DNA of 64,000 nt, taken from positions 62,001 through 126,000 of the forward strand of contig VBAC01000001.1 in the NCBI GenBank assembly GCA_005883305.1, written 5' to 3'. The position numbers and the translations under genes are program-made. The DNA comes from Alphaproteobacteria bacterium. GTDB taxonomy: Bacteria; Pseudomonadota; Alphaproteobacteria; Sphingomonadales; Sphingomonadaceae. Below, piece after piece: positions 1-64,000 of the stretch (the stretch's first letter is position 1; every line of letters begins with the position of its first letter). The notes below the pieces were generated by a model. The model was given only the letters and a program-made list of their open reading frames with translations. It had not been told where the DNA came from and searched no databases.

Positions 1-3000
1 CCAACGTCGATCCGCGTCTGCGGACCGACGCCAATCTCGGCGCGATCGACGTCATCGCCAATTTGAGCGCGACGACCAGCACGTCGGGCGGCGTCGGCGA
101 GTTCCAGATCGCCGATCCGACGATCGGCCTGCAGGGCTCGGGCACCGCCGACGCGCCGTCGATCGTCCTTTACATGGATGCGACCGGCCGCAGCGGCGTC
201 CGTCTCCAGGCCAATCTTCGCGACATCGACACCACCGCGGACGATTCCGCCCAGCAGGTGAACGTCCAGTACCGGACCAGCCCGGGAGGCGCCTGGACCA
301 ACGTCCCGGGCGGCTATTTCGCCGACGTCACCACCGGCGGCAGCGCCACCCAGGTCACGGCGCTCGACGTCACCCTTCCGGCCGACGCGAACAACGCGGC
401 GACTCTGGAAATCCGGATCCTGACCACAAATGCGGCGGGCAATGACGAATGGGTCGGGATCGACGACATCGTCGTCTCGAGCCAGGTCAGCGGCCCAAGC
501 CTGTCGATCGCCAACGCGGCGGCGATCGAGGGTGATGCCGGCCCGACCCTGATCACGTTCACGGTCACCCGCGCCGGCGACAGCAGCGGCGCGGTCACCG
601 CCGATTATTCGGTCTCCTTCGGCGGCGGGCCGTTCGACGCCGATGCAAGCGACTTCACCCCGGCGACTCCGCTGTCGGGCCAGGTCAGCTTCGCCGACGG
701 CGAGACGACGGCTACGATCACCCTCAGCATCGACGGCGACGTCGGGCCGGAGGGCGACGAGAATTTCACCGTGCTCCTCTCCAACCCGAGCGCGGGCGCC
801 GCGATCGGCGACGGCAGCGCCACCGGCACCATCGTCAACGACGACGGCCCGCCGCCGCTGGTGACGATCGACGACGTCACCATCGCGGAGGGCGACAGCG
901 GCACCAGCCTGATGACCTTCACGGTCACCCGCACGGGAGGCACCGGCGCGTTCGACGTCGACTGGCACACCGCCGACGGCACCGCGATTGCCGGCGAGGA
1001 TTATGTCGCCGACTCCGGAACGCTCCATTTCGCCGACGGCCAGATGTCGCAGCAGGTCAGCGTCACGATCAACGGCGATACCGACGCCGAGCTCGCCGAG
1101 ACTCTTCAACTCGTCCTTTCCAACGCGACCGATTTCGCGCTGATCACCGACGGCACCGGAATCGGCACGATCGCCGGCGACGACCCGATCTTCATCCACG
1201 ACATCCAGGGCACGGCCTATTTCAGCCCGATCCTGGCCGGTGAGGGAATCACCGGCTTCAACATTCAGTCGGCCGGAACGGTGATCGTCCGGGCGATCGT
1301 CACCGCGGTCGATAACGACGGCACCCGCCAGGGCTTCTACATCCAGGAGGAAATCACCGACTGGGACGGCAACAACTTCACCTCCGAGGGCATCTTCGTG
1401 ATGACCCGCAACGACGCCGGCGTCGGCACCCAGGCCGCCGGAGTGGCGGTCGGCGATCTCGTCACCGTCACCGCCCACGTGATGGAATATCAGGGCTTCG
1501 CCAACAACATGCCGATAACGGCGCTGACCAGCCCGAGCTCGATCGTCGTCGAAAGCTCGGGCAACGGCTTGCCGGCGCTGGTGCTCGACGCGGGGCACCC
1601 GATGCCGACGGCGATCATGACTCTGGTCCAGCCGGATTATACCGATTCTTCGGACGGCGCCGGCGACACGTTCGACGCCTCGCTCTACGCGCTCTCCTTC
1701 TGGGAGACGGTCGAGGGGATGCTAGTCACGATCCCGGACATGGTCGTCGCCGACGGCTTCGTCTCCACCTCGGGCGGCCAGCCGATCTTCCAGGCCTATT
1801 CGCAGCAGCATGCGGACGCCGACCAGATCAACAGCCGCGGCGGCTACACCATCGCCGGCGATCCGCCGGTCGGCCCGCCCGACACGCTCGATCCCAATGA
1901 CGACACGATCTCCGGCGGCCGCCACCTGTCCGACGGCGACGTCAATCCGGACATCATCGAGGTCGATTTCTCGGGCTTCGCGATCGACGCGCCCGCCGGC
2001 CTCACCAACAACGCCTCCATGGGCGACTATCTGGGCGACGTTACCGGAATCGTCGATTTCGACTTCACCGACCGCAAATTGTTCGTCACCGACATCGATT
2101 CCGGCACGTTCGTCGATCATACGACCGGCCAGGAGACGACTTTGCTCGGCGATGACGGCCGAAGCCTCACCGTCGCCACCTTCAACGTCGAGAATCTCGA
2201 TCCGGGCGACGGCGCGGCGCGCTTCGCCGCGCTCGCCTCGGCCATCGCCAACAACCTCAACAGCCCCGACATCATCTCGATCGAGGAGATGCAGGACAAT
2301 AACGGCGCGACGAACGACGGCACCACCGACGCTTCGACGACCTGGCAGATGCTCGTCGACGCCCTCAACACGCTCACCGGCGCGCATTACCAGTGGGTCG
2401 ATCAGGCGCCGGTCAACAATGCCGAGGGCGGCGAGCCGGGCGGCAACATCCGGGTCGGCTTCCTCTACAATACCGACCGGGTCCAGCTCGGCGACCTCGC
2501 CGCCGACGCCACGCTCACCGAGCGGCGCCAATATACCGACCGGATCGGCGACGGCGTGCGCGATGCCGGCGACCTGATCGCCTTCTCCGACGACATGCTC
2601 GGGAGCGAGATCCAGACCGCCGACTGGTCGGGGACCCGCCGCTCGCTGCTCGGCCAGTTCACCTTCAACGGCAACACCGTCTTCGTCACCGCCAACCATT
2701 TCCCGGCCAAGGGCGGCTCGGACGAATTCTGGCAGTTCAACCAGAACCCCGCGGCCGGTGAGCCGACCAACGCCGGCTGGACCTCGCGCAACGCGGTCGC
2801 CCAGGACGTCTATTCGATGCTCGACCTGATCGAGACGAACGCGCCGGGATCGGGCATCGTCTCGGGCGGCGACTATAACGATTTCTACTTCTACCGGCCG
2901 CTCACCACCGTCACCGGCTACACGATGGCCGACGGCACCGCGCGCGTCGGCGGCGCCCGCTTCGACAACCTCACGCTGACCCTTCCGGAGGCCGAGCGTT

Positions 3001-4394
3001 ACACCTACAATTTCGACGGGCGAAGCCAGGCGATCGACCATATCATCGTCAACGGCACGTTGACCGCGGTCGCCAGCTACGACGTCGTCCACCTCAACAC
3101 CGGCTTCAACTCGGGCGATCCCACGCCACTCTCCGATCACGATCCGGGCCTCTCCTCGTTCAATTTCCGGGACTTTTCGGAGATCCTTACGGGAAGCGCG
3201 GGCGCCGACCTGATCGACGGCTTCGGCGGCGACGACACGATCCGCGGCCTGGGGGGCAACGACCTGCTGGTCGGCGGCGTCGGTACGGACAATATGTTCG
3301 GGGGAACCGGCGACGATTCTTACGGCGTCGACAATGCGGCGGACGTGGTGAACGAAGCCGCGGGCGAGGGGCGCGACGTCGTCTATTCGCTCGTTTCCTA
3401 CCAGCTCGCCGCCGGCTCGGAGGTCGAGATTCTCTCGGCCTTCGCGCAGTCCGGAACCGCGGGACTGGTGTTGCTCGGCAACGCGCTCGGCCAGGAGATT
3501 TACGGCAATGAGGGCGCCAACTTCCTCGAGGGCGCCGGTGGGGTCGACTATCTGATCGGGCTGGGCGGGAACGACGTCTATGTCGTCGAGGGCAATGACG
3601 ACGTGATCGTCGAGGCTGTCGGCGGCGGGACGGATGTCGTCTTCGCGCGCGACAGCTACACGCTGAGCGCGGGCGCGGAGGTCGAGATCATGTCGACCGT
3701 CAGCCAGAGCGGGACAGCGACCACCGCATTGATCGGCAACGGCTTCGATCAGATCATCTTCGGCAATGCCGGGGCCAACTTCATCGAGGGCAACGGCGGC
3801 GCTGACACCCTCATCGGCCTCGGCGGCGACGACCTCTATGTCGTCGACAGCGCGGACGACTATGTCGCCGAAAGCGCAGGGGGCGGGCGGGATGTCGTCT
3901 TCGCCCGGGCCAGCTATGCTCTGAGCGGCAGCGAAAGCGTGGAAGTCCTCTCGGCCGTGTCGCAGTCGGCGACCAATGCACTCGATCTCACCGGCAACGA
4001 CATCGCCAACGAAATCTTCGGCAATGACGGCGCCAATGTGCTGAACGGTGGGGCGGGGGCGGATTATCTGGTCGGCTATGCCGGCTCGGACACATTCGCG
4101 TTCACCACGGCCCTGGGCGGCGGCAATGTCGATGCGATCGCCGATTTCCTGTCGGGCACCGATTTGATCGCCCTCGACGACGCGGTGTTCGCCGGTCTCG
4201 CCACGGGGCCGCTCAATGCCAATGCGTTCGTCGTGGGCGCGGCGGCGCAGGATGCGGACGACCGGATCGTCTACGATCAGTCGACCGGCGCGCTCTGGTT
4301 CGACGCCGACGGCAATGGCGCCGGCGCGGCGGTCCAGTTCGCCACGCTGCTGGGCAATCCGCCGATATCCGCAAGCGATTTCACGGTGATCTGA
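1..4394 (+). CDS. Extracellular nuclease with Calx-beta and RTX repeats (5' truncated)
   Basis: The reading frame is open to base 1, so the true start lies upstream; the TTG at 63 is only the first start-like codon. Numbering from that codon, two Calx-beta domains (about 145-260 and 265-375) are followed by an endonuclease/exonuclease/phosphatase domain (about 700-1035) with VATFNVENLDPG, a conserved ISIEEMQDN segment, GGDYNDF and SDHDPG, as in ExeM/NucH-type secreted nucleases. From about 1045 come glycine/aspartate-rich RTX calcium-binding repeats, and the last 100 residues resemble the serralysin C-terminal domain. This architecture is typical of type I secretion substrates, so the protein probably degrades DNA outside the cell. 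No dedicated RTX exporter is in the window. A hairpin follows the stop, and the next gene has a very similar C-terminal half. Confidence 0.88.
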   Translation, partial: NVDPRLRTDANLGAIDVIANLSATTSTSGGVGEFQIADPTIGLQGSGTADAPSIVLYMDATGRSGVRLQANLRDIDTTADDSAQQVNVQYRTSPGGAWTNVPGGYFADVTTGGSATQVTALDVTLPADANNAATLEIRILTTNAAGNDEWVGIDDIVVSSQVSGPSLSIANAAAIEGDAGPTLITFTVTRAGDSSGAVTADYSVSFGGGPFDADASDFTPATPLSGQVSFADGETTATITLSIDGDVGPEGDENFTVLLSNPSAGAAIGDGSATGTIVNDDGPPPLVTIDDVTIAEGDSGTSLMTFTVTRTGGTGAFDVDWHTADGTAIAGEDYVADSGTLHFADGQMSQQVSVTINGDTDAELAETLQLVLSNATDFALITDGTGIGTIAGDDPIFIHDIQGTAYFSPILAGEGITGFNIQSAGTVIVRAIVTAVDNDGTRQGFYIQEEITDWDGNNFTSEGIFVMTRNDAGVGTQAAGVAVGDLVTVTAHVMEYQGFANNMPITALTSPSSIVVESSGNGLPALVLDAGHPMPTAIMTLVQPDYTDSSDGAGDTFDASLYALSFWETVEGMLVTIPDMVVADGFVSTSGGQPIFQAYSQQHADADQINSRGGYTIAGDPPVGPPDTLDPNDDTISGGRHLSDGDVNPDIIEVDFSGFAIDAPAGLTNNASMGDYLGDVTGIVDFDFTDRKLFVTDIDSGTFVDHTTGQETTLLGDDGRSLTVATFNVENLDPGDGAARFAALASAIANNLNSPDIISIEEMQDNNGATNDGTTDASTTWQMLVDALNTLTGAHYQWVDQAPVNNAEGGEPGGNIRVGFLYNTDRVQLGDLAADATLTERRQYTDRIGDGVRDAGDLIAFSDDMLGSEIQTADWSGTRRSLLGQFTFNGNTVFVTANHFPAKGGSDEFWQFNQNPAAGEPTNAGWTSRNAVAQDVYSMLDLIETNAPGSGIVSGGDYNDFYFYRPLTTVTGYTMADGTARVGGARFDNLTLTLPEAERYTYNFDGRSQAIDHIIVNGTLTAVASYDVVHLNTGFNSGDPTPLSDHDPGLSSFNFRDFSEILTGSAGADLIDGFGGDDTIRGLGGNDLLVGGVGTDNMFGGTGDDSYGVDNAADVVNEAAGEGRDVVYSLVSYQLAAGSEVEILSAFAQSGTAGLVLLGNALGQEIYGNEGANFLEGAGGVDYLIGLGGNDVYVVEGNDDVIVEAVGGGTDVVFARDSYTLSAGAEVEIMSTVSQSGTATTALIGNGFDQIIFGNAGANFIEGNGGADTLIGLGGDDLYVVDSADDYVAESAGGGRDVVFARASYALSGSESVEVLSAVSQSATNALDLTGNDIANEIFGNDGANVLNGGAGADYLVGYAGSDTFAFTTALGGGNVDAIADFLSGTDLIALDDAVFAGLATGPLNANAFVVGAAAQDADDRIVYDQSTGALWFDADGNGAGAAVQFATLLGNPPISASDFTVI

Positions 4395-4411
4395 GGCCTT
4401 TGGCGCTTGGC

Positions 4412-4444
4412 CCCGCCGCCAAATCCTGCCACTTGGGCGGCGGG
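4412..4444 (+). terminator. Hairpin after the RTX nuclease gene
   Basis: A 9-bp GC-only stem (4412-4420 with 4436-4444) with a 15-nt loop begins 18 bases after the stop codon. A short CCTTTG follows but there is no long T-run, so it is a plausible but weak intrinsic terminator. Confidence 0.45.
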
Positions 4445-4597
4445 CCTTTGAGGCCGGGGGGAGATAGGAATCGCCGAATGTGGGGACGCCGCGCGGTGCG
4501 GCGCCCCGCTCGGCGAGACTCGACCGCTTCCCGGACCCGATTGCGAAACAGGCACCGGTGAGCGTGCGCGCACCTTCTCGCGCCGGAGGGACGATCG

Positions 4598-7500
4598 ATG
4601 CCGGTTCAGACGGTCACTGCACTATTCGAAAATTCGGGCGATACCGACTGGTTCCGGGTCCACCTCGTCGCCGGCCAATCCTACCAGATGAACATTTCGA
4701 GTTCCTATCAGGGCGTCATGATGAAGGTCATGCAGCCTGACGGACAGGAAATGCATTTCCCCATCGCATTTGGGAACCTCGCCGATTTCGTCGCCCCGGT
4801 GACCGGCGACTTTTTCGTTGCCGGTCACCGGGTCGGGGGCAGTCTCGACCCGGTCCTCTACAGCATCACCGTCGAGGATTACGCCGACGCGTTCCCGGCT
4901 TGGACCGGGACTTCGGCCGCCCTTGCGGTCGGGGAAACCCGGACCGTGGTCAGCAATTTTTCCTTCCCGTCCTTCAACAACGACTGGTTCGCGATCGACC
5001 TCGTCGCCGGCCAATCCTATGTGCTCTCCACCGAGAGCATCGCCGGCAAGGTCTACGTCGCCGATGCCGGCGGCGCGGTCGTCGCCATCGAGGGCTTCGG
5101 GAGCGGGGGTCAGCAGGCGCATTTCACCGCCACCGAGACCGGCCGCTATTATGCCGGCGCGCAGCATAGCAGCGGCTCCACCTACAAGCTCACGCTGCTG
5201 GCGGTCGCCGACGATCATGGTGACACGCCCGCGGGCGCCGGCAGCCTCGCGGTCGGCGCCGCGGTCAACGGGCGGTGGGAAAGCGGCGGCGACGACGACG
5301 CCTACGCGATTACGCTCGCTGCCGGCGCCAGTTACAACTTCTCTGTCAGCAGTGTCGGGGCGGTCAGTTTCTCCGATTATATCCGGATCCTCGACGAAGC
5401 CGGCAATCAGGTCTGGACCAGCTACGGTCAGCCGTCGGCCGCGGCGACGATCTTCTCGCCCGCCAGCGACGGCACTTATTATGTGATCGCCGGCCTCAAC
5501 TCGATCGCCACCCACCCGGATAATCCCAATACCTACCTTGCCGGCTGGGATTATACGCTGAACGCCGTGACGGTCGCTGGCGACCTCACCGACAATCCGC
5601 TCACCACGGGCGCGCTGACGGTCGGCGCGGCGCCGACGGCGGGCATCTGGGAGACCCAGGGCGACCGCGACTGGCTGGAGGTCGAGCTCGTCGCCGGACA
5701 GACCTACCTGTTCGATCTGTCGACCCCGAACTGGGACGGCGTCGGCCTCACGCTGTTCGACGACCAGGGCAACGAGCTAAACGTCGTCAACGGCTTCTCG
5801 CCCTCGCCGAGCGGGACTCGACTCGCCCATACGGCCCTCGCGACGGGCAGCTATTTCATCTCCGCGCTGGTCGGAAAGCAGGCGGGAAGCTACACGATCT
5901 CCGTCGCCCCCGTCGCCGACGATTTCGCCAACAACACCGCCACGACGGGCCATCTGGTTGCCAACGGCGCGGCCGCCTCCGGAGTGTCGGAAAACGTCGC
6001 CGACACGGACTGGTTCTCCATCGAGCTCACAGCCGGGCTGACCTACAAATTGGTCCAGGGGGCCGCCAATGTCGGGCTTGCGGTGCGCGACGCGGAGGGG
6101 AAGCTGGTTAGCGAGCCCTATGCGTACGACATCAGCTTCACGCCTTCGTCTTCCGGCACCTATTTCGTCGAGGCCGGCGGGGCCAACGGCGCCTATACGT
6201 TCACCGTCCAGACCGTTTCCGACGACTATCTCGAGAGCGCCGGGACGACGGGCGTGATCCGCACCCAGATCGGCGGCACCGGCGGGGCCGACACTTTCGT
6301 CAGCACCGAAGCCTACGAATATTTCGTCGGCGGCGGCGGCGACGACCTCTTTGTCGCTTCGACCGGCTACGACCTGTTCGAGGGCGGCGCCGGCAGCGAC
6401 ACGGTGAGCTATGCGGGCCTCGCCCAGGCGATCACCGTCGACCTGCGGTTCGGCCGCAGCGAGATCGACGGCGCCTTCCGCGACATGGTGCGGGTCGAGA
6501 ACGTCGTCGGCACCGCGTTCGACGACGTCATCATCGGCTCCAGCGTGGCCAACTTCATCGACGGCGGAAGCGGCGCGGACCGGATGCAGGGCTTCGGCGG
6601 CAACGACATCTACATCGTCGACAATGGCGGCGATGTGGTCGTCGAAGCGGCCGGCGGCGGTCGCGACGTGGTCTATGCCCGCGCGAGCTACACGCTGAAC
6701 GCCGGCGCCGAGATCGAGGTGCTGTCGGTGATCTCGCAGGGCGCCGGCACGGTAATCGATCTCACCGGCAACGAGCTCGGCCAGGAGCTTTACGGCAACA
6801 CCGAGTCCAACTTCCTCGATGGCGGCGGCGGAGCGGACTACATGGCCGGCTTCGGCGGCAGCGACATCTATGTCGTCGACCAGGGTGGCGACGTGATCGC
6901 CGAGAGCGCGGGCGGCGGGCGCGACGTGGTCTATGCCCGGGCCAGCTACACGCTCAATGCCGGGGCCGAAGTCGAGGTGCTGTCGGTGATCTCGCAGGGC
7001 GGCGGGACGATCATCGATCTCACCGGCAACGAGCTCGGCCAGGAGCTTTACGGCAACACCGAATCCAACTTCCTCGATGGCGGCGGCGGGGCCGATTATC
7101 TGCAAGGCTTCGGCGGCAACGACAATTATGTCGTCGAGACTCAGGGCGACGTGGTGATCGAGGGCGCCGGCGAGGGGAACCACGACGTGGTCTACGCCCG
7201 TTCGAGCTACGCGCTCGGCGCCGGCCAGCAGATCGAGGTGCTCTCGGCCCAGTCGCAGGGCGCGACGGCCGCGCTCGACCTCACCGGCAACGAATTCGGC
7301 AACGAGCTCTACGGCAATGAAGGCGCCAACGTGCTGAACGGCGGGGCGGGGAGCGACTATCTGTTCGGCTATGGCGGGGCGGATACGCTGGACGGCGGGG
7401 CGGGCGCCGACTTTCTCGTCGGCTATGCCGGCGCGGACAGCTTCGCCTTCACCAGCGCGCTGGGGAATGGAAATCTGGACAACATCGCCGACTTCGAAAT

Positions 7501-7738
7501 GGGCGTGGACAAGATCGTGCTTGACCATGCGGTCTTCGCCGGGCTCGCCCTGGGCACGCTCAGCGCCGGCGCGTTCGTCACCGGCAACCCGCAGGACGCC
7601 GACGACCGCATCATTTTCAACCAGGGCAGCGGCATTCTCCTCTACGACGCCGACGGCAACGGCGCCGGCGCGGCGGTGGCGTTCGCCTCCGTGCTGCAAA
7701 ACACTCAGCTCACCGCCAACGACTTCATCGTGATCTGA
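4598..7738 (+). CDS. PPC-repeat and RTX repeat secreted protein
   Basis: The 1046-residue product starts at an ATG preceded by GGAGGG. About five tandem beta-sandwich units similar to bacterial pre-peptidase C-terminal (PPC) domains fill residues 1-540; each carries a D-W/Y-F-x-V/I-x-L-x-A-G-x-x-Y motif, for example DTDWFRVHLVAGQSY. RTX repeats follow (about 555-950), arranged as near-identical modules of about 90 residues with the pattern D-L-T-G-N-E-x-G-Q-E-L-Y-G-N. A final serralysin-like segment ends in FIVI. I see no catalytic domain and no N-terminal signal peptide, as expected for a type I secretion substrate read from its C-terminus. It may be an adhesin or surface/matrix protein (inference). 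Its RTX half is clearly paralogous to that of the upstream nuclease. Confidence 0.85.
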   Translation: MPVQTVTALFENSGDTDWFRVHLVAGQSYQMNISSSYQGVMMKVMQPDGQEMHFPIAFGNLADFVAPVTGDFFVAGHRVGGSLDPVLYSITVEDYADAFPAWTGTSAALAVGETRTVVSNFSFPSFNNDWFAIDLVAGQSYVLSTESIAGKVYVADAGGAVVAIEGFGSGGQQAHFTATETGRYYAGAQHSSGSTYKLTLLAVADDHGDTPAGAGSLAVGAAVNGRWESGGDDDAYAITLAAGASYNFSVSSVGAVSFSDYIRILDEAGNQVWTSYGQPSAAATIFSPASDGTYYVIAGLNSIATHPDNPNTYLAGWDYTLNAVTVAGDLTDNPLTTGALTVGAAPTAGIWETQGDRDWLEVELVAGQTYLFDLSTPNWDGVGLTLFDDQGNELNVVNGFSPSPSGTRLAHTALATGSYFISALVGKQAGSYTISVAPVADDFANNTATTGHLVANGAAASGVSENVADTDWFSIELTAGLTYKLVQGAANVGLAVRDAEGKLVSEPYAYDISFTPSSSGTYFVEAGGANGAYTFTVQTVSDDYLESAGTTGVIRTQIGGTGGADTFVSTEAYEYFVGGGGDDLFVASTGYDLFEGGAGSDTVSYAGLAQAITVDLRFGRSEIDGAFRDMVRVENVVGTAFDDVIIGSSVANFIDGGSGADRMQGFGGNDIYIVDNGGDVVVEAAGGGRDVVYARASYTLNAGAEIEVLSVISQGAGTVIDLTGNELGQELYGNTESNFLDGGGGADYMAGFGGSDIYVVDQGGDVIAESAGGGRDVVYARASYTLNAGAEVEVLSVISQGGGTIIDLTGNELGQELYGNTESNFLDGGGGADYLQGFGGNDNYVVETQGDVVIEGAGEGNHDVVYARSSYALGAGQQIEVLSAQSQGATAALDLTGNEFGNELYGNEGANVLNGGAGSDYLFGYGGADTLDGGAGADFLVGYAGADSFAFTSALGNGNLDNIADFEMGVDKIVLDHAVFAGLALGTLSAGAFVTGNPQDADDRIIFNQGSGILLYDADGNGAGAAVAFASVLQNTQLTANDFIVI

Positions 7739-7743
7739 TGCGG

Positions 7744-7775
7744 CGACGGGGACCGGCTCGCGCCCGTCCCCGTCG
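7744..7775 (+). terminator. Hairpin after the PPC/RTX gene
   Basis: A perfect 10-bp stem (7744-7753 with 7766-7775) with a 12-nt loop lies 6 bases after the stop codon. There is no clear T-tract. It probably ends transcription of the RTX gene. Confidence 0.5.
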
Positions 7776-7800
7776 GCCGTTCATTGCCCACCTTCGCCAA

Positions 7801-7873
7801 GGCTATGGCGGGCAGCCTTCGCCCTTCCGGACCAAAGCTGGCTTGCCAGCCATAGCCCGTCAGGGCGAAGGCT
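7801..7873. repeat. Interleaved inverted repeats next to tRNA-Ala
   Basis: Two perfect inverted repeats are interleaved as A-B-A'-B': GGCTATGGC (7801-7809) with GCCATAGCC (7849-7857), and AGCCTTCGCCCT (7814-7825) with AGGGCGAAGGCT (7862-7873). The last arm touches the 3' end of the tRNA gene. The two pairings cannot both form as simple nested hairpins, so the segment could switch between structures or form a pseudoknot. It could also be the remnant of a repeat element. Confidence 0.5.
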
Positions 7874-7948
7874 GGTGGAGCCGAGGGGGATCGAACCCCT
7901 GACCTCTGCAGTGCGATTGCAGCGCTCTCCCAGCTGAGCTACGGCCCC
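7873..7948 (-). tRNA. tRNA-Ala (anticodon CGC)
   Basis: A full cloverleaf reads on the minus strand. The acceptor stem GGGGCCG pairs with CGGCTCC and includes one G-U pair. The D-arm is GCTCAGCTGGGAGAGC, the anticodon stem CTGCA/TGCAG encloses the loop ATCGCAC, the T-arm contains GGTTCGATCC, and CCA is encoded. The anticodon CGC reads the Ala codon GCG. Confidence 0.95.
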
Positions 7949-8045
7949 GTGCCTCTTGGGACCGCCGAGATAGCGACGGGATTGCGGCGATGCAACCGGC
8001 GATCGGGCGCTTTTCCCGGCTGCGGCGGGACGCCCGGGCTCGCTG

Positions 8046-8300
8046 CTAGCGCGGCGCTGCCCGGCGGTTCTGCGACTGCTCCGTGTCGGCCCGCATCTGG
8101 CGCTGATAATCCACCCATTGCTGCCGGGTCATGCAGATCCGGGCGGCATTCAGCCGCGAGCCGGATTCGTTCACCCGGCGGCAGATCATCTCGTTCGGAT
8201 CCTGATTGCCGCTCGCCGCGGCGGAGCCGGCGGCCGGCGCCTGGGCGAAGGCGGCACCCGGCGGCAAGGCCAGCGCGGCAAAGAGAAAGAGCGTCTTCAT
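8046..8300 (-). CDS. Small secreted protein of unknown function
   Basis: The ATG chosen gives 84 residues beginning MKTLFLFAALALPPGAAFAQ, a clear signal peptide with cleavage likely after AFA. A longer in-frame start would add an implausible N-terminus before the signal. The mature part has two cysteines (MICRRVNESGSRLN and ARICMTRQQW) that could form a disulfide, and a basic, Gln/Arg-rich end. Similar small periplasmic proteins occur in sphingomonads, but I know of no assigned function. The gene is divergent from the EcfG-promoted gene at 8436. Confidence 0.75.
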   Translation of the reverse strand: MKTLFLFAALALPPGAAFAQAPAAGSAAASGNQDPNEMICRRVNESGSRLNAARICMTRQQWVDYQRQMRADTEQSQNRRAAPR

Positions 8301-8371
8301 GGCCTCAAGCCTCCTCGGGCGAGGCGCGATTATCTCCCCAAATGCGAACAAAGACAAGGTTTTCGCTCGCG

Positions 8372-8397
8372 GGAACCCGCCGGCGCGGACCATCGTT
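8372..8397 (+). promoter_or_regulatory. EcfG-type general stress promoter
   Basis: GGAAC (8372-8376), 17 bases, then CGTT (8394-8397) exactly matches the alphaproteobacterial EcfG sigma-factor consensus GGAAC-N16/17-CGTT. It lies 39 bases before the start codon of the small membrane-anchor gene at 8436. Confidence 0.7.
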
Positions 8398-8435
8398 CTT
8401 GAGACTCGTTCACCTCGCCAAGACGGAGCAAGTTC

Positions 8436-8687
8436 ATGTCCAGCATCCCCTCCAGCGCCATGCCCCACGCCGGCCCCAGCGCCGAAACCGAACAAGCCGA
8501 GGGCCCGACCCTCGTCCAGCGCGCCACCGATCTCGTCCGCGAAAATCCCAGAACGGCGATCGCCGCCGGCGCCGCCGTCGCCGCGGGCGTCGCCGCCGCC
8601 GCGGCGATCCCGCTGGTCCGCGGACGGCGGTCCTCCTCGGGCGGCGGAAGCGGCAAGAGCGGCGGCGGCAAGAAGAAGGGCGGCTGA
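8436..8687 (+). CDS. Small YqjD/ElaB-like membrane-anchored protein
   Basis: The 83-residue product has a polar N-terminal half and a NPRTAIAAGAAVAAGVAAAA segment (about 37-56) like the single membrane anchor at the C-terminus of YqjD/ElaB/DUF883 proteins, which tether to the inner membrane and, in Escherichia coli, associate with ribosomes in stationary phase. The final 20 residues are Gly/Ser/Lys-rich. The N-terminal helical domain of the family is shortened here, so the assignment is tentative. An EcfG-type promoter directly upstream fits a stress or stationary-phase role. Confidence 0.65.
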   Translation: MSSIPSSAMPHAGPSAETEQAEGPTLVQRATDLVRENPRTAIAAGAAVAAGVAAAAAIPLVRGRRSSSGGGSGKSGGGKKKGG

Positions 8688-8693
8688 GCCGCT

Positions 8694-9191
8694 TCAGGCG
8701 CCGATCGTCATTCCGCGCAGCCGGTAGATCGCGAAGGGCATGCCCTGCATCGGGCAGGCCTGGATGAATGCGGCCACCTGGTCGAGTGTGAGTTCGGCCT
8801 GATCGATCGCGACCGTGTCTCCGGCCGCAAAGCCGGCTTGGCCGGTCCCGGTCAGCCGCGGATTGGCGTGGAGCCATTCGATCGCGGCCGATAGAGCGCG
8901 CAGGCATTCCCCATAGTTCGACGTCCGCGTGCGGCGCGGCATCACCAGTAACTCGCCGTCGACGATCAACGATGGCGCGGGCAGGGGGGCGCCACGGCGC
9001 GGCGGCAGGGTGCGCGCCGCCTGGGCGGGTGCGAACGTGAGCAAGCTCAGCGTGATCCGCTCCTCCGCGCCCTCGTCATTGCCCATTGCCCCCGGCGCGG
9101 CCCAGCGCCCATGGCTGCCCGCAAATCGCAGCCGAAGCGCCTCGTCAAGCCGGTCGGCGAGCAGGCTCACCCAGTCCTCGAGCCCCGCCAT
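8694..9191 (-). CDS. Hypothetical protein, weakly DUF4255/Pvc16-like
   Basis: The 165-residue protein has no signal peptide or membrane segment, and AGGGGAG lies before the ATG. The pattern of an N-terminal helix (WVSLLADRLDEALRLRF), a central LSLLTF strand, then a helix ending in LHANPRLTG and a closing PFAIYRLRGMTI recalls the N-terminal domain of Pvc16-type (DUF4255) proteins of phage-tail-like particles. The similarity is from memory and weak, and no other tail genes are nearby. A LexA-type box lies 148 bases upstream of its start. Confidence 0.5.
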   Translation of the reverse strand: MAGLEDWVSLLADRLDEALRLRFAGSHGRWAAPGAMGNDEGAEERITLSLLTFAPAQAARTLPPRRGAPLPAPSLIVDGELLVMPRRTRTSNYGECLRALSAAIEWLHANPRLTGTGQAGFAAGDTVAIDQAELTLDQVAAFIQACPMQGMPFAIYRLRGMTIGA

Positions 9192-9868
9192 ATGCGCTCC
9201 CCTGATAGAATTTGCAGGGTGCCCGGCATGGCCGTCTTACGCAAGCCGCTCCACCGGGACGGTTGCCGGGCTCCATCGGCGGCCACCGGCCTGCACGCCC
9301 GTCGAGCCCGGTTCCGGCTTGGTCGATTAGAAGCTTGTGAACAAAATCAGAACTTTTTGCTTTCCTACAGCCCCGTCCATGCGATAAATGATTCGCTCCG
9401 ACTGCGGACATGGAGCGTCGCCAATGTCTTCCCGCGCCTGTTCGAGACTTTCGCGAACCCCGGTTACACGCCGCCCGCCTTCCGGAATTCGCCCGAAAGC
9501 GCGCCAGGTCGTGAACTTCGTTGCCGCATGGCGCGCGCCCGCGCCGCACCCTTCGCGCAAAGCTCGGTTTTCTTCCTCATGGCCAGTGCGAACATTCGGA
9601 CCATTCGCGGCCGCGCGCGGGGCGCCGGAAAGCGGATCGCGGACCACCTCTTGGCAATCCTCAACTTCCTCAATTTATTTTGCGGATGGTCACGTTTTTT
9701 CTTCCCCATGGAAGCGGAAACTTCAGAAACTTCCGAGCCCGCGGCTGCGGTGTCGATCGATGAACGGACGGGCGCACGCGCCCTTTCTGCGTAAGCGCTC
9801 GTTCACCGCGCCCGGCTACATTGCGCTTCGCGTCTGAAATCCTATTTTAGGCGCGGAAGGGAATATCG
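9192..9868. other. Non-coding stretch of 677 bp
   Basis: No open frame here has a credible protein composition; those present are Arg/Ala/Pro-rich shadows. It holds a LexA-type box at 9339-9353 followed by a T-run, and a relatively AT-rich section around 9650-9710. It presumably contains the ftsH promoter near its right end. I found no RNA gene that I can name. Confidence 0.6.
9339..9353 (-). promoter_or_regulatory. Candidate LexA (SOS) box
   Basis: GAAC-N7-GAAC (equivalently GTTC-N7-GTTC on the minus strand) matches the direct-repeat LexA site of alphaproteobacteria. The nearest gene it could serve is the minus-strand gene starting at 9191. A single exact match can arise by chance. Confidence 0.45.
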
Positions 9869-11824
9869 ATGAGCGACGACAACCGCCCTGGCGGCGACAA
9901 GGAGCCTTCGGGCAACAACTGGATGAAGAGCCTGCTGATCTGGGCGGGGATCGTCCTGGCGCTGGTGCTGGTCGTCCAGGTCGTCGGTGGCGGCGCGAGC
10001 GCGACCGCGGGGGCGATGCCCTATTCCGATTTCCTCACCAAGGTCGACGAAGGGACGGTGCGAAGCGTTTCCATCGGCAAGGAGACGATCACCGGCCGGC
10101 TCAACGACAACACGACCTTCCGCACCAACATCGTCCCGGATCCGACGCTGACCCAGCGCCTCACCCAGAAGGGCGTGCGCTTCGACGGCCAGCCGGAGCC
10201 GACCACCAGCATCTGGATGTACGTCCTGATGCAGTCGCTTCCCTTCCTGCTCATCCTCGGAATCGCCTTCTTCGTGATGCGCCAGATGCAGAAGAACGCG
10301 GGCTCGGGCGCGATGGGCTTCGGCCGCTCCAAGGCCAAATTGCTGACCGAAAAGCACGGCCGGGTCACCTTCGACGACGTCGCCGGAATCGACGAGGCGC
10401 GCGAGGAGCTCCAGGAGATCGTCGAGTTCCTCAAGGATCCGACCAAATTCGCCCGCCTCGGCGGCAAGATTCCGAAGGGCGCTCTGCTGGTCGGCTCGCC
10501 CGGCACCGGCAAGACCCTGCTCGCCCGCGCCATCGCCGGCGAGGCGAACGTGCCCTTCTTCACCATCTCCGGCTCCGACTTCGTCGAGATGTTCGTCGGA
10601 GTCGGCGCGAGCCGGGTGCGCGACATGTTCGAGCAGGCCAAGAAGAACGCGCCCTGCATCGTCTTCATCGATGAGATCGACGCGGTCGGCCGCCATCGCG
10701 GCGCCGGCCTCGGCAACGGCAATGACGAGCGCGAGCAGACGCTGAACCAGCTGCTGGTGGAGATGGACGGCTTCGAGGCCAATGAGGGCATCATCATCAT
10801 CGCCGCCACCAACCGCCCCGACGTGCTCGATCCGGCGCTGCTTCGGCCGGGCCGCTTCGACCGGCAGGTGGTGGTGCCGCGCCCCGACATCGACGGGCGC
10901 GAGAAGATCCTGCTCGTCCACATGAAGAAGGTGCCGCTCGCGCCCGACGTCAGCGCGCGCACCATCGCCCGCGGCACGCCCGGCTTCTCGGGCGCCGATC
11001 TCGCCAATTTGGTCAACGAGGCCGCCTTGCTCGCCGCGCGCATGGGCAAGCGCCTGGTGGCGATGAACGAGTTCGAGCTTGCCAAGGACAAGGTGATGAT
11101 GGGCACCGAGCGCCGCTCGATGGTCATGACCGAGGACGAGAAGAAGATGACCGCCTATCACGAGGCGGGCCACGCGATCGTCGCCGTCCACGAGGCCGCG
11201 TCCGATCCGATCCACAAGGCGACGATCATCCCCCGCGGCCGGGCGCTCGGCATGGTGATGCGCCTGCCGGAGCGGGACAATTATTCCTATCACCGCGACA
11301 AGATGTACGCGAACCTCGCCGTCGCGATGGGCGGGCGAGTGGCCGAGGAGGTGATCTTCGGCTACGACAAGGTCTCCTCGGGGGCCTCCTCGGACATCCA
11401 GTATGCGACCGGCCTGGCGCGCGACATGGTCACCCGCTGGGGCATGTCCGACGAGATGGGGCCGCTCCAATATGCCGACGCCGACGAGGAGGTGTTCCTC
11501 GGCTATTCGGTCAACCGGCAGCGCAACATGTCGAACGAGACGGCCCAGGCGATCGACAAGGAGATCCGCCGGATCGTCGAGGAAGGCTATGCCCGCGCCA
11601 AGCATTTGCTGACCGAGCATGTCGACGAGCTCCACGCGCTCGCCAAGTCGCTGCTCGAGTTCGAGACGCTCTCGGGCGAGGAGATCAAGAAGGTGCTGGC
11701 CGGCGAGCCGATCGACCGCGGCGGCGATGCTTCGCAGCCTTCGCTCCCGACGGGCGGCGCCTCGATTCCGAAGACCCGCCGGCCCAAAAGCGGCATCGGC
11801 GGCCCGGCCCCCGCCGGAGCCTAG
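9869..11824 (+). CDS. ftsH: ATP-dependent zinc metalloprotease FtsH
   Basis: The 651-residue inner-membrane protease has two membrane segments (about 18-38 and 112-132) around a small periplasmic domain, an AAA domain with Walker A (GSPGTGKT, about 208-215) and Walker B (FIDEIDA), the second region of homology ([19 protein letters not shown]), and the zinc-binding HEAGH at about 431-435. It degrades unassembled membrane proteins and regulatory proteins. The second Walker A residue is Ser where FtsH usually has Pro; the catalytic Lys and Thr are intact. Start: ATG after GGAAGGGA. Its stop overlaps the convergent gene by four bases (CTAG). Confidence 0.97.
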
Positions 11825-12927
11825 CCCAGAGCGCCGAGCGCGAGCAGCAGGACGAAGAAGATCATCGCCGCGAGGAAGGCGATGGCGAGCAATGCCGCCG
11901 TTCGCCACAGGGCGCTGAACCGGCCGAGCTGATAGGCGCCGCGCAGATCGCGGTAGATGTGGATCGGCGGCACGAAGGTGAAGGCCAGCCCTATCACCGC
12001 CTCGGGGACCCACAGCGCGCGAAGCAGGCTCAGCGTGACCAGGAACAGGCTCATGAACGCGATCGAATAGGTCACGAACACCACGTGATCGTAAGCGCGG
12101 TAGGCCCGGTAGCGCCGCCGGTGAAGGAACAGCAGCCACACGAAGGGCACCGAGATCGGGATCAGCGCCCAGGAGAATTTATAGGCGTTGGTCTCCAGCT
12201 TGTAGAGCAGCAGCGAGGGATTGTCCCGCGCCTTGCCGATCGCGTGATCGAGCCAAGCGAAGCCGGTGTCGATCTCCGCGTCGCTGAGATCGATCGTCCG
12301 GCTGGTGCGCTCCGGAGCCGCCGAGGGCACGAGCACGAAGGATTCGGCCGCTCCAATCGCCTGCCGCTGCTGGCGCAGCACTCGCAGCTGGGCGTCGATC
12401 GCCACGGTCGATTGGTGGCGGGCCGCGAGGGTCTCGCGCCGCTGCTGAAGGCTCGCGATGCTCTGGTCCAGCTGCCGTGTCTCGCGGGCGATTTCCGCCG
12501 CGGCCTCGGGGCTCGCCTCGGGCCGGGAGGGCGCTCCGAACGGCCCGCCGAGAACCGAGAAGACCGCGAACATCAGAAAGACCGAGAACAGGAACAGGGC
12601 GATCGGCGAGACGAAGCGGGCGCGCTCGCCGTGAATGTAGCGGCGGGTGAGCTCGCCGGGGCGCCAGGCGAGCAGGGGCAGGGTGCGCCAGATCTTGCCT
12701 TCGAAATGGAGCACGCCGTGAAGCAAATCGTGGAAGAAGGCGCCGAGCGTACGGTGGACGTGGCCCTGTTGCCCGCACCGATGGCAATAAGGTCCGGCAA
12801 GCTCGGCGCCGCAATTCAGGCAGTTCCCACCCTCGTCGTGCGTCGCCTCTCCCGCCTGCGGCTCGACCGCGCGGGCGATGACTCCGCCGGTAATCGCCTC
12901 GCCGACCCCTTCGATGCCCGAGACCAT
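11821..12927 (-). CDS. DUF3667 zinc-ribbon membrane protein
   Basis: The 368-residue protein has an N-terminal zinc ribbon ([18 protein letters not shown], two CxxC knuckles), then the conserved segment with FHDLLHG and [20 protein letters not shown] typical of DUF3667. A hydrophobic segment follows at about 125-145, then a coiled Gln/Arg-rich stretch (about 155-200) and three or more C-terminal membrane helices. The family's function is unknown. The start ATG follows GGAGAAGGGGGG. The gene is convergent with ftsH and divergent from nadD. Confidence 0.85.
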
Positions 12928-12992
12928 GCGCCCCCCTTCTCCAGCTCATCATGGCGCAAGCGTGGCCCAGCGTCGAGATACCGTGCTAACGC

Positions 12993-13640
12993 GTGCCCAT
13001 GATCCTCACCGGCCTTCTCGGCGGCTCCTTCAACCCCGCGCATGGCGGGCACCGTCACATCAGCCTCGGCGCGATCGAAGCGCTGGGGCTGGACGAGGTG
13101 TGGTGGCTGGTCTCGCCCGGCAACCCACTGAAGCCAAAAGCGGGCATGGCGCCCTTGCCGGCGCGGCTGTCGTCGGCGCGGCGGCAAGCGCGCGGCGCGC
13201 CGATCCGGGTCACCGCGATCGAGCGCGAGCTGGGCACCGTCTACACGGCGGACACGCTGGCGGCGCTGGTCCGCCGCTACCCCGGGCGGCGCTTCGTCTG
13301 GCTGATGGGCGCCGACAATCTCGCCCAGTTCCACCTCTGGCGCGACTGGCGGAAAATCGCCTCGCTCGTGCCGATTGCGGTTGCGGGCCGTCCGGGCTAT
13401 GATGCGACCGCCCTAAAGGCACCGGCCTGGGGCTGGTTGCGGCGCTTCGTCCGGCCCGCCGCCATGGCGCGGAACTGGACGACGTGGAGACCGCCGGCGC
13501 TCGTGCTGCTTGATCTGCCGCCCGATCCGACATCCGCTACCGCCATCCGCGCCGCCGATCCCGATTGGCACGAAACCGCAAGGAAATCGTTTCACCCCAG
13601 GCCCATGCGCGACGGCGTAACGCGCAGGCCGATTACGTAA
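12993..13640 (+). CDS. nadD: Nicotinate-nucleotide adenylyltransferase
   Basis: The enzyme transfers AMP from ATP to nicotinate mononucleotide in NAD synthesis. The nucleotidyltransferase signature GSFNPAHGGH is at the N-terminus and a SATAIR motif near residue 180 corresponds to the ISSTxIR signature. The frame begins with GTG at 12993 and an ATG follows two codons later at 12999; either may be used. First gene of the nadD-rsfS-rlmH-envC cluster common in alphaproteobacteria. Confidence 0.93.
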   Translation: MPMILTGLLGGSFNPAHGGHRHISLGAIEALGLDEVWWLVSPGNPLKPKAGMAPLPARLSSARRQARGAPIRVTAIERELGTVYTADTLAALVRRYPGRRFVWLMGADNLAQFHLWRDWRKIASLVPIAVAGRPGYDATALKAPAWGWLRRFVRPAAMARNWTTWRPPALVLLDLPPDPTSATAIRAADPDWHETARKSFHPRPMRDGVTRRPIT

Positions 13641-13649
13641 GGAGGTATT

Positions 13650-14057
13650 TTGCCCCAAACAGCCCCCGCTCCGGTCAGCGACGGAGCCAATGAACGGTCC
13701 GAGGCGCTTCATGACCTCGTTCTTCGTTCGCTCGACGACGACAAGGCCGTGGAAGTCGTCTCCATTCCCTTGAACGGCAAATCGAACATCGCCGATTACA
13801 TGGTCATCGCCAGCGGGCGCTCGACCCGACAGGTGGCGTCGATGGCGCAGAAGCTCTCCGAGCGGATCAAGCGCGAGCTCGGCCGAAGCGTGCGCGTGGA
13901 GGGCCTGCCGGTCGCCGACTGGGTGCTGATCGACGCCGACGACGTAATCGTCCACCTGTTCCGGCCCGAGGTCAGGAGCTTCTACAATCTCGAGCGGATG
14001 TGGGCGTTCGAGGAGCGCGCCCCGGAAGAACGGGCGGCGGCGACCGCCGGCAGCTGA
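13650..14057 (+). CDS. rsfS: Ribosomal silencing factor RsfS
   Basis: This 135-residue RsfS/Iojap protein binds ribosomal protein uL14 and blocks joining of the subunits when nutrients are scarce. Family hallmarks are IADYMVIASGRSTRQVASMA and DWVLIDADDVIVHLFRPEVR followed by FYNLERMW. The start is TTG, supported by AAGGAGG ending five bases before it; there is no alternative ATG before the conserved domain. It lies nine bases after nadD and abuts rlmH. Confidence 0.94.
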   Translation: MPQTAPAPVSDGANERSEALHDLVLRSLDDDKAVEVVSIPLNGKSNIADYMVIASGRSTRQVASMAQKLSERIKRELGRSVRVEGLPVADWVLIDADDVIVHLFRPEVRSFYNLERMWAFEERAPEERAAATAGS

Positions 14058-14483
14058 TTGCTGCTCCACCTGATCGCCCGGGGGAAGATCGGCCGCGGGG
14101 CGGAGGCCGAGCTGGTCGAGCGCTATCTGGGGCGCATCACTTGGCCGGTGAAGGTCACCGAGCTGCCCGAAAGCGGCGGCAAGGCGCCGCCCCCGCCCGG
14201 ACCGGGCACGGTCACCATCCTGCTCGATGAAAAAGGCGAGGCTCTCGGATCGACCGACTTCGCCCGCAGGCTGGAGCGCTGGCGCGACGAGGGGCGGCGC
14301 GAGGCCCGCTTCCTGATCGGCGGCGCAGACGGCTTCGGCGAGGCGGAGCGGGCCGAAGCGGATCTATTGCTGTCGTTCGGCAAGGCGACCTGGCCGCACC
14401 TCCTCGCCCGGGCGATGCTCGCCGAGCAATTGTTCCGGGCGACGAGCATCCTTGCCAACCATCCCTATCATCGCGAAGGTTAG
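14058..14483 (+). CDS. rlmH: 23S rRNA (pseudouridine1915-N3)-methyltransferase RlmH
   Basis: This 141-residue SPOUT methyltransferase acts on pseudouridine 1915 of 23S rRNA in assembled ribosomes. It shows FLIGGADGFG (knot/SAM region) and the C-terminal signature LLSFGKATWPHLLARAMLAE ending in HPYHREG. The TTG start directly follows the rsfS stop codon, so it is likely translationally coupled. Length is close to the family norm of about 155. Confidence 0.94.
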   Translation: MLLHLIARGKIGRGAEAELVERYLGRITWPVKVTELPESGGKAPPPPGPGTVTILLDEKGEALGSTDFARRLERWRDEGRREARFLIGGADGFGEAERAEADLLLSFGKATWPHLLARAMLAEQLFRATSILANHPYHREG

Positions 14484-14485
14484 GC

Positions 14486-15643
14486 ATGCGCGCGCATGTA
14501 TCCCTGGCCGTCATCGCAGTGCTCGTGGCGGCGGCCGGCGCCGCGCGGGGCCAGGGCGAGGCGGATCGCAAGGCGCTCGAGCAGGCCCGGCAGGAGGCCG
14601 CCGAAGCCACGCAGCGTTTCCAGGCGCTCGATGCGCAGGCGCGGCGCGCGACCAGCGAGGCCGAGCGCGCCCGGGCCGCCGGCGAAGCGCTCGCCGCGCG
14701 GATCGAGGCGGCCGAGGCCGATCTCACCGCCGCCGAGCGCCGAATCGCCCTGATCGACGCGCAGCAGGCGGTGCAGCGCGCCCGGCTCGCGGAGCGGCAG
14801 GGGCCGATCGTAAGGTTGACCGCCGCGCTGCAGACGATGACGCGCCGCCCCGCCGCGCTCGCTCTGGTCCAGCCCGGCTCGATCCGCGACGCGGTCCATG
14901 TCCGCTCGCTGCTCGGGGCCGCCCTGCCGGAAATCCGGCGCCGAACCGCCGCCCTGCGCAGCGAGGTCCACGACAGCGCGCTTCTGCGCCGCCGTTCGGA
15001 GCTGGCCCGAAGCGAGCTCGACGCCAGCCGGGCCGCGCTCGGGCAGAGGCGGGCGGCGCTGGCCGCCTTCGAATCCGCCGAGCGGGTCCGCTCGCGCCGG
15101 CTCAGCGGCTTGGCGCTGAGCCAGGAGGACCGTGCGCTCGTCTACGGCGAGGAGGCGCAGGCGCTGCAGCACAGCATCGGCTCGGGCGAGCGCGAGGCGG
15201 CGCTCGCGGCGAGCCTGGGCGCCCTGCGCGGTCCGATCGCCCGCCCCGGGCCGCCGGAGGCGGGGGCCGAGGCGGAGCGGCTGCCTTATTCGCTGCCTGT
15301 CGAGGGGCGGGTGGTCACGGGGGTGGGAGAGATTTCCGACGGCGGAGTCCATTCCCGCGGCGTCACATTGCAGACTCGGGCGGAGGCGGAGGTGATCGCC
15401 CCGGCGGCCGGGCGCATCGTCTATGCCGCGCCTTTCCGGCGCTACGGCAAGGTCGTCATCATCGATCATGGCCGCGGCTGGATGACCGTGCTCACCGATC
15501 TCGGCAGTACCGGCGTTCGCAGGGGCCAGGTCGTCGCTCGCGGCGCCCCGATCGGCCGCGCCGGGCCGGGAACCCCGCGGGTCACGGTCGAGCTGCGCCA
15601 TGACGGGCGCCCGATCCCCTTCGCGCAGATGATCGGCGGCTAG
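14486..15643 (+). CDS. envC: EnvC-like murein hydrolase activator (degenerate LytM/M23)
   Basis: A signal peptide (residues 1-23) is followed by a long coiled-coil region (about 24-250, Ala/Glu/Arg-rich) and a C-terminal LytM/M23 domain (about 270-385). The M23 zinc ligands are not preserved: the HxxxD site reads HSRGVTL and the HxH site is replaced around LTDLGS. This fits EnvC-type proteins, which activate amidases for septal wall splitting rather than cut the wall themselves. It starts two bases after rlmH. An S41 C-terminal processing protease that often follows in relatives is absent; the convergent mipA gene overlaps its stop by four bases. Confidence 0.85.
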   Translation: MRAHVSLAVIAVLVAAAGAARGQGEADRKALEQARQEAAEATQRFQALDAQARRATSEAERARAAGEALAARIEAAEADLTAAERRIALIDAQQAVQRARLAERQGPIVRLTAALQTMTRRPAALALVQPGSIRDAVHVRSLLGAALPEIRRRTAALRSEVHDSALLRRRSELARSELDASRAALGQRRAALAAFESAERVRSRRLSGLALSQEDRALVYGEEAQALQHSIGSGEREAALAASLGALRGPIARPGPPEAGAEAERLPYSLPVEGRVVTGVGEISDGGVHSRGVTLQTRAEAEVIAPAAGRIVYAAPFRRYGKVVIIDHGRGWMTVLTDLGSTGVRRGQVVARGAPIGRAGPGTPRVTVELRHDGRPIPFAQMIGG

Positions 15644-16443
15644 CGGATGGTGAATTCGAAGAAGAGACCCGCGCCGCCTGAGAATTGGTCGCGCGAGCCC
15701 AGGTTGCGCACGATCGGCGAATCGGCGGCGTCGCCGACCAGCCGGTCGTAACCGAGATAGCCCTGCATGCCCCAATTGCGACCGAGCTTGTAGGTGAGCC
15801 CCGCCGCGGCGCCGACGGAGTAGAAGCCGCTGCTCGGATTGTAGGCGGGCAGGCCCGAGGCGACCGCCACCGCGGGAGTCACGCCGAAATAGGCGTCGTG
15901 ATAATTGTCGTCCGCCCACCGCGCCCGCGGGCCGATCGAAAAGACATAGGTATCCCGGTCGCGCACGACGAAATCGGCGCTGAGGTCGCTCACCAAACCT
16001 TCGTGGCCGCCGATACCTTTGCGAACCTCGGCCCTGAGGCGGAAATTCTGCGTCGGGAACAGCTCGACGAAGCCGCCGGCTTCGACGGTGAAGCCGACAT
16101 TGCCCACCGGCGCGCCGACATCGTCTTCCTCGCGCTCGGCCACGAACTCGACGGAGGGGCCGAAGTTGAACGCGTTGTCGCGCGAAAGCAGGGTGATGCC
16201 CAGGCCGTCGCCCGGCGCCGAGAAGTTCAGCGGCGATCCTTCGCGGCGAAAGCTGCCGATGAAATAGGGGAAGATGCCGTAATCGTCGGCGCCGACGAAC
16301 TTGGGATAGGCCTGCGCGCCGACGCCGGCCATGACCGTCGTGCCGCGGCCGCTATCCTGCGCGGCGGCGGGAGCGGGGAGGAGGGAGAGAGCAGCCGCGC
16401 CGAGCAGCGCGGCCCCGCGGAAAGGGATGAGTGCAGCGTTCAT
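15640..16443 (-). CDS. MipA/OmpV family outer membrane protein
   Basis: The 267-residue precursor has a signal peptide ending in PAPAAAQ. The rest alternates as a beta barrel: an early GVGAQAYPKFVGADDYGIFP segment, a FGPSVEF strand, and a C-terminal GLFFEFTIR strand with aromatic residues. These fit the MipA/OmpV family, some members of which scaffold murein enzymes; the role here is unknown. The stop codon overlaps the convergent envC stop in a shared CTAG. Confidence 0.87.
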   Translation of the reverse strand: MNAALIPFRGAALLGAAALSLLPAPAAAQDSGRGTTVMAGVGAQAYPKFVGADDYGIFPYFIGSFRREGSPLNFSAPGDGLGITLLSRDNAFNFGPSVEFVAEREEDDVGAPVGNVGFTVEAGGFVELFPTQNFRLRAEVRKGIGGHEGLVSDLSADFVVRDRDTYVFSIGPRARWADDNYHDAYFGVTPAVAVASGLPAYNPSSGFYSVGAAAGLTYKLGRNWGMQGYLGYDRLVGDAADSPIVRNLGSRDQFSGGAGLFFEFTIR

Positions 16444-16500
16444 GACCGGAGAACCCCCTGCTGTCGATTTCGTTGCGCCTCCAGCACAAAAAACGATTTT

Positions 16501-18651
<2,151 letters not shown>

Positions 18652-18656
18652 GCGCC

Positions 18657-19045
18657 CTATTGAGCCGCTGACGCGTCGCCGCGCAACTGCGCCGTGCGCG
18701 CCCGCGTGAGCCCGGCGCGGCAGCTATTGTAGGACATGGGCTCCATGCTTCCGCCGCGAGCCTCCTGATAGCCCTGGAGCGTGCAATGGGCGTCGCGGAA
18801 GGTCACCCAGGCGCGCTGGGCTTCGCGCAGCACCGCCTCGCTGGTCGGGCGGGTATCGGCCTGGCGGTCGAGCTCGGCGTCGTCGGCGCGGGCTCCGGCG
18901 ATCGCCTCGCGATAGGCGATGTTGAGTTCGCGGTCCGCAATCTCGAAATCGCGCGCGGCGCAGGCGTTCATCTCCACCTGCGTTTGCGGGTCGCGGCAAT
19001 CCTCGGCGGTCAGCGGCTGCGCGACCAGCGCGAGCGCGAGCACGA

Positions 19046-19049
<4 letters not shown>
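18657..19049 (-). CDS. LprI-like (DUF1311) secreted protein
   Basis: The 130-residue protein has a short signal peptide ([15 protein letters not shown]) and the DUF1311/LprI pattern: [18 protein letters not shown], then a helix with [10 protein letters not shown] near residue 80 in [15 protein letters not shown], and a final Cys in [10 protein letters not shown]. LprI of Mycobacterium tuberculosis inhibits lysozyme; most homologues are uncharacterised. It overlaps the end of scpA by four bases and precedes pccA by five, so it is probably co-transcribed with both, an odd partner for metabolic genes. Confidence 0.85.
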
Positions 19050-21190
<2,141 letters not shown>

Positions 21191-21196
21191 TCACTC

Positions 21197-21279
21197 GTTC
21201 CCCGGCGAAGGCCGGGGTCCAGTCCTAAACAGAGAACGGCGCGGGAGCGCCGCCTGGGCCCCGGCCTTCGCCGGGGAAC
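21197..21279. repeat. Intergenic palindromic repeat (GTTCCCCGGCGAAGGCCGGG type)
   Basis: The left arm GTTCCCCGGCGAAGGCCGGG and a near-perfect inverted right arm enclose about 30 bases. It fills the gap between mce and scpA. Related to the repeat at 55898-56049. Confidence 0.8.
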
Positions 21280-21288
21280 TGAGAAAGG

Positions 21289-21711
21289 TCAATGGCCCTC
21301 ACCCTTCGGACTCTCCATGATCTCGGTCAGAACGCCGCCCATGTCCCTGGGGTGGAGGAAGAAGATCGGAGTCCCATGCGCGCCGATGCGCGGCTCGCCG
21401 AGAACCTTGGCGCCCTTGCTTTCGAACCACGCCTTGGCCTCGTGGATGTCGGGCACCTCGTAGCAGATGTGATGCTGCCCGCCCGCCGGGTTCTTGGCAA
21501 GGAAGCCGTGGATCGGCGAGTCCGGCCCAAGCGGCTCGATCAGCTCGATCTGGCTGTTGGGCGTATCGACGAAGCAGACTTTCACGCCCTGCGCGGGCAG
21601 GTCGAACGGCTCGCGGATCACCTCCGCCCCCATCACGTCGCGATAGAAGGCGATCGAGGCGACGATCGAGGGGGTGGCGACCCCGACATGGTTGAGGCGG
21701 CCGAGCTTCAT
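21289..21711 (-). CDS. mce: Methylmalonyl-CoA epimerase
   Basis: The 140-residue vicinal-oxygen-chelate protein converts (S)- to (R)-methylmalonyl-CoA for the mutase. It shows LGRLNHVGVATPSI (first metal His), QIELIEPLGPDSPI, GGQHHICYEVPDI and a final FFLHPRDMGGVLTEI. Its start overlaps the stop of the small membrane-protein gene upstream by four bases. Context with scpA and pccB confirms the assignment. Confidence 0.95.
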   Translation of the reverse strand: MKLGRLNHVGVATPSIVASIAFYRDVMGAEVIREPFDLPAQGVKVCFVDTPNSQIELIEPLGPDSPIHGFLAKNPAGGQHHICYEVPDIHEAKAWFESKGAKVLGEPRIGAHGTPIFFLHPRDMGGVLTEIMESPKGEGH

Positions 21712-21956
21712 ATCGAATCCCGAAGTCCAAGGTTGAAGAGCAAGTCGGCCGCGACAAGACCGACGGCGATCAGGCTGAGCATGTGCAGGGCCATCAGCAC
21801 TCCGAACCGCGATCCGTTGTCCGCGCGGTTGAGATAGGTACGGTACAGCGGCAGCCGTCCCTCTCTGAAACCGCGCAGGACCCGCCAGCCGATCAGCGGC
21901 ACCAAAGCAAGCGCGACGAGACCGACGAGCAGATCGTCATAGGGGGATATTGTCAT
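21708..21956 (-). CDS. Small membrane protein in the propionyl-CoA operon
   Basis: The 82-residue protein has two probable membrane helices (about 9-27, [20 protein letters not shown], and 53-75, [20 protein letters not shown]) joined by a basic loop with [20 protein letters not shown]. It overlaps the end of pccB by 20 bases and the start of mce by four, so it is translated within the operon. I do not recognise the family; co-translation suggests a conserved position rather than chance. Confidence 0.7.
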
Positions 21957-23463
21957 GCTTCTTCCACGGGTTCTCGAGCCGCTTGTCGCGCAGTTTCCTG
22001 AGGCCCAGCGCGATCCTCCGCCGCGTGGAGTGCGGCATGATCACCTCGTCGATGAAGCCCTTGCTCGCCGCGACGAACGGATTGGCGAAGCGGGCTTCAT
22101 ATTCGGCGGTGCGCTCGGCGATCTCCTCGGGCGTCTTTCCGCGGAAGATGATCTCCACCGCGCCCTTGGCGCCCATCACCGCGATTTCCGCCGTCGGCCA
22201 GGCGTAGTTCAAGTCGCCGCGCAAATGCTTGCTCGCCATCACGTCGTAGGCGCCGCCATAGGCCTTGCGCGTGATCACGGTGATCTTCGGCACGGTCGCC
22301 TCGGCATAGGCGAACAGCAATTTGGCGCCGTTCTTGATGATCCCTTCATGCTCCTGCGCGACGCCCGGAAGGAAGCCGGGCACGTCGACGAAGGTGATGA
22401 TCGGAATGTCGAACGCGTCGCAGAAGCGCACGAAGCGCGCGGCCTTCTTCGACGATTTGATGTCGAGCACCCCGGCGAGCACCACCGGCTGGTTGGCGAC
22501 GATTCCGATCGTTCGCCCCTCCACGCGGGCGAAGCCGGTGATGATGTTCGCGGCGTGCGCCGGCTGGATCTCGAAGAAGTCGCCGTCGTCGACGGTTTTG
22601 CGGATCAGCTCGTGCATGTCGTAGGGCTTGGCGGCGCTGTCCGGGATCAAGGTGTCGAGGCTGTCGTCGGTCCGGTCCCAGGGGTCGTGGCAGGGCCGCT
22701 CGGGCAGATCGTGGCGGTTTGAGAGCGGCAGGAAATCGAAGAAGTCGCGGGTCGCGAGCAATGCGTCGATGTCGTTCTCGAACGCCACGTCGGCCACGCC
22801 CGACTTGGTCGTGTGGGTGACCGCGCCGCCCAACTCCTCCTGCGTCACCACCTCGTTGGTGACGGTCTTCACCACGTCCGGGCCGGTGACGAACATATAG
22901 CTCGAATCCTTCACCATGAAGATGAAGTCGGTCATCGCGGGCGAATAGACCGCGCCACCGGCGCAGGGGCCCATGATCAGGCTGATCTGCGGGATCACGC
23001 CGGAAGCCAGCACATTGCGCTGGAACACCTCGGCATAGCCGGCGAGGCTGGCGACGCCCTCCTGGATTCGCGCGCCGCCGCTGTCGTTGAGGCCGATCAC
23101 CGGAGCGCCGACCTTCATCGCCATGTCCATGACCTTGCATATCTTCTGCGCGTGGCGCTCGCTCAGGGAGCCGCCGAACACGGTAAAATCCTGGGCGAAG
23201 ACGAACACCAGCCGGCCGTTTATCGTGCCCGACCCCGTGACCACGCCGTCGCCCGGGATCTTCTGCTTCTCCATGCCGAAGTCGACGCAATTATGCTCGA
23301 CGTACATGTCATATTCTTCGAGGCTTCCAGGATCGAGCAGCACGGTCAGCCGCTCGCGCGCGGTCAGGCGGCCCTTGGCGTGCTGAGCCGCGATCCTCTT
23401 CTCGCCGCCCCCAAGGCGCGCCTGCTCGCGGCGCCGCTCCAGCTCTTCGATCGTCGTGCCCAT
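21937..23463 (-). CDS. pccB: Propionyl-CoA carboxylase, beta (carboxyltransferase) subunit
   Basis: The 508-residue subunit transfers the carboxyl group from biotin on PccA to propionyl-CoA. The ATG at 23463 ([14 protein letters not shown]) is preferred because the open frame upstream runs into a repeat. Carboxyltransferase motifs include [25 protein letters not shown], the [15 protein letters not shown] oxyanion segment and a second-domain [14 protein letters not shown]. Together with pccA, mce and scpA it defines the propionate route. Confidence 0.95.
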
Positions 23464-23501
23464 GGGGCGGGTCTTATGCGCCGGAAAGCGGGGAGGCAAC
23501 A

Positions 23502-23622
23502 AATCCTCCCCGGAACGGGGAGGGGGACCATGCGAAGCATGGTGGAGGGTCGACGGACTCCGTAACGGCCCCACCACCACGACGCTTCGCGCCGCGGTCC
23601 CCCTCCCCGTTCCGGGGAGGAA
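23502..23622. repeat. Intergenic palindromic repeat (AATCCTCCCCGGAACGGGGA type)
   Basis: Arms of about 28 bases, near-perfect inverted copies, enclose about 65 bases that include an ACCATGCGAAGCATGGT palindrome. It lies between pccB and the enoyl-CoA hydratase gene and ends right at the hydratase stop codon. Confidence 0.8.
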
Positions 23623-24402
23623 TTAGCGCCCCACGAAGCTTGGCTGGCGCTTCTGGAGGAAGGCGACGACCGCCGCCTTGAAATCCTCCGTCTCCCCCGC
23701 CTCGCGCTGCGCGACGCGCTCGGCGGCGAGCGCCTCGCCGAGGGAGCATTGGCCGGACTCGCGCGCCAGCCGTCGGATCAGGCCGTAGGCGATCGTCGGT
23801 CCCTGCGCGAGGCGCGCCGCGAGGGCGAGCGCCTCGGAGGCCAGCGCCTCGTCCTCGACCACCCGGGCGATCATCCCCCATTCCGCCGCCTGCGCCGCGG
23901 GGATCCGCTCGCCGAGCATCATCATCTCCATCGCCCGCGCCCGCCCGACGAGGCGCGGCAGCAGCCAGGTCGCTCCGGCGTCCGGGATGAGGCCGATATT
24001 GACGAAGGCCTGGAGGAAATAGGCCGATTGGCCGGCGATCACGATGTCGGCGGCGAGCGCCAGGCTGCAGCCCGCACCCGCGCAGGGGCCGTTCACCGCA
24101 GCGACCACCGGGATCGGCAGCGCGAAGAGCGCTTCGACCAAAGGATTGAAATGCTTCTCCAGCGCCATGCCCGCGTCCGAGGGAAGCCCCCCGCCCGAGG
24201 CGAGGTCCGCCCCGCTGGAGAAGCCCCGTCCTTCCCCGGCCAGCAGCAGGCAGCGCGCGCCCGATCCGGGCGCGGCCTCGACCGCCGCGCGAAGCTCGTC
24301 GACCATCGGGGCGTTGAGCGCGTTGAGGGTCTCGGGGCGATCGAGCGTGATCACGCCGACCGTGGCCGGGGTCAGAGCGTAGCGGATGGTTTCGAACGCC
24401 AT
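23623..24402 (-). CDS. Enoyl-CoA hydratase/isomerase family protein
   Basis: A crotonase-fold protein of 259 residues from the ATG at 24402; an ATG two codons earlier (24408) is also possible. It shows GVITLDRPETLNALN, the oxyanion-hole segment GRGFSSGADL, NGPCAGAGCSLALAADIVIA and an IGLIPDAGATWLLPRLVG stretch that resembles PaaG-type isomerases. It could act in fatty-acid or aromatic (phenylacetate-like) beta-oxidation; substrate cannot be told from sequence. It heads the leftward run that leads to pccB, mce, scpA and pccA. Confidence 0.88.
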   Translation of the reverse strand: MAFETIRYALTPATVGVITLDRPETLNALNAPMVDELRAAVEAAPGSGARCLLLAGEGRGFSSGADLASGGGLPSDAGMALEKHFNPLVEALFALPIPVVAAVNGPCAGAGCSLALAADIVIAGQSAYFLQAFVNIGLIPDAGATWLLPRLVGRARAMEMMMLGERIPAAQAAEWGMIARVVEDEALASEALALAARLAQGPTIAYGLIRRLARESGQCSLGEALAAERVAQREAGETEDFKAAVVAFLQKRQPSFVGR

Positions 24403-24543
24403 GGGCATTCGTAACGCGCCCGGCACGGCCTGGCTAGCGCGAGGGAATCGCTGTTCCGAATCTATCGATCGTCTCGGGAAGCCCTTGACCACGACAGTCC
24501 GTCGATACAGCCTGAGTAGGCGAAATAAACTTGCGAGGGGCCC

Positions 24544-25623
24544 ATGTTTACTGTCGAGCGTCGGGATTGGGCGATGCCCCGAGGATCGACCCTCCTCATC
24601 GCGATCCCGCTGCTTGTTTTCATGTTGAACGGCGTCGCCGATATGTGGCTCCGGACGCCCGCCGGTTATTTCGCCCAGCCGTCGCTGCAGAACGCTGTTG
24701 CCGAAGCGGCGGGGCGGTCAAAGACGGTTGCGGCATTCTTGTTGTGTGCGAGTCTGGAAATCGTCGTTCTCGTCGCGTCGGCGAGTTCACTGCGATTGCT
24801 GAGCTTGGTCGCGCGGAAGCGAATACTGATCGCTTATTTCCTGACGGTCGCGGCCGGCACAGCGATGGTTCTTGTGAGCGGCGCTTTCAAAGGGGCGGCC
24901 TATCTGGATCAAACTTTCGCCTGCGCTTCCTTCAGCCGTCTCGAGCGGGCACCGACCGCTCCGGTTGCACCGGACTCTGCCCGACCGGCATATGCAGGGC
25001 TAGAATCGAGCGGCAATCCGACGCCCAACGAGGCCTCTTCGGCACGCTTCCGGGAACCCGACGTGGGATGGGCCCCCGGCTGCACCGCGCCCCAATTCTA
25101 TTTGCAGCAGGCGATGATTCAGATCGTAGGCGTCCTTTTGCTCTTTGCCATGCCGGCGGTCATCTTCGGCGCCATCTCCTGCCTTGCCATGCCGGAGAAG
25201 GATTCCCCCGACGATCGGTTCCGCGCCTGGACGCGCCAAACTCGCAGGCTGTCCAACTTTCTCTATCTCGCTGCCGTCTTCATGATCAGTGGGTTGCTGT
25301 TCACGAATGCGAGGCTGAACTGGGTGATCTACTCGGTCCATCCGGATGATATCGGCCCCTTCCGCAACTATATCAGCAGCATCGCGATGCACGGCGGAAT
25401 CACGAACTCGTTGATCATCGCGGCTTATTATCTACCCGTAGCCACATGGCTGGCGGCGATCCGTCCGGATGAGACGGAGTCGGCGGAATCCGCGCGGCCC
25501 GTTCCGACCGCCAGTGACAAGGGGACAGCACCGGACCCTTTTGCTCCCCTCAAGGTCGCTCTCACGATCTTCGCGCCGGCGATCGTCGGGCTGTTCAGCG
25601 AGTTTCTGAAGTTTGGCGGCTAG
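24544..25623 (+). CDS. Polytopic membrane protein of unknown function
   Basis: The 359-residue protein has about six hydrophobic helices (about 17-33, 62-82, 95-115, 190-215, 238-256, 283-300) and a last one near 340-352. A soluble loop (about 123-185) contains Cys, Pro and Ser-rich stretches, and GAPGCTAPQ-like spacing of Cys residues suggests it may be periplasmic. It starts after GAGGGG. I recognise no family. It is isolated between two opposite-strand operons and looks slightly less GC-rich than its neighbours (by eye), so recent acquisition is possible. Confidence 0.7.
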   Translation: MFTVERRDWAMPRGSTLLIAIPLLVFMLNGVADMWLRTPAGYFAQPSLQNAVAEAAGRSKTVAAFLLCASLEIVVLVASASSLRLLSLVARKRILIAYFLTVAAGTAMVLVSGAFKGAAYLDQTFACASFSRLERAPTAPVAPDSARPAYAGLESSGNPTPNEASSARFREPDVGWAPGCTAPQFYLQQAMIQIVGVLLLFAMPAVIFGAISCLAMPEKDSPDDRFRAWTRQTRRLSNFLYLAAVFMISGLLFTNARLNWVIYSVHPDDIGPFRNYISSIAMHGGITNSLIIAAYYLPVATWLAAIRPDETESAESARPVPTASDKGTAPDPFAPLKVALTIFAPAIVGLFSEFLKFGG

Positions 25624-25693
25624 CAGGCTGCCCGCCCGGGTCGCCTGCAACACAGCGAGGCAAGGAGCGCGGTCCGCAACAGCCTCTTGACCC

Positions 25694-26584
25694 TCAGTCG
25701 GCCGCCTCGCGCTCCTCCTCGGGCGGGTGCAGGCGGAGGCGGCGTACGCGGCGGGTGTCGCTGTCGACCACCTCCAGTCGCCAGCCGCTGGGATGTTCAA
25801 GCATCTCGCCGGTCTTCGGAACGCAGCCCGCGAGCACGAAGGCCAGCCCGCCGAGCGTGTCGACATCCTCCTCGACCGTCCCGAGCCGGGCGTCGATCGC
25901 CTTGGCGACGTCCTCCAGCTCGGCCCGCGCGTCCGCGTCCCACAGGCCGCCGCCGGTCGGGACCAGAAGGTCGGTCACCTCGTCGTCATGCTCGTCCTCG
26001 ATGTCGCCGACGATCTCCTCGACCACGTCCTCGATGGTGATTAGCCCCTCGGTTCCGCCGAATTCGTCGACGACGATGGCGAGGTGGACCCGCTCGGCGC
26101 GCATCCGCGCGAGCAGGTCGAGGACGCCCATCGATTCGGGCACGTAGAGCGGGGTGCGCATCAGCGTTCGGATGTCGTCGGGCGCCGGGGCGCCGCCGGT
26201 CTGCACCGCGAACACGTCCTTGACGTGGATCATGCCGATCACGGTATCGAGGCTCTCCTCGAACACCGGCATTCGGCTGTGGCCGGCATCGGAGAAAGCG
26301 GCGATCAGCGCCTCGAATCCGGTCGAGGCGGGCACCGCGTAGATGTCGCCGCGCGGCACGGCGACGTCGCCGGCGGTCTTCTCGCCGAAGTGGAGGATGT
26401 TGAGCAGCATCTGCCGCTCGACGTGGCTGAGATCGCCGACGCTCGGAACCTCGCCCTCGCGGCTCTCGATCGCCTCCTCGATCTGGTCGCGCAAGGTGGC
26501 TTCGCCATTGTCGCCGAAGATCAGGGCGCGAAGCCCGCTCCAGAATGTCCGGCCGTTCTGCGCGCCGGGACTGTCGTCTTCCAT
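25694..26584 (-). CDS. corC: CorC/HlyC-type CBS-domain protein
   Basis: The 296-residue protein has a paired CBS module (about 60-185, with VPRGDIYAVPAS, MIHVKDVFAVQ and VVDEFGGTEGLITIEDVVEE) and a C-terminal CorC_HlyC transporter-associated domain (about 200-285). It lacks the membrane DUF21 domain, like E. coli CorC (YbeX), linked to magnesium/cobalt efflux and recently to ribosome metabolism. It follows ybeY by four bases, in the conserved miaB-phoH-ybeY-corC order. Confidence 0.92.
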   Translation of the reverse strand: MEDDSPGAQNGRTFWSGLRALIFGDNGEATLRDQIEEAIESREGEVPSVGDLSHVERQMLLNILHFGEKTAGDVAVPRGDIYAVPASTGFEALIAAFSDAGHSRMPVFEESLDTVIGMIHVKDVFAVQTGGAPAPDDIRTLMRTPLYVPESMGVLDLLARMRAERVHLAIVVDEFGGTEGLITIEDVVEEIVGDIEDEHDDEVTDLLVPTGGGLWDADARAELEDVAKAIDARLGTVEEDVDTLGGLAFVLAGCVPKTGEMLEHPSGWRLEVVDSDTRRVRRLRLHPPEEEREAAD

Positions 26585-26588
26585 GGGG

Positions 26589-27080
26589 TTAGGAATTTAC
26601 CTCGCTCTCGCTGACTGGATAGGGATCGGCGATGCCGATGGAAGCGAGCGCCCGGCGCTCGACCTCTTCCATCGCCTCGGCGTCCGCCTCGCTCGTTTCA
26701 TGGTCGTAACCTAGCAGATGAAGCGTGCCGTGCACCACCAGATGCGCGGCATGGGTCTCGATCGGCACGTCCTTCTCCGCGGCCTCGCGGGCGCAGACGC
26801 CGTAAGCAAGCGCGATGTCGCCGAGCAACTGGGCGCTGGCCAGGCCGCCTTCATCAGCCATTGGGAAGGAAAGGACGTTGGTCGCCTTATCCTTGCCGCG
26901 CCAGGCGGAATTGAGCGTCCGTACCTCCTCGTCGGAGGTGAACAGGATCGAGACCTCGCTGTCGGAAAGGCCCGGATGTCGGCTGTTGGCAACCGCGGCA
27001 TGGACCGCGCGGCGGGCGAGGGCGGCCCAGTCGGTGCGGCCGTCCCATTCGTCCGAGACGTCGGTTTCCACGCCGATCAC
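26589..27080 (-). CDS. ybeY: Endoribonuclease YbeY
   Basis: YbeY is a metal-dependent endoribonuclease for 16S rRNA 3' maturation and ribosome quality control. The zinc motif HLVVHGTLHLLGYDH (HGxLHLxGYDH) and NVLSFPMADE are present. The GTG at 27080 (VIGVETDVSDEW) is chosen because the frame further upstream is translation of a palindromic repeat; GGAGGG from the repeat arm lies about 14 bases before this GTG. The start is therefore uncertain by a few codons; 163 residues fit the family. Confidence 0.92.
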   Translation of the reverse strand: MIGVETDVSDEWDGRTDWAALARRAVHAAVANSRHPGLSDSEVSILFTSDEEVRTLNSAWRGKDKATNVLSFPMADEGGLASAQLLGDIALAYGVCAREAAEKDVPIETHAAHLVVHGTLHLLGYDHETSEADAEAMEEVERRALASIGIADPYPVSESEVNS

Positions 27081-27094
27081 AGCAGAGGCGCTTT

Positions 27095-27202
27095 CCCTCC
27101 CCCCTTGTGGGGGAGGGTAGGGTGGGGGGTGCCGTCCGAAGGACGGCGCGCAGCTTCGCTGCGCACCCCCACCGCTGCCCCTCCCCACAAGGGGGAGGGG
27201 TT
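27095..27202. repeat. Intergenic palindromic repeat (CCCTCCCCCCTTGTGGGGGA type)
   Basis: The arm CCCTCCCCCCTTGTGGGGGA and a matching right arm (CTCCCCACAAGGGGGAGG) enclose inner palindromes GCCGTCC/GGACGGC and GCGCAGC/GCTGCGC. It fills the space between phoH and ybeY. Similar in design to the repeats at 23502 and 51061. Confidence 0.8.
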
Positions 27203-27228
27203 CTGTGCGCGACCGGAGAAACCGCAGC

Positions 27229-28227
27229 TCATCCCCCGGGCCCCTCATAGGCCTCGACGATCCTCCCGACGAGCGGATGCCGCACCACGTCGCCGGCCCC
27301 GAAGCGGACCATCGCGATCTTCTCGATCCCCTCCAGCTTGCCCACCGCATCGTTGAGGCCCGACGTCACCCCATTGGGAAGGTCGGTCTGGTTGGGATCG
27401 CCGCAGATCACCATCCGGCTGCGCATTCCGAATCGGGTCAGGAACATCTTCATCTGCTGCGGCGTGGTGTTCTGCGCCTCGTCGAGGATGATGAAGGCAT
27501 CGCTCAGCGTTCGGCCGCGCATGAAGGCGATCGGCGCGATCTCGATCTCGCCGGACGCGATCCGCCGCTCGACCTGCTCGGTCGGGAGCATGTCGTAGAG
27601 CGCATCGTAGAGCGGCCGGAGATAGGGATCGACCTTCTCCTTCATGTCGCCGGGAAGGAAGCCGAGCCGCTCGCCGGCCTCGACCGCGGGGCGCGACAGG
27701 ATCAGCCGGTCGACGCTTCCGCCGATCAATTGCTGAACCGCCTGGGCGACGGCGAGATAGGTCTTTCCCGTGCCCGCCGGGCCGAGCGCGAAGATCATGT
27801 CGTCCCGGTTCAGCGCCTCCATGTAGACGGCCTGCTGCTTGGAGCGCGGGACGATCGTCTTCTTGCGCGTGCGGATCATCACCTTGGGCGGCTCGACCAC
27901 TTCCGGGGCGATGATCCCGTCGAACGTCGGCTGCCCCGACATGGCGATGATCGCGTTGACCAGCTCGGCGTCGATGTCGTGACCCTCGTCGAGCCGGTTG
28001 TAGAGCCCGAGCAGCACCTCGCGGGCGCGAGTCGCGGCCTCGGGATCGCCCTCGATCTGAACCTTGGCGCCGCGCGCGGCGATATAGACGCCGAGCCGGT
28101 CCTCGATCGCCACCAGGTTTCGATCGAACTCGCCGAACAGAGGCCCGAGCAGATGCGGCTGCTCGAACTCGATCTCCACCCGAGCGCGGGGGCCGGCTGC
28201 GGCGTCGGTTTTCTTGTTCTGTGCCAT
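27229..28227 (-). CDS. phoH: PhoH family ATPase
   Basis: The 332-residue protein has an N-terminal KH/AAA-associated region and a P-loop ATPase with Walker A GPAGTGKT (about 150), SRPAVEAGERLGFLPGDMKE, Walker B FIILDEAQN and GDPNQTDLP. PhoH/YbeZ proteins are RNA-linked ATPases that partner YbeY. ATG preceded by GAGGGAAGG. A palindromic repeat lies on each side. Confidence 0.94.
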   Translation of the reverse strand: MAQNKKTDAAAGPRARVEIEFEQPHLLGPLFGEFDRNLVAIEDRLGVYIAARGAKVQIEGDPEAATRAREVLLGLYNRLDEGHDIDAELVNAIIAMSGQPTFDGIIAPEVVEPPKVMIRTRKKTIVPRSKQQAVYMEALNRDDMIFALGPAGTGKTYLAVAQAVQQLIGGSVDRLILSRPAVEAGERLGFLPGDMKEKVDPYLRPLYDALYDMLPTEQVERRIASGEIEIAPIAFMRGRTLSDAFIILDEAQNTTPQQMKMFLTRFGMRSRMVICGDPNQTDLPNGVTSGLNDAVGKLEGIEKIAMVRFGAGDVVRHPLVGRIVEAYEGPGG

Positions 28228-28237
28228 CAGCCTTCCC

Positions 28238-28322
28238 TCGTCATTCCCGCGAAAGCGGGAATCCAGCTTCTTCCTTCGGCGCTGGCAAAAGGCAGCTGGA
28301 TCCCCGCTTTCGCGGGGATGAC
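28238..28322. repeat. Intergenic palindromic repeat (CGTCATTCCCGCGAAAGCGG type)
   Basis: The left arm, CGTCATTCCCGCGAAAGCGG and on to CCAGCT, is repeated inverted at the right side (AGCTGGATCCCCGCTTTCGC and on). The loop is about 25 bases. Same family as 32595-32677 and 55353-55435. It lies between miaB and phoH. Confidence 0.85.
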
Positions 28323-28336
28323 GAAAAAGGAGTGAA

Positions 28337-29653
28337 TCATGCCGCGACCTTCATCAATTGTGCGCCCGCGAGGCTGTTCGGCCCGGCAGACAGGAGCTCG
28401 ACCTCGACCAGATCGCCAATCGCGGCGTCCGTCTCCAGATGCACCGATTGCAGCCAGGGCGACTTGCCGATCAGCTGGCCGGGCTTGCGCCCGGGCCGTT
28501 CGAGCAGCACCTCGGTGCGCTTGCCGACGCCCGCCTGGTTGAAGGCCAGCTGATGCCGCCCGAGCGAGGCCTGGAGCCGTTGCAGGCGCTCGTCCATCAC
28601 TTCGCTAGCGATTCGGTCCTCCATCGTGGCGGCGGGCGTGCCCGGCCGCGGGGAATATTTGAACGAGAACGCCTGGGCGTACCCAACGGCGTCGACCAGC
28701 TTCAAAGTCTCCTCGAACTCCGCTTCGGTCTCGCCCGGAAAGCCGACGATGAAATCGCCCGAAAGAGCGATGTCCGGCCGCGCGGCGCGGACTCGATCGA
28801 GGATTCGCAGGTAAGACTCGGCGCTGTGGCTGCGGTTCATGGCCTTGAGCACGCGGTCGCTGCCCGATTGCACCGGCAGGTGCAGATAGGGCATCAGCTT
28901 TTCCACCTCGGCATGGGCGCGGATCAGGCCTTCGGTCATGTCGTTCGGATGGCTGGTCGTGTAGCGAATTCGCGCGAGGCCCGGCAGCGAATCGAGCGCC
29001 CGGATCAGGGCGTCGAGCCCGCGCCCGTCCTCGTCCCGCCAGGCGTTGACGTTCTGGCCGAGCAGAATGATCTCGCGGGCCCCCGCATCGACCAGCGCCC
29101 GCGCTTCGTCGATCACCGCCGCGAACGGCCGCGAGACCTCCGCGCCGCGCGTATAGGGCACGACGCAATAGGTGCAGAACTTGTCGCAGCCCTCCTGGAC
29201 GGTGAGGAAGGCGCTCGGCCCCTGCCTGCGGCGGGCGGGGAGGGCGCCGAACTTGGACAGCGGCGGCATTTCCGTGTCGAGCGCGCGTTCGCCGCGCGCC
29301 GCCTGGCGCACCAGCGCGGGCAGATTGTGATACGCCTGCGGGCCGACGACGATGTCGACGCCCGGCGCGCGGCGCGGAATCTCCGCTCCTTCCGCCTGGG
29401 CGACGCAGCCGGCGACGGCGATCATCGGGGCTTGTTCGCGCTTCATCAGCCGGCCGATGTCGGAATAGACCTTCTCCGCCGCTTTCTCGCGGATGTGGCA
29501 GGTGTTGAGAACGACGAGGTCCGCCTGCTCGCCGGCGGCAGCCGCGCTGAAGCCCTCGGCCTCGAGCAGCTCGGCCATGCGCTCGCCGTCATAGACGTTC
29601 ATCTGGCAGCCGAAGGACTTGACCTCGAAAGTACGCGGATCGGGGGACTTCAT
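28337..29653 (-). CDS. miaB: tRNA-2-methylthio-N6-dimethylallyladenosine synthase MiaB
   Basis: This 438-residue radical-SAM methylthiotransferase modifies A37 of tRNAs. An N-terminal UPF0004 domain has [10 protein letters not shown] with further cluster Cys residues ([10 protein letters not shown] and [11 protein letters not shown]). The radical-SAM motif is [11 protein letters not shown] (CxxxCxxC), followed by [12 protein letters not shown], and a TRAM domain occupies the last 65 residues. It lies eight bases downstream of plsC. Confidence 0.96.
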
Positions 29654-29661
29654 CGACCGGC

Positions 29662-30411
29662 CTATAGGGGATCGCCGGGCGCCGCGAAAGCGGAGTCCCG
29701 GCGGCCGAGCGCCGCGCCGACCGCTTCGCGCGCCCGCCCGGCGAGCCGCTTGCGGTCGCCCGGCTCGGCGGGGTCGATCGGGTCGAGGAAGCGCAAGGTG
29801 GCGACGAACGAGCCCTTGCGCGACATCACCTTGCGCGCGTTCGCACCGATTCCCTCCTCGCCGGCCCAGGCGATGCCTTTCGCGAGCGGCCCGTAATCGA
29901 TCGCCACCGGCTGAACGCGCACGCCCTCAAGCGGTGGATAGAGTGAGGCGAACAGGCTGGGCCGGAAGGGGAGCAACTCGGGGCCGCCATTGGTCGTCCC
30001 CTCGGCGAACAGGACCAGCGCGCGGCCCGCGGCGAGGGCGCGGCGAAGCTGGTCGGCCTGCTCCTGGACCTCGCTTCGGGCGTGGCGGGCGACGTAGATT
30101 GTGTCGTTGAGCCCCGCGATCCAGCCGACCAGCGGCCATTCCTCGACGTCGTGGCGCGCGACGAACGCCGCGGGCGCAGCGCCCCCGAGCGCGAGGATGT
30201 CGAGCCAGGACACGTGATTCGCGGCGAACAGGACGTGCGAGCGCAGCGGCGCCCCATCGATTCGCACGCGCATTCCGGTGCAGCGGCCGGCATAAGCGAG
30301 GAAGATTTGCGGCCAGATCGAGCGGGCTCCGAAAAGCTTCCACAGGAAATGGAAGGGCACGCAGAATATCAGGCCCGCGGCGATCGCCGCCAGGCGCAGC
30401 CAGAAGCGCAA
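29662..30411 (-). CDS. plsC: 1-acyl-sn-glycerol-3-phosphate acyltransferase (PlsC-like)
   Basis: The 249-residue membrane acyltransferase has an N-terminal hydrophobic helix (about 3-22), the catalytic NHVSWLD (HxxxxD), a [18 protein letters not shown] block, and the phosphate-binding FAEGTTNGG. It most likely acylates lysophosphatidic acid in phospholipid synthesis; related ornithine-lipid acyltransferases cannot be excluded. The frame begins at a TTG five bases after the fur stop codon, with only a weak ribosome site. Confidence 0.88.
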
Positions 30412-30415
30412 GGCC

Positions 30416-30838
30416 CTATCGTTCCCGGCCGAGTGCGACGCCGTAAAGCTCCATTCGGTGGTCGACCAGGCGGAAGCCGAGCTTCTCGGCGATTCGGCGC
30501 TGGAGCTGCTCCAGCTCCTCGTCGACGAACTCGATGACCTTGCCGGTCTCCACGTCGATCAGATGGTCGTGGTGGGTCTCCGCCGCCGCTTCGTAGCGAG
30601 CGCGGCCGTCGCCGAAATCGTGGCGCTCGAGGATCCCCGCTTCCTCGAACAGGCGGACGGTGCGGTAGACGGTTGCGATCGAGATTCCCGGATCGACCGC
30701 GGACGCCCGGGCGTGGAGCGCCTCGACGTCGGGGTGATCCTCGGAGTCGCCGAGCACGCGCGCAATGACCTTGCGTTGCTCGGTGATCCTGAGGCCCTTC
30801 TCGGCGCACAGCGCCTCGATATCGATGCTACGGGTCAT
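30416..30838 (-). CDS. fur: Fur family metal-dependent repressor
   Basis: The 140-residue protein has the winged-helix DNA-binding domain (GLRITEQRKVIARVL, then GISIATVYRTVRLFEEAGI) and the HHDH metal motif (ETHHDHLIDVETG). The C-terminal CxxC pairs of zinc-structural Fur proteins are absent, as in several alphaproteobacterial Fur/Mur proteins, so it may sense iron or manganese. It sits between mucR and plsC-miaB, an order seen in relatives. A strong terminator separates it from mucR. Confidence 0.9.
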   Translation of the reverse strand: MTRSIDIEALCAEKGLRITEQRKVIARVLGDSEDHPDVEALHARASAVDPGISIATVYRTVRLFEEAGILERHDFGDGRARYEAAAETHHDHLIDVETGKVIEFVDEELEQLQRRIAEKLGFRLVDHRMELYGVALGRER

Positions 30839-30879
30839 GCCCCTCGGTCTTAGATCAGAAGGCGGCGCCGGGGCAAAAG

Positions 30880-30913
30880 GAAAGCGCCACCCCCGCGCGG
30901 GGATGGCGCTTTC
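30880..30913 (-). terminator. Terminator between mucR and fur
   Basis: A 10-bp stem GAAAGCGCCA/TGGCGCTTTC extended by about five GC pairs around one mismatch, with a tiny loop. On the minus strand CCTTTTG follows; on the plus strand TCATTTT follows, so it may act both ways. It ends the mucR transcript. Confidence 0.75.
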
Positions 30914-30974
30914 TCATTTTGCTGCGTCGCGCCCCGATTCTTGGGTGCGCTTGCGAGTCGTTCCGCGTGGCGGC

Positions 30975-31394
30975 TTACTTCTTGGTGCGCTTGCGGGTCG
31001 TCCCCAGGCCGATCTTCTTGGCCAGCGTCCGGCGCTGCTCCGCATAGTTCGGCGCGACCATGGGATAGTCGGCGCCGAGACCCCACTTCTGCCGGTACTG
31101 GTCGGGAGTGAGGTTGTAATGGGTCATCAGATGCCTCTTCAACATCTTCAACTTCTTCCCATCCTCCAGACAGACCACGTAATCGGGCTTGATCGAAGAA
31201 CGGATCGAAACCGCTGGTTCCGGCCGTGGCGCCGGCGCTTCCGGTGTGTTACCGAGCCCGGCAAGCGCGTTATGCACGTTGCTGATGAGCAGCGGCAGGT
31301 CGGAAACCGCCACGCTGTTGTTGCTTACATGTGCCGAAACGATGTCGGCGGTGAGCGTGATCAAAGTCTCACCGAAATTATCCTGTGTGTCCAT
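30975..31394 (-). CDS. mucR: MucR/Ros family zinc-finger transcription regulator
   Basis: The 139-residue product of the ATG at 31394 (MDTQDNFGETLITLTADIVS) has an N-terminal oligomerisation region and the Ros-type finger VCLEDGKKLKMLKRHLMTHY, followed by NLTPDQYRQKWGL. The second Cys of the finger is Asp (C-x2-D...H...H), a replacement known in MucR/Ml proteins. MucR proteins control envelope, polysaccharide and cell-cycle genes and often repress themselves. A perfect inverted repeat lies just upstream. The basic tail ends TTRKRTKK. Confidence 0.93.
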   Translation of the reverse strand: MDTQDNFGETLITLTADIVSAHVSNNSVAVSDLPLLISNVHNALAGLGNTPEAPAPRPEPAVSIRSSIKPDYVVCLEDGKKLKMLKRHLMTHYNLTPDQYRQKWGLGADYPMVAPNYAEQRRTLAKKIGLGTTRKRTKK

Positions 31395-31418
31395 GTCTAA
31401 CCTTCGTTCAGAGGATGG

Positions 31419-31440
31419 GACAGTCATTGGCCTGACTGTC
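31419..31440. promoter_or_regulatory. Inverted repeat upstream of mucR
   Basis: GACAGTCA-ttggcc-TGACTGTC is a perfect 8-bp inverted repeat ending 25 bases before the mucR start codon, in the right place for an operator. Whether MucR or another regulator binds is not known. Confidence 0.5.
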
Positions 31441-31500
31441 GCCAAGTGCGGGATGATCCGTTTTGGCGGCCCTGACAAGACCGAAACGAATTTTCGGTGA

Positions 31501-31974
31501 CTAACGATGCACACTCTTCGCCAAAGTCAGTGCGTCATAGGTCTGTCCGGTCTGACCGCTATAGTAGTTACGCCGCCGGCCGACCAAAGTGAAGCTTGCC
31601 TGGCGGTACAAGCTAAGGGCCTGATTTCCTTCCCGGACTTCGAGATGCACTCGCGCCGCACCGCGTTGTCGGGCCTGTTCGATGAAATGATCGAGCAACG
31701 TCTTGCCTACGCCCCGCCCCTGACTCTGCCGCCTTACGGCGAGAAGCAGCAGCTCCGCTTCGTCGGCGACCGTTCGGGCCAGGGCGAAGCCGGCAACGCC
31801 CACGGCGTCGCGCGCCAAAGTCAGCCACACGCCGGGCAGGGGAAGCAGCCCCGCACATTGAGAAGCGGTCCACGCTTCGCCGAAGCGTGGATCGAAGCTG
31901 TCGTCCATGACCCTCATCACCGCATCGAGATCGGCAACGCTGCCCTCGCAAATTTCGACCTCGGCTTCGCTCAT
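31501..31974 (-). CDS. rimI: Ribosomal protein S18 alanine N-acetyltransferase RimI
   Basis: The 157-residue GNAT acetyltransferase shows the acetyl-CoA loop RRQSQGRGVGKTLLDHFIEQ and a following HLEVREGNQALSLYRQASF block ending in RRRNYYSGQTGQTYDALTL. It overlaps tsaB by four bases; the tsaB-rimI pairing is common and supports the name, although GNAT substrate cannot be proved by sequence. Confidence 0.9.
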   Translation of the reverse strand: MSEAEVEICEGSVADLDAVMRVMDDSFDPRFGEAWTASQCAGLLPLPGVWLTLARDAVGVAGFALARTVADEAELLLLAVRRQSQGRGVGKTLLDHFIEQARQRGAARVHLEVREGNQALSLYRQASFTLVGRRRNYYSGQTGQTYDALTLAKSVHR

Positions 31975-32573
31975 GCCATCGGTCTCGCGTCCGGCGCGCG
32001 GCCATAGATCGGTCGCGCCGGCAGGCTCTTAAGTTGCGCGGGCAAAAAGCGAATGTGCGCGGCTCTGGGCAGGATGTCCAGCGCCCGACCATGGCCGCGC
32101 GCGGCGATCAACGCTTGCGCTCCGGAACCGACGACCAGCTCCGCGCGGACCGCCGCAGCCGCCCGTTCGGGCGCCAGCGAGCTGAGATCGTCGAGCGGTT
32201 CGAGCGGATCATGGCGCCAGTTTTGCACGAAAAGTTCGCCATGTCCCCCCACCAGCGCGACCCCAACCTCGGATTCGCCGCAGGTTGCCGCCAGAGCGGC
32301 CATCGAGGAATAGCCAGAAACGGGGATCTTCCATCCGATCGCGAGGCCGTGCGCGGCGGCGAGGCCAACGCGGACACCGGTGAAGCTGCCCGGCCCGCAA
32401 TCGACCGAGATGGCGCGAGGAACGCGGCCGGCCAACAGCTCCTCGATCATCGGCACGAGCCGCTCTGCATGGCCGCGGCCGACCAGTTCGTGCCGCTCGT
32501 CGACGAGAGCGCCGTCCGCGCCGATCAGAGCCGCCGAGCAAGCCGCGGTCGCGCTGTCGATTACCAAGAGCAT
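31971..32573 (-). CDS. tsaB: tRNA threonylcarbamoyladenosine synthesis protein TsaB
   Basis: The 200-residue protein from the ATG at 32573 begins MLLVIDSATAACSAALIG, the ASKHA fold opening, with GRGHAERLVPMIEELLAG and a VDCGPGSFTGVRVGLAAAHG motif. TsaB is an inactive paralogue that scaffolds TsaD and TsaE for t6A synthesis at tRNA position 37. An upstream in-frame ATG at 32600 lies close to the repeat and is not favoured. Confidence 0.94.
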   Translation of the reverse strand: MLLVIDSATAACSAALIGADGALVDERHELVGRGHAERLVPMIEELLAGRVPRAISVDCGPGSFTGVRVGLAAAHGLAIGWKIPVSGYSSMAALAATCGESEVGVALVGGHGELFVQNWRHDPLEPLDDLSSLAPERAAAAVRAELVVGSGAQALIAARGHGRALDILPRAAHIRFLPAQLKSLPARPIYGRAPDARPMA

Positions 32574-32594
32574 GAGGAAGAGCCCTTCCGTTAT

Positions 32595-32677
32595 CGTCAC
32601 TCCCGCGAAAGCGGGAGTCCAGCTTCAGACGCAGGCGAACGGGAAAAGGCTGGATGCCGGCATGCGCGGGAATGACG
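32595..32677. repeat. Intergenic palindromic repeat (CGTCACTCCCGCGAAAGCGG type)
   Basis: Same family as 28238-28322. The left arm is well conserved; the right arm has diverged (GGCTGGATGCCGGCATGCGC and on). It lies between nfuA and tsaB. Confidence 0.8.
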
Positions 32678-32685
32678 GTTGTGGG

Positions 32686-33258
32686 TCAAACCGCTTCGAC
32701 CGCTTCGACCTCGGGCACATAATGTTTGAGCAGGCCCTCGATCCCGTTCTTGAGGGTCATCGTCGAGGAGGGGCAGCCCGAGCAGGCGCCGTGGAGGGCG
32801 AGATAGACCGTCCCACCGCTGAAGCCGCGATAGACGATGTCGCCGCCGTCCTGCGCGACCGCCGGGCGCACCCGGGTCTCGATCAGCTCGCGGATCTGGG
32901 CGATCACCTCCGCGTCCGCCGGATCGTCGTCGATCTCCGCGTCGGGCGCGACATGGATGCCGCCGGCGGTGGCGGCGCGGAACAACGGCGCGTCGCTCGC
33001 GAAATGGTCGAGCAATATTTCGAGCACCTGAGGCTTCAGCCGCGGCCATTCGACTCCGGGCGCAGCGGTGACCGAGACGAAATCGCGGCCGAAGAACACG
33101 CCCTGGACCTCGCCGGTCGAGAAGATCGCCTCGGCGAGCGGCGAGGCTTCGGAATCCTCGGGGGTCGCGAAATCCCGCGTCCCCGCCTCCATCACCTTGC
33201 GGCCGGGCAGGAACTTCAGAGTCGCCGGATTGGGCGTGGTTTCGGTCTGGATCAGCAT
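32686..33258 (-). CDS. nfuA: NfuA/NifU family Fe-S cluster scaffold
   Basis: The 190-residue protein has an N-terminal Nfu_N domain (IQTETTPNPATLKFLPGR ... FFGRDFVSVT) and a C-terminal NifU domain with the cluster-binding CSGCPSS (CxxC) and RPAVAQDGGDI. It holds or transfers Fe-S clusters to client enzymes, here possibly including MiaB and the ferredoxin. ATG at 33258 gives the standard N-terminus; an ATG six codons earlier is possible. Confidence 0.94.
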   Translation of the reverse strand: MLIQTETTPNPATLKFLPGRKVMEAGTRDFATPEDSEASPLAEAIFSTGEVQGVFFGRDFVSVTAAPGVEWPRLKPQVLEILLDHFASDAPLFRAATAGGIHVAPDAEIDDDPADAEVIAQIRELIETRVRPAVAQDGGDIVYRGFSGGTVYLALHGACSGCPSSTMTLKNGIEGLLKHYVPEVEAVEAV

Positions 33259-33402
33259 GGGATGGATGTGGGCCATTGGCCGGGCGCGATCAAGGGCGCG
33301 GCCCTGCGCGCCGTCTTGCCAGCCGGCGAATTTCCTGCAAGCCGATACGCAATTATCCGATGTGCGCCGACGGGTGCGGGGGAAGCGAAGGCAGTGACGG
33401 CT

Positions 33403-34209
33403 ATGATCATCTTGGCGCTTGTCGCGGCGGCAGCGCCGGAAGCGCCGCGCGATCCGCGACCGCTTCATCCGCTGGCCGCTTGGGTATCCGATGCGGATTA
33501 TCCGGCCGGAGCGATCCGGCGGGGTGCGTCCGGGACCGTCGCCTTCACCCTCGACATCGACGCCGCCGGCGTTCCGACGCGCTGCACCGTCACCGGCCGG
33601 GCCGATCGGGAGCTCGACCAGCGAACCTGCGACATTTTCATGGAGCGGGCCCGTTTCGAGCCGGCGCACGACGGGCGTGGGCGGGCTGTGGCCGGCTCCG
33701 TCTCCGACCGGATACGCTGGGTCCTCCCAGCCACGGACGAGACGATGCCCTTCGCGGCGATACGCGTGACGACTGCGGTCGTCCGCGACGTTGCGGGCAA
33801 TATCGGCTGCTCGATCCGCATCAACGGCGGCGATTCGATCCTCCGCGCCGGAGAGGAGTGCGGGTTCCTTTCGGGGTCCGGCGCCGCCGACGCTTTGCGC
33901 CGCTTCGGCACGCCGGGAGCGTTGGTCGCTGACTATGTGCTGACGCCCGAGGGCGCAACCCCGGTGGCGAGCGCCGGCCAACCGGACGGCGAGCTCATCT
34001 ACGAGGATTCTGCACATCTCGTCGTGACGCCCGACGGAACGGTCGCGGGGTGCCGGGGCGCGGGTCCGCGCACGATCCGGGTCCTGCCGGGAGTTCTAAG
34101 CCTGCCGTCCCCCTGCCCGGCCCAGGCGGCTCGCTTCAAAGCCGCGCCGGGCACCGCGCCGCGCGGTGCCGAGGTCGCCATCAGAATTTATCTGCGCGGA
34201 ATCCCCTAA
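33403..34209 (+). CDS. Secreted TonB-C-like domain protein
   Basis: The 268-residue protein from the ATG at 33403 opens with a short hydrophobic signal (MIILALVAAAAPEAP). Residues about 32-107 look like a TonB C-terminal domain: YPAGAIRRGASGTVAFTLDI, CTVTGRADRELDQRTCDIF and RARFEPAHDG. The second half (about 115-268) carries paired Cys residues and a second beta-rich unit (VTPDGTVAGCRGAG, then SLPSPCPAQAARFKAAPG) resembling a diverged repeat of the first. There is no membrane anchor for energy transduction, so it is probably a periplasmic protein of unknown role. Its stop overlaps the convergent gene by four bases. Confidence 0.75.
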   Translation: MIILALVAAAAPEAPRDPRPLHPLAAWVSDADYPAGAIRRGASGTVAFTLDIDAAGVPTRCTVTGRADRELDQRTCDIFMERARFEPAHDGRGRAVAGSVSDRIRWVLPATDETMPFAAIRVTTAVVRDVAGNIGCSIRINGGDSILRAGEECGFLSGSGAADALRRFGTPGALVADYVLTPEGATPVASAGQPDGELIYEDSAHLVVTPDGTVAGCRGAGPRTIRVLPGVLSLPSPCPAQAARFKAAPGTAPRGAEVAIRIYLRGIP

Positions 34210-34877
34210 AAATCCGGCTTGTCGTAGTGGGCGGGAGGCATGATCACCTCCATCCGCTCTGTCAGCAGGGATCGGAAGCTCGGGCGGGATTTCATCACCG
34301 CGTACCAATCGACCGTCTGCTTATGGCCGCGCCAGTCGATCCCGCCGAGATAGTCGGCGACCGAAAGATGGGCGGCGGCGGCAAGATCGGCCATGGTCAG
34401 CACCGGCCCCGCCAGCCAGCGCCGGTGATCGAGCAGATAATCGATATAGTCGAGATGGGCGTTGGCCGAGGTCATCGCCCGCCTGAGCGTGCCCGTATCG
34501 GGCGGATCGCGGCTGACCAGCCGCTTGGTCATCCGCTCGTCCATCAAAGGGGAGACGACGTCGCGGTAGAGCTTTTCGTCGAACCAGGTCACGAGGCGGC
34601 GGATCTCCGCGCGGTTGGCCGCGGTGCCCGGGATCAGCGGGGTTCGGTCGACGGTCTCTTCGAAATATTCGCAAATCGCCCCGGAATCGATCAGCACGAT
34701 ATTCTTGTCCGGCTCGACCAGCACCGGAGTCTGGCCCGCGGGGTTGAGGTCCATGAACTCGTCTTCCTGGAGCCAGGGGGAGACTCGGACGAGCTCGAGC
34801 GGGATCGCCTTCTCGGCGAGCGCGAGGCGCACCTTGCGCGAAAAGGGACAAAGCGGGAATTGATGAAGCTGCCACAT
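34206..34877 (-). CDS. Glutathione S-transferase family protein
   Basis: The 223-residue protein has an N-terminal thioredoxin fold starting MWQLHQFPLCPFSRKVRLAL with a CPFS motif, the cis-Pro/glutathione-binding region GQTPVLVEPD then IDSGAICEYFEE, and a helical C-terminal domain (about 90-215). The Cys and Ser suggest thiol-transfer or Ser-type GST chemistry; substrate unknown. Confidence 0.88.
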   Translation of the reverse strand: MWQLHQFPLCPFSRKVRLALAEKAIPLELVRVSPWLQEDEFMDLNPAGQTPVLVEPDKNIVLIDSGAICEYFEETVDRTPLIPGTAANRAEIRRLVTWFDEKLYRDVVSPLMDERMTKRLVSRDPPDTGTLRRAMTSANAHLDYIDYLLDHRRWLAGPVLTMADLAAAAHLSVADYLGGIDWRGHKQTVDWYAVMKSRPSFRSLLTERMEVIMPPAHYDKPDF

Positions 34878-34938
34878 GCCCGCCGTTTCTTAACGGCAGG
34901 GCTGGGCCAGTCCACCGCCGAATTCGCGGCGGCTCGGC

Positions 34939-35421
34939 TTATTCCTCGTAGGGCTCGGGCGGGGGCGGATCGTCGTCCTGGTCGCGGTCCCAATCGTCGT
35001 CGACATCCCCCGGAGGCGGCGGCGGCGCCTCCATCCCGGGCCCTTCGATCGCCGCGGCGATGCTTGCCTGGAACTGCGCGAGCGTCTGGCGCAGCGCGGG
35101 CTCGGTCGCCGCGATGGCCGCGCTCATCTGGCGCAGACGCGCGGCGTTGCCGTAGATCGACGCGCGCATGTGGCGCTCGAAATCGGGATCGTCGCGCCGC
35201 GCCATGTCGCGCACGGTGCGGTGGTGGTGCGGACGGGTGGGATCGGCGGCGTCGAGGATCGGGCCGATGTCCAGGTTGAGCAGGGCCTGGGTGGTCCGGT
35301 CGATCGCCGGCGCGGTGCGGTCGATGGCCTCGGCGGCCTCGGCGGCATGGCGATTCTGCGCGGCCGCCGGTCCGGCGAGCAACGCGGCCCCGGCCGCGGC
35401 GAGCAGCAGCATCAGGCGCAT
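34939..35421 (-). CDS. Secreted protein with acidic Pro-rich tail
   Basis: The ATG at 35421, six to eight bases after GGGAGGAG, gives 160 residues with a signal peptide (MRLMLLLAAAGAALLAGPAAAQ). The mature part is largely helical and Ala-rich, with HHHRTVRDMARRDDPDFERH, and ends in a Pro/Asp/Glu-rich tail (PPPPPGDVDDDWDRDQ). I recognise no family. A cell-envelope location is likely from the signal alone. Confidence 0.72.
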   Translation of the reverse strand: MRLMLLLAAAGAALLAGPAAAQNRHAAEAAEAIDRTAPAIDRTTQALLNLDIGPILDAADPTRPHHHRTVRDMARRDDPDFERHMRASIYGNAARLRQMSAAIAATEPALRQTLAQFQASIAAAIEGPGMEAPPPPPGDVDDDWDRDQDDDPPPPEPYEE

Positions 35422-35491
35422 GAGAACACTCCTCCCGATCATGCGAGTCGCGCTCTCCTGCCCAAGGCAGGATGAGCGAAAGCTGAATATA

Positions 35492-36301
35492 TCAACGATA
35501 TAACAGCCATGCGAGGGCCAAGGATCCGGCAATAATGCGATACCAGGCGAATGGAGCGAAGCCGCGGCGCGAGACGAGGCCGATGAACCAGCGGATCACG
35601 AACAGGGCGACGAGGAACGAGACGACGAAGCCGATCGCGACGAGCTGCCAATCGACGGCGCCCGAAGCCAGCTCGTGGCGGTGCTTGAGGATCGACAATC
35701 CGCTCGCTCCCACCATCGTCGGCACGGCGAGGAAGAAGCTGAATTCGGCCGCCGTCCGCCGCTCCACGCCAAGCGTGAGGGCGCCCATGATCGTCGCTCC
35801 CGACCGGCTGACTCCGGGGATCATCGAGATGCACTGGATGAGGCCGATGCCGAGCGCCGTCCCGAGCGGAAGCGAGGCGACTCCCGGTTCCGTGTCGGCA
35901 GGTTTTACCAGGCGCTCGACGGCGAGGATCGCGATCCCGCCGAGAATGAGCGCGACGGCGACCACCTGCGCGTTCTCCAAAAGGGACTCGATCTGGTCGA
36001 TGAGCAGGAGGCCGAGCGCCGCCGAGGGAAGGAAGCCGGCGAGGACGTTTCGGGCAAAGCGCCACGCCATCGCATCCCGCCTGAACATTCCGGTCAGGAC
36101 GACCCAGAAAGTCCGCCAGTAAAGAACGACGACGGCGAGGATCGCGCCGAGCTGGATGACGACGTTGAAGACCGCCCAGGTCTCGGCGTCGTAGCCCAGC
36201 AGCTCCGAGGCGAGGATCAAATGCCCGGTCGAGGACACCGGAAGGAATTCGGTGAGGCCCTCGACGATGCCGAGGAGGATGGCGGTCAGGATGGGGTCCA
36301 C
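35492..36301 (-). CDS. uppP: Undecaprenyl-diphosphatase UppP (BacA)
   Basis: The 269-residue polytopic enzyme recycles undecaprenyl pyrophosphate to the carrier lipid for peptidoglycan and polysaccharide synthesis. Motifs are ILLGIVEGLTEFLPVSSTGH (E-rich motif) and IPGVSRSGATIMGALTLG. The start is GTG at 36301 (VDPILTAILLG), matching the family's M-x-P-I/L opening. It lies 14 bases after the NDUFA9-like gene. Confidence 0.94.
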   Translation of the reverse strand: MDPILTAILLGIVEGLTEFLPVSSTGHLILASELLGYDAETWAVFNVVIQLGAILAVVVLYWRTFWVVLTGMFRRDAMAWRFARNVLAGFLPSAALGLLLIDQIESLLENAQVVAVALILGGIAILAVERLVKPADTEPGVASLPLGTALGIGLIQCISMIPGVSRSGATIMGALTLGVERRTAAEFSFFLAVPTMVGASGLSILKHRHELASGAVDWQLVAIGFVVSFLVALFVIRWFIGLVSRRGFAPFAWYRIIAGSLALAWLLYR

Positions 36302-36315
36302 GTGGGGTCTGTCGA

Positions 36316-37257
36316 TCAGTAAGGCGAGGGTTTCGCGAAGCGGCCGTGGCGGCGGTAGAGGGTCAGCCATTCCTCGGCGACCGCGGCGAGCGGCGTCGGG
36401 CGGATTCCGAACGCCTCGAAGCCGGGACCGTTTGCGACATTGTCGCGGCTCATCATCAGCCATTGGTCCCAGCTGACCGGAGCGCCCGGCAGCCAGCCGG
36501 TCAGCCGGGCCATGAGCCTGCCGATCGCATCCGGTATCTGCGCGATCGGGCGATTGCGCCCGGTCGTGCGGCAGACCCACTCGCCCAGCTCGCGCATCGT
36601 CAGCACCTGCGGCCCGCCGAGCTCGAACGTCTTGCCGGCATAAGGCGCGGGATCGAGCGCGGCGACCGCGATCGCCTTGCCGAGATCGGCTGCATAGACG
36701 GGCTGAATCTTCCAGTCGCCGCGAATGACCGGGAGCACGGGCATCAGCTGCCCCAGCCGGGCAAGGCGGTTTACGAAATCGTCTTCGCGGCCGAATACGA
36801 TCGAGGGGCGAATGACGGTCGCGTCGGGAAATGCCGCGCGCACTGCCGCTTCGCCCTCGCCCTTGGAGCGGCCATAATCGCTCGCGCTCTCCGGATCCGC
36901 GCCGATCGCCGAGACGTGGATCAGGGCCGGCACGTTTTGGCGCGCGGCCGCTTGCGCGACGTTGCGCGCGCCGGCGACGTGGACGGCCTCCAAATGTCCG
37001 CCGAGCACGCCGACGAGGTTGACCACCGCGTCCGCACCGTGCGCAGCCGCTTCCGCCTCGGCCGGCTTGGCGATGTCGGCGCGGACGAACTGGATCTGGC
37101 CAAGGCCGCACAGGGGCTTAAGGAAATAGGCCCGGCGCGGCTCGCGCTCGGCGATCCGCACCCGGGCGCCGGCCTTGAACAGGGCCTGGGCGACATAGCG
37201 GCCGACAAACCCGCCGCCGCCGAACAGGGTGATGAGCCGGTCGGTCTTTACCGTCAT
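36316..37257 (-). CDS. NDUFA9-like NAD(P)-binding SDR protein
   Basis: The 313-residue atypical short-chain dehydrogenase from the ATG at 37257 has the nucleotide-binding LITLFGGGGFVGRYVAQAL, then VNLVGVLGG, HVSAIGADPESASDYGRSKG and TVIRPSIVFGREDDFVNRLA. This pattern is that of the complex I NDUFA9 subunit family and bacterial relatives. It may assist complex I or quinone handling (inference); no complex I genes are in the window. Confidence 0.88.
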   Translation of the reverse strand: MTVKTDRLITLFGGGGFVGRYVAQALFKAGARVRIAEREPRRAYFLKPLCGLGQIQFVRADIAKPAEAEAAAHGADAVVNLVGVLGGHLEAVHVAGARNVAQAAARQNVPALIHVSAIGADPESASDYGRSKGEGEAAVRAAFPDATVIRPSIVFGREDDFVNRLARLGQLMPVLPVIRGDWKIQPVYAADLGKAIAVAALDPAPYAGKTFELGGPQVLTMRELGEWVCRTTGRNRPIAQIPDAIGRLMARLTGWLPGAPVSWDQWLMMSRDNVANGPGFEAFGIRPTPLAAVAEEWLTLYRRHGRFAKPSPY

Positions 37258-37371
37258 TCGAGGGGCCTTTTCGCAGCGCGGCGCTTCCTTGCCCGCGCGT
37301 CCCGCGCTTGGCAAGCGGGCGCTTGCTTGACAGGGCAGGGGCCGGCCCCTACCTCGCCCCGCCTACCCCGT

Positions 37372-37458
37372 GCCCAGATGGCGGAATTGGTAGACGCACC
37401 AGCTTCAGGTGCTGGCGCTCGCAAGGGCGTGGAGGTTCGAGTCCTCTTCTGGGCACCA
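37372..37458 (+). tRNA. tRNA-Leu (anticodon CAG)
   Basis: An 87-nt class II tRNA with acceptor stem GCCCAGA/TCTGGGC, a D-arm with GGAATTGGTAGA, anticodon stem CCAGC/GCTGG around TTCAGGT (anticodon CAG), a variable arm CGCTCGCAAGGGCG, T-arm GGTTCGAGTCC and an encoded CCA. Confidence 0.96.
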
Positions 37459-37471
37459 TTTACCCCCATTG

Positions 37472-37515
37472 GCTGGAGCCCGGATTTTGAAGACCCCGTT
37501 GACTCGGGCTCTTAG
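37472..37515 (+). terminator. Hairpin after tRNA-Leu
   Basis: GAGCCCG and CGGGCTC form a 7-bp stem around a loop of about 22 bases, followed by TTAG. Probably the transcript end of tRNA-Leu, though the loop is long and the T-run short. Confidence 0.4.
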
Positions 37516-37612
37516 CGGCGCGCGCGCTGCGGCTTGCCCGGAGCATTGCCGGGGCCTCCGCACGCGGCGCCCAACAAACAGGCTGATGTGGGTTAAATCA
37601 ACGGCTTATCGG

Positions 37613-37637
37613 GGAACGCCACCTGTCAGGTGACGTT
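37613..37637 (+). promoter_or_regulatory. EcfG-type general stress promoter
   Basis: GGAAC (37613-37617), 16 bases, CGTT (37634-37637) is an exact EcfG match, 55 bases before the start of the Gly/Gln-rich gene. The spacer contains the perfect palindrome CACCTG-T-CAGGTG, which could also be a regulator site. Confidence 0.75.
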
Positions 37638-37691
37638 CATCTTGGCGGAGCGCCCATCGGGGCGACCCGAATTAAGCAAGGAGAAGGCAAG

Positions 37692-37952
37692 ATGGCCGAG
37701 AACAACAATCAGGGTCAGCAAGGCGGTCTCGGTGGCGGCCAGGGCCAGCAGGATCAGGGCGGCCAGTCCGGCGGCGGCCAGATGGGCGGCGGCCAGCAGG
37801 GCGGCCAGAGCGGCGGCGGTCAGGGCGGTCAGCAGCAGGGCGGCCAGGGCGGCGGCCAGATGGGCGGCGGCAGCCAGGGTGGCGGCCAGCAGCAGCAGCA
37901 GGACGAGCGCGAGCGCGAGCGTGAGCGCGAAAGGGAGCGCGAGCGCGAATAG
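37692..37952 (+). CDS. Gly/Gln-rich low-complexity protein with (Glu-Arg)n tail
   Basis: The 86-residue protein starts at an ATG six bases after AAGGAGAAGG. After MAENNNQGQQ it is almost wholly Gly, Gln and Ser in repeats such as GGQSGGGQ and GGGQMGGG, then QQQQQDERERERERERER to the end. The tail is coded by repeated GAGCGC hexamers. No fold can be predicted: the middle is prion-like/disordered and the tail is an alternating-charge polyampholyte that may form a single helix. The EcfG promoter and strong ribosome site argue for real expression under stress. A ClpP-like gene follows 67 bases on. Confidence 0.8.
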   Translation: MAENNNQGQQGGLGGGQGQQDQGGQSGGGQMGGGQQGGQSGGGQGGQQQGGQGGGQMGGGSQGGGQQQQQDERERERERERERERE

Positions 37953-38019
37953 TCCGCTTCCCACCTGATACATGCGGCCGCTCTCTCGCGGGGGCGGCCG
38001 CTTCCATGAGGAGAAGATC

Positions 38020-38604
38020 ATGGCCCGCTCCGACGCCGAAACCATAGCCCCCCCGGTCCTGGCCAACCCCCAGATCTCGTTGATCGGCGACATCGGCGAG
38101 GTCACGGTCGGGCGCTTCCTCGACCAGCTGCGCAAGGCCGAGCAGGCCGGCGGCGACGTCGCCCTGGAAATCACCACCCTCGGCGGCGATCCGGAGATGG
38201 CGCGCAGGATCGTGCTCGAGATCGATCGCGCCCGGGCGCGAATTCCCGGACGCTTCGTCTTTCTCGGCAAGACGGTGGTCTACTCCGCCGGAGCCACGAT
38301 CATGTCGGCCTTTCCAAAGAAGGATCGCTGGCTCGCTCCCGATGCGAAGGTGATGATTCATTGCCGCAAGCTGGAAAAGACCGTCGAGCTCTCCGGGCCG
38401 ATCCGCTCGAGCGTGCCGCTGGTCGAAGCCCTGCTCGCCCAGCTCCAGGTCGGGATCGCAAGCGAGGAGGAACCGTTCCGCCGGCTGATCGAGGGCAGCG
38501 ACGTCAGCGAGGACGAGATTTGGGAGAAGGCCCTCTACAATTGGTATTTGGAGGCCGACGAAGCGCTGTCGCGCGGGCTGATCGCCGGCATCTATCGCAA
38601 TTAG
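38020..38604 (+). CDS. ClpP-like (S14/crotonase-fold) serine protease
   Basis: The 194-residue protein from the ATG at 38020, after GAGGAGAAG, shows the ClpP fold: ALEITTLGGDPEMARRIV, the nucleophile region KTVVYSAGATIMSAF (Ser89) and MIHCRKLE (His114 in the place of ClpP MIHQP), ending in EALSRGLIAGI. It differs from housekeeping ClpP and carries no Clp ATPase beside it. It may be a stress-related or substrate-specialised protease. Likely read from the same EcfG promoter as the Gly/Gln-rich gene. Confidence 0.82.
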   Translation: MARSDAETIAPPVLANPQISLIGDIGEVTVGRFLDQLRKAEQAGGDVALEITTLGGDPEMARRIVLEIDRARARIPGRFVFLGKTVVYSAGATIMSAFPKKDRWLAPDAKVMIHCRKLEKTVELSGPIRSSVPLVEALLAQLQVGIASEEEPFRRLIEGSDVSEDEIWEKALYNWYLEADEALSRGLIAGIYRN

Positions 38605-38669
38605 GGTTGAACTCGGCCGGATTTCACACCTAGGGCGCCGCTTTCTCCTGGAGCGGAAGGCCTCCCCGG

Positions 38670-40241
38670 ATGAGTTCAGACAATGGCGGCAACGGCGCCG
38701 CCGCCACGGTCCGCGATCCCGAAACGGACAAGGCGCGGCTGCGGGCGATCCACGCCGCGCTGACGGCCGGCGACATCGAGGCGGCCGGAAAGATGGCCGA
38801 GGACGCGCTCGCCGACGGCATCGATCATCCGATGGTGCTGAGCTTCGTCGCCGGACGGCGCGAGGTGGAAGGCCGGTTCGCGGACGCGCTCGAGCTGCTT
38901 GTGCGCGCCAAAGCGTCCGCCCCGGAGGCGGCCGGCATAATGAACGCGATCGGCCTCAACCTGATGTGGCTCGGCCGGCACGAGGAGGCGATCGCGGAGT
39001 TCGGGGCGGCTTTGGCCGCCGATCCGGATTTCGCGCCGGCGCTGGCCAATCGTGGTACCGCCCTCGTGGCGCTCGCCCGCCCGCTCGAAGCGCGAGCCAG
39101 CTTCGAGGCGGCGCTTGCGCGCGATCCCGCGAACCTCATCGCTCTCAACGGCCTCGCCGCGCTGGCGCTGCGCCGCGGCGACGGCGCCGAAGCGCGGCGG
39201 CTGGCGAAGCAGGTCATCGCGCGCCAGGTCGAATATCCGGAGGCCCTGGCGACTCTCGCGGGCGCCGATATTATCGAGGGCGAGGCAGGCAAGGGGGAGG
39301 CGAGGCTTCGCCTCCTGCTCCGCGACCAGAGGTTGCAGCCGCCCGAGCGAGCCCTCGCGCTCGGCCTGCTCGGCGATGCGCTCGACGCGCAGCAGCGCTT
39401 CACCGGGGCGTTCCAGGCCTGGGATGAAGGCAATGGCATCCTTCGCGATCATTACGCCATGCATTATCGCGAGGGCCGAGGCGCGCTCGATCTGGTCCGG
39501 GAACTGACCGGCGCCATCGCCGGCAGGCGAGTAGCCGCCTCATGGGGGCGCGATCATGGCGGGCCGGCCCGGCGCCACGTCTTCCTCGTCGGATTTCCCG
39601 GATCCGGCGCGAGCCTGATAGCGGATATTCTTGCCGGCCAGAGCGGGGTCGTAACCACCGGCGAGCGCGACGCCCTGATCGATTCCGCGCGCCAGTTCCT
39701 CGGCGACGCGGACGACATCGCGCGGCTCTGCGAGGCCGAGGATAGCGCACTCGACCCATGGAGGGCGGCTTACTGGCGCCGAGTCGCGGAGGCGGGCGCC
39801 GATCCCGTCGGCCGGGCGTTCGTCGACGCGCACGAGCTGAACGTCTTCAAGCTGCCCCTGATCGCCCGGCTGTTCCCCGAGGCGCACGTGCTGGTCGCGC
39901 GCCGCGATCCGCGCGACGCGGTGCTCGGCGCGTTCCGCCATCGTTTCGAGATGAGCGCGCCCGCCTATCAGCTGCTGACGCTGGAAGGCGCCGCTGCGCT
40001 CTACGCGGCGACGATGGAGATGGTGGAGGCGACCGAAAAGGCGTTCGGCCTGTTCCTTCAGGCCTGTTCGATCCAGAAGCTCGCCGCGGATCCGAAGGGC
40101 GAGATGCGCGCGGTCTGGGCAATGCTCGATCTGCCGCAGGCGGAAACAGCCGGTCCGGCGGGCGCTCTCGAGATCGGCAAGTGGCGGGACTATGCCGGGG
40201 AGATGGCGGGCGTGCTTCCGATCCTCGATCGCTACGTCTGA
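38670..40241 (+). CDS. TPR-containing sulfotransferase family protein
   Basis: The 523-residue protein has tetratricopeptide repeats in the N-terminal half (about 25-270, e.g. LMWLGRHEEAIAEFGAALAA) and a C-terminal sulfotransferase domain. The PAPS-binding loop is FLVGFPGSGASLIADIL (about 308-325), and RRDPRDAVLGAFRHRFEM matches the 3'-phosphate-binding segment. Such proteins modify proteins or glycans; the substrate is unknown. The 3' end overlaps the convergent flippase gene by ten bases. Confidence 0.9.
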   Translation: MSSDNGGNGAAATVRDPETDKARLRAIHAALTAGDIEAAGKMAEDALADGIDHPMVLSFVAGRREVEGRFADALELLVRAKASAPEAAGIMNAIGLNLMWLGRHEEAIAEFGAALAADPDFAPALANRGTALVALARPLEARASFEAALARDPANLIALNGLAALALRRGDGAEARRLAKQVIARQVEYPEALATLAGADIIEGEAGKGEARLRLLLRDQRLQPPERALALGLLGDALDAQQRFTGAFQAWDEGNGILRDHYAMHYREGRGALDLVRELTGAIAGRRVAASWGRDHGGPARRHVFLVGFPGSGASLIADILAGQSGVVTTGERDALIDSARQFLGDADDIARLCEAEDSALDPWRAAYWRRVAEAGADPVGRAFVDAHELNVFKLPLIARLFPEAHVLVARRDPRDAVLGAFRHRFEMSAPAYQLLTLEGAAALYAATMEMVEATEKAFGLFLQACSIQKLAADPKGEMRAVWAMLDLPQAETAGPAGALEIGKWRDYAGEMAGVLPILDRYV

Positions 40242-41713
40242 GGCTCGACCACGAAATGGGTCAGCGAGAGGCTCTCGCGCCGCGAGCGCAGGATGAGCTT
40301 GAGCAGGACCAGATAGGCGGCGAGGCCTGACGAGGCGGCGATCGCCACGCGCAGCGCCAGGCTCTCGATCGGCAGCCCCATCACGATCATCGCCACACCG
40401 AGATCGGCGGCGGCGGCCGGCAGGGCGACCGCGGCGTAGAACAACGGCACCTCGACCCCGAACTCGCGGCGAAGGATCGCCCGGCGCACGATCGCCGCGC
40501 CCGTCGTCGCCAGCAGCGCCGCGAGCGCTCCGCCGGCGAGGCCGAGCCAGCCGATCAGCAAAGGCCCGCAGGCCAGCGTGACGGCGACGCTGGTCAGCGT
40601 GACGAGGATCACCCGCTGGGCGCGGCGGAAGAGCAGGATGAGGTCGCTGACTCCGAACGCGCCTTGCACCGTCTCGGCCGCGGCGAGCAGAAGCATCGCC
40701 CAATAGCCGGCGACGAACTCGGCGCCGATCAGGGCGAGCAGCGGCGCGCCGACGATCGCCAGCGCCGCCAGGGCCGGAAGCTGGATGGCGAGGATCAGCC
40801 GCGAGGCCGAGGCGGTCGCCCGGCCCGTCCGCGCCGCGCCGCCATGGACCAGGGTGCGCGAGACGATCGGGGTCAGCAGGCCGTCGAAGCTCTGGCGCAC
40901 CTGGCGGATCGGAGTGCGCATCTGCTGCGCCATTCCGTAAATGCCGGCCGGCGCCTCGCCGAGCAGAAGGCCGACGAGATAGAGGTCGAGCCGGCCGGCA
41001 AGCGCTCCGACGAAGTCGCTGAGAGTCGGCCAAGCGGTGTGACGGGAGATGTCGAGCAGCCGCTTTGGCTTGAGTCGCCAGGCTCCGAGCCGGAATGGCC
41101 CGAGGCAGCGTCGGGCGCCGACAAGCGCGAAGAGGAGGGCGGCAAGCGTGCCGGCCCAATAGCCGACGATCAGCCCGGTCTCGCGCCAGCCGAACGCCCA
41201 GGCGGCGGCTGCTGCGACGACCCCGACATAGGGCTCGATCACCGACCGGCCCCAGACCTGCCACCGCATCCGGTGAGTCCAGCGCGTCGCGGCGAGCAGC
41301 AGATCGAGCAGCGCCTGCCCGACGATCATCGGCGCGAGCAGGAAGAGGGCCGTTTCGGTGTTGGCGGCGGCCAAGCCGGGGAAAAGGGTGATTACGAGCA
41401 TGATCGGCGCCGCGCAGGCGAGGCCGGCGAGGATGACGAGGACGACGGAATCGAGCAGGATGTGCGGCGGCGGCCGCTCGGCGCTCCCTTCGTCGAGCAG
41501 CTTGAAGATCTGGCGCTTGAGGCCGGCGCCGCCGATCGTCACCGCAAGCTCGACCACCGCCACCGCGACGGCGAAGGCGCCGAACAGGGTGGCGCCGAAC
41601 AGTCGGCCCGCGACGAAGATGAAGAACAATCGCGCGCCGAAGCGGATCAGGAAGCCGAGCGCGGCGGAGCGGCCTCCTCTGAGGATCAGGCGCTGCGCTG
41701 CGGAGGCGGTCAC
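40232..41713 (-). CDS. Polysaccharide flippase (MOP superfamily, Wzx-like)
   Basis: The 493-residue protein has about 12-14 hydrophobic helices and the MOP/polysaccharide-export opening (AAQRLILRGGRSAALGFLIR then FIFVAGRLFGATLFGAFAVA). Such proteins move lipid-linked sugars across the inner membrane. It is not in an evident polysaccharide cluster here, though a sulfotransferase gene is convergent. Confidence 0.86.
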   Translation of the reverse strand: MTASAAQRLILRGGRSAALGFLIRFGARLFFIFVAGRLFGATLFGAFAVAVAVVELAVTIGGAGLKRQIFKLLDEGSAERPPPHILLDSVVLVILAGLACAAPIMLVITLFPGLAAANTETALFLLAPMIVGQALLDLLLAATRWTHRMRWQVWGRSVIEPYVGVVAAAAAWAFGWRETGLIVGYWAGTLAALLFALVGARRCLGPFRLGAWRLKPKRLLDISRHTAWPTLSDFVGALAGRLDLYLVGLLLGEAPAGIYGMAQQMRTPIRQVRQSFDGLLTPIVSRTLVHGGAARTGRATASASRLILAIQLPALAALAIVGAPLLALIGAEFVAGYWAMLLLAAAETVQGAFGVSDLILLFRRAQRVILVTLTSVAVTLACGPLLIGWLGLAGGALAALLATTGAAIVRRAILRREFGVEVPLFYAAVALPAAAADLGVAMIVMGLPIESLALRVAIAASSGLAAYLVLLKLILRSRRESLSLTHFVVEPQT

Positions 41714-41734
41714 CCTTCTTCTTCTATCCGCCCC

Positions 41735-42511
41735 TCAGTCGGGATCAAGCGCGATCCAGACCGGCGCGTGATCGCTCGCTTTCTCTCTCGCGCGGACATG
41801 GCGATCGACGCCCGCGGCGCTGAGCCGCTTCTTGGCCTGCTTGTTCAGCAGCAGATGATCGATGCGAATGCCCGCGTCGCGCGCGAAGGCGTTGCGCCAA
41901 TAATCCCAGAAGGTGAAAATCCGCTCCTTCGGGTGAAGGTGCCTCAGGGCGTCGGTCCAGCCCTGTTTCAGAAGTCGCGCATATTGCGCGCGCGGCTCCG
42001 GCTGGAACAAGGCGTCGTCCTGCCAGCGCTCGGGCTTGTAGACGTCGGCGTCGGTCGGGATGACGTTATAATCCCCCGCGAGCACCACCGGGCAATCGAG
42101 CCCCTTGAGCTCGGCCGCGCGGGCCATGAAACGCTCCATCCACCTGAGCTTGTAGGCGAACTTTTCGGTGCCGACCGGATTGCCGTTCGGCAGATAGAGG
42201 CAGCCGATCAGCACGCCGCCCACGGCTGCCTCGATGTAGCGCGAGTGGAGGTCGTCCGGATCGCCCGGCAGGCCGCGGCGCGTCTCCACCGGCTCGCAGC
42301 CTTTGGCGAGGATGGCGACGCCGTTCCAGCTCTTCTGGCCGTGCCAGATCGCGCCGTAGCCCGCCTTTTCGATCGCCGCCTCCGGAAAGCGCTCGTCGGG
42401 CGCCTTCAATTCCTGCAGGCAGGCGACGTCGGGCGAATCCTCCGCGAGCCACTCGAGCAGTCCGCCCAGACGCGCGTTGATCCCGTTGACGTTGAAGGTC
42501 GCGATCCGCAT
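41735..42511 (-). CDS. xth: Exodeoxyribonuclease III
   Basis: The 258-residue AP endonuclease/3'-exonuclease from the ATG at 42511 shows MRIATFNVNGINARL, CLQELKAPDERFP, LAGDYNVIPTDADVYKPERW, TFWDYWRNAFARDAGIRIDH and the terminal SDHAPVWIALD. These contain the catalytic Glu, Asp-Asn pair and Asp-His of the family. It repairs abasic sites. Confidence 0.95.
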   Translation of the reverse strand: MRIATFNVNGINARLGGLLEWLAEDSPDVACLQELKAPDERFPEAAIEKAGYGAIWHGQKSWNGVAILAKGCEPVETRRGLPGDPDDLHSRYIEAAVGGVLIGCLYLPNGNPVGTEKFAYKLRWMERFMARAAELKGLDCPVVLAGDYNVIPTDADVYKPERWQDDALFQPEPRAQYARLLKQGWTDALRHLHPKERIFTFWDYWRNAFARDAGIRIDHLLLNKQAKKRLSAAGVDRHVRAREKASDHAPVWIALDPD

Positions 42512-42684
42512 CGGCCTCCAACGCACGAAGGGCGCCCGATCGTTCCCCCGCCGTCGCGCGCCGGATTCGCCGAAATAGCGGATGCGGGAGGCCGAAAAGT
42601 GCGATAGATTTCAACAGGCGGGGCAGCGGCGACTCAGCCGGTCCAAAGGTTGCGCGCAAGCTCCGCGCGGCGAGGAGGCACGAA

Positions 42685-43845
42685 ATGGCTCGGGAAATTC
42701 CCCTCTACACTCTGGCCGGCGTCCCGGATTGCGAGACCAGCACTCACCCGTTCTCCACCGGCGACGGCCTGGGCCTCTCGCTGCTTCGCTTCAACAAGGC
42801 GCCGTGCCGCGACGTCGTAATGATCTGCCACGGCCTCACCACCTCGTGCGACATGTTCATCATGCCCGAGCACGAGAATCTGGTGCGTTTCCTCCATGCC
42901 CACGGCCTCACCGACGTCTGGACCCTCGATTACCGGATGAGCAACCGCCATCCCTACAATCTGCTGCGCCACCGCTATTCGATGGATCATGTCGCGTTGT
43001 TCGATTTCCCTCCGGCGCTGGAGGCGATCCGCGCCGCGGCCGGAGGCGACGTGCGAATCCACGTCATCGCCCATTGCCTCGGCTCGGCCTCGTTCACGAT
43101 GAGCCTGTTCGCAGGGGTGGTGAAGGTGCAGAGCCTGATCGCCAACAGCGTCGCGCTCACACCGCGGGTCCCGGGCTGGTCGCGGGTGAAGCTCGCGCTC
43201 GCCCCGTTCCTCGTCGAATATGTGCTTCAGCAGCCTTACGTCTCGCCCAATTGGGGGTCCGAGCCCGGCCTCACCACCGGCAAGGTCGTCGCCAAGGCGC
43301 TCGGTCTCGCCCACCGCGAATGCGACGAGAGCGCCTGCCACATGCTGAGCTTCATGTGGGGCACCGGCTTTCCGGCCCTCTACAGCCACGACAATCTCCT
43401 CCCGGTCACCCACCGGCGCGGCGGCGACCTCTATGGCGCGACCGCGGTCAACTATCACCGCCACGTCAACATGATGGTGAAGGCCGGAGGGGCGGTGAAG
43501 ATGTACCCGAAGGATCCGGCGCTCGCTCCGCTCCCGGACGACTATTTCGAGCGCGCGGGCGAGGTGACCACTCCGGTCCTCTTCACCACCGGCATCGACA
43601 ACAAGGTGTTCACCGATTCCAACATCCACTGCCACGGCCGGCTCGAGAAGATCGCTCCCGGCCTTCACGAGCTGGCCGTCTTCGACGGCTACGGCCACCA
43701 GGACGTGTTCATGGGCAAGGACGCGGCGAAGGAGGTCTTCCCCCGGATGCTCCAGTTCATCGAGAAGCACGCCGGCGGGAGCGCGCTGGGTACCGGCCCC
43801 GCCGCCATGCCCCAGCTGATCGCGACTCCGATCGAGGGGAGCTGA
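42685..43845 (+). CDS. Alpha/beta hydrolase with Cys nucleophile
   Basis: The 386-residue protein has a classical hydrolase core: VVMICHGLTTSCDMF (oxyanion region), DVWTLDYRMSNRHP, and the nucleophile elbow HVIAHCLGSASF with Cys131 in place of Ser. A late FTTGIDNKVFTDSN carries the acid region and FDGYGHQDVFMG gives the His. Proteins with AHCLG elbows occur fused to or beside cholesterol-oxidase-like GMC enzymes; the GMC gene is convergent and 126 bases away. Substrate unknown; a lactone or thioester is conceivable (inference). Confidence 0.82.
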   Translation: MAREIPLYTLAGVPDCETSTHPFSTGDGLGLSLLRFNKAPCRDVVMICHGLTTSCDMFIMPEHENLVRFLHAHGLTDVWTLDYRMSNRHPYNLLRHRYSMDHVALFDFPPALEAIRAAAGGDVRIHVIAHCLGSASFTMSLFAGVVKVQSLIANSVALTPRVPGWSRVKLALAPFLVEYVLQQPYVSPNWGSEPGLTTGKVVAKALGLAHRECDESACHMLSFMWGTGFPALYSHDNLLPVTHRRGGDLYGATAVNYHRHVNMMVKAGGAVKMYPKDPALAPLPDDYFERAGEVTTPVLFTTGIDNKVFTDSNIHCHGRLEKIAPGLHELAVFDGYGHQDVFMGKDAAKEVFPRMLQFIEKHAGGSALGTGPAAMPQLIATPIEGS

Positions 43846-43861
43846 GGGCTTCCTTTCGCAT

Positions 43862-43945
43862 CGTCATTGCAAGGAGCGCAGCGACGAAGCAATCCAGCGG
43901 GCCTCCGAATCAGAACTGGATTGCTTCGCTACGCTCGCAATGACG
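43862..43945. repeat. Intergenic palindromic repeat (CGTCATTGCAAGGAGCGCAG type)
   Basis: The left arm CGTCATTGCAAGGAGCGCAG and on to AATCCAG is mirrored on the right by CTGGATTGCTTCGCTACGCT and on to ATGACG. Near-identical to the copy at 50251-50335. It lies between the hydrolase and GMC genes. Confidence 0.88.
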
Positions 43946-43971
43946 AGCTGGAGTAGCGGGTCGGCACAGCC

Positions 43972-46320
43972 TCACGTCCCGTCGTGCGAGGGCTTCGGCG
44001 CCATCCCCTTGTAGGTGTCGAACAGCTGGCCGGCGAAGAACATGCTGAACTTGCGGATCGTGTTGAGCCGGGAAAGCAGGCTCGGCGCGTTGGTCACGGT
44101 CATCGTCGTCAGCTGGTGGGCGAAATCCATCGGATCGATCTTGAGCGTGCCTTCGAAAGCCAGCGGCGACTGGTCGTCCCTGCCGCAGTAGATCTTGACG
44201 AAGAGAGTCGTCGTGTCGCCCCACAGGTCCAGGCCGCGATCGTCGTGGATCAGCTTGCGGCCGTAGAAGTAGAAGGCCGTTCCCTCCGCCGTGGCGAGCG
44301 GCATTCGATATTCCATCAGCCGGGTCGCCGCCTTGTCGGGCGCCTCGGTGAAGAGGTTGAACCGGCCCTTCTCGATGGTCAGCGGGTCGGGCGAGACGGC
44401 GGGCAGATGGAGAGTCCCGATCAGGTCCGCCTCGTGCGCGGCCTCGCGCAGCAGCCGGTCGGCATCCTCGGCGATCACCGTCACCACGAAATGGCAGTCG
44501 GATGGGACTCCGCCGCCCGCGGGCACGACGGTTCCGGCCATCTTCTCCGTGAAGCGGATGCCGACCGTCGCCGCCCCCTCGTCCGGCGCCTGCTGGGCGG
44601 CGGGCGTCATGTCGATCGTCCGGCCTCTGTCCGCGGCGAGCTTCATCATCGCCCGCTCGGTGAAGGCGGTGATGGTGAGCAGCGGATTGACGCCCAGCGA
44701 GCGCGGCATGATCGAGCCGTCGCAGACGTAGAGGCCCTCGTGCACGGCCGCGCCGCTCGCCCCGGAAAAGACCCGGCAGCGGCCGTCGACGACGCCCTCG
44801 GCCGCGTCGTCCGCCATCCGGCAGCCTCCAAGCGGGTGGACGGTGACCAGATTGTGATCGAGCAGGTCGGTCCAGATCGGGTTGGGCACATAGGTGCCCC
44901 CGGTCGCGGCCACCGCTTTCTCGAGATTGGCGGCGACGCGCTTGAAGCCGTCCATCTCGCCGACCCCCGGCCAGACGACTCCAAGCCGATCGTCGGCGAA
45001 CTCCATCACCCCGCCGGCGCCGTCGTGCGACATGACGAGGAAGGTCTGGGTGTGATTGACGGCGCCGTGATAGGGGCCGCGCACCAGGCTCTCGATCTCG
45101 CGCGCTTTCTCGGTGAAATAATCGCCCGTGTCGGTGTCGGTGCCGAGCGCCGACGCGCAGGCGGCCATCACTCCGGGCAGGAAGGGGCCGATGCCGCCGG
45201 GAATCGAGCCCTCCTCGATCACCATCCCCCGTTCGACGTCGTCGGCGCCGTCCCTTGCGGCGCGAAGGTCGATCAGGCCGGAGATGCAGGGGCCGACCGG
45301 GCGGCGGCCGTCGGTGCGGTAATCGTAGCTCGGCGAATCCTGGCCGAAGCCGATGCCGTCGATCGGCCGATCGTTGTTGTAGCCGAAGGCGAGCACGTCG
45401 CCATTGCCGCTGAAGCCCTGGCCGATCCGGTCCGAGATCGGCAGGCCGCGCTCGCGCGAGCGGAACAGGATTTCGGTGGAGCCCAGGGTGCCGCCGGCGA
45501 GAACGACGATGTCGGCACAGACGGTCGGCTCCTCCGCCTCGAAGCCTTCGCGGCCGAGCGACAGCGGCGCATAATGGACGCACCAGCCGCCGCCCTCGCG
45601 GGCGCTGACCGAGCGGACCTTGACGCCGCAGAAGATCTCGGCGCCGAACGCGGCCGCGTCGGGCAAATAGTTCATCTGGGTGGTGCTCTTCGCGCCGGTG
45701 TTGCAGCCCGAGCAGCAATCGCCGCACAAATTGCAGGCGGGCTGCCAGATTCCGGCCGGGTTGTAGCCGGCGGAAAAGCTGACGTTGATCGGCGGAAGGC
45801 TGAGCGGCACTCCGAAGGCGGCGGCCGCCGCCTTCATCGCCTCGAGCTTGTTGAGCTTCGGATAGTCGGCGCCGCCATCCGGATAGGCACGCGGCTTCAG
45901 CATGGTCAGCGCCCGCTCGTAGCCGGTCGCGAGATCGGCGTCGCCGACGCCGGCGGGCCAGGCCGGGTCGTCGAACAGCCTGGGATCGGCCTTGAGCGAG
46001 ACGTTGGCGTTGATCAGCGAGGTCCCGCCCAGCCCGCAGCCGACCAGCACGTTGATGTCCTTGCCGGCATGGAGGTCGAACAGGCCGGTCGCTCGGCCGA
46101 GATGGCCCTTCGCGCCGTTGACCTGCGATTCCCGGGTCGCCTCGGCCGGCGTATCGGGAAACTCGCCGGGCAGCCTCTCCTCGCCCCGCTCGAGCAGCGC
46201 CACCTTGTAGCCCATCCGCGCCAGCCGCGACGCCGCCGCGCCGCCGCCGTAGCCGGAGCCGACGACGATCGCGTCGTAGCGCGTCTCCATTTCGGAGAGC
46301 GGCCTGGAAATCCTTTTCAT
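43972..46320 (-). CDS. GMC oxidoreductase (cholesterol-oxidase-like) with Cys-cluster motif
   Basis: The 782-residue flavoprotein starts at the ATG at 46320, overlapping the upstream gene by four bases. FAD motif DAIVVGSGYGGGAAASRLAR (about 15-35); then VGCGLGGTSLINANV; a cysteine cluster CNLCGDCCSGCNTGAK with spacing CxxCxxCxxxC suited to a [4Fe-4S] cluster; TVHPLGGCRMAD near the catalytic region; and an extra C-terminal domain of about 240 residues (MAGTVVPAGG ... FFAGQLFDTY) found in long GMC proteins. No Tat or Sec signal is evident. It may oxidise a sterol-like or other hydrophobic alcohol, passing electrons to the cluster (inference). Confidence 0.88.
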   Translation of the reverse strand: MKRISRPLSEMETRYDAIVVGSGYGGGAAASRLARMGYKVALLERGEERLPGEFPDTPAEATRESQVNGAKGHLGRATGLFDLHAGKDINVLVGCGLGGTSLINANVSLKADPRLFDDPAWPAGVGDADLATGYERALTMLKPRAYPDGGADYPKLNKLEAMKAAAAAFGVPLSLPPINVSFSAGYNPAGIWQPACNLCGDCCSGCNTGAKSTTQMNYLPDAAAFGAEIFCGVKVRSVSAREGGGWCVHYAPLSLGREGFEAEEPTVCADIVVLAGGTLGSTEILFRSRERGLPISDRIGQGFSGNGDVLAFGYNNDRPIDGIGFGQDSPSYDYRTDGRRPVGPCISGLIDLRAARDGADDVERGMVIEEGSIPGGIGPFLPGVMAACASALGTDTDTGDYFTEKAREIESLVRGPYHGAVNHTQTFLVMSHDGAGGVMEFADDRLGVVWPGVGEMDGFKRVAANLEKAVAATGGTYVPNPIWTDLLDHNLVTVHPLGGCRMADDAAEGVVDGRCRVFSGASGAAVHEGLYVCDGSIMPRSLGVNPLLTITAFTERAMMKLAADRGRTIDMTPAAQQAPDEGAATVGIRFTEKMAGTVVPAGGGVPSDCHFVVTVIAEDADRLLREAAHEADLIGTLHLPAVSPDPLTIEKGRFNLFTEAPDKAATRLMEYRMPLATAEGTAFYFYGRKLIHDDRGLDLWGDTTTLFVKIYCGRDDQSPLAFEGTLKIDPMDFAHQLTTMTVTNAPSLLSRLNTIRKFSMFFAGQLFDTYKGMAPKPSHDGT

Positions 46321-48182
46321 GGCGCAACCTCGATCGGGGGTTCGATGAGCGTTTCCGCGAGCGTGCCGTCGTCCGTGTCGGGCACGGATCTGAGGCCGAT
46401 CGGAAAAATGGAGAGACCGCCGTCTTTGTCGATGCGCAGCCGCAGGAAGCTCTTGAAGTTCTCGATCCGCATCGACGAAAAGCCTTCGTTCGGGTGGCGG
46501 CCGAGCAGGTTCAGGCAGACGAGCAGATAGGCGCCGAAGACGAAGCCGGAGACGATCGCGGAGACGATCGTCGCCACGACGAGGGTCGCGATATTGTCGC
46601 CGCGCGCCCAATCGCCGGGGAACAGGCCTTCGCTGTAATGGACGATGGCGCAGACCGTCAGAGTCACCGCCGCCGCCTGCGCCAGCGCGTGCGCGGTGCC
46701 CATCGCGACCTGAAGCCCCCGCGAATAAGGCGATTCCGCGAACTTCACGTAGCCGAGCCACGCCACCAGCACGAGCAGGGCCGACCATGGCGATGAGCCG
46801 ATCAGCTCCCAATAGGCCTGGATCGAATGGAGGAAATCGCCCTTGCGCAGAATCGCGCTCATCGAATCGGCCTCGGCGGCCCGGGCGTGAAAATCGAGCA
46901 CCCAGTTGAAGATTCCGTAGAGCGCCATGTAGGTCGCCACGAACAGCTTGTTGAGCAGTGGGAATTTGAGGTTGCCCCAGGCGAGGGCACGAGAATCCGC
47001 GACGCTGGGGAAAACCGCCTTGCCGTCGTTCGCGATCCTGAAGGCGCGATCCTGCGCCCCGGCGCTCGGCTCCACCCCCGGCTTGGGAAAGCGGTAGCGG
47101 AACAGCTTGTCCTTCAGGTGATGGGTCGGATGGAGGAAAGCCCCGCCGCCGCCGCACACGATATAGTGGCGGGCGGGGCGTTCCGGATCGTCGTCATGTT
47201 CGACGTAGCGGCAATAATGATGGCTGTCGCCGGTCAGCACGACCTTGAGCTTGTGCCCCATCGGCGCCCCGTTTTCGGGCCAGCCCGCCTCGCGGTTTTC
47301 GCGCGCCTCGGGCATCTGCGCCAGGCCGGCGAGCCGCTCGAGATAGGAAAAGCTCTCGAACTTCTTGTCGGGATCTTTCGGGTCGACATAGGCCCAGGCC
47401 GGATCGGCGACGCACAGGATCAGCTTCGATCCCGGGTTCATCCAATAGGCCGCGGCGTGCTGGAAATAGTCGATCTGGGGCTGGTCGATATAGCCTTCCA
47501 GCTGGCTGTCGGTGCCCCACACCCACCAGTCGCCGGGAAGCTCGATCGCGAAGTAGCTGCGCGTCTGCTGGGTCCGGCGGCCGCCGATCACCTTGCCCTG
47601 GCGGCTGATGCCGAGGTCGATCCCGGGCCGCGCCAGCCGGCGCCGGCAGAACAGGCCGAAGAAGGAGTTGAGCCCGTCGTACCAATCGTGATTGCCCGGA
47701 ATGGCATAAAGGTGCGGCTGCTCGCTCTCCTCCCACTTGGGTTTCCCGCCCGGCGCGTAGGCTTCGTCGAACGGGCCGATGAAGCGGTCCCGATAATCCT
47801 CGCGCGAGGCGGTCGGGTAGACCTGGTCGCCGCCCAGGATGAGCAGCCGGCCGCGCGGCAGCGTGTGGCCCACCAGCGCCGGCTCGGCGGCGAGCCGGGC
47901 CATGGCGAAGGTCGATTTCCAGCCGTCTCCGCTATCCGCCAGGAAATCGAACCAGAACGCGCCCGTCTGCGGGTCGCGCGCCCCGGAATAGTCGAATTCG
48001 CCGTCCTTCGGCGTGGCCTGGATCGCATTGGCCGCAGCGATCGCTTCGCGCTTGTCCGCGAAATGGCCGAACAATGTGGAAATCGCCGCTCGGACGCCGG
48101 TCTTGGCCAGCAGGCGAGGATCATACCATCCCGCCATCGCCATCTTCACCGGTGGTTGCGGGTCTCGTGCGTTGCTCGCCAT
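46317..48182 (-). CDS. Membrane metallophosphoesterase
   Basis: The 621-residue protein has a calcineurin-like phosphoesterase domain with LLILGGDQVYP, AIPGNHDWYDGLNSFFG and VVLTGDSHHYCRYVEHDDD, the metal-binding signatures. A C-terminal membrane domain follows (about 435-575) with about four helices, e.g. WSALLVLVAWLGYV and LVVATIVSAIVSGFVFGAYL. Substrate may be a phospholipid or nucleotide. It is translationally coupled to the GMC oxidoreductase gene, which suggests joint action. Confidence 0.86.
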   Translation of the reverse strand: MASNARDPQPPVKMAMAGWYDPRLLAKTGVRAAISTLFGHFADKREAIAAANAIQATPKDGEFDYSGARDPQTGAFWFDFLADSGDGWKSTFAMARLAAEPALVGHTLPRGRLLILGGDQVYPTASREDYRDRFIGPFDEAYAPGGKPKWEESEQPHLYAIPGNHDWYDGLNSFFGLFCRRRLARPGIDLGISRQGKVIGGRRTQQTRSYFAIELPGDWWVWGTDSQLEGYIDQPQIDYFQHAAAYWMNPGSKLILCVADPAWAYVDPKDPDKKFESFSYLERLAGLAQMPEARENREAGWPENGAPMGHKLKVVLTGDSHHYCRYVEHDDDPERPARHYIVCGGGGAFLHPTHHLKDKLFRYRFPKPGVEPSAGAQDRAFRIANDGKAVFPSVADSRALAWGNLKFPLLNKLFVATYMALYGIFNWVLDFHARAAEADSMSAILRKGDFLHSIQAYWELIGSSPWSALLVLVAWLGYVKFAESPYSRGLQVAMGTAHALAQAAAVTLTVCAIVHYSEGLFPGDWARGDNIATLVVATIVSAIVSGFVFGAYLLVCLNLLGRHPNEGFSSMRIENFKSFLRLRIDKDGGLSIFPIGLRSVPDTDDGTLAETLIEPPIEVAP

Positions 48183-48299
48183 CTTCCCCTCCCGACTGAA
48201 GGAGAAGGCTAACTCAAGTCTTCGAGTCGTGCGAGGATATTGCGCCGAAAAGGATAGAATTCATTTCTCTGGGAATTCGAGGGCGTCACTGGCGCTTTT

Positions 48300-48560
48300 C
48301 TATTCGCCGCTTTCGCTTTCGTCCCTCCACCAGGTCTCGACATCGCCATTCAGCTTCACGGTCACCGGCATTCCGTGGCGGTCGACCGCCTTTCCCGCGG
48401 CCACTCGGATCCACCCTTCCGACGCACAATATTCCTCGACGTCTTCCCGCTCCCGTCCCTTGAACCGGATTCCGACTCCGCGCCGCAGCGCCTCCATGTC
48501 GAAATGCTGGCTCTTCGGGTTGTTGGAGAGGCGGTCGGGGGGCGGCGTATCGTCGGCCAT
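48300..48560 (-). CDS. DUF3297 family protein
   Basis: This 86-residue cytosolic protein carries PPPDRLSNNPKSQHFD, GVGIRFKGREREDVEEYC and AGKAVDRHGMPVTVKLNGDV, the DUF3297 signature, widely conserved in proteobacteria with no assigned function. It ends with an acidic tail. The gene is between the metallophosphoesterase and the LysR regulator. Confidence 0.88.
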   Translation of the reverse strand: MADDTPPPDRLSNNPKSQHFDMEALRRGVGIRFKGREREDVEEYCASEGWIRVAAGKAVDRHGMPVTVKLNGDVETWWRDESESGE

Positions 48561-48591
48561 GGGCGATCCTTCGAATTGGTCCTGGCGCTCC

Positions 48592-49527
48592 TTAGCGCGT
48601 CACATCCTCGCGTCCAGCCATCCAGCACGGATCCCAGCCCGGCTCGGGTCCGAATCGCTGGACCAGGAAATCGACCAAAGCCCGCACCCGGGCGGTAACC
48701 GCCCGGCCCGGCGGCATCACCGCGTGGAGCGCGCCTTCCTCGAGCGCGAAATCGCGAAGGATCACCTCGACTCCTTTGTCCTCGATCGCCGGGGCGGCGA
48801 TGAAGCTCGGCAGGATGCAGATGCCGACTCCGGCGCGCGCGGCGGCGAGCAGCATCTCGCCATTGTTGGTTCGGATCCTCGGCCTGATCCGCACCGTCTC
48901 CCAGCGGCCGCCGCTCTCGAAGCGCCACTGCTCGTTGCCGTAGGCGAGGATGACGTGGTCGGCGAGGTCGGCCGGACGGCCCGGACGCCCGTGCGCCGCG
49001 AGATAGGCCGGGCTGGCGACGACGCACTTGCGCACCGGAGCGATCCGCCGCGCGACCAGCGCCGAATCGGCCAGCCGGCCGATGCGCACCGCCAGATCGT
49101 AGCCGCCGCCGGCGAGGTCGACCGTCCGGTCCTCGAATTCGATGTCGAGCTCGACCTTCGGGTGCGAGTTCGCGAACGCGGCCAGAGCGGGCGCGAGATG
49201 CACGGTTCCGAACGACAGCGGCGCGGTGAGCCGGATCGGACCTGCGATCTGGGTCACCGCCTCGGCCACCACCTCCTGGGCCGCTTCCAGGTCGCCGAGG
49301 ATGGCCGAGGCGCGGGCGTAATAGGCCTGGCCGATATCGGTCGGCTGCGCGCCGCGCGCGGTCCTCGTCAGCAGACGGGCGCCGAGCCGCTCCTCCAGCC
49401 GCGCGACCCGGCGCGACAGGACCGGCTTGGAAAGCCCCATCCGCTCGGCGGCGCGGGCGAAGGAGCCGGTCTCGACCACCCGCACGAAGGCGAGGACGTC
49501 GATCAGATCGGGCGAGGAGTGTTCCAT
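48592..49527 (-). CDS. LysR family transcriptional regulator
   Basis: The 311-residue protein from the ATG at 49527 has a winged helix-turn-helix (VVETGSFARAAERMGLSKPV LSRRVARLEERLG split by the recognition helix) and a periplasmic-binding-like effector domain (about 90-295). It is divergent from azoR and pirin across a 92-bp gap, the usual arrangement for a LysR regulator controlling those genes, probably in response to quinone-like or electrophilic compounds (inference). Confidence 0.93.
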   Translation of the reverse strand: MEHSSPDLIDVLAFVRVVETGSFARAAERMGLSKPVLSRRVARLEERLGARLLTRTARGAQPTDIGQAYYARASAILGDLEAAQEVVAEAVTQIAGPIRLTAPLSFGTVHLAPALAAFANSHPKVELDIEFEDRTVDLAGGGYDLAVRIGRLADSALVARRIAPVRKCVVASPAYLAAHGRPGRPADLADHVILAYGNEQWRFESGGRWETVRIRPRIRTNNGEMLLAAARAGVGICILPSFIAAPAIEDKGVEVILRDFALEEGALHAVMPPGRAVTARVRALVDFLVQRFGPEPGWDPCWMAGREDVTR

Positions 49528-49619
49528 ATTTCGCAACGCTGCAATACCGGATACCGGCCTATCGGCAACGCACATAGGCACCTAGATCGGGCTCTGCAAT
49601 TCCTCCGAAAGGAAATGAG
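49528..49619. promoter_or_regulatory. Divergent promoter region of lysR and azoR
   Basis: A 92-bp gap shared by two divergent genes. It must hold both promoters and the LysR operator. TGCAATACCGGATACCGGCC (around 49539-49558) includes a direct repeat ATACCGG that may mark the site; AAGGAAATGAG before 49620 is the azoR ribosome site. Confidence 0.45.
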
Positions 49620-50246
49620 ATGACCACCGCCCTGATCGTCACCAGCAGCGCCAACGGCGAAGCCTCGGTCTCCAGCCGCCTCGCCGCGACTCTCGCCGAG
49701 CGGCTTCGCGAAGCCGATCCGTCCGCGCACATCCTGCTGCGAGACGTCGGCTCCGATCCGCTGCCCCACCTGACCGCCGACACGGTCGCCGCGATCAAAA
49801 GCGAGCCGGCGACGGAGGCGGAGCTTGCCGCTCGGGCGCTTTCGGATTCGCTGGTCGAGGAGCTGGCGGCGGCCGACATCCTGGTCATCGCCTCGCCGAT
49901 GTACAATTTCGGCATGAGCTCGACGCTCAAAGCCTGGTTCGACCACGTCCTTCGCGCCGGAGTCACCTTTCGCTACACCGCCGAGGGCCCGGAAGGGCTG
50001 ATGACGGGCAAGAAGGCGGTGCTGATCGAGAGCCGCGCGGGCTTTTACAGCGAGGGACCCGGGGCGGCGATGGACGGCCAGGAGCCGCACATCCGCAACC
50101 TGCTCGGCTTCATCGGTATCGACGACGTGACCGTCATCCGCGCCGAGAAGCTCGCCTTTGGACCCGAAGCCGCCGAGGCGGCGATCGCGCAAGCGAGCGA
50201 AGCGCTCGGCCTCTTCGCCGGCGAGACTCTGAAGCTGGCGGCCTGA
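49620..50246 (+). CDS. azoR: FMN-dependent NADH-azoreductase
   Basis: The 208-residue flavodoxin-fold quinone/azo reductase shows IVTSSANGEASVSSRLAATL at the N-terminus, ILVIASPMYNFGMSSTLKAW (the FMN-binding MYNF motif) and ESRAGFYSEGPGAAMDGQEP. AzoR enzymes reduce quinones by two electrons and azo dyes. It is paired with a pirin gene and divergent from a LysR regulator, a common detoxification unit. Confidence 0.93.
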   Translation: MTTALIVTSSANGEASVSSRLAATLAERLREADPSAHILLRDVGSDPLPHLTADTVAAIKSEPATEAELAARALSDSLVEELAAADILVIASPMYNFGMSSTLKAWFDHVLRAGVTFRYTAEGPEGLMTGKKAVLIESRAGFYSEGPGAAMDGQEPHIRNLLGFIGIDDVTVIRAEKLAFGPEAAEAAIAQASEALGLFAGETLKLAA

Positions 50247-50250
50247 GATC

Positions 50251-50335
50251 GCGTCATTGCGAGGAGCGAAGCGACGAAGCAATCCAGCGGCGCTCGAGGC
50301 CGCACTGGATTGCTTCGCTACGCTCGCAATGACGC
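50251..50335. repeat. Intergenic palindromic repeat (GCGTCATTGCGAGGAGCGAA type)
   Basis: Arms GCGTCATTGCGAGGAGCGAA (and on) and TTGCTTCGCTACGCTCGCAA (and on) are inverted copies around a loop of about 20 bases. Near-identical to 43862-43945. It lies between azoR and the pirin gene, just before the pirin ribosome site. Confidence 0.88.
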
Positions 50336-50358
50336 TAAAGAACCATTGGAGACTTCTC

Positions 50359-51057
50359 ATGATCGACATCCGCAAATTCTCGACGATCGGCCACGCCGAT
50401 CACGGCTGGCTGAACGCCCGCCACCATTTCTCCTTCGCCGATTATCACGATCCGGCGCGCATGGGCTGGGGCGCGATCCGGGTGTGGAACGACGACGAGA
50501 TCGCCGCCAGGTCCGGCTTCCCGCCGCATCCGCATCGCGACATGGAGATCGTCACCTACGTCCGGCAGGGCGCGATCACCCACCAGGATTCGCTCGGCAA
50601 CAAAGGGCGCACCGCAGCGGGCGACGTCCAGGTGATGAGCGCCGGCACCGGCGTGAGGCACGCAGAGTATAATCTCGAGGACGAGCAGACGACGCTCTTC
50701 CAGATCTGGGTGCTGACCGACAAGCCGGGTGCCGAGCCCGCCTGGGGCGCGGCCAAATTCCCCAAGGCCGATCGTTCGGGCCGCTTCGTCACCCTGGCGA
50801 GCGGCTTCGACGGCGACGAGGGCGCGCTCCGGATCAACTCGGCCGCCCGGGTGATGGGCGCGACTCTGGCGGCGGGCGAGACGGCCGAGCTAACGCTCGA
50901 TCCGTCGCGCCACGCCTATCTCGTCGCCACCCAGGGCCCGGTGGACGTCAACGGCGTCCGCGCGGAGCCCCGGGACGGAGTCGCCATCACCGGCGAGGAG
51001 AAGCTGACGATCACCGCGCTCGAAGAGGCCGAGATCGTCCTCGTCGACGCGCGCTAA
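50359..51057 (+). CDS. Pirin family protein (YhhW-like)
   Basis: The 232-residue bicupin from the ATG at 50359, after GGAGACTTC, shows HHFSFADYHDPARMGWGAIRV, the metal-binding FPPHPHRDMEIVTYV, and VMSAGTGVRHAEYNLEDE. This is the pirin core with three His and one Glu as metal ligands. YhhW-type pirins have quercetinase activity in vitro. It follows azoR and presumably shares its regulation, though a repeat intervenes. Confidence 0.92.
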   Translation: MIDIRKFSTIGHADHGWLNARHHFSFADYHDPARMGWGAIRVWNDDEIAARSGFPPHPHRDMEIVTYVRQGAITHQDSLGNKGRTAAGDVQVMSAGTGVRHAEYNLEDEQTTLFQIWVLTDKPGAEPAWGAAKFPKADRSGRFVTLASGFDGDEGALRINSAARVMGATLAAGETAELTLDPSRHAYLVATQGPVDVNGVRAEPRDGVAITGEEKLTITALEEAEIVLVDAR

Positions 51058-51060
51058 AGG

Positions 51061-51181
51061 CTCCCCTCCCTGGAAGGGAGGGGCCGGGGGTGGGTAGCGC
51101 CGTCAGGCGCTCCGAACACCAAGGCCCGAGGGCGCGCTACGCGCGCACCCACCCCTAATCCCCTCCCTTGCAGGGAGGGGA
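51061..51181. repeat. Intergenic palindromic repeat (CTCCCCTCCCTGGAAGGGAG type)
   Basis: The arms CTCCCCTCCCTGGAAGGGAG and CCCCTCCCTTGCAGGGAGGG at the two ends, with inner GGGGGTGGGTAGCGCCGTCA and matching right segment. Same design as 23502 and 27095. It lies between the convergent pirin and WG-motif genes and may end transcription both ways. Confidence 0.8.
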
Positions 51182-51184
51182 CAA

Positions 51185-51667
51185 CTAAGTCTCCGTATCC
51201 TCGATCCGTTCGCGCCGCACCACGCGGCGCGGCGCCTCGTCGTCGCGCTCGACATAGACCGTGCGCCGCCGGCCGTCGCGGAAGAGCGGGACGAGGCCGA
51301 GCAGGCCAAGCAGCCCGAGCAGGCCCCAGGGGAAGCCCTCGCGCTGGCGGTAGCTCAGGGCGACGTCGTTGGCGAAGGGGTCGGCCGGGTCGGCGAAGCC
51401 GTTGGGATAAGCGACGTCGGGCTGGATCGTCGTCACCGGCGGCGGAGGCGGGGCCGTCTGCACCTGCGGCGTGACGACCACCGGCTGGGCCGGCTCGACC
51501 GTCACCGTGCTCGACGAGGAGGGCGGCGAAGCGGGCTCGATCGGCGGCGCAGGCTCGACCTTCGTGGTGGAGGATGGGGCGGGGGCCGGCTCGGTGCTGT
51601 TCTGCGCCGCGGCGGGCCCGGCCAGCGCGAGGGCGAGGGCCGCTGCGGCGGCGAGGCTGGGCTTCAT
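51185..51667 (-). CDS. Secreted Pro-rich protein with WG-LLGLLGL segment
   Basis: The 160-residue product from the ATG at 51667 (after GGAGAGACAC) has a signal peptide (MKPSLAAAAALALALAGPAAAQ), a Pro/Ser/Thr/Val-rich linker (about 24-80) and near the C-terminus FPWGLLGLLGLLGLVPLFR, the WGxxGLLGLLGLxGL pattern of small sphingomonad envelope proteins, followed by an Arg/Glu-rich tail. Probably a membrane-associated periplasmic protein; function unknown. Confidence 0.75.
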   Translation of the reverse strand: MKPSLAAAAALALALAGPAAAQNSTEPAPAPSSTTKVEPAPPIEPASPPSSSSTVTVEPAQPVVVTPQVQTAPPPPPVTTIQPDVAYPNGFADPADPFANDVALSYRQREGFPWGLLGLLGLLGLVPLFRDGRRRTVYVERDDEAPRRVVRRERIEDTET

Positions 51668-51877
51668 GGCGTGTCTCTCCATTTTGTGACGCTCCTGCAA
51701 CAAGTTCGGCGGCCGGCGCCGGTGCTTCAAGCACCATATTCCGCCTGCCGTCCCGGGAAAACAAGTCGTCGCACGTCGCTCGGTCGGCGCTTCCCACGTC
51801 CCGGCCTTTGCGACACTATACCGCCAGCGGGTGGGGTTGTTCCCGCTGGGCGTATCGTGGGGACTGTTTCAGTGGCG

Positions 51878-52198
51878 ATGTATGTGTACTCGACCGACGG
51901 CGAGCCCGTCGGCTTTGTCTTCGAAACCACCATCTACGATCTGGAAGGCTCGCCGCTCGGGCGGATCGTCGGCTGCCGCGTGCACCGGTTCGACGGCACC
52001 TATGTCGGCGAATGGTTCCGCGACATGGTCGTTCGCCGTCCGCAGGGCCGGCCGCGGATCATCCCGCCGGCGCCGACGCCCTCGCGCCGTCCACCGATCG
52101 CCGCCTCTTACCGGCTGAGGGCGGTCGTCGATTACGGCTATCAGGACGCCTTTCCCTCTTTGCGCGAAACCGGCTATCTGCGCGAAGCGGCCGAATAG
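51878..52198 (+). CDS. Conserved hypothetical protein
   Basis: The ATG at 51878 gives 106 residues: MYVYSTDGEPVGFVFETTIY, then DLEGSPLGRIVGCRVHRFDG and TYVGEWFRDMVVRR, followed by a Pro/Arg-rich linker and DYGYQDAFPSLRE. Two repeated D-x-x-G-x-x-x-G-x-I/V strands suggest a small beta-sheet domain. No signal peptide or membrane helix. A GTG two codons upstream is an alternative. Family not recognised. Confidence 0.65.
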   Translation: MYVYSTDGEPVGFVFETTIYDLEGSPLGRIVGCRVHRFDGTYVGEWFRDMVVRRPQGRPRIIPPAPTPSRRPPIAASYRLRAVVDYGYQDAFPSLRETGYLREAAE

Positions 52199-52233
52199 GG
52201 AACCGCGGCGCGAAAGCGCGAGTTAAAAGGCCA

Positions 52234-52424
52234 AGGGTCTGGACCCATAACCGGAGACAGCCGTGACGGGCTGGCATTTGTTGTCTGGCAAGGAGGAAGA
52301 AGGGAGCGATGCTTGATGCATCGTGACCGCCGCGCCGACGCCGCCAGGCGGCAAAGGACAGCCCGCCGCTTCGCGGTCGGCCGGAGGCCGATCCCGGCCG
52401 CCTCCGGTTATGGGTCCAGACCCT
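52234..52424. repeat. 191-bp element with perfect 22-bp terminal inverted repeats
   Basis: Bases 52234-52255 and 52403-52424 are perfect inverted copies containing AGGGTCTGGACCCATAACCG. The interior (147 bases) has no gene. The layout is that of a miniature inverted-repeat element. It ends 18 bases before the receiver-domain gene and may carry part of its promoter. Confidence 0.75.
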
Positions 52425-52442
52425 AAGGTGGCGAGCGTGAAT

Positions 52443-52817
52443 ATGATCCTGGTCGTCGACGACGACCCCCTGGTCCGCGCGACGATTGTCGGCGCGCTGC
52501 ACGAGCTCGGCTATCAAACCGGCGAGGCCGCGGACGGCGAGGCCGCGCTGGCCGCGCTTCGCGCCGCCGAGCCGCCGAGCCTGGTCATCCTCGATTATGT
52601 CATGCCCGGCATGGACGGCGCCGAGGTCGCGCGCCAGATCGCCGCGATCGATCCCGATCTTCCGATCGTCTTCTCGACCGGCCATGCCGCGCTCCGCGCG
52701 CTTCGCTCGGCGGCCGGCGAGGAGGCCGCGGTGCTGGAAAAGCCCTTCACCCTCGACGAGCTCGACGATCTGCTGCGCGAACGCCTCGTCGAACGGCGCC
52801 GCGGGCGGGCCGCCTGA
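52443..52817 (+). CDS. Single-domain response regulator (receiver protein)
   Basis: The 124-residue CheY-like protein from the ATG at 52443 has the acidic pocket VVDDDPLV, the phospho-acceptor Asp in SLVILDYVMPGMDG, Ser/Thr in VFSTGHA and the Lys of EKPFTLDEL. No output domain is attached, so it must work through a partner. A GTG two codons upstream is also possible. It may be stimulated by an unlinked histidine kinase; no kinase is in the window. Confidence 0.92.
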   Translation: MILVVDDDPLVRATIVGALHELGYQTGEAADGEAALAALRAAEPPSLVILDYVMPGMDGAEVARQIAAIDPDLPIVFSTGHAALRALRSAAGEEAAVLEKPFTLDELDDLLRERLVERRRGRAA

Positions 52818-52890
52818 GGTCATAGGGAGCGTTGCCAGCGCGCGGCGCGCTTGGCAGAGGAAGGGCGCCTTCCTTTGGAGTGTTGATTCG

Positions 52891-54528
52891 ATGCGCCTCG
52901 TTCTCGCCGCCGCTCTGCTCCTTGCCTCCGCCGCCGCCGCCGCCGCCCAGGAAACGCCGCGCGGCCGCGACGCTCCAGGCTCCGCGCGGCCGCCTTCCGC
53001 CACCGCCCACCGCGACGCGCTCATCGCCGATGTCGAGGATGCCTGGGTGCGCCCGCCGGTCGATGAGCATACTTCGGTCAGCCACGGCGCGGTGACTCTC
53101 CGGGGCGGCGCGCGCATCGCCTACACCGCGACGGCCGGAACGCTCACCCTTCGCGACGACGAAGGCAAGCCGACCGCCTCGGTCTTCTACACGGCCTATA
53201 CGCGCGACGGATCGGCGCCGGGCAGCCGGCCGGTCACCTTCTTCTACAATGGCGGGCCCGGCTCCGCGACGGTGTGGCTGCACATGGGCAGCTTCGCGCC
53301 GGTGCGGGTCTCCACCGCCAATCCCGAATATATCCGGCCGGCCCCCTACGGCTTCGGCGCCAACCCGGATTCGCTGATCGACGCCAGCGATCTCGTCTTC
53401 GTCGACGCGATCGGCGCCGGCTGGTCGCGGCCCTTGGGCGAGAAGACCGGCCGCGACTTCTGGGGCGTCGACCAGGATGCCGACGCCTTCGCCCGCGCCG
53501 TCCAGCGCTACGTCACCCTCAACAACCGCTGGACCTCGCCCAAATTCCTGTTCGGCGAAAGCTACGGCACTCTGCGCAACGGCGCAGTCGCCGCCTTGCT
53601 CGAGCAGCGCGGCCTCAGCCTCAACGGCATCGTCTACCTCTCCACCATTATGAATTACGGCGTTCGCCAGCCCGGCTACGACCAGAATTACCTGACCCTG
53701 CTGCCGAGCTACGCGGCGACCGCCTGGTATCATAATCGGCTGCAGAACCGGCCGGCCGATCTGGAGGTGTTCCTGACCGAGGTCCGCGCCTTCACCAGCG
53801 GGCCCTATGCGGCTGCGCTGGCGCGTGGCTCGACGCTGCCGGCGGACGAGGCGCAGGCGATCGCGCGCCAGATGTCGGCCTATATCGGCATCAGCGCCGA
53901 TTATATCCTCCGCTCGGACTTGAGGATCAGCCTGTCGCACTTCGAAACCGAGTTGCTGCGCGACCGGCGCCTCGTCGTCGGCCGCCTCGATTCGCGCTAT
54001 TTGCTGACGCCGGACGACGCCAATGCCGACAGTCCGCCCGACGATCCCGCCTCGACGGCGATCTCCGGCGCCTTCATCTCCAGCTTCATGGATTATTCGG
54101 GCCGGACGCTCGGCTATCACAGCGAGATGCCCTACCGGATCTCGGCCCGCGGCGACGACTGGCGCTGGGACTGGCAGCATCGGGCGCCGGGGGACCGCCA
54201 GCCCCAAATCTCGCCCAATACCGCCGTCGATCTCGCCTACACGATGCGCACCAACCCCTATCTCAAGGTGCTCTTCCTCAACGGCTATTACGACATGGCG
54301 ACGCCATTCTACGGCACCGAGTTCGACGTCTCGCACATGCTCCTGAACGAGCAGCTCGCCCGCAACGTCAGCTTCCGCTACTACCAGTCGGGCCACATGA
54401 TCTATCTGCACCCGGAGGCGCTCGCCCGGATGCACGACGATCTCGCCGCCTGGTATCGCGAGACGGTGGGCACGGCGGCTTCCGGGCGTCCCCCAATCCG
54501 CCCCGGAGCGCAGGGGGCAAGGCCGTAG
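52891..54528 (+). CDS. Secreted S10 family serine carboxypeptidase
   Basis: The 545-residue protein has a signal peptide (MRLVLAAALLLASAAAAAAQ). Peptidase S10 motifs are VTFFYNGGPGSATVWLHMGS (oxyanion hole), FLFGESYGTLR with the nucleophile Ser near 225, the Asp region LFLNGYYDMATPF and the catalytic His in YQSGHMIYLH (about 500). Such enzymes release C-terminal residues from peptides in the periplasm or outside. Start ATG after TTGGAGTG. Confidence 0.93.
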   Translation: MRLVLAAALLLASAAAAAAQETPRGRDAPGSARPPSATAHRDALIADVEDAWVRPPVDEHTSVSHGAVTLRGGARIAYTATAGTLTLRDDEGKPTASVFYTAYTRDGSAPGSRPVTFFYNGGPGSATVWLHMGSFAPVRVSTANPEYIRPAPYGFGANPDSLIDASDLVFVDAIGAGWSRPLGEKTGRDFWGVDQDADAFARAVQRYVTLNNRWTSPKFLFGESYGTLRNGAVAALLEQRGLSLNGIVYLSTIMNYGVRQPGYDQNYLTLLPSYAATAWYHNRLQNRPADLEVFLTEVRAFTSGPYAAALARGSTLPADEAQAIARQMSAYIGISADYILRSDLRISLSHFETELLRDRRLVVGRLDSRYLLTPDDANADSPPDDPASTAISGAFISSFMDYSGRTLGYHSEMPYRISARGDDWRWDWQHRAPGDRQPQISPNTAVDLAYTMRTNPYLKVLFLNGYYDMATPFYGTEFDVSHMLLNEQLARNVSFRYYQSGHMIYLHPEALARMHDDLAAWYRETVGTAASGRPPIRPGAQGARP

Positions 54529-54537
54529 CCGCCCCGC

Positions 54538-54559
54538 GCGCAAGCCCGCAGGCTTGCGC
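54538..54559 (+). terminator. Hairpin after the S10 peptidase gene
   Basis: CGCAAGCC-cgca-GGCTTGCG extended by one pair, nine to ten bases after the stop codon. Compact GC-rich stem without a T-tract. Confidence 0.45.
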
Positions 54560-54610
54560 CGCGGAGCAGGCAGGCCGGCCGACAGGTCGGCATCGCCGAA
54601 CCTGATCGAC

Positions 54611-54634
54611 GTCACGGCACGATGGTGCCGTGAC
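54611..54634 (-). terminator. Perfect hairpin downstream of the glycosylase gene
   Basis: GTCACGGCAC-gatg-GTGCCGTGAC is a perfect 10-bp stem with a 4-base loop, 12 bases beyond the glycosylase stop and shared with the convergent S10 gene. No T-run on either side. Confidence 0.5.
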
Positions 54635-54645
54635 GGACCGGCACA

Positions 54646-55275
54646 TCAGCCCTTCGCCAATATATCGCTCTGGTGCCGGTGGTGCCAGGCGAACACCGCG
54701 GCGGCGCCGCGGTGCGGGCTCCACGCCTCGGCAAGGGCGCGCACGGCTTTCTCCGTGGGCTTGGCGTCGAGGCCCATGATGTTGCCGATCTCGATCTGGA
54801 CGGCGAGGTCGCCTGCCGGGAAGACGTCGGGCCGCGCTTCGGCGAACAGCAGGTAGATTTCGGCGGTCCAGCGGCCGATGCCCTTGACCGCGGTGAGATG
54901 GGCGATCGCTTCCTCGTCGTCGGCGGGGAGCTTGTCGAAATCGAGCCGGCCGGAAAGCACTTCTTCGGCGAGGCTCTTGGCGTAGGCGATCTTCTGGCGC
55001 GAGAGGCCGGCGGCGCGCAAATCCTCTTCGCTGGTCCGCGCCATGTTGGCGGGGTCGCCCGCGCCGCCGGTCGTCGCCTCGACCCTGGTCCAGATCGCGG
55101 CGGCCGCCTTGATCGACACCTGCTGGCCGACGATCGCGCGAAGCAGGGTCACATAGCCGCGCTCGCCGATCCGCGGGGCCGGCAGGCCGACCCGCTCGAG
55201 CGCCGCGGCGAAGGCCGGCTCGATCGCTCCGAGCGCCTTCAGCGACCGTTCCAGTTCCTCCGCCGTGATTCCCAT
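54646..55275 (-). CDS. DNA-3-methyladenine glycosylase (AlkA family)
   Basis: The 209-residue base-excision glycosylase has LLRAIVGQQVSIKAAAAIW and the HhH-GPD region with LTAVKGIGRWTAEIYLLF and the catalytic Asp in VFPAGDLAVQIEIG. It lacks the N-terminal domain of E. coli AlkA, like the compact bacterial and archaeal type. It removes alkylated purines. No LexA or Ada-type site is obvious upstream. Confidence 0.92.
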   Translation of the reverse strand: MGITAEELERSLKALGAIEPAFAAALERVGLPAPRIGERGYVTLLRAIVGQQVSIKAAAAIWTRVEATTGGAGDPANMARTSEEDLRAAGLSRQKIAYAKSLAEEVLSGRLDFDKLPADDEEAIAHLTAVKGIGRWTAEIYLLFAEARPDVFPAGDLAVQIEIGNIMGLDAKPTEKAVRALAEAWSPHRGAAAVFAWHHRHQSDILAKG

Positions 55276-55352
55276 ACCTTGCGCTCCTTTCGGCGGCCTA
55301 ACTGAATCGACGTTCAGCGTAATTCACTTATTTCGCTCGGATATCCCTTGCC

Positions 55353-55435
55353 CGTCACCCCCGCGAAAGCGGGGGTCCAGCTTCATTCTTGTAGGCGATT
55401 GAAGAAGCTGGATTCCCGCTTTCGCGGGAATGACG
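55353..55435. repeat. Intergenic palindromic repeat (CGTCACCCCCGCGAAAGCGG type)
   Basis: Inverted arms of about 32 bases around a loop of about 20. Same family as 28238 and 32595. It lies between the divergent glycosylase and ferredoxin genes, so both promoters must flank or include it. Confidence 0.85.
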
Positions 55436-55510
55436 ATGAAAATTGAATGTCGAACCGACCTAGCATAGGGCGCGCGACAAGCCTCTCATTTCTTGCGTCC
55501 AGGAAGCCTT

Positions 55511-55828
55511 ATGCCCAGCCTCGTCATCGTCACCCGCGACGGCACCGAACGCGTCGTCGAGGCGCGCCCCGGCTGGAGCGTGATGGAGAATATCCGCGAC
55601 AACGGCTTCGACGAGCTGCTCGCTCTGTGCGGCGGCTGCTGCTCCTGCGCGACCTGCCATGTCCACGTCGATGCCGAATGGTTCGAAAAGACCGGCCCGC
55701 GTAAGATGGACGAGGACGATCTGCTCGATACGTCGGATCACAAGACCGAGCTGAGCCGCCTGTCCTGCCAGATCGAATTCCGCCCGGAGCTGGACGGCCT
55801 CAGGGTGACGATCGCCCCGGAGGATTAG
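55511..55828 (+). CDS. 2Fe-2S ferredoxin (adrenodoxin type)
   Basis: The 105-residue ferredoxin from the ATG at 55511 (after AGGAAG) has the C-x5-C-x2-C cluster motif in CGGCCSCATCHVHV and the fourth ligand in RLSCQIEF. It carries electrons from a ferredoxin reductase to cytochromes P450 or Fe-S biogenesis. Partner genes are not nearby. Two additional Cys within the cluster loop are unusual. Confidence 0.94.
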   Translation: MPSLVIVTRDGTERVVEARPGWSVMENIRDNGFDELLALCGGCCSCATCHVHVDAEWFEKTGPRKMDEDDLLDTSDHKTELSRLSCQIEFRPELDGLRVTIAPED

Positions 55829-55855
55829 GGCCGACTGAATTAGAAGTTCACCCTT

Positions 55856-55899
55856 GGACTGCGAATTTCAAAGGAGTGGACTGCGAATTTCAAAGGAGT
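55856..55899. repeat. 22-bp tandem duplication
   Basis: Two perfect head-to-tail copies of a 22-bp unit that contains GACTGCGAATTTCAAAGGAG (55856-55877 and 55878-55899). It directly abuts the left arm of the next palindromic repeat. Confidence 0.9.
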
Positions 55900-56049
55900 C
55901 ATCCCGGCGAAGGCCGGGACCCATGAACACTTTGGATGCAGGAGAAGCGCAGGCTTACGCCTTTTCCACCGAACGCCAAGTTCATGGGTCCCGGCCTTCG
56001 GGGGCCCCGCAAAGTAGTACTTTGCGGGGTGCCCCTTCGCCGGGATGAC
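55898..56049. repeat. Palindromic repeat interrupted by a smaller palindrome
   Basis: The left arm GTCATCCCGGCGAAGGCCGG (and on to GTTCATG-type sequence) matches the right end in inverse, except that the right arm is split by about 35 bases (56001-56035) containing CCCCGCAAAGTA-G-TACTTTGCGGGG, a perfect 12-bp-arm palindrome. TTCG flanks it on both sides. It fills most of the gap between the ferredoxin and the RlmB-like gene. Confidence 0.85.
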
Positions 56050-56092
56050 TCGGTAATTGTCGCCAATCCAGGCAAGCCAATTGAATACGGAC

Positions 56093-56869
56093 CTAGGCGA
56101 CGTTGGCCGCGTAGAGGGCGATTGCGGCGGCGTTGGAGACGTTGAGGCTTTCGATTCCGCCGATCGGCAGGCGCGCCAGAGCGTCGCAATGCGCCTCGGT
56201 ATTGTGGCGCATGCCTTCGCCCTCGGCGCCGAGCACAAGCGCCACGCGCGCCGGGCCGAGCGCGTCGGCCAGGTTCATCTCCGCCGCTCCGGTCAGCCCG
56301 ATCCGCCAGAAGCCGGCTTCGGCCATCTCCTCGAGCGCGCGCGCCAGGTTGACGACCCGAACCCACGGCATCGTCTCGAGCGCCCCGCTCGCGGCCTTTG
56401 CCAGCGCCCCGGATTCGGGCGGCGCGTGGCGGTCCTGGGTCACCACGCCGAGCGCGTTGAACGCCGCGGCCGAGCGCAGGATGGCGCCGACATTGTGCGG
56501 ATCCGTGACCTGATCGAGCACGACGAGCGGCCTTCGGTCTTCCGCCTGGTCGAGCAGGTCCGCGAGGAGCAGGTCGTCGAGCCGCTCGACCTCGGCGACG
56601 ACGCCCTGGTGAGGCGCGTCGCGCGGGACCATCCGGCCGAGATCGGCGACATCGGAAAAGACGACCGGGATCGATCCGAAATCGAGCGCCGCCGCGGCCT
56701 CGCGGGTCGCCCAGATGCGGTGGATTTCGCGGTCCGGATTGGCGAGCGCGGCGGCGACCGCGTGGCGGCCCCAGAAGCGGGGCCGGTTCTCGGCCTTGGT
56801 CGCCTGGCGGGCCTTGCGTCGCATGCCGCCGCAATGGCGTTCGCCGGCCTTCGTGGCAAGCGTTGACAC
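56093..56869 (-). CDS. rlmB: TrmH/RlmB family 23S rRNA 2'-O-methyltransferase
   Basis: The 258-residue SPOUT enzyme has an N-terminal substrate-binding domain (FWGRHAVAAALANPDREIH) and the three TrmH motifs LDQVTDPHNVGAILRSAAAF, ALVLGAEGEGMR and IESLNVSNAAAIALY. It fits RlmB, which methylates G2251, though other TrmH members cannot be excluded. The frame starts with GTG at 56869; an ATG at codon 16 (56824) is a plausible alternative. Confidence 0.9.
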   Translation of the reverse strand: MSTLATKAGERHCGGMRRKARQATKAENRPRFWGRHAVAAALANPDREIHRIWATREAAAALDFGSIPVVFSDVADLGRMVPRDAPHQGVVAEVERLDDLLLADLLDQAEDRRPLVVLDQVTDPHNVGAILRSAAAFNALGVVTQDRHAPPESGALAKAASGALETMPWVRVVNLARALEEMAEAGFWRIGLTGAAEMNLADALGPARVALVLGAEGEGMRHNTEAHCDALARLPIGGIESLNVSNAAAIALYAANVA

Positions 56870-56917
56870 CGCTCCGCCCTTTCGCCAATGGAGCCGCCTT
56901 CCTATGTCGACCCCTCT

Positions 56918-57004
56918 GGACAGGTGGCCGAGTGGTTAAAGGCAGCAGACTGTAAATCTGCCCGGGTTTCCCGTACGCTGGTTCGAATCCAGCCCTGTCC
57001 ACCA
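56918..57004 (+). tRNA. tRNA-Tyr (anticodon GTA)
   Basis: An 87-nt class II tRNA: acceptor GGACAGG/CCTGTCC, anticodon stem GCAGA/TCTGC around CTGTAAA (anticodon GTA), variable arm CCGGGTTTCCCGTACG, T-arm GGTTCGAATCC and encoded CCA. It ends five bases before the convergent outer membrane channel gene. Confidence 0.96.
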
Positions 57005-57008
57005 CCTT

Positions 57009-58406
57009 CTAGGCGAGCGGCGAATAGGCTCCGCCCATCGCCTTGAACAGGTCGATCGCCGCCTCCAGCCGCTCCTGATGGGCGACGGCGCGGGCGTCCT
57101 CGGCCGCCACCAGCCGCTGCTCCGCGTCGAACAGGCTCTGCAGGTCGGTTTCGCCTTCCATATATTGCAGCCGCGCCAGCCGTGCCGTGACTCGCGCTTC
57201 CTCGACCACCTGAAGCAGCAGCGCTTCGCGGGCACGGGCGCGATCGACCGCCGACAGGGCGTTTTCCGTTTCGGCAAGGGAAGTGAGCAGGACGAGCCTG
57301 TAAAGCTCGACGCTTTCCACCTGCTGGCCGGCCGCGAATTCCAAATTGCCGCGCAGCTGGCCGCGGTTGAAGATCGGAGACAGCAAGCCTGCGCCGAGCG
57401 AGACGGTCGCGGCGAGCGGCCCGGACAGGCTCGCTGCCTGGCCGATGCCGCTGGCGCTGAGGCTGAGTTGCGGAAAGAAAGCGCGCCGCGCCGCGTCGAC
57501 GTCGCCCCCGGCCGCGTCGATCCGGGCCTCGGCGGCGCGGATGTCCGGGCGCCGCACCAGCAACTCCGGTGGCGGGGCGACCGCCAGGTCCGGCACCTGC
57601 AGCGCATCGAGCGGCGAGGGCGTCAGGACGAAACGGGGCGCTTCCTCGCCGATCAGCACCGCCATCGCGGTCCTCGTGCGGTCGAGCGCCTGGGAAAGAC
57701 GAAGCCGGTCGGTCTGCAGCTCGCGCACCTGGATGGTCTGAAGCCCCAGATCCACCCGCGTCGCATCGCCGGCATTGGCGCGCGCGCGGATGATCCGCTC
57801 CAGCTCCACCGCCTGTTCGATGTTCCGGTCGAGCAGGCTGATCCGCGCGGCAAGGGCGGCGCGCTGCACGTAGATCCGCGCCACGTCGCCTTCGACGATC
57901 AGCGCCGTGGCGCCCTGGTCGAACTCGGCGGCGCGCAGGCGGTGCCCTTCGGCGCGCCGGCGGGCGCGGTTGGCGCCGAACAGGTCCAGATCGAAGGAGA
58001 TATCGACTCCGGCGAAGGCGTCGCTGAAGTCGAACGGATCGGAGGTGGTTCGCTCCGTGCGGGTGCCGCTGAGCCCCGCTGACGCGGTGACCAGCGGGAA
58101 CATCGCGCCCCGGGCAATTCCGAAAAGAGCGCGGGCCTGCTGGATCCGCGCCCGGGCGACGCCGACGTCGCCATTCTGCTGCAATGCGCGGCCGATCAGC
58201 CCTTCGAGCTCCTGGGAGCCGAAGGCCGCGCCCAGATTGGCCGGATTGGGTGCCGAGACGCCACCGGAAGCCGCCGGGCCGGGAGCGGGCTGGCTCCACG
58301 CGGTGGAGAGCAGTTGCGGCGCGACCTCCAGCTCGACATGGGGCGCGCACGCCCCCGCCGCCAGCGAAAGCACGCACAAGCTCCCGATCCGCATCCTTTG
58401 CGCCAT
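57009..58406 (-). CDS. TolC/NodT-type outer membrane efflux lipoprotein
   Basis: The 465-residue outer membrane channel subunit has a lipoprotein signal (LCVLSLAAGAC with lipobox Cys20) and two OEP repeats with long helices (about 65-250 and 265-455), e.g. LGAAFGSQELEGLIGRALQQ and the NodT-type LLVRRPDIRAAEARIDAAGG. It is divergent, 150 bases apart, from an HlyD-type adaptor and a C39 ABC transporter, and so is the likely outer membrane part of that exporter. It may also serve RND pumps, but none is nearby. Confidence 0.9.
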   Translation of the reverse strand: MAQRMRIGSLCVLSLAAGACAPHVELEVAPQLLSTAWSQPAPGPAASGGVSAPNPANLGAAFGSQELEGLIGRALQQNGDVGVARARIQQARALFGIARGAMFPLVTASAGLSGTRTERTTSDPFDFSDAFAGVDISFDLDLFGANRARRRAEGHRLRAAEFDQGATALIVEGDVARIYVQRAALAARISLLDRNIEQAVELERIIRARANAGDATRVDLGLQTIQVRELQTDRLRLSQALDRTRTAMAVLIGEEAPRFVLTPSPLDALQVPDLAVAPPPELLVRRPDIRAAEARIDAAGGDVDAARRAFFPQLSLSASGIGQAASLSGPLAATVSLGAGLLSPIFNRGQLRGNLEFAAGQQVESVELYRLVLLTSLAETENALSAVDRARAREALLLQVVEEARVTARLARLQYMEGETDLQSLFDAEQRLVAAEDARAVAHQERLEAAIDLFKAMGGAYSPLA

Positions 58407-58556
58407 GCGCCCGCTCTAACGGACCTTCGGTTAATTTTGGCTAAGCCAGTCGAGCCCGCGCAAACGGCTGCGCTCGATGGTGAGCCGCGCCTTAACCGAG
58501 CCTTTAGGTCTCTCTTGTAGCAGCGGCCATCGAGTGGCGAGGCGCATCCCGAGGAC
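58407..58556. promoter_or_regulatory. Divergent promoter region of the exporter
   Basis: This 150-bp gap must contain the promoters of the outer membrane channel gene and of the HlyD-ABC pair. It includes AT-richer patches (GGTTAATTTTGGC and CCTTAACCGAGCCTTTAGG). I cannot assign precise -35/-10 sites. Confidence 0.4.
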
Positions 58557-59789
58557 ATGAACAAGCAGCTTTTTCGGATGGAGGTCATCGACGCCAGCCG
58601 GGACAGGCTGGCGGGGACCGTCATTGCCGCCGTTCCGCCTTCCTCGCGCCTCTATACCGGCCTCGTCCTCGCCCTTGCCGCGGTCATCGTCCTTTTCCTC
58701 ACCCTCGGCAGCTACGCCACCACTGCCCGGGTGCGCGGAATCGTCGCCTATGACGCCGGAATCGCTCGGGTCTATCCGTCCGCCACGGCCGAGGTGAGCC
58801 AGATTCACGTCCGCGACGGACAAATCGTGCCCGCCGGAGCGCCGCTTGTGACGCTGTCGCTGGCCCAAGGCGCCGGCGGCGTCGGCGGCCAGCTCACCCA
58901 GCTCGCCGCTCAGGACGTCGAGCTCGGGCGCCAGATCGACCTCGGCGCCGACATCAGCAGCGCCGAGCTGCGCGGCCTTCAGCAGCAGCGGCAGAGCCTG
59001 GCGGCGGCGATCGGCTCGCTGGAGCGCCAGCGCCGAATCGCCTCCGGACAAGTCACCCTCGCCCAGTCGGCGGTGCGGCGCGCGTCGCAGCTCGCCGGCG
59101 AGGGTGCGGGCAGCCAGCGTCAGGTCGAGGACAGCCGCTCGGCCCTGCTCGCTCGGCAGGCGGAGCTCGAATCGCTCAACGAGCGGATCATCAGCCAGCG
59201 CGAGACTCTCCAGACCACCGAGGCGCAGATCGCCCAGCGCTCGCTCGAGGGCGGGCGAACGCGCTCGGTCCTCACCGCCCAGCGCGCGGCGATCGCCGAG
59301 CAGCGCGCCCAGCTGATGCGCACCGACCGGCTGGTTCTCACCGCGCCGATCGGCGGCGAGGTCGGCGACGTCAGCGTCGAGGTCGGCCAGCATGCCCGCC
59401 CCGACCGCTCGCTGGTGACGATCGTGCCCCGGGGGAGCCGCCTCGAAATCTGGGTCTATGCGCCCTCGCGCGCGGTCGGGTTCGCCACGCCCGGCCAGCA
59501 GGTGCGCCTCTTGTTCGACGCCTTCCCGTACCAGAAATACGGCGCCGGCCGCGGCACCGTGACGGCGGTGTCGCGAGTCGCCACCGAGCCGACCAATATC
59601 GATTCCAACCTCGGAATCGAGGAGCCGGTCTTCCGCATCCGCGTCCGGATCGACGAGGTCGCCCCCCGAATCCCCGCGGACCGCCGCACTCTGCGCCCGG
59701 GAATGACCCTCACAGCCAACCTCGTGCTCGAGCGCCGAAGCCTGTGGGAAGTGCTGTTCGATCCGGTGATCGGGGCGTTGAGCTCGTGA
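58557..59789 (+). CDS. HlyD-type periplasmic adaptor of a peptide exporter
   Basis: The 410-residue membrane-fusion protein has a cytoplasmic start (MNKQLFRMEVIDASRDRLAG), one membrane helix (about 33-51, YTGLVLALAAVIVLFLTLGS), a biotinyl-lipoyl-like half (VYPSATAEVSQIHVRDGQIV), coiled-coil hairpin (about 110-245) and a beta-barrel end. LTAPIGGEVGDVSVEVGQ closes the lipoyl fold. CvaA-type adaptors of bacteriocin exporters share this layout. It overlaps the ABC gene by four bases (GTGA), so the two are translationally coupled. Confidence 0.92.
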   Translation: MNKQLFRMEVIDASRDRLAGTVIAAVPPSSRLYTGLVLALAAVIVLFLTLGSYATTARVRGIVAYDAGIARVYPSATAEVSQIHVRDGQIVPAGAPLVTLSLAQGAGGVGGQLTQLAAQDVELGRQIDLGADISSAELRGLQQQRQSLAAAIGSLERQRRIASGQVTLAQSAVRRASQLAGEGAGSQRQVEDSRSALLARQAELESLNERIISQRETLQTTEAQIAQRSLEGGRTRSVLTAQRAAIAEQRAQLMRTDRLVLTAPIGGEVGDVSVEVGQHARPDRSLVTIVPRGSRLEIWVYAPSRAVGFATPGQQVRLLFDAFPYQKYGAGRGTVTAVSRVATEPTNIDSNLGIEEPVFRIRVRIDEVAPRIPADRRTLRPGMTLTANLVLERRSLWEVLFDPVIGALSS

Positions 59790-61936
59790 GCGGGATCGAA
59801 TGGCCCTGGTCGCAGCGTATGCAGCCGCTGCTTCAGTCGGAGGCGGCGGAGTGCGGGCTCGCGTCGGTCGCCATGATCGCGCTTCATTACGGCCACCGGG
59901 TCAACCTCAGCGGCCTCAGGCAGCGTTATCCGACCTCGATCAAGGGCACGACGCTCGAGGAGCTGATGGGCATCGCCGCCGATCTCGAGCTTGCCCCGCG
60001 CGCCGTGCGGCTCGAGGTCGACGAGCTCGACAAGCTGCAGAAGCCCGCGATCCTTCACTGGGACCTCAACCATTTCGTCGTCGTCGAATCGAGCGACTCG
60101 AAGCGCGCGACGATCCTCGATCCGGGGCGCGGGCGGCGGATCATGCCGCTGGCCAAGCTCGGGCGCCACTTCACCGGAGTCGCGCTCGAGCTGACTCCGA
60201 CCGCGGACTTCAAGCCCATCGAGGCGCGCAACCGCACGCGCCTCAGCAGCCTGTGGAGCCGGCTTTCCAACTATCAGGGCCCGTTCACCCAGATCCTGCT
60301 GCTCTCGCTTCTGATCCAGGTCACCGCCCTCATCACTCCCTTCTTCATCCAGCTGGTCGTCGACGAGGCGGTCGGGCAGGGCGACACCAACCTGCTCGCG
60401 GTCCTGTTCATCGGCTTCGCCGTCGTCTTCGCGCTCGCCGGAATCACCCGGGCGCTTCGCGACTGGGTGGTTCTGACGCTCGGCGAATCCCTGTCCTTCC
60501 AGCTCGGCGGCAACGTCGTGCGCCATCTCGTGCGGCTTCCGCTCGGCTATTTCGAGCGCCGCCACGTCGGCGACCTCCTGTCGAGGATCGGCTCGATCCA
60601 GCCGATCCAGTCGCTGCTGAGCAAGGGGATCGTCAACCTGCTGATCGATTCGGCCCTGCTGGTGACCACCGTGATCGTCATGTCGATCATCAGCCTGAAG
60701 CTGACCGGCATCGTCCTCGCCATGACCTTGTTCTACGTCCTCTTCGTCCAGCTCCTCTATCCCGGCCTCAGGCGCCGGACCGAGGAGGAGCTGATGGCCC
60801 GCGCGAATGAGGAAACCTACCTCATGGAGACGATGCGCGCGATCCGCGCGATCAAGCTCCACGGCCACGAGGCGATGCGCGAGAATGGCTGGCGCAACCG
60901 CTACGCCGAGGTCATCTCGGCCGCCTACAAGGCGCGTCTCGTCGACATCAAGATCGACCTCGCCGAGGACATGCTGTTCGGCCTCGCCTTCCTGATGACC
61001 GTCTATTTCGGCGCTCTGGCGGTGATGAGCCAGGAGCTGACGGTCGGCCTCCTGCTCGCTTTCCTCGCCTATCGAAGCAGCTTCACCTCGAGCGCGACCT
61101 CGCTGATCGGCCAGTTCCAGAAATGGCGCCTGCTCGGAGTCCACCTCGACCGCCTCGGCGACATCGTCGGCGAAGCCAAGGAGGAAATCCGCGCCGCCGC
61201 CCCCCGCCAGGGCCTGCTTCCCGGCCCGACCGTGCGCCTCGAGGGGCTGACCTTCGCCTACGGCCCGGCCGAGGCGCCGATCCTCGACAAGGTCGATCTG
61301 GAGATCCCCGAGGGCAGCTTCGTCGCCATCGTCGGCCCTTCGGGCTCCGGCAAGACGACCCTGATGCGGATCCTGCTCGGGCTTCTCCAGCCGAGCTCGG
61401 GCAAGGTGCTGATCGACGGCGTCCCGCTCGGCCCTGCCACCGTCGCCGCCTGGCGCGGCCGGATCGCGGCGGTCATGCAGGACGATTATCTGCTGACCGG
61501 AACGCTCGCCGACAACATCTCCTTCTTCGATCCCTTTCCGGACCAGCCGGCGATCGAGCACGTGTCGCGCCTCGCCCGAGTCCACGACGACATCGCCAAG
61601 ATGCCGATGGCCTATCACAGCCTGATCAGCGACATGGGCGCCGCGCTGTCCTCCGGCCAGCGCCAGCGCATCCTCCTCGCCCGCGCCCTCTATCGCGATC
61701 CCGATGCCCTCTTCCTCGACGAGGGCACCGCCAATCTCGATCCCGCGACCGAGGCGCAGATCGTCGCCATGCTCGGCAAATTGCAGGTGACCCGGGTGGT
61801 CATCGCCCACCGCCCCGCCCTGGTCGAGAAAGCGGACATCGTGCTGAGGCTGGAAGGCGGCAAGATCGTTCAGGTCACGCGTGCCGAGCGCGCTCAGCGG
61901 ACCTTCGTCACCACTCCGTCGCCGTCGACGACCTGA
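59786..61936 (+). CDS. C39 peptidase-containing ABC transporter (bacteriocin exporter type)
   Basis: The 716-residue exporter starts with GTG at 59786. The N-terminal C39 protease is intact: Gln17 and Cys23 in LLQSEAAECGLASVAMIAL, His96 in WDLNHFVVVE and Asp112 in ILDPGRGRR. Six membrane helices (about 165-430) precede an ATPase with Walker A IVGPSGSGKTTLM (about 517), signature LSSGQRQRILLARAL and Walker B ALFLDEGTANLD, where Gly follows the Glu. C39 transporters cleave double-glycine leaders during export. RTX exporters have a C39-like domain without Cys, so this one is for leader peptides such as that at 62974. Confidence 0.95.
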   Translation: MSGIEWPWSQRMQPLLQSEAAECGLASVAMIALHYGHRVNLSGLRQRYPTSIKGTTLEELMGIAADLELAPRAVRLEVDELDKLQKPAILHWDLNHFVVVESSDSKRATILDPGRGRRIMPLAKLGRHFTGVALELTPTADFKPIEARNRTRLSSLWSRLSNYQGPFTQILLLSLLIQVTALITPFFIQLVVDEAVGQGDTNLLAVLFIGFAVVFALAGITRALRDWVVLTLGESLSFQLGGNVVRHLVRLPLGYFERRHVGDLLSRIGSIQPIQSLLSKGIVNLLIDSALLVTTVIVMSIISLKLTGIVLAMTLFYVLFVQLLYPGLRRRTEEELMARANEETYLMETMRAIRAIKLHGHEAMRENGWRNRYAEVISAAYKARLVDIKIDLAEDMLFGLAFLMTVYFGALAVMSQELTVGLLLAFLAYRSSFTSSATSLIGQFQKWRLLGVHLDRLGDIVGEAKEEIRAAAPRQGLLPGPTVRLEGLTFAYGPAEAPILDKVDLEIPEGSFVAIVGPSGSGKTTLMRILLGLLQPSSGKVLIDGVPLGPATVAAWRGRIAAVMQDDYLLTGTLADNISFFDPFPDQPAIEHVSRLARVHDDIAKMPMAYHSLISDMGAALSSGQRQRILLARALYRDPDALFLDEGTANLDPATEAQIVAMLGKLQVTRVVIAHRPALVEKADIVLRLEGGKIVQVTRAERAQRTFVTTPSPSTT

Positions 61937-62867
61937 CCTTCATCTCGATCTCGACGATGGATTCCATCGGCAGCACCTGCAGCATCTTGCACAGGCGCGG
62001 GTCGAAGAAGTCCCTGAGGATCGGCGGCCGTTTCGAAGCGAAGTAGAATTCGGGATCGGCGCCGACGTCCGCGTCGGCGGTGAGCTTGAGCTCGTCCTTC
62101 CGGGTCACGTCCTCGATGATGCAATAAGCGTGGGTGATGCCGAGCCGGCGCAGGCTGTAGGCCCGGTGATAGCCGTTCTGGAGCAGCACGCGCGATCCGC
62201 TGCGGATCGCGCTCAGGAAGTTGGATCCGAAGCCGACCATGATGCCGACCATCGCCGCGACCGGCCCGCTGCTGTCGAGGCCCTCGATCTCTGCCGGACG
62301 AAGCAGCCGCGGCTCATGCGCCCGGAAATCGGTCGAGCGGCTGGTGAAGAGGAATCGGTCGCCGGAAAGGCGCTGGATCCGAACGTCCGGCAGATCGCGC
62401 TCGAGCGGCAGGCAGAAGCGGAACAGGGTCTCGTCGTCCGGCTCGGGCCCGAGCGTCGCGGCCAACCGGTCGGTGAAGCTGTGCTCGACGCTGTTTTGCG
62501 AGACCACCAGCTTGTCCAGCTCGACCCGTGCGAAGGTGAAGGGAAGATTGTCGAACGAGGCGCGAAACCACGGGCTCGCGCACACCGCGTCGACCAGCGG
62601 CTGAAGAGCGCCGTCCAGAGGCAGACATTCCACCTCTTCGGCGATTCCCGCCTCGCTCTGCTCAAGATCGTAATAGAGATCGTTCGCGGCCCGCCATTCC
62701 TCGGTCAGCTTTCGCGGATCGGCACCGCGCCCGCCCACGACCTTGTGGGCGACGAACTCGAGATAATCGCTGAGGTGCGGCTGGCCGAGCAGCCAGGCCA
62801 TCTCGCAGGCGGCTTCCTGCTTGGCGCTCGGCGCGGCGATCGGCTTGTGGCGCAATGCGGCCCCCAT
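61908..62867 (-). CDS. Protein of unknown function beside the peptide gene (possible ParB-like)
   Basis: The 319-residue protein has no signal peptide and no clear membrane helix. A segment LLQNGYHRAYSLRRLGITHA resembles the G-x-HR-xx-A-xx-xL-G motif of ParB/sulfiredoxin-like domains, preceded by FGSNFLSAIRSGS. The N-terminal third is helical (EAACEMAWLLGQPHLSDYLE). It ends 29 bases inside the convergent ABC gene and starts 107 bases after the peptide gene on the same strand. It may be an immunity, regulatory or peptide-processing factor, from position alone. Confidence 0.75.
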   Translation of the reverse strand: MGAALRHKPIAAPSAKQEAACEMAWLLGQPHLSDYLEFVAHKVVGGRGADPRKLTEEWRAANDLYYDLEQSEAGIAEEVECLPLDGALQPLVDAVCASPWFRASFDNLPFTFARVELDKLVVSQNSVEHSFTDRLAATLGPEPDDETLFRFCLPLERDLPDVRIQRLSGDRFLFTSRSTDFRAHEPRLLRPAEIEGLDSSGPVAAMVGIMVGFGSNFLSAIRSGSRVLLQNGYHRAYSLRRLGITHAYCIIEDVTRKDELKLTADADVGADPEFYFASKRPPILRDFFDPRLCKMLQVLPMESIVEIEMKVRSSTATEW

Positions 62868-62938
62868 TGATGCTGCTGCCCTCTCGGGGCGGCCCGGTCT
62901 GCCTTAGCGCGGCACCGGTTTGGAATTGGTGAAAATGG

Positions 62939-62964
62939 GCCGGGGCCGCATCGGCGGCCCCGGC
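62939..62964 (-). terminator. Hairpin directly after the leader-peptide gene
   Basis: A perfect 11-bp stem GCCGGGGCCGC/GCGGCCCCGGC with a 4-base loop begins ten bases after the peptide stop codon and is followed on the minus strand by CCATTTTC. As an incomplete terminator it could give more peptide than downstream mRNA. Confidence 0.65.
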
Positions 62965-62973
62965 GACCGGGTC

Positions 62974-63141
62974 TTAGTAGCAGCGATTCTTCGACCGCTT
63001 GGACTTCGACTTCTTGCTCTTGCTCTTCTTCGACTTGCTCTTGTGCGAACGGCTGCCGCCGCCGCCGCAGCTGCCGCCCTTGCGGCCGCCGCCGCCCGCG
63101 CCATAGACCTGGCTCAGTTCGTTCGTGTCGAGATCGCGCAT
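62974..63141 (-). CDS. Double-glycine leader, microcin-like cationic peptide precursor
   Basis: A 55-residue precursor starts at an ATG seven to eight bases after GAGGGAG. Residues 1-15, MRDLDTNELSQVYGA, match the class II microcin/colicin V leader pattern (colicin V: MRTLTLNELDSVSGG): E-L-x-x-V-x-G-G/A with the processing site after residue 15. The 40-residue mature peptide begins GGGGRKGGSCGGGGS, then runs through HKSKSKKSKSKKSKSKRSK to NRCY. It carries 11 Lys, 4 Arg and 1 His and no acidic residue, with Cys25 and Cys54 that could pair. No known bacteriocin sequence comes to mind. The intact C39 exporter is about one kilobase away, which supports processing and export. It may be an antimicrobial or a signal peptide. 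Confidence 0.85.
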   Translation of the reverse strand: MRDLDTNELSQVYGAGGGGRKGGSCGGGGSRSHKSKSKKSKSKKSKSKRSKNRCY

Positions 63142-63354
63142 TTCGAGGACTCCCTCTTCATATCCAGCGGCTTCTCACCGCGGCCTCGAAAAATATCTCG
63201 GCCGGCGTCGTCCCGCACATGATTGTTATGGTTACTGAATCCCAAATCAGGACAGCCGGCCCGGATGTCCCGGCGAAGCCGGCGCGTCTTAAGACCTTGG
63301 AAAGCCCGGCGGACGTACACTCTGCTGTCCGGAAATGGTTTCCGGGGGATGCCG
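63142..63354. promoter_or_regulatory. Upstream region of the peptide gene and the divergent small gene
   Basis: A 213-bp divergent gap, AT-richer than its surroundings between about 63180 and 63250 (GATTGTTATGGTTACTGAAT on the plus strand). It must hold the peptide gene promoter; I cannot place it precisely. Confidence 0.4.
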
Positions 63355-63549
63355 ATGCTTGCCATTCAGATCCGGGCCTATGCCTTGCTGATCGCCTGCC
63401 TGCTGGTGGTGGACGCGGCTGCCTTCCATGGCGAGTACCGTCAGGAAGTGGGCGGAAGGATGCTGCGGGTTCTTTCCGCGATCTCACCGGCCCATTGGAG
63501 CGTCGGATCCGGGCGCGACTGGCGCAATCCGGGGCGCCGGCGAGGCTGA
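63355..63549 (+). CDS. Small membrane-anchored hypothetical protein
   Basis: The ATG at 63355 follows GGGGGA by six bases and gives 64 residues with one hydrophobic helix (MLAIQIRAYALLIACLLVVD) and a short tail containing FHGEYRQEVGGRMLR and HWSVGSGRDW. An ATG two codons upstream is possible but too close to the ribosome site. It lies 68 bases before the second ABC exporter gene and may be co-transcribed. Family not recognised. Confidence 0.5.
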   Translation: MLAIQIRAYALLIACLLVVDAAAFHGEYRQEVGGRMLRVLSAISPAHWSVGSGRDWRNPGRRRG

Positions 63550-63617
63550 ACCGTCGCGGAGCAACGAGCGCCGCTTTCCCAATGCATTCTGCGAATACGG
63601 CTCTATGCTCCGGTGCG

Positions 63618-64000
63618 ATGAGTGCGGAGCAGGCCAGCCGGATCGGGGAGAGTGGAGCGATCGTCACGGCGGCAGGATCGCTTCCCGCCACCTTGTTCGC
63701 CTTCGCCCGCACTCTGTCCGTCCGCCGTCGCCGTCAGCTCGTCGTCGTGACGGCGATGATGCTTGCCGCCGCAGTCGCGGAGATGGTGACGATCGGCGCG
63801 GTGCTTCCCTTCGTCGCGCTGATCTCGGACCCGGCCCGCGCCGTGCATCTTCCAGGATACGGCCTGTTCCTGGCCATCGCCGGGGGCGCGGATGAAAGAG
63901 AGCTCGCCTTGCGCGCGACCATCCTCTTTGCCGGGGCAATCGGGCTTTCCACCCTGGCGAGGCTGCTCATCCATCGCATGACCTACCGCTTTGCCTACGC
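63618..64000 (+). CDS. ABC exporter, N-terminal membrane part (3' truncated)
   Basis: The frame opens at ATG 63618 and runs off the window. Its first 127 residues show a basic stretch (TLSVRRRRQLVVV) before membrane helices (VVTAMMLAAAVAEMVTIGAV and later LRATILFAGAIGLSTLARLL). The segment AEMVTIGAVLPFVALISDP is typical of lipid/polysaccharide-type ABC exporters (MsbA/PglK-like). The ATPase domain lies beyond the window. It has no C39 domain. Confidence 0.78.
   Translation, partial: MSAEQASRIGESGAIVTAAGSLPATLFAFARTLSVRRRRQLVVVTAMMLAAAVAEMVTIGAVLPFVALISDPARAVHLPGYGLFLAIAGGADERELALRATILFAGAIGLSTLARLLIHRMTYRFAY

Follow-up and report, generated by a model that had tools for sequence, protein, structure and literature searches.

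The window, by which we mean the whole analyzed stretch of 64,000 nucleotides, contains a 55-codon gene for a small peptide precursor and, directly downstream of it, a gene of 319 codons that we term orf319 (Table 1). A gene pair for a HlyD-type membrane fusion protein and a C39 peptidase-permease-ATPase exporter (58557-61936, plus strand) converges on orf319, and the gene for an outer-membrane channel is arranged divergently from that of HlyD (best model OEP, with NodT preferred over TolC). The precursor begins with a leader that the exporter is predicted to cut off behind its terminal Gly-Ala, according to the GG/GA rule given in excerpts of PMC9746304 and PMC10233263. The tail of 40 residues comprises 15 Lys/Arg, one His, 10 Ser, 10 Gly and 2 Cys, and Asp/Glu as well as Val, Ile, Leu, Met, Phe, Trp and Ala are all absent from it. 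The first-pass annotation had described a minus-strand ORF of 55 residues behind a strong ribosome site, with a leader followed by a Gly/Lys/Ser/Arg tail of 40 residues with two Cys and no acidic residue, and translation, ribosome site and composition count agree with this in every point. The other flank contains glycosyltransferase genes, a gene resembling those of ABC flippases and a further, second HlyD/ABC pair, roles that were assigned by eye from the translations. This second pair (L034:15678-18714, past the right end of the window) has no C39 match, and the MsbA-like transporter beside the precursor was no separate conserved neighbor at the 17 compared loci and fell in a large cluster of ABC transporters.

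Table 1. Positions of the features in the window and, with locus prefix, in compared loci.
Feature	Position	Strand	Remarks
Precursor peptide gene	62974-63141	-	55 codons plus stop; from translation and family conservation
Leader MRDLDTNELSQVYGA	63097-63141	-	15 codons; C39 cleavage predicted behind GA
Core	62977-63096	-	40 residues; Gly/Cys part, then Lys/Ser repeat
Ribosome-binding site AGAGGGAG	63150-63157	-	read from the sequence; 8 nt before ATG
11-bp G+C-rich hairpin	62939-62964	-	between precursor and orf319; z -2.28
orf319, putative tailoring enzyme	61908-62867	-	319 codons; directly downstream of the precursor at 15/15 loci
C39 peptidase-permease-ATPase exporter	59744-61936	+	PF03412, PF00664, PF00005; probably starts a few codons further downstream
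HlyD-type membrane fusion protein	58557-59789	+	
Outer-membrane channel, NodT/TolC type	57009-58406	-	divergent from HlyD
ATP-binding and response-regulator genes (Rhodobacter)	L073:12487-14594		directly after the cassette; plasmid
ATP-binding and response-regulator genes (Paracoccus)	L074:12311-14567		directly after the cassette; plasmid
Candidate lasso precursors	L111:8901-9059, L112:7819-7986, L120:6203-6370, L121:6553-6720, L122:6448-6615, L123:6440-6601		orf319 homologue as extra gene

In G+C-rich DNA, an ORF of this size could in principle have arisen by chance, and the low complexity of the tail would fit with such an origin, as would a whole-peptide search of 199 genomes of the family, which besides the peptide itself returned weak matches only. 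The 31 other genomes that matched (E-values up to 0.1, best 6.5e-4) were discarded as low-complexity matches by their span and E-value, not by individual inspection. Against a chance ORF stand the leader, the synteny and a third-position bias in three of five precursor pairs. The window has 204 ATG-started ORFs of 30-100 residues, and only one place, the precursor, has the leader motif together with an ATG; this combination was absent from 60 windows of 64 kb that were simulated with an order-2 Markov model of the window, and also from the 171,204 bases examined at other loci (L002-L033, L088-L107). In L064/L075, the closest pair compared, there are 3, 4 and 15 differences at codon positions 1, 2 and 3, and two further pairs lean to the third position as well (10/8/19 and 11/9/17); the pair window/L040 (16/13/15) and the tandem pair of L041 (4/5/6) have no such bias. 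On four plasmid records, four of five precursors are annotated as CDS for a 'hypothetical protein', and the one of Paracoccus is missing from an incomplete gene table. Conservation, simulated-window counts and codon-position bias thus leave an exceedingly small probability for a chance ORF, which for practical purposes is ruled out, and the 55-codon ORF is almost certainly a genuine gene.

C39 exporters cut after GA and release the peptide together with HlyD and an outer-membrane protein. The peptidase domain of the window exporter matches PF03412 with an E-value of 2.4e-31 and has the motifs ECGLA, HWDLNHF and ILDP for Cys, His and Asp. All 14 exporters checked contain these three motifs; they were located by pattern, except that in L073, L074 and L076, where the pattern missed a motif, the sequence was read directly. 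This exporter is the sole C39 match in the 3.03-Mb genome. The outer-membrane channel was found at 10 of the 17 compared loci, of which several end early. With a 15-residue leader ending in GA (15-18 residues and GG or GA in class II microcins), a C39 exporter with its Cys, His and Asp, and genes for a membrane fusion protein and an outer-membrane channel, the system has the features of class II microcin export. The earlier assignment of a GA-type leader with C39 exporter genes nearby holds, being supported by the matches to PF03412, PF00664 and PF00005 and by the leader alignment. As judged from leader, exporter genes and core composition, the description as a secreted cationic peptide appears well supported, and we consider it very likely that the precursor is a real exported gene.

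The leader is conserved near C39 exporters of relatives, which was the check proposed in the first-pass annotation. The pattern MR[DE]LxxxE[LFIW]xxV[YS]GAG is common to 16 precursors at 15 loci, whose hosts are sphingomonads as well as plasmids of Rhodobacter, Paracoccus, Methylobacterium and Blastomonas, and M1, R2, L4, E8, V12, G14 and G16 are invariant in 21 aligned precursors. When the C39 exporter was the only query in public genomes, 19 loci were found. Among the six closest (62-77% identity), four (L040, L041, L042 and L052) have an orf319 homologue (52-62% identity) that is directly preceded by a precursor with this leader, and in L041 there are two such precursors in tandem. L043 has no orf319 match and possesses an oxygenase and a precursor of a second type, class B (L043:4453-5517), and in L045 the sequence stops within the exporter. 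The remaining 13 loci (37-45% identity, some truncated) have no such precursor in the available flanks. Near distant C39 exporters, other ORFs with GG leaders were noticed, which are Gly/Ala-rich and microcin-like in L047 (7996-8277 and 8745-8912) and L053 (4656-4970), and Pro/Thr/Cys-rich in L057 (8346-8531).

The cassette is rare, scattered and partly plasmid-borne. Including its own genome, orf319 was detected in 4 of 397 genomes of the family (1 of 199 in an earlier single-sequence search) and in 8 of 26 genomes of the genus, all 8 of which have the precursor; among 385 genomes of the class, its own was the only one. Plasmid-borne copies were found in 4 of 72,556 records, namely those of Rhodobacter sp. 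CZR27, Paracoccus liaowanqingii, Blastomonas sp. RAC04 and Methylobacterium nodulans. The DNA surrounding the precursors is shared between G786, G787 and G784 and the loci L040, L041 and L042, which were therefore counted once. By eye, the trees of orf319 and of the exporter agree in broad terms (several nodes have weak support), which suggests that the cassette travels as a unit. Among the literature matches listed, there was no description of a cassette of precursor, orf319 and C39 exporter. The NCBIfam model RiPP_CPAC matched 1 of 21 precursors with 14.3 bits (E 0.035), far from the curated cut-off of 60, and matches to mersacidin (4 of 21, best E 0.065) and to the lacticin 481 type (1 of 21, E 0.078) were below significance and were rejected.

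The constant partner of the precursor is orf319, which follows at all 15 loci after a gap of 45-123 nt. Only the four loci found through the C39 exporter test this link without bias, as the other 11 are the window itself and loci detected with orf319. When ORFs of at least 60 aa were clustered at 17 loci, with clusters in at least three loci considered and antisense shadow ORFs dropped by eye, the recurring genes were those for the precursor, orf319, the exporter trio and an oxygenase. At all 15 loci with the Ser/Lys-type precursor (class A), a leader/core precursor thus lies beside a conserved putative tailoring enzyme, an arrangement that qualifies as RiPP-like. For orf319, no significant match was obtained in Pfam, NCBIfam, PADLOC (three members) or the PDB. 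PDB matches to SRP54 (E 0.24 to 1.4) cover a stretch of 29 residues and were taken for chance, and the weak matches to Vault (0.15), DUF6761 (0.24) and TuaF (0.17) were set aside, as was a match of the L112 homologue to DUF7734 (0.009), which is below the cut-off. Invariant in the 15 cassette homologues are, among others, N62, D63, E116, D180, N216, R226, N231, G232, H234, R235, E259, R280 and D286, which could be catalytic residues.

A phylum-wide profile search detected orf319 in 3 of 398 genomes, its own and two with distant homologues from another family, and in that family 7 of 198 genomes were positive, six strongly and one weakly; the weak one (E 4.5e-5, 86 positions) was dropped. The distant homologues have 27-34% identity, and N62, D63 and E259 are not retained in the two that were aligned. 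All six strong ones adjoin homologues of lasso B and C (Transglut_core3 and Asn-synthase-type, identified by Pfam for L111 and L112 and by tblastn to those of L111 for the other four) and a lasso-type precursor. The candidate lasso precursors end with AH[NS]HGTLWDG[VI]FPTTSP, in which the lasso reading of the core is our own. As orf319 accompanies precursors of two RiPP types that are unrelated to each other, it is better explained as an enzyme or chaperone that acts on precursors than as an immunity protein. It is likely, as far as gene context allows such a conclusion, that orf319 modifies the precursor, and the product would then probably be a secreted, cytosolically tailored, RiPP-like peptide.

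Between precursor and orf319, the predicted folding is more stable than that of mononucleotide shuffles by 2 SD or more in 13 of 15 intervals, the exceptions being L052 and L074. In seven of the 15 intervals that were compared with dinucleotide shuffles, z ranged from -1.02 to -3.65, with six below -2 and a weak value for L041 (-1.02). A scan for intrinsic terminators called none in the window, so an intrinsic terminator at this position is not supported and we claim the hairpin alone, which may plausibly control stoichiometry.

Composition is what the cores have in common. In the 15 class A precursors, each taken from a different locus, they contain 10-16 Lys/Arg, 6-14 Ser, 0-2 acidic residues and 0-3 Val/Ile/Leu/Met/Phe/Trp/Ala; the repeat unit varies (KSKSK, KSHKK, STKKH, GGSKGGSK, GSRSGSR or SNSNSNS) and the composition stays. 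The unusual composition of the cationic peptide that the first-pass annotation had recognized is thus a trait of the whole family. The same is not true for the two Cys that it had stressed: the number of Cys varies from 0 to 6, and the Rhodobacter and Paracoccus members have none, which implies that there is no fixed disulfide, and a Cys pair was rejected as a defining feature.

The same genome encodes a second precursor of 62 residues (MRDLHAFELSQVSGAG...; G000:C1:1330118 onward, L037:1501-1689, plus strand) that has a ribosome site and lies directly after a gene for a 264-aa 2OG-Fe oxygenase (L037:554-1348). A leader-only search found it with an E-value of 1.97, and it was accepted on the basis of leader, ribosome site and neighbor, and later also of the relatives L087, L043 and L086. 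With its SPCPP and NGYGNG motifs, it belongs to class B, which comprises the precursors of the own genome, L043, L086 and L087 and the second one of L075, all with an SPx[PA]P motif and an NGxGNG stretch and without a Ser/Lys repeat. As the window exporter is the only C39 match of the genome, it would have to serve both precursors. The oxygenase clusters with all five class B precursors and with four of class A (L052, L063, L064, L075). SPx[PA]P, a motif picked after inspection of related sequences, occurs in 9/9 precursors beside an oxygenase and in 0/12 others, and the looser motif P.?[PA]P in 9/9 and 3/12, respectively; the L082 precursor has PTPP, and no oxygenase match was found in that genome. 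PF13661 was above the cut-off in both oxygenases tested, in agreement with a 2OG-FeII_Oxy assignment, and H181, D183 and H239 of the HxD...H motif are invariant in five aligned members. The closest solved structures are OGFOD1, EGLN1 and TPA1, which are prolyl hydroxylases. Among 25 oxygenase matches in 28 genomes, the five strongest adjoin a leader precursor, and the 20 weaker ones do not (flanks of about 1.5 kb). In G781, the class A precursor has no adjacent oxygenase, and a class B precursor with oxygenase is found elsewhere in the genome. At the orf319-less locus L043, the two enzymes separate by precursor class. Prolyl hydroxylation of SPx[PA]P by the oxygenase would be the natural prediction; it is not applicable to the window precursor, as the core of the latter contains no proline.

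What might orf319 do to the serines of the core? One possibility is that it is a peptide kinase with a ParB/Srx fold, which would phosphorylate the serines and thereby generate a silaffin-like phosphoserine/lysine polymer. NGxHR is invariant in the 15 orf319 homologues and in the two aligned lasso-type ones and is compatible with GxxR, the Box II motif of the ParB fold according to an excerpt of PMC12704722. In L052, the one member for which positions were displayed, the match to the SerK model covers this stretch (252-286, with NGYHR at 264), and hhalign to one ParB pairs it with GERR. Moreover, Ser next to Lys, Arg, His or Asn is frequent in most class A cores, and the lasso cores end with PTTSP. 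However, every match is below significance: the NCBIfam SerK model matched two of eight orf319 members with a best E-value of 0.063, and the hhalign probability was 5.9% with the chromosomal-type ParB of the genome alone, 0.15% with another one alone in a different alignment, and dropped to 0.6% with three ParB_N proteins together, the control with an unrelated alignment (C39 exporters) being 0.09%. The two L041 cores contain just 1-2 S-[KRHN] steps, and SerK, which acts on free serine, is reported to be inactive on serine within a peptide (excerpt of PMC5120207). With SerK, SbnI and sulfiredoxin (ParB fold; PMC12704722 and PMC5120207, in excerpts), orf319 would share a possible GxxR-type motif and a weak, non-significant similarity at this place. 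The resemblance is a possible lead and not a result, and a ParB/Srx-fold kinase appears clearly unlikely; that the modification, whatever the fold, is a phosphorylation of Ser we consider unlikely from the sequences at hand. The full idea that orf319 represents a new ParB/Srx-fold peptide-modifying family of two unrelated RiPP pathways, phosphorylating the serines of a secreted Ser/Lys polymer to a silaffin-like polyampholyte, with prolyl hydroxylation added in some relatives, is quite improbable as a whole.

As to the function of the exported peptide, a true class II microcin or bacteriocin that kills relatives would account for the leader type, the GA site, the C39/HlyD/outer-membrane trio and the cationic core, and the patchy, partly plasmid-borne distribution is typical of competition genes; self-protection could then come from orf319, the modification or an unrecognized small protein. 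However, the cores are nearly free of hydrophobic residues, a composition unlike that of pore-forming class II microcins, the distant orf319 homologues adjoin lasso genes, and no immunity-gene candidate of at least 60 aa recurs in at least three of the 17 loci; a smaller or locus-specific one may exist. With 319 aa, orf319 also exceeds the known microcin immunity proteins of 51-216 aa (excerpt of PMC9746304). However, Bacteroides has bacteriocins with GG leaders that lack an immunity protein (excerpt of PMC10233263). From the first-pass interpretation, in which orf319 and the second precursor were not mentioned, export and the cationic peptide can be kept, and the antibacterial 'microcin-like' part not, as no immunity gene was found to recur at the 17 loci compared, and the family has hydrophilic cores and orf319 as its constant partner. 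A role as microcin is unproven, and on the present sequence evidence we regard it as unlikely. A secreted signal or regulator, i.e. a pheromone sensed by a partner system, could be suspected from the ATP-binding genes (presumably kinase-like, by position) and response-regulator genes behind the cassette in Rhodobacter and Paracoccus, but such genes do not recur in at least three of the 17 loci, and the cores seem too variable for a specific receptor ligand, which makes a pheromone very unlikely.

The cassette shares with class II microcins such as MccV the 15-residue GG/GA leader, the C39 exporter, HlyD and the outer-membrane channel, and differs from them by the hydrophilic Ser/Lys core and the constant 319-aa partner, and in that no recurring immunity gene was found. 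The Gly/Ser-rich C-terminal tail of class IIb siderophore microcins (excerpt of PMC10233263) is a similar feature, but the window core is basic throughout, and siderophore-attachment genes are not among the recurring genes of the 17 loci. EbfG1-4/PteB of Synechococcus elongatus likewise combine small GG-motif proteins with a C39-type peptidase transporter and have a role in biofilms, not as antibiotics; the excerpted description (PMC4997328) mentions neither an orf319 nor an oxygenase. Lasso peptides with tailoring kinases or hydroxylases (PadeK, CanE; PMC9266682, in excerpts) also employ an extra enzyme on a linear precursor, and orf319 homologues adjoin lasso genes, but no lasso B/C genes were seen in the window cassette, and neither Pfam nor NCBIfam gave a significant kinase match for orf319.

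We favor a pathway in which more precursor than orf319 is probably produced, as suggested by the hairpin between both genes in most loci. In view of its co-occurrence with the precursor and with lasso clusters, orf319 would bind the precursor and modify the Ser-rich, basic core before export, with Ser phosphorylation as a first guess, and where a relative encodes a 2OG-Fe oxygenase beside the precursor, SPx[PA]P may become prolyl-hydroxylated. The C39 exporter would then cut after GA and release the peptide with HlyD and the outer-membrane protein, a step for which the genes are present here. In the last and weakest step, the polyionic, hydrophobic-free peptide might bind to anionic surface polymers (polysaccharide, LPS or DNA) and act in matrix or surface biology, most likely not as a pore-former. 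We put such a surface or matrix role first, tentatively and by analogy, because no recurring immunity gene was found at the 17 loci, the cores are almost hydrophobic-free and the Synechococcus biofilm proteins provide a precedent.

Taken together, the locus encodes a real, conserved and probably exported Ser/Lys peptide together with a probable new tailoring enzyme. The cassette is compact and mobile and combines a microcin-type exporter with a peptide composition that is unusual for microcins, and orf319 represents a protein family that is named by no model in the searched libraries. As this family also occurs beside lasso genes, a single biochemical experiment could establish a new peptide modification for both pathways, and the cassette is a natural case for testing whether Gram-negative bacteria use C39-exported peptides for purposes other than killing.
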